Shown: positions 1-7,173 of the stretch, in pieces
Numbering within the stretch: the stretch's first letter is position 1
Layout: each line of letters begins with the position of its first letter
NCBI GenBank assembly: GCA_002401495.1
Contig: NVTG01000065.1
Coordinates: 1-7,173, forward strand
DNA length: 7,173 nucleotides
From: Candidatus Kaiserbacteria bacterium
GTDB lineage: Bacteria; Patescibacteria; Paceibacteria; UBA9973; UBA2100
Direction of reading: 5' to 3'
Translations under genes and position numbers: made by a program
Notes under the pieces: model-generated
The model's database searches: none
Seen by the model: only the letters and a program-made list of their open reading frames with translations
Told to the model about the DNA's origin: nothing

Positions 1-1195
1 CTAAGACAGTATCAAAGTCTAAGAGAGTCGCTCTCTTATCTTCTAAAGAAACAGAGTCGTCTTTAACAAGTGACCACAGAAGTGCAATTGCCTTCGGTGT
101 GTCTAAATCGTCATTTATGTACTCGTTAAATTTTTCTTTATAGTTAGAATCTATCTCTCCGCTCTTTAGACTAAGTTCATCAACAAAATACCTATGAAGC
201 TTCTTTAGTGCTGTGTGTGAGCCTTCTAGGGCCTCCCAAGTGAAGTTTACAGGCGTTTTGTAGTGTGCGGTCATTAACCAGTATCGGTAGGACAGGGGAG
301 AGAAACCTCGATCGATTATTTGATCCAAGGTAAGTAGGTTTCCAAGAGATTTTCCCATTTTTCTACCCTCCACGTTTATAAACTCATTGTGCATCCAGTA
401 ATTAACAAATTTCTTTTTGTTAACCGCTTCACTTTGTGCGATTTCATTATTGTGATGAATTGTCTTAAGGTCAATTCCTCCAGTATGTATATCTACTTGT
501 CTTCCCAAGAGTGCACGACTCATTGCAGAACATTCTATGTGCCAACCTGGGAAACCTACTCCCCATGGAGACTTCCATTCCTGTTGTCGTTTTTCATCGT
601 TAGAAAATTTCCATAAGGCAAAGTCTGAAGGGTTTTTCTTTTGTTCGTTTATCTCAACACGTGCGCCTTCTTCTAGTTCCTGAACATCGATACCTCCTAG
701 CTGACCGTAGGTTTTAAATACAGAAGTATCAAAGTATATTCCGTCATCTATCTTATACGCGTGGCCAATTTCCATTAAAGTTTCAACCATTGCAATTTGT
801 TCTGCTATGTATTCTGTGGCTTTCGGGAATTTGGTACCTCTTATATTAAGATTAAGTTTAGCGATGTCTTCTTTAAAAAGAGAAGTATATTTTTCTGCAA
901 TATCTTGTGCGGATTCTCCAGTAGCGCTAGAGGCCTTTTCTAACTTGTCCTCTCCGTGATCGTCATCTGAGACCAGGTGTCCAACATCAGTTATATTTAC
1001 AACCTGCTTAACAGCGTGGCCATTATACTCAAGTGTCCTTCGGATTAGATCAAAAAGAAGGTAGGAACGCATATTACCAATAGTTGATCTGGCGTATACA
1101 GTCGGTCCACAACTATACAATCGAACACCGTCATCACGCAGTGGCGTAAAAACCTCTTTTTCTTTAGATAGAGTGTTGTAAAAATGAATTGGCAT
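1..1195 (-). CDS. cysS: Cysteinyl-tRNA synthetase, C-terminus cut off by the window edge
   Basis: This cytoplasmic class I aminoacyl-tRNA synthetase charges tRNA-Cys with cysteine. I translated 398 codons from the ATG at 1195 without a stop; the left edge removes the end, roughly 60-80 residues if it matches the usual length of about 460. Visible landmarks are SCGPTVY at 28-34 (zinc ligand C29), NITDVGHL at 67-74, PGWHIECSAMS at 216-226 (C222), HHNNEIAQ at 247-254 (H247 and E251, completing the Cys-Cys-His-Glu zinc site), and GRKMGKSLGN at 277-286. Two signatures deviate: the HIGH motif reads TIGN (38-41) and KMSKS reads KMGKS (279-283). The rest of the fold looks intact, so I take it as functional. 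It follows corA on the same strand after 27 bases, but has its own -10-like TATACT seven bases before the ATG and no Shine-Dalgarno site. Identity is very secure. Confidence 0.97.
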   Translation of the reverse strand, partial: MPIHFYNTLSKEKEVFTPLRDDGVRLYSCGPTVYARSTIGNMRSYLLFDLIRRTLEYNGHAVKQVVNITDVGHLVSDDDHGEDKLEKASSATGESAQDIAEKYTSLFKEDIAKLNLNIRGTKFPKATEYIAEQIAMVETLMEIGHAYKIDDGIYFDTSVFKTYGQLGGIDVQELEEGARVEINEQKKNPSDFALWKFSNDEKRQQEWKSPWGVGFPGWHIECSAMSRALLGRQVDIHTGGIDLKTIHHNNEIAQSEAVNKKKFVNYWMHNEFINVEGRKMGKSLGNLLTLDQIIDRGFSPLSYRYWLMTAHYKTPVNFTWEALEGSHTALKKLHRYFVDELSLKSGEIDSNYKEKFNEYINDDLDTPKAIALLWSLVKDDSVSLEDKRATLLDFDTVL

Positions 1196-1202
1196 TTGCG
1201 TT

Positions 1203-1208
1203 AGTATA
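1203..1208 (-). promoter_or_regulatory. Putative -10 box of cysS, placed for a leaderless mRNA
   Basis: Read on the minus strand, TATACT matches the TATAAT consensus at 5 of 6 positions. Seven bases (AACGCAA) separate it from the cysS ATG, so transcription would begin about one base before the start codon. No convincing -35 hexamer is visible at 16-18 bases. The same hexamer and spacing precede corA. Placement is inferred from sequence only. Confidence 0.5.
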
Positions 1209-1222
1209 CGAAAAAGATTGGT

Positions 1223-2143
1223 TTATAACCATCCCCTACGTTTAAAGAAGAGGAACATAAAGAATGTTGCAAATCCCATCATTCCGATAACAATCCAAAA
1301 GTCGTAGTCGTTACCTACAATTGGAATATTATCCGTGTTCATTCCAAAGATTGATGCAACAAGAGATAGCGGGAATGTAACAAAGGCCAAAATGGTGAAA
1401 ACTTTCATAACCTCATTTTGTTTTGTTGAAAGTAGCGAGTTGTTTGTTTCGCGAAGCTCATTTAATGTCTGCCATATTCTAGTTATGTGTTTACGAGAAC
1501 GGTAGTACAAGTTTTCAATAGTTTTAACCCGAGCAGCATATTCGTTTCCTGCAAACTCAATTGTTAACTCTCTTAGAGAACTCAAGACTTCTTGGTGTGG
1601 ATCTAGTGCTTGTTTTAAGTTTAAAATGTCTCGTCCGGCTTTAGATAGAGAAACAACCATTTCTTTTTCACGCCCCTTGAAGATCTCACTTTCAATGTAC
1701 TCAAGAGTCTCTCGTACGATATTAATTTCGCTTTCAACCGTCTTGTACAAACGTCTGGTTAGTAACAAGAAGATATCAAATGGATTATCAATTAAATGAT
1801 CATCATCTAAGCTTGCGTTAATTTCAAATACTTTTCTAAAATCTTCAAAGGATTCAAGTTCTTGATAGCGTGTTGTTATTATAAAATTCTTTCCGATTAT
1901 AAAATCAACTTCGTGTTCGATGTGTCCTAGCGAATTAGTTGGATGGCTAAGAGTTGGAAAATGTAAAACCAAATATAGAAACCCATCATACCTATCTGTA
2001 TGAGGTCTTAGAGTGGGGGATAGAAGTTCGTCAGCAACTACTTGATCTATTTTAAATTCTTCTACTATAGACTTAACATCCATAATACTGGGGGACTCAA
2101 GATCAACCCAGATCAAATCTTTGTATTCATGTCTATGAAGCAT
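1223..2143 (-). CDS. corA: CorA-family magnesium/cobalt transport protein
   Basis: This inner-membrane divalent-cation channel of 306 residues is close to the usual family length; members work as pentamers that import Mg2+ (and Co2+) down the membrane potential. The long N-terminal cytoplasmic part contains typical CorA stretches such as YDGFLYLVLHFP (about 53-64) and EVDFIIGKNFIITTRYQ. A helical, charged section follows through the middle. The C-terminus has two membrane segments, about 247-269 and 281-300, and the signature GMN (267-269) sits at the end of the first. The acidic loop TDNIPIVGNDYD and the basic tail KRRGWL are characteristic. The start at 2143 is supported by a -10-like TATACT seven bases upstream; no Shine-Dalgarno site is visible. 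It is divergent from ctpA across a 76-base intergenic region and lies 27 bases upstream of cysS. Whether it carries Mg2+ or another ion cannot be told from sequence. Confidence 0.95.
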   Translation of the reverse strand: MLHRHEYKDLIWVDLESPSIMDVKSIVEEFKIDQVVADELLSPTLRPHTDRYDGFLYLVLHFPTLSHPTNSLGHIEHEVDFIIGKNFIITTRYQELESFEDFRKVFEINASLDDDHLIDNPFDIFLLLTRRLYKTVESEINIVRETLEYIESEIFKGREKEMVVSLSKAGRDILNLKQALDPHQEVLSSLRELTIEFAGNEYAARVKTIENLYYRSRKHITRIWQTLNELRETNNSLLSTKQNEVMKVFTILAFVTFPLSLVASIFGMNTDNIPIVGNDYDFWIVIGMMGFATFFMFLFFKRRGWL

Positions 2144-2150
2144 TACCTAC

Positions 2151-2156
2151 AGTATA
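2151..2156 (-). promoter_or_regulatory. Putative -10 box of corA, placed for a leaderless mRNA
   Basis: On the minus strand TATACT (5 of 6 matches to TATAAT) is followed by GTAGGTA and the corA ATG. This is the same hexamer and the same seven-base gap as in front of cysS. The predicted start is about one base before the ATG. No good -35 element is visible, so the call rests on the -10 and its position. Confidence 0.5.
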
Positions 2157-2177
2157 GAGCATAGACAAATACAGTTG

Positions 2178-2193
2178 ATACACTAGCGTGTAT
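2178..2193. promoter_or_regulatory. Inverted repeat in the corA/ctpA divergent promoter region
   Basis: ATACAC-TAGC-GTGTAT is a perfect 6-base inverted repeat around a 4-base centre. It lies where the -35 region of the ctpA promoter would fall and just upstream of the corA promoter, so it could be an operator acting on both genes. A short dyad in AT-rich DNA can also arise by chance, and no regulator gene is adjacent. Confidence 0.25.
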
Positions 2194-2204
2194 AACCGTG
2201 TCCA

Positions 2205-2213
2205 TGTCATAAT
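2205..2213 (+). promoter_or_regulatory. Extended -10 element of ctpA, placed for a leaderless mRNA
   Basis: TGT-CATAAT combines the extended TGn motif with a hexamer matching TATAAT at 5 of 6 positions. Six bases (ACCCAA) separate it from the ctpA ATG, so the expected start, seven bases after the hexamer, is the A of the ATG itself. The nearby TTGATA (2175-2180) is too far away to be its -35. Confidence 0.5.
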
Positions 2214-2219
2214 ACCCAA

Positions 2220-3455
2220 ATGTTAAGAAATATCTCAATAGCATTAGTTATAGTAATCGCATTTTCCTCAGGAGCTATTCTTGGAGGAAAGGGGGTAGTA
2301 AACAGTCAGTTAAATAAATATGGACTATCTGCTTTTGCGGCGGGTGCAATTGCAACTGAACAACCTGAAAACACAGACCTCACTCCTTTGTGGAAAGCGT
2401 GGGGACTGTTGGATGAAAAATTTGTTGACGCTTACGCGACTACTACTGCAACCACTACGGAAAAGGATATAAGAGAGGATCAAGTCTGGGGATTAATTAG
2501 TGGATTGGCTGAATCAATGGGAGATCCTTACACAGTTTTCCTACCACCCTCACAGGCTGAAATATTTAATGCAGATATTAGTGGAAGCTTTGAAGGAGTT
2601 GGAATGGAAATTTCAATTCGCGATAGGGTACTAACGGTTGTCTCTCCTCTAAAGGGAACTCCTGCATTTAATTCAGGAATTAAAAGTGCGGACAAAATAG
2701 TAAAAATTGATGAAACAAATACCAAGGACATGAGTATTCGTACAGCTGTTCAGTTAATTAGAGGAAAGAAGGGAACAGACGTTATATTTACAATAGTAAG
2801 AGAAGGAGAAGGAGAGCTTCTTGAGATTACCGTTACAAGAGACACGATTCAAATACCAACGATAGAAACATATAAACGAGACGATGGGATCTTTGTAATT
2901 GAGTTATCGAATTTCTCAGCAAAGTCTTCAGAACTTTTCAGAAAAGCACTTATGGAATTTGTAGCAACAGACTACGATAAATTGATTATTGATCTTCGAG
3001 GTAATCCCGGAGGATATCTTTCTGCTGCAACTGACATGGCTAGCTGGTTCTTACCAACAGGAAAAATAGTAGTTACTGAGGACTATGGTGGAAACGGCGT
3101 GAATAAAATTCACAGAAGTAGGGGATACGATGTTTTCAAAGGAGAGCTAGTAATATTAATGGATAGAGGTTCAGCATCAGCTTCAGAAATCCTTGCAGGA
3201 TCTTTGAAAGAACATGGCGTTGCTACATTAATAGGAACTCGTAGTTTTGGAAAAGGCTCAGTCCAAGAGGTGATAGATATAACTTCAGAAACTTCTTTAA
3301 AGGTAACGGTTGCTCGTTGGCTACTTGCAGGAGACGTATTTATAACAAAAGAGGGAATTGATCCTGATATTGAAGTAGAGTTTCCTGATGAGATAGAAGA
3401 GGACGATAAAACTGACTATATATTAGAGCGTGCTGTTGAGTACTTGCTAGAGTAG
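2220..3455 (+). CDS. ctpA: S41-family C-terminal processing peptidase (CtpA/Prc type), membrane-anchored
   Basis: This serine protease of 411 residues acts outside the cytoplasmic membrane and trims or degrades proteins from their C-terminal ends. Residues about 5-23 form one hydrophobic segment that is a signal anchor or signal peptide. A helical region follows (about 55-115, including GDPYTVFLPP), then a PDZ domain from GSFEGVGMEI (about 122) to about 210, which binds substrate C-termini. The S41 core includes IIDLRGNPGGYL, the nucleophile motif GSASASEIL and SFGKGSVQEV. By alignment with the E. coli Prc Ser430/Lys455 spacing, the dyad is Ser320 and Lys345, with Gln349 also conserved. All key residues are present, so it should be active. 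The C-terminal tail is strongly acidic. It is probably co-transcribed with rplI 42 bases downstream, since no terminator lies between them. The substrate is unknown. Confidence 0.95.
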   Translation: MLRNISIALVIVIAFSSGAILGGKGVVNSQLNKYGLSAFAAGAIATEQPENTDLTPLWKAWGLLDEKFVDAYATTTATTTEKDIREDQVWGLISGLAESMGDPYTVFLPPSQAEIFNADISGSFEGVGMEISIRDRVLTVVSPLKGTPAFNSGIKSADKIVKIDETNTKDMSIRTAVQLIRGKKGTDVIFTIVREGEGELLEITVTRDTIQIPTIETYKRDDGIFVIELSNFSAKSSELFRKALMEFVATDYDKLIIDLRGNPGGYLSAATDMASWFLPTGKIVVTEDYGGNGVNKIHRSRGYDVFKGELVILMDRGSASASEILAGSLKEHGVATLIGTRSFGKGSVQEVIDITSETSLKVTVARWLLAGDVFITKEGIDPDIEVEFPDEIEEDDKTDYILERAVEYLLE

Positions 3456-3497
3456 GAAATTCTGAGTAATATACATCATCAATTAATTTCAAAAAAT

Positions 3498-3920
3498 ATG
3501 AAAGTTATTTTACTTAAAGACACAGCAAAAGTTGGACAAAAGAATACAATCGCAGAAGTAGCAAACGGCTACGCCCAGTTTTTAATAGGACAGGGTAGAG
3601 CAGTAGCTGCTACCGCTTCAAAAATCGCACAACTAGAAAAGAGGGCAGGAGCACAAGAGGCCCAAGTTGAAGCTTCTAAAGAAGCATTACAAGAAGGACT
3701 ATCAAAAATCGAGACACTTGTTATAAAGGCAAACTCAAATGAGAAAGAACATCTCTTTGAAGCAATAAGTGCAGAGGTTATCGCAGCACAGCTAAAAGAG
3801 TCCACTGGAGTTACAGTTGATCCTAGTGCAATTGTTATAACCAAACCAATTAAAGAACTTGGAGAACATACCGTTGAGATATCAGGAGAGAAGGCGACGA
3901 TAAAGGTTGAAGCTAACTAA
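3498..3920 (+). CDS. rplI: 50S ribosomal protein bL9
   Basis: This 140-residue large-subunit protein binds 23S rRNA near the L1 stalk and helps keep reading frame. The N-terminal domain is canonical: MKVILLKDTAKVGQKN followed by ANGYAQFLIGQGRAV (24-37 region), which matches the family's rRNA-binding fold. A long charged connecting helix follows at about 42-75 (rich in Glu, Ala, Lys). The C-terminal domain starts near 78 and includes HLFEAISAEVIA and a C-terminal EISGEKATIKVEA strand. Length is normal (about 150). No Shine-Dalgarno site precedes the ATG; the upstream 20 bases are almost all A, T and C. It sits 42 bases after ctpA and is closed by a strong terminator. From general knowledge, bL9 is missing in some Patescibacteria lineages, so its presence slightly narrows the host. 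Confidence 0.97.
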   Translation: MKVILLKDTAKVGQKNTIAEVANGYAQFLIGQGRAVAATASKIAQLEKRAGAQEAQVEASKEALQEGLSKIETLVIKANSNEKEHLFEAISAEVIAAQLKESTGVTVDPSAIVITKPIKELGEHTVEISGEKATIKVEAN

Positions 3921-3921
3921 T

Positions 3922-3954
3922 ACAAAAAGGCGCCCAGTGTGGGCGCCTTTTTGT
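3922..3954. terminator. Strong bidirectional intrinsic terminator (rplI on plus, small gene on minus)
   Basis: ACAAAAAGGCGCCCA (3922-3936) pairs perfectly over 15 bases with 3940-3954, leaving only a GTG loop. The stem has a GC-rich top and A5/T5 flanks, so both strands read as a GC hairpin followed by a T-tract. It starts one base after the rplI stop and ends five bases from the stop of the convergent small gene at 3960, so it can serve both. Confidence 0.93.
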
Positions 3955-3959
3955 GTGAT

Positions 3960-4058
3960 TTATTGAGAGGTAAACCCAAATTTGTACGCAGCCATGCTTA
4001 ATAGTATTGCAATGGCAAACATTGATATGGGTACCCACATTCGTTTCTTCTTGAACAT
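3960..4058 (-). CDS. Small single-pass membrane protein, 32 residues, function unknown
   Basis: I do not recognise this protein. It starts MFKKKRMW with a basic N-terminus, continues with one hydrophobic segment at about residues 8-25 (PISMFAIAILLSMAAY region) and ends FGFTSQ; positive-inside logic predicts a cytoplasmic N-terminus. Three points argue that it is real. GGGAG lies exactly 7 bases before the ATG at 4058. The stop is five bases from a bidirectional terminator that fits this strand. The frame occupies a space bounded by terminators on both sides. A longer frame reaching back to 4163 would overlap the rpmA terminator and the rpmA stop and is less likely. It may be transcribed from its own promoter, since the rpmA terminator separates it from rpmA. 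A chance short frame cannot be excluded. Confidence 0.5.
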   Translation of the reverse strand: MFKKKRMWVPISMFAIAILLSMAAYKFGFTSQ

Positions 4059-4065
4059 TGGAATT

Positions 4066-4070
4066 CTCCC
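4066..4070 (-). promoter_or_regulatory. Shine-Dalgarno site deciding the start of the 32-residue protein
   Basis: On the minus strand GGGAG is followed by AATTCCA and then the ATG at 4058, a standard 7-base spacing. It is notable because the surrounding housekeeping genes have no such site. It favours the short frame starting at 4058 over the longer frame from 4163. Confidence 0.5.
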
Positions 4071-4111
4071 GTTAGTTATCACACACGAAGGTGCGGCTAC
4101 TCGGAGTTTAA

Positions 4112-4147
4112 CAGAGAAAAAGAAAAACCGCACTGTTTGTGCGGTTT
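4112..4147 (-). terminator. Intrinsic terminator of rpmA
   Basis: On the minus strand AAACCGCAC (4147-4139) pairs with GTGCGGTTT (4133-4125) around an AAACA loop. The run TTTTTCTTTTTCTC follows on the 3' side. The hairpin begins three bases after the rpmA stop codon. The tail on the plus-strand side is weaker, so it mainly serves rpmA. Confidence 0.85.
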
Positions 4148-4149
4148 CT

Positions 4150-4422
4150 CTATAGAACGTCAACTACTTTTTTCTTAACGGTAACTCCAGTGAAGTTAGT
4201 CTTTCGTTTATCTCTAAATTTTACAAGTCCGGGTTTAAGTGCAAACAGTGTGTGGTCTTTTCCTACTCCAACATTCTTTCCTGCCATGATCTTTGTTCCA
4301 CGTTGGCGTACGATAATAGACCCGGTTTTTGCTGTTGAACCGTCTGCTAGTTTAGTACCCAGATATTTTGGGTTTGAGTCTCGTAGGTTTTTTGCCGAAC
4401 CCCCGGCTTTTCTATGTGCCAT
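4150..4422 (-). CDS. rpmA: 50S ribosomal protein bL27
   Basis: This 90-residue large-subunit protein has an N-terminus that reaches toward the peptidyl-transferase centre. The start [12 protein letters not shown] is the classic mature L27 N-terminus; there is no extension of the kind that Firmicutes remove with the Prp protease. The family core [19 protein letters not shown] (34-52) and [12 protein letters not shown] (54-65) is intact, and the C-terminal part is Lys/Val rich. Length is normal. In many bacteria rpmA directly follows rplU (bL21); here the gene stands alone, divergent from a membrane protein gene with only 23 bases between the two start codons. No Shine-Dalgarno site is visible upstream; TTTAAC (4 of 6 to TATAAT) lies six bases before the ATG and is a weak leaderless-type promoter candidate. 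It has its own terminator at 4112-4147. Confidence 0.97.
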
Positions 4423-4430
4423 ATATCAGT

Positions 4431-4436
4431 TAAAAT
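4431..4436 (+). promoter_or_regulatory. Putative -10 box of the Ada-like domain gene
   Basis: TAAAAT matches TATAAT at 5 of 6 positions and ends 9 bases before the ATG at 4446, which would give a 5' leader of only 2-3 bases. The only -35 candidate (TTTTCT at 4408-4413) is poor. It lies in the 23-base gap shared with the divergent rpmA. Confidence 0.35.
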
Positions 4437-4437
4437 T

Positions 4438-4455
4438 AGTTCCATATGAGGAACT
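4438..4455. promoter_or_regulatory. Inverted repeat over the start codon of the Ada-like domain gene
   Basis: AGTTCC-ATATGA-GGAACT is a perfect 6-base inverted repeat around 6 bases and contains the ATG at 4446. It lies between the divergent rpmA and the plus-strand gene. It could bind a dimeric regulator, or form an mRNA hairpin exposing the start codon in the loop. This is a pattern call only. Confidence 0.3.
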
Positions 4456-4817
4456 GGTGGCAAAGTATACGCGAACGTGTCGTTCAAATCAAGGGAAACA
4501 CCCCCAAAATGGGACAGGATGTTTTTATCGTGCTCGTACTAATGTTAGTTGGACTAGGTGCCTTTGGATTAGGGAGACTCTCCATGATGGAAGAACAACG
4601 TCCTGCAATCAGAATGTTTGAACAAACAATGAAAAACGTTGATCCAATTAGTATGGGTGGACTAGTTGTAGCATCCCGCAATGGGAGTAAGTATCATTTT
4701 CCGTGGTGTTCGGGTGCACAGAGAATGAGTGAGGTAAATAAGGTGTGGTTTAAGAGTATTGACGAGGCAAAGAAAGCAGGCTTCACAGCGGCAGGGAATT
4801 GTAAGGGGTTGAAGTAA
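4446..4817 (+). CDS. Membrane-tethered protein with Ada-like zinc-binding domain, function unknown
   Basis: The protein has 123 residues. A short amphipathic, basic N-terminus (MRNWWQSIRERVVQIKG) precedes one membrane segment at about 25-44 ending GLGRLS. A linker of about 30 residues follows, then a small C-terminal domain from VVASRNGSKYHFPWCSGA (74-91) through VWFKSIDEAKKAGFTAAGNC to the end. That domain has the shape of the Ada metal-binding family (YHxPxC, then the xFxSxxEAxxAGY region, then Cys), but only two cysteines, C88 and C119, plus H84 are visible where Ada uses four cysteines. I therefore infer a modified or lost metal site. The domain is probably outside the membrane; proteins of this layout seem common in Parcubacteria. 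The chosen start keeps the amphipathic helix; M22 is a later alternative without better support. No Shine-Dalgarno site is visible. The end overlaps the -35 region of the next promoter. Confidence 0.8.
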   Translation: MRNWWQSIRERVVQIKGNTPKMGQDVFIVLVLMLVGLGAFGLGRLSMMEEQRPAIRMFEQTMKNVDPISMGGLVVASRNGSKYHFPWCSGAQRMSEVNKVWFKSIDEAKKAGFTAAGNCKGLK

Positions 4818-4828
4818 AATGGTATAAT
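4799..4828 (+). promoter_or_regulatory. Promoter of the exonuclease gene, placed for a leaderless mRNA
   Basis: TTGTAA (4799-4804, 4 of 6 to TTGACA), an 18-base spacer and a perfect TATAAT (4823-4828) preceded by the extended motif TGG make this the best promoter in the window. Six bases (GCCTTC) then lead to the ATG at 4835, which is exactly the expected transcription start. The -35 lies inside the end of the upstream gene. Confidence 0.72.
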
Positions 4829-4834
4829 GCCTTC

Positions 4835-5428
4835 ATGTTAATACTAGATATAGAAGCCTCAGGCACAGATTACGAAAAGCACTCAATCGTTAGTATTGGC
4901 GCGCTTGATTTAAAGAACCCTGAGAACAGATTCTACGAAGAGTGTCGTATATGGGATGGAGCACACATCATGGACGGAGCACTTGAAGTAAACGGATTTA
5001 CAAAGGAAGAGATAACAGATCCAACAAAACAAACTGAAGAAGAGTTGATAAAAAAGTTCATTGCCTGGAGTGACTCTCTCGAAGACAAAACCTTTGGAGG
5101 ACAGAACGTTTCTTTTGATAGAGACTACGTTAGAGCTGCGTGTGAACGTGCTGGATTAAATTATACTTTTGCCTACCGTACAATAGATAGTCACTCACTT
5201 GCATGGATGCATATGATTAAAAGAGGGGAGACTCCTCCAGTTGATGCTGAACACAAAAGAAGTTCACTAAACCTAGATGAGGTGTTAAACTATTGCGGAA
5301 TACCGGAAGAGCCGCACCCTCACAACGCTCTAACTGGCGCGCTTTCGCACGCTGAAGTGATAAACAGGTTGCTGTATAATGAGAAGTTGCTGCCGGAGTT
5401 TGAACAATTTGATGTTCCTTGGACTTAA
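4835..5428 (+). CDS. DnaQ-like 3'-5' exonuclease domain protein (DEDDh family) with an altered Exo III motif
   Basis: The 197-residue protein consists of a single RNase H-fold exonuclease domain, the family that includes the proofreading subunit of DNA polymerase III, RNase T and oligoribonuclease. Exo I is clear: LDIEASGTD with D5 and E7. Exo II is clear: GQNVSFDRDYV with D95. Exo III should read HxAxxD; here it is H163-N-A-L-T-G168, so the histidine is present but the fourth acidic ligand is glycine. An insertion-like stretch (about 138-160, HKRSSLNLDEVLNYCGIP) is ordinary for the family. Without the last Asp the two-metal site may be weakened, or a neighbouring residue (E174 is the nearest acidic one) may substitute. 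The start is fixed by the promoter six bases upstream. The stop is 17 bases before the slipin ATG. Substrate (DNA or RNA) cannot be assigned. Confidence 0.85.
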   Translation: MLILDIEASGTDYEKHSIVSIGALDLKNPENRFYEECRIWDGAHIMDGALEVNGFTKEEITDPTKQTEEELIKKFIAWSDSLEDKTFGGQNVSFDRDYVRAACERAGLNYTFAYRTIDSHSLAWMHMIKRGETPPVDAEHKRSSLNLDEVLNYCGIPEEPHPHNALTGALSHAEVINRLLYNEKLLPEFEQFDVPWT

Positions 5429-5435
5429 TAATTAA

Positions 5436-5441
5436 TATAAT
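5436..5441 (+). promoter_or_regulatory. Putative -10 box of the slipin gene
   Basis: TATAAT (perfect) ends 4 bases before the ATG at 5446; the overlapping TAATAT (5433-5438, 4 of 6) ends 7 bases before it. Either would give a leaderless or nearly leaderless transcript. The stretch is extremely AT-rich, so the exact element is uncertain. Confidence 0.4.
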
Positions 5442-5445
5442 ATTT

Positions 5446-6186
5446 ATGGAATTTTTTACACTTGTACCTCTAGCTATTGGAATCGCATTCGCTGTAATTC
5501 GACAAGTTAACCAATACGAACGAGGTGTTATGTTCACAATGGGTAAGTTTACTGGAATTAAACAACCAGGATGGAGAATAGTAATTCCTGTTTTTCAAAG
5601 CATGATGAAGGTAGACATGCGAACAAAAGCGGTTGATGTTCCTCAACAACAAGCTATTACAAAAGACAACATCGCAGTTGGAGTTAACGCTGTTATCTAC
5701 TACAAGGTAAGTGATGCTTCTAACGCAATATTGAAAGTTGAAGATTTCTTCTTTGCAGTAAGTCAGTTAGCACAAACGACTATGCGTAATGCTGTTGGTG
5801 AAGTTGAACTTGATGAACTTCTTTCAGGAAGAGAAAAGATTTCAGAAAAGATTCGATCAGTAGTAGACGTTGCCAGCGATGACTGGGGGATTAAAGTACA
5901 AAACGTTGAGCTTAAAGATATTATCCTTCCTGAGAACATGGAACGAACAATTGCAAAACAAGCTGAAGCTGAGCGTGAGAAGCGTGCGGTTATCATTAAG
6001 GCTGAAGGAGAAGTAATTTCAGCTGATAACATGGCAAAGGCAGCTAACGTACTCTCATCAGCACCCGGTGCACTACACCTTAGAACATTGCAGTCACTTA
6101 ACGATCTTTCTTCAGATCAGAGCAACACAGTAGTGTTTGCAATGCCTATAGAGGTCTTGAGAGCGTTTGAGAAGTTCGGGAAATAA
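5446..6186 (+). CDS. Slipin / stomatin-like SPFH (band 7) membrane protein
   Basis: This 246-residue protein of the stomatin-prohibitin-flotillin-HflC/K family forms large ring or cage oligomers that organise membrane domains and regulate proteases. An N-terminal membrane segment (about 1-18) is followed directly by the SPFH domain: VNQYERGVMFTMGKF, QPGWRIVIPVFQ, the MRTKAVDVPQQQAITKDN strand region and AVIYYKVSD. The stretch about 150-180 (WGIKVQNVELKDIILPE) leads into the charged helix with the signature KQAEAEREKRAVIIKAEGE, a coiled coil used for oligomerisation. Length matches bacterial slipins. I chose ATG 5446 over 5419 because the longer version would overlap the end of the exonuclease gene and would contain the promoter-like AT run. 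The usual NfeD partner is not adjacent. CtpA, another envelope protease-related factor, lies nearby, but a link is only speculation. Confidence 0.93.
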   Translation: MEFFTLVPLAIGIAFAVIRQVNQYERGVMFTMGKFTGIKQPGWRIVIPVFQSMMKVDMRTKAVDVPQQQAITKDNIAVGVNAVIYYKVSDASNAILKVEDFFFAVSQLAQTTMRNAVGEVELDELLSGREKISEKIRSVVDVASDDWGIKVQNVELKDIILPENMERTIAKQAEAEREKRAVIIKAEGEVISADNMAKAANVLSSAPGALHLRTLQSLNDLSSDQSNTVVFAMPIEVLRAFEKFGK

Positions 6187-6203
6187 GTTGGACACATAAG
6201 TTT

Positions 6204-6232
6204 AAAAGCGCACCTTGAATGAGGTGCGTTTT
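6204..6232. terminator. Hairpin of leader copy 1, terminator-like
   Basis: CGCACCT (6209-6215) pairs with AGGTGCG (6222-6228) around TGAATG; a G-T wobble and three A-T pairs extend the stem, with a T4 run on the 3' side. It lies 18 bases after the slipin stop, so it fits an intrinsic terminator. Because it also recurs before the next gene, it may instead or in addition be a 5' control element. Confidence 0.7.
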
Positions 6233-6256
6233 GGGTGTAGAACTATAGTAGGCAAT

Positions 6257-6262
6257 AGGGAG
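6257..6262 (+). promoter_or_regulatory. Shine-Dalgarno site of the first secreted-protein gene
   Basis: AGGGAG followed by seven bases and the ATG at 6270. It is a strong site in a window whose core genes lack one, and it fixes the start codon. Confidence 0.8.
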
Positions 6263-6269
6263 AAAGCAA

Positions 6270-6674
6270 ATGAAAAAAGGCCTACTAATCATGCTTTTAA
6301 GTTTTTTGGGGACAGGCGCGTATTCATACGGCATTGCGCCGTTGAAGGAGCCGCCTCCAGAGATAGTCCCGCATGAGGGACATATCGGGTACATCTCTGA
6401 TGTTCCAGCGTGTAAAGTTGAGTATCATTCTAGATCTATACTCGAAAACCATCTGAATCTAGGGTTTTACTCCGCAAGAGCACTGCTCAATATGCTCATT
6501 CTTAAAGAGTCTTGCAAGTATGTAGAAGGTAGTGCTTACGTAAGTAGAATTTTCTTCTCAATAAATATTTCAGTTCCCGACTATGCTTCACCTTTGACGC
6601 TCTTTCTGGTTCGTATGATTGTGGACGAGGAAGAGTGGTTCGGTATTTTAGGAGCTTGGCAATTCCAAAAATAA
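6270..6674 (+). CDS. Small secreted protein with two cysteines, function unknown (first of tandem pair)
   Basis: I do not recognise the family. The 134-residue protein starts MKKGLLIMLLSFLGTGAYS, a typical Sec signal peptide with cleavage likely after AYS near residue 19-20; the residue after is not Cys, so it is not an evident lipoprotein. The mature part begins proline-rich (KEPPPEIVPHEG), then has two cysteines 34 positions apart (ACKVEY and ESCKYVE), which could form a disulfide outside the cell. The motif YVSRI follows the second cysteine, then hydrophobic beta-like stretches, and the end EWFGILGAWQFQK. The downstream gene encodes a protein with the same order of features, suggesting distant paralogy. 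It has a strong Shine-Dalgarno site and a hairpin-bearing leader, and is followed by its own terminator. Confidence 0.8.
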   Translation: MKKGLLIMLLSFLGTGAYSYGIAPLKEPPPEIVPHEGHIGYISDVPACKVEYHSRSILENHLNLGFYSARALLNMLILKESCKYVEGSAYVSRIFFSINISVPDYASPLTLFLVRMIVDEEEWFGILGAWQFQK

Positions 6675-6676
6675 GT

Positions 6677-6704
6677 CGTCGACAGAGAAATCTGTCGGCG
6701 GTTT
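6677..6704 (+). terminator. Hairpin with GAAA tetraloop after the first secreted-protein gene
   Basis: CGTCGACAG (6677-6685) pairs with CTGTCGGCG (6692-6700), with one G-T wobble; an inner A-T pair closes a GAAA loop of GNRA type. A short T3 run and an AT-rich stretch follow. It begins three bases after the stop codon. The weak T-tract makes it a modest intrinsic terminator. Confidence 0.65.
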
Positions 6705-6727
6705 AATAATTACGACACATAAGTTTA

Positions 6728-6755
6728 AAAACGCACCTTGAATGAGGTGCGTTTT
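6728..6755. terminator. Hairpin of leader copy 2, terminator-like
   Basis: AAAACGCACCT (6728-6738) pairs perfectly over 11 bases with AGGTGCGTTTT (6745-6755) around TGAATG. A-tract and T-tract flank the GC part, so it could terminate on either strand. It lies only 27 bases after another terminator-like hairpin and 39 bases before the next start codon. Confidence 0.7.
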
Positions 6756-6781
6756 GGGTGTAGAAATAGGGTAGGTAATAG

Positions 6782-6787
6782 AAAGGG
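6782..6787 (+). promoter_or_regulatory. Shine-Dalgarno site of the second secreted-protein gene
   Basis: AAAGGG followed by seven bases and the ATG at 6795, the same spacing as at 6257-6262. It fixes the start codon. Confidence 0.75.
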
Positions 6788-6794
6788 TAGAACC

Positions 6795-7173
6795 ATGATA
6801 CGACTAATAAAGATCGCATTTTTTCTTTCCTTCCTGGGTGTTCCAGGCATGGCAGAAGAAGGTGTTACTGTACCCATGCGCGTGCTCGGAGAATTCAACT
6901 GGTGCGAGTCGCAATTCGACGGCGAGCTTATAATGGACGCACGCAAAGCTGGGAGCACAACTCGTAAATGGACTCTGGAGGCAAATTGTTTGATTGCTGC
7001 ACCGGATGAAGGGCCAATGTACATCTATGTAACGCGCATTGTGCGAGTAGACGATTGGTGTCTAGGAAGTGAAGGAGACATCCGCGAGGAGGTGGTCTTG
7101 GTTGAGTTTAAGAGAGGTTCCGGAATCTTGTATTACGGTACGTTTCCGGCTCACTTAGCTCCAGAAGATCAAT
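6795..7173 (+). CDS. Small secreted protein with three visible cysteines, cut by window edge (second of tandem pair)
   Basis: I do not recognise the family. I translated 126 codons without a stop before the right edge. MIRLIKIAFFLSFLGVPGMA is a Sec signal peptide with likely cleavage after GMA near residue 20; the next residues are EEG, so no lipobox. The mature part has cysteines in FNWCES, EANCLI and DDWCLG. YVTRI follows the second cysteine and RGSGILYYGTF comes near the visible end; these parallel YVSRI and FGILGAW of the preceding protein, so I infer distant paralogy. Base composition differs: 6841-7080 is about 51% GC by hand count, against about 40% in a sampled line of the slipin gene, and codons such as CGC, GTG and GAC are frequent. 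This may mean recent transfer or a different expression class. Confidence 0.75.
   Translation, partial: MIRLIKIAFFLSFLGVPGMAEEGVTVPMRVLGEFNWCESQFDGELIMDARKAGSTTRKWTLEANCLIAAPDEGPMYIYVTRIVRVDDWCLGSEGDIREEVVLVEFKRGSGILYYGTFPAHLAPEDQ

Follow-up and report, generated by a model that had tools for sequence, protein, structure and literature searches.

The 7,173-nucleotide contig, analyzed here over its whole length as the window, contained in order cysS (partial, minus strand), corA (minus strand), an S41 peptidase gene, rplI, and rpmA (minus strand), followed by genes for a small protein with an Ada-like match, an exonuclease, and a slipin (SPFH), and by two small open reading frames, ORF1 and ORF2. 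The Pfam scan took in seven of these ten genes, and cysS, rplI, and rpmA were named from reading of their translations. The small protein at 4446-4817 appeared membrane-anchored by eye, and its C-terminal part gave a weak Ada metal-binding-like match that fell short of the Pfam cut-off (E 0.0048). Among the best 120 of 8000 scored proteins, the closest slipin relative shared 94% identity, those at 89% and 86% belonged to Candidatus Kaiserbacteria, and one at 80% to Candidatus Pacebacteria. The contig is therefore regarded as Kaiserbacteria-like, because the named slipin relatives at 89% and 86% carry that assignment.

Duplicated hairpin block in front of ORF1 and ORF2

The spacers preceding ORF1 and ORF2 each contained one copy of a 52-nt block (Table 1). 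Direct comparison gave 51/52 identity, the sole mismatch being G6208 versus A6731, with a step of 523 bp between the copies, and repeat finding placed them in a wider frame of 77 nt at 90% (6182-6258 and 6705-6781). The best ungapped 52-nt self-match was 51 in the window and 30-33 in 20 first-order Markov windows. The near-identical hairpin leader that an earlier note on this DNA had reported before two genes is thus real and non-random. The flanks of the copies agreed at 9/20 positions over 20 nt on the left and at 12/16 over 16 nt on the right. On the right side, the likeness faded with no sharp stop, and ungapped identity was 3-9/20 per 20-nt step from 70 nt past the block start onwards.

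Table 1. Features of the window from the slipin gene to the contig end.
Feature	Position	Strand	Details or basis
Slipin / SPFH (Band_7) gene, upstream of copy 1	5446..6186	+	Pfam PF01145, E 3.4e-40
Block copy 1 (52 nt)	6191..6242	+	Outer helix 6192-6195/6235-6238; hairpin 6205-6216/6221-6232
Leader 1, Shine-Dalgarno-like GGGAG, 27 nt to ATG	6243..6269	+	Sequence reading
ORF1, orphan of 134 aa, hydrophobic stretch at N-terminus (probable signal peptide)	6270..6674	+	
Unbroken 15-bp hairpin (three pairs G-U), GAAA loop, from ORF1 stop codon	6672..6705	+	RNA fold
Block copy 2 (52 nt)	6714..6765	+	Outer helix 6715-6718/6758-6761; hairpin 6728-6739/6744-6755
Leader 2, Shine-Dalgarno-like AAGGG, 29 nt to ATG	6766..6794	+	Sequence reading
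ORF2, orphan truncated at contig end (126 aa seen), hydrophobic stretch at N-terminus	6795..7173	+	

RNA folding predicted the same structure for both copies, a 12-bp hairpin with the loop GAAU enclosed by a 4-bp outer helix. The minimum free energy of the 53-nt pieces was -19 kcal/mol each (z = -4.46 and -4.69), and none of 200 shuffles folded as well for either copy. Both copies were thus predicted to form a stable GC-rich hairpin, as intrinsic terminators do, and the single difference between them changes a G-U to an A-U pair, so that the stem pairing is kept. A known structured RNA family was dropped as an identity for the block, since no Rfam 15 covariance model matched either copy at E up to 5. 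Two mini-ORFs (6219-6248 and 6742-6774; 9 and 10 codons, the first 8 identical) begin in the hairpin loops and encode MRCVLGVEL and MRCVLGVEIG. They stop ahead of the Shine-Dalgarno site, and no Shine-Dalgarno-like sequence was seen by eye in front of them.

The distance from the block to the ATG was nearly constant in the two units (27 and 29 nt), whereas that from the upstream stop codon to the block varied (4 and 39 nt). In addition, ORF1 had a 3' hairpin of its own; the fold of 6670-6715 reached -18.9 kcal/mol (z -5.70), and the hairpin was followed by a weak T tract (T-tract score 2.82). It is the probable terminator of ORF1, and because it is strong, copy 2 need not serve that gene as terminator. 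This hairpin and copy 2 stand as two strong hairpins in tandem. In the fold of 6180-6269, after the slipin gene, copy 1 supplied the sole strong hairpin. By spacing, flank similarity, and the 3' hairpin of ORF1, the block is tied to the downstream genes, with two copies only, in agreement with the link that the earlier note had drawn.

Products of ORF1 and ORF2

The proteins encoded by ORF1 and ORF2 are probably secreted, as judged from hydropathy and from reading of the sequence; 11-mer mean hydropathy near the N-terminus was 2.42 for ORF1 and 2.35 for ORF2 (residue 4). Their mutual similarity was not significant. The best BLASTP E-value of this single pair was 0.22, and in 12 alignment settings, computed without residues 1-20, between 41 and 308 of 1000 shuffles scored at least as high. 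With free end gaps, the score was reached by 189 of 2000 shuffles at full length and by 855 of 2000 for the mature part. Homology between the two is thus not detectable by BLASTP or shuffle tests. Hints of kinship below significance comprised two cysteines in like order, the motifs YVSRI and YVTRI, and three C-terminal strands in poor models. The earlier description of a leader better conserved than its coding parts, with downstream proteins sharing just scattered motifs, therefore agrees with 51/52 identity in the block and no significant protein similarity. Its picture of a repeated leader before secreted-protein genes stood as to the repeat and needs correcting on two points: the window end truncates ORF2, and the right side of the repeat fades.

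Neither ORF1 nor ORF2 matched a Pfam or PHROGs model. ORF1 had one NCBIfam match (E 0.015; 14.2 bits versus a cut-off of 500), and ORF2 had none. Among solved structures, ORF1 found none at E up to 1, and ORF2 found two laccase chains at E 0.38. Single-sequence AlphaFold2 models had mean pLDDT values of 40.4 and 41.6 and were therefore too poor for a fold search; as a hint only, both end in three predicted strands.

In searches of 5.8 billion proteins, which cover lengths from 0.55 to 1.75 times that of the query (an upper bound of 220 aa for ORF2), each of the two matched solely its own identical entry. Identical slipin and ORF1 proteins are recorded on a 16,703-bp contig, and ORF2 is recorded only on a contig of 7,173 bp, the length of the window. 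Either the 16,703-bp contig ends after ORF1, or other sequence follows ORF1 there, or full-length ORF2 exceeds 220 aa. The third-position GC content was 0.47 for ORF2, above the range of eight neighbouring genes (0.26-0.44), and 0.42 for ORF1, within it.

Occurrence of the block and its hairpin core elsewhere

We searched for further copies in a species-genome collection (84,980 species, one genome each, the host's own genome not among them) and in IMG/VR viral contigs. In the species-genome collection, a flank pattern demanding 12 exact bases on each side, which diverged copies would escape, found no true further copy. Its sole match, in an Aminicenantes MAG, fell within an open frame of 204 aa that was ferritin-like by reading of the translation. 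In IMG/VR, there were no matches for the flank pattern, the stem, or the right half of the block. Looser flanks gave one match, inside a coding frame, and the left half of the block gave 10, with only 7-11 of 35 positions alike in the remainder of the block; nine of these 10 lay in open frames of 160-179 aa and one in a frame of 52 aa. Judged from these contexts, the species-genome match and the 11 IMG/VR matches are coincidences. Scans of IMG/VR for proteins returned nine pattern-matching stretches for ORF2 and six for the slipin, none confirmed as a relative, and BLAST of 6150-7173 against plasmids and phages gave no match at E 1e-5. The search of other genomes that the earlier note had proposed thus yielded no further unit in these two collections with the patterns used, and its cassette family rests on two copies. 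Literature titles and opening lines of abstracts described no such element in Patescibacteria, although this search says little, as part of the papers do not mention the group.

The hairpin core of the block was found more widely. Five plasmid and three phage records matched a query of 81 nt (E up to 10), none over 80% of its length, and the core was the matched part in four of the five plasmid records, two of these four being from one Lactobacillus species. Inspection covered four of the eight records (H1, H4, H6, and H7, rather than H2, H3, H5, and H8), of which H1 carries no annotation. In all three inspected plasmids, out of the four matching the core, the core sits at or past the end of a gene: it begins 19 nt past the ribH stop in a Lactobacillus plasmid and 89 nt past the rdgC stop in a second, and it overlaps the final 17 nt of a regulator gene in the third. 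In two of the three phage records, which both represent phage Kumao, the match is to 19 nt of the core and falls within an annotated gene. The exact core pattern was also present in two IMG/VR contigs, in one lying 34 nt beyond a 149-aa open frame yet also spanned by a 62-aa frame of the opposite strand, and in the other within a 253-aa open frame. The earlier note had named an ordinary terminator as the case that would overturn its view. This case is somewhat strengthened by the recurrence of the core in unrelated plasmids, where all three inspected have it at or past the end of a gene, although other core matches lie inside genes.

Possible roles and origin of the block

We consider it most probable, at about 0.48 and hence tentatively, that the block is a terminator-type hairpin with a short leader that marks the boundary of a small-gene unit and has been duplicated in this role. 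Such a unit would consist of the hairpin, a ribosome-binding leader, a secreted orphan protein, and its own 3' hairpin, with the block as its 5' boundary. Copy 1 would also close the slipin gene, its hairpin starting 18 nt past the stop codon. Copy 2 may have arisen by duplication or gene conversion of the spacer when a further small gene was added in tandem, presumably through ordinary recombination between repeats and with no dedicated recombinase involved. The hairpin would separate transcription of the neighbouring genes, and each small gene would be translated from its own Shine-Dalgarno site. If the block is only a duplicated terminator or leader, the locus would be ordinary, save for small secreted orphan genes standing in tandem behind copied spacers.

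The layout of the block supports this reading, as it resembles intrinsic (Rho-independent) terminators, including those of rplI and rpmA in the window, in its order of A tract, GC stem, and T tract; the 12-bp stem has a GC core, and the single difference between the copies preserves it. Its position past the slipin stop resembles that of the like core past ribH in the Lactobacillus plasmid. The T tract after the stem, TTTTGGGTGT, scored 3.29 in both copies, between the 95th (2.44) and 99th (3.37) percentiles of window positions, and 3.30 on the other strand. However, the T run is short and passes into GGG (TTTTGGG), the score is below those of rplI (4.33) and rpmA (4.74), and a consensus terminator scan of the window did not list the block. 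Conservation and duplication also extend to the flanks beyond the hairpin (14 nt on the left, 10 nt on the right), for which a bare terminator has no need. Furthermore, the spacing favours the downstream gene, and some core matches lie away from gene ends.

The main rival, although unlikely, is that the block is a cis-acting leader RNA co-regulating at least two secreted-protein genes, as an attenuator or a protein- or ligand-binding 5' UTR hairpin. The near-constant distance to the ATG beside a variable one to the upstream stop, the conserved unpaired stretches around the stem, the pairing-preserving difference, and the tailing off of similarity toward the start codon (12/16 right of the block) are all consistent with such a leader. 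Against this, the blocks lack an Rfam match at E up to 5, the flank pattern found no true further copy in the species-genome collection, leaving only two, and 51/52 identity exceeds what two independently maintained leaders would need. The inverted repeat with 11-base half-sites (AAAACGCACCT-6-AGGTGCGTTTT in copy 2) upstream of two genes of like kind could also be a palindromic DNA operator for a dimeric repressor common to two co-regulated genes. We regard this as improbable, as the identity reaches past the palindrome, the promoter scan placed no site at the block (10 sites in the window versus 16.8 in shuffles), no regulator gene was recognized in the window, and a like core occurs at gene ends in unrelated bacteria. 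A promoter with a -35 TTGAAT in the loop was dropped, as it reached 8/12 by eye and the scan threshold is 9. It is highly improbable that a short mobile or REP-like palindrome was inserted twice by chance between genes: the block is indeed a short intergenic hairpin repeat, but near-equal distances to both start codons are unexpected for random insertion, no transposase was recognized in the window, and there are two copies.

Instead of a boundary, the block might be a recombination or attachment site at which a recombinase inserts, loses, or swaps units made up of a block and a secreted-protein gene, as circles or in tandem. Such a cassette system is possible but unproven, and we consider it quite unlikely. 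It is suggested by the joining of a fixed 52-nt block, at a 523-bp step, to coding parts without detectable similarity, by the orphan status of both ORFs, and by the high third-position GC of ORF2, that of ORF1 being within the neighbours' range. The presence of slipin and ORF1 on the 16,703-bp contig without a record of ORF2 fits different genes after ORF1 and also a contig end. On the other side, no attC box pair spans the block, no recombinase was recognized in the window, and the patterns used found only the two copies. The cassette family of a fixed leader joined to variable secreted proteins, as the earlier note had put it, is thus not supported by any further unit. Still more specific, and a long shot, is a Kaiserbacteria-type (Patescibacteria) cassette array in an ultra-small bacterium, in which the fixed 52-nt hairpin leader would serve as the recombination site for the exchange of orphan secreted proteins; this would be diversification of an integron-like or Vpma-like kind without attC sites. 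If more units lay beyond the contig end, these reduced, probably host-attached bacteria could exchange surface or secreted proteins.

Integron arrays resemble the locus in having single small ORFs of no known family and near-identical palindromic repeats at about 0.5 kb. The attC site, as given in the cited part of PMC3053210, is a palindrome of 57 to 141 bp between RYYYAAC and GTTRRRY core sites, and no such pair spans either block. The window has one pair 40-150 bp apart (6096-6193), which reaches just 3 nt into copy 1 and encloses neither of the hairpins. An integron attC was therefore rejected, the core boxes being absent around the blocks, and no integrase gene was recognized among the ten window genes.

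The vpma/vsp loci of Mycoplasma, with their proposed Xer1 sites, offer another comparison. In Mycoplasma agalactiae, according to the cited part of PMC2268961, each Vpma start is preceded by a proposed recombination site of 72 nt; the region for the signal peptide is conserved, and the locus also carries a recombinase gene. Here, by contrast, the N-termini of ORF1 and ORF2 are unlike each other, with the 3-9/20 identity per step given above. No tyrosine recombinase was recognized within the 7,173 bases, the contig ending in ORF2. What the two have in common is that genes for divergent surface or secreted proteins are preceded by a conserved stretch of 5' untranslated sequence, here at 51/52 identity in both units seen. 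Relative to the start codon, this stretch occupies -72 to -1 in vpma, according to the same part of that source, and -79 to -28 and -81 to -30 in the two blocks.
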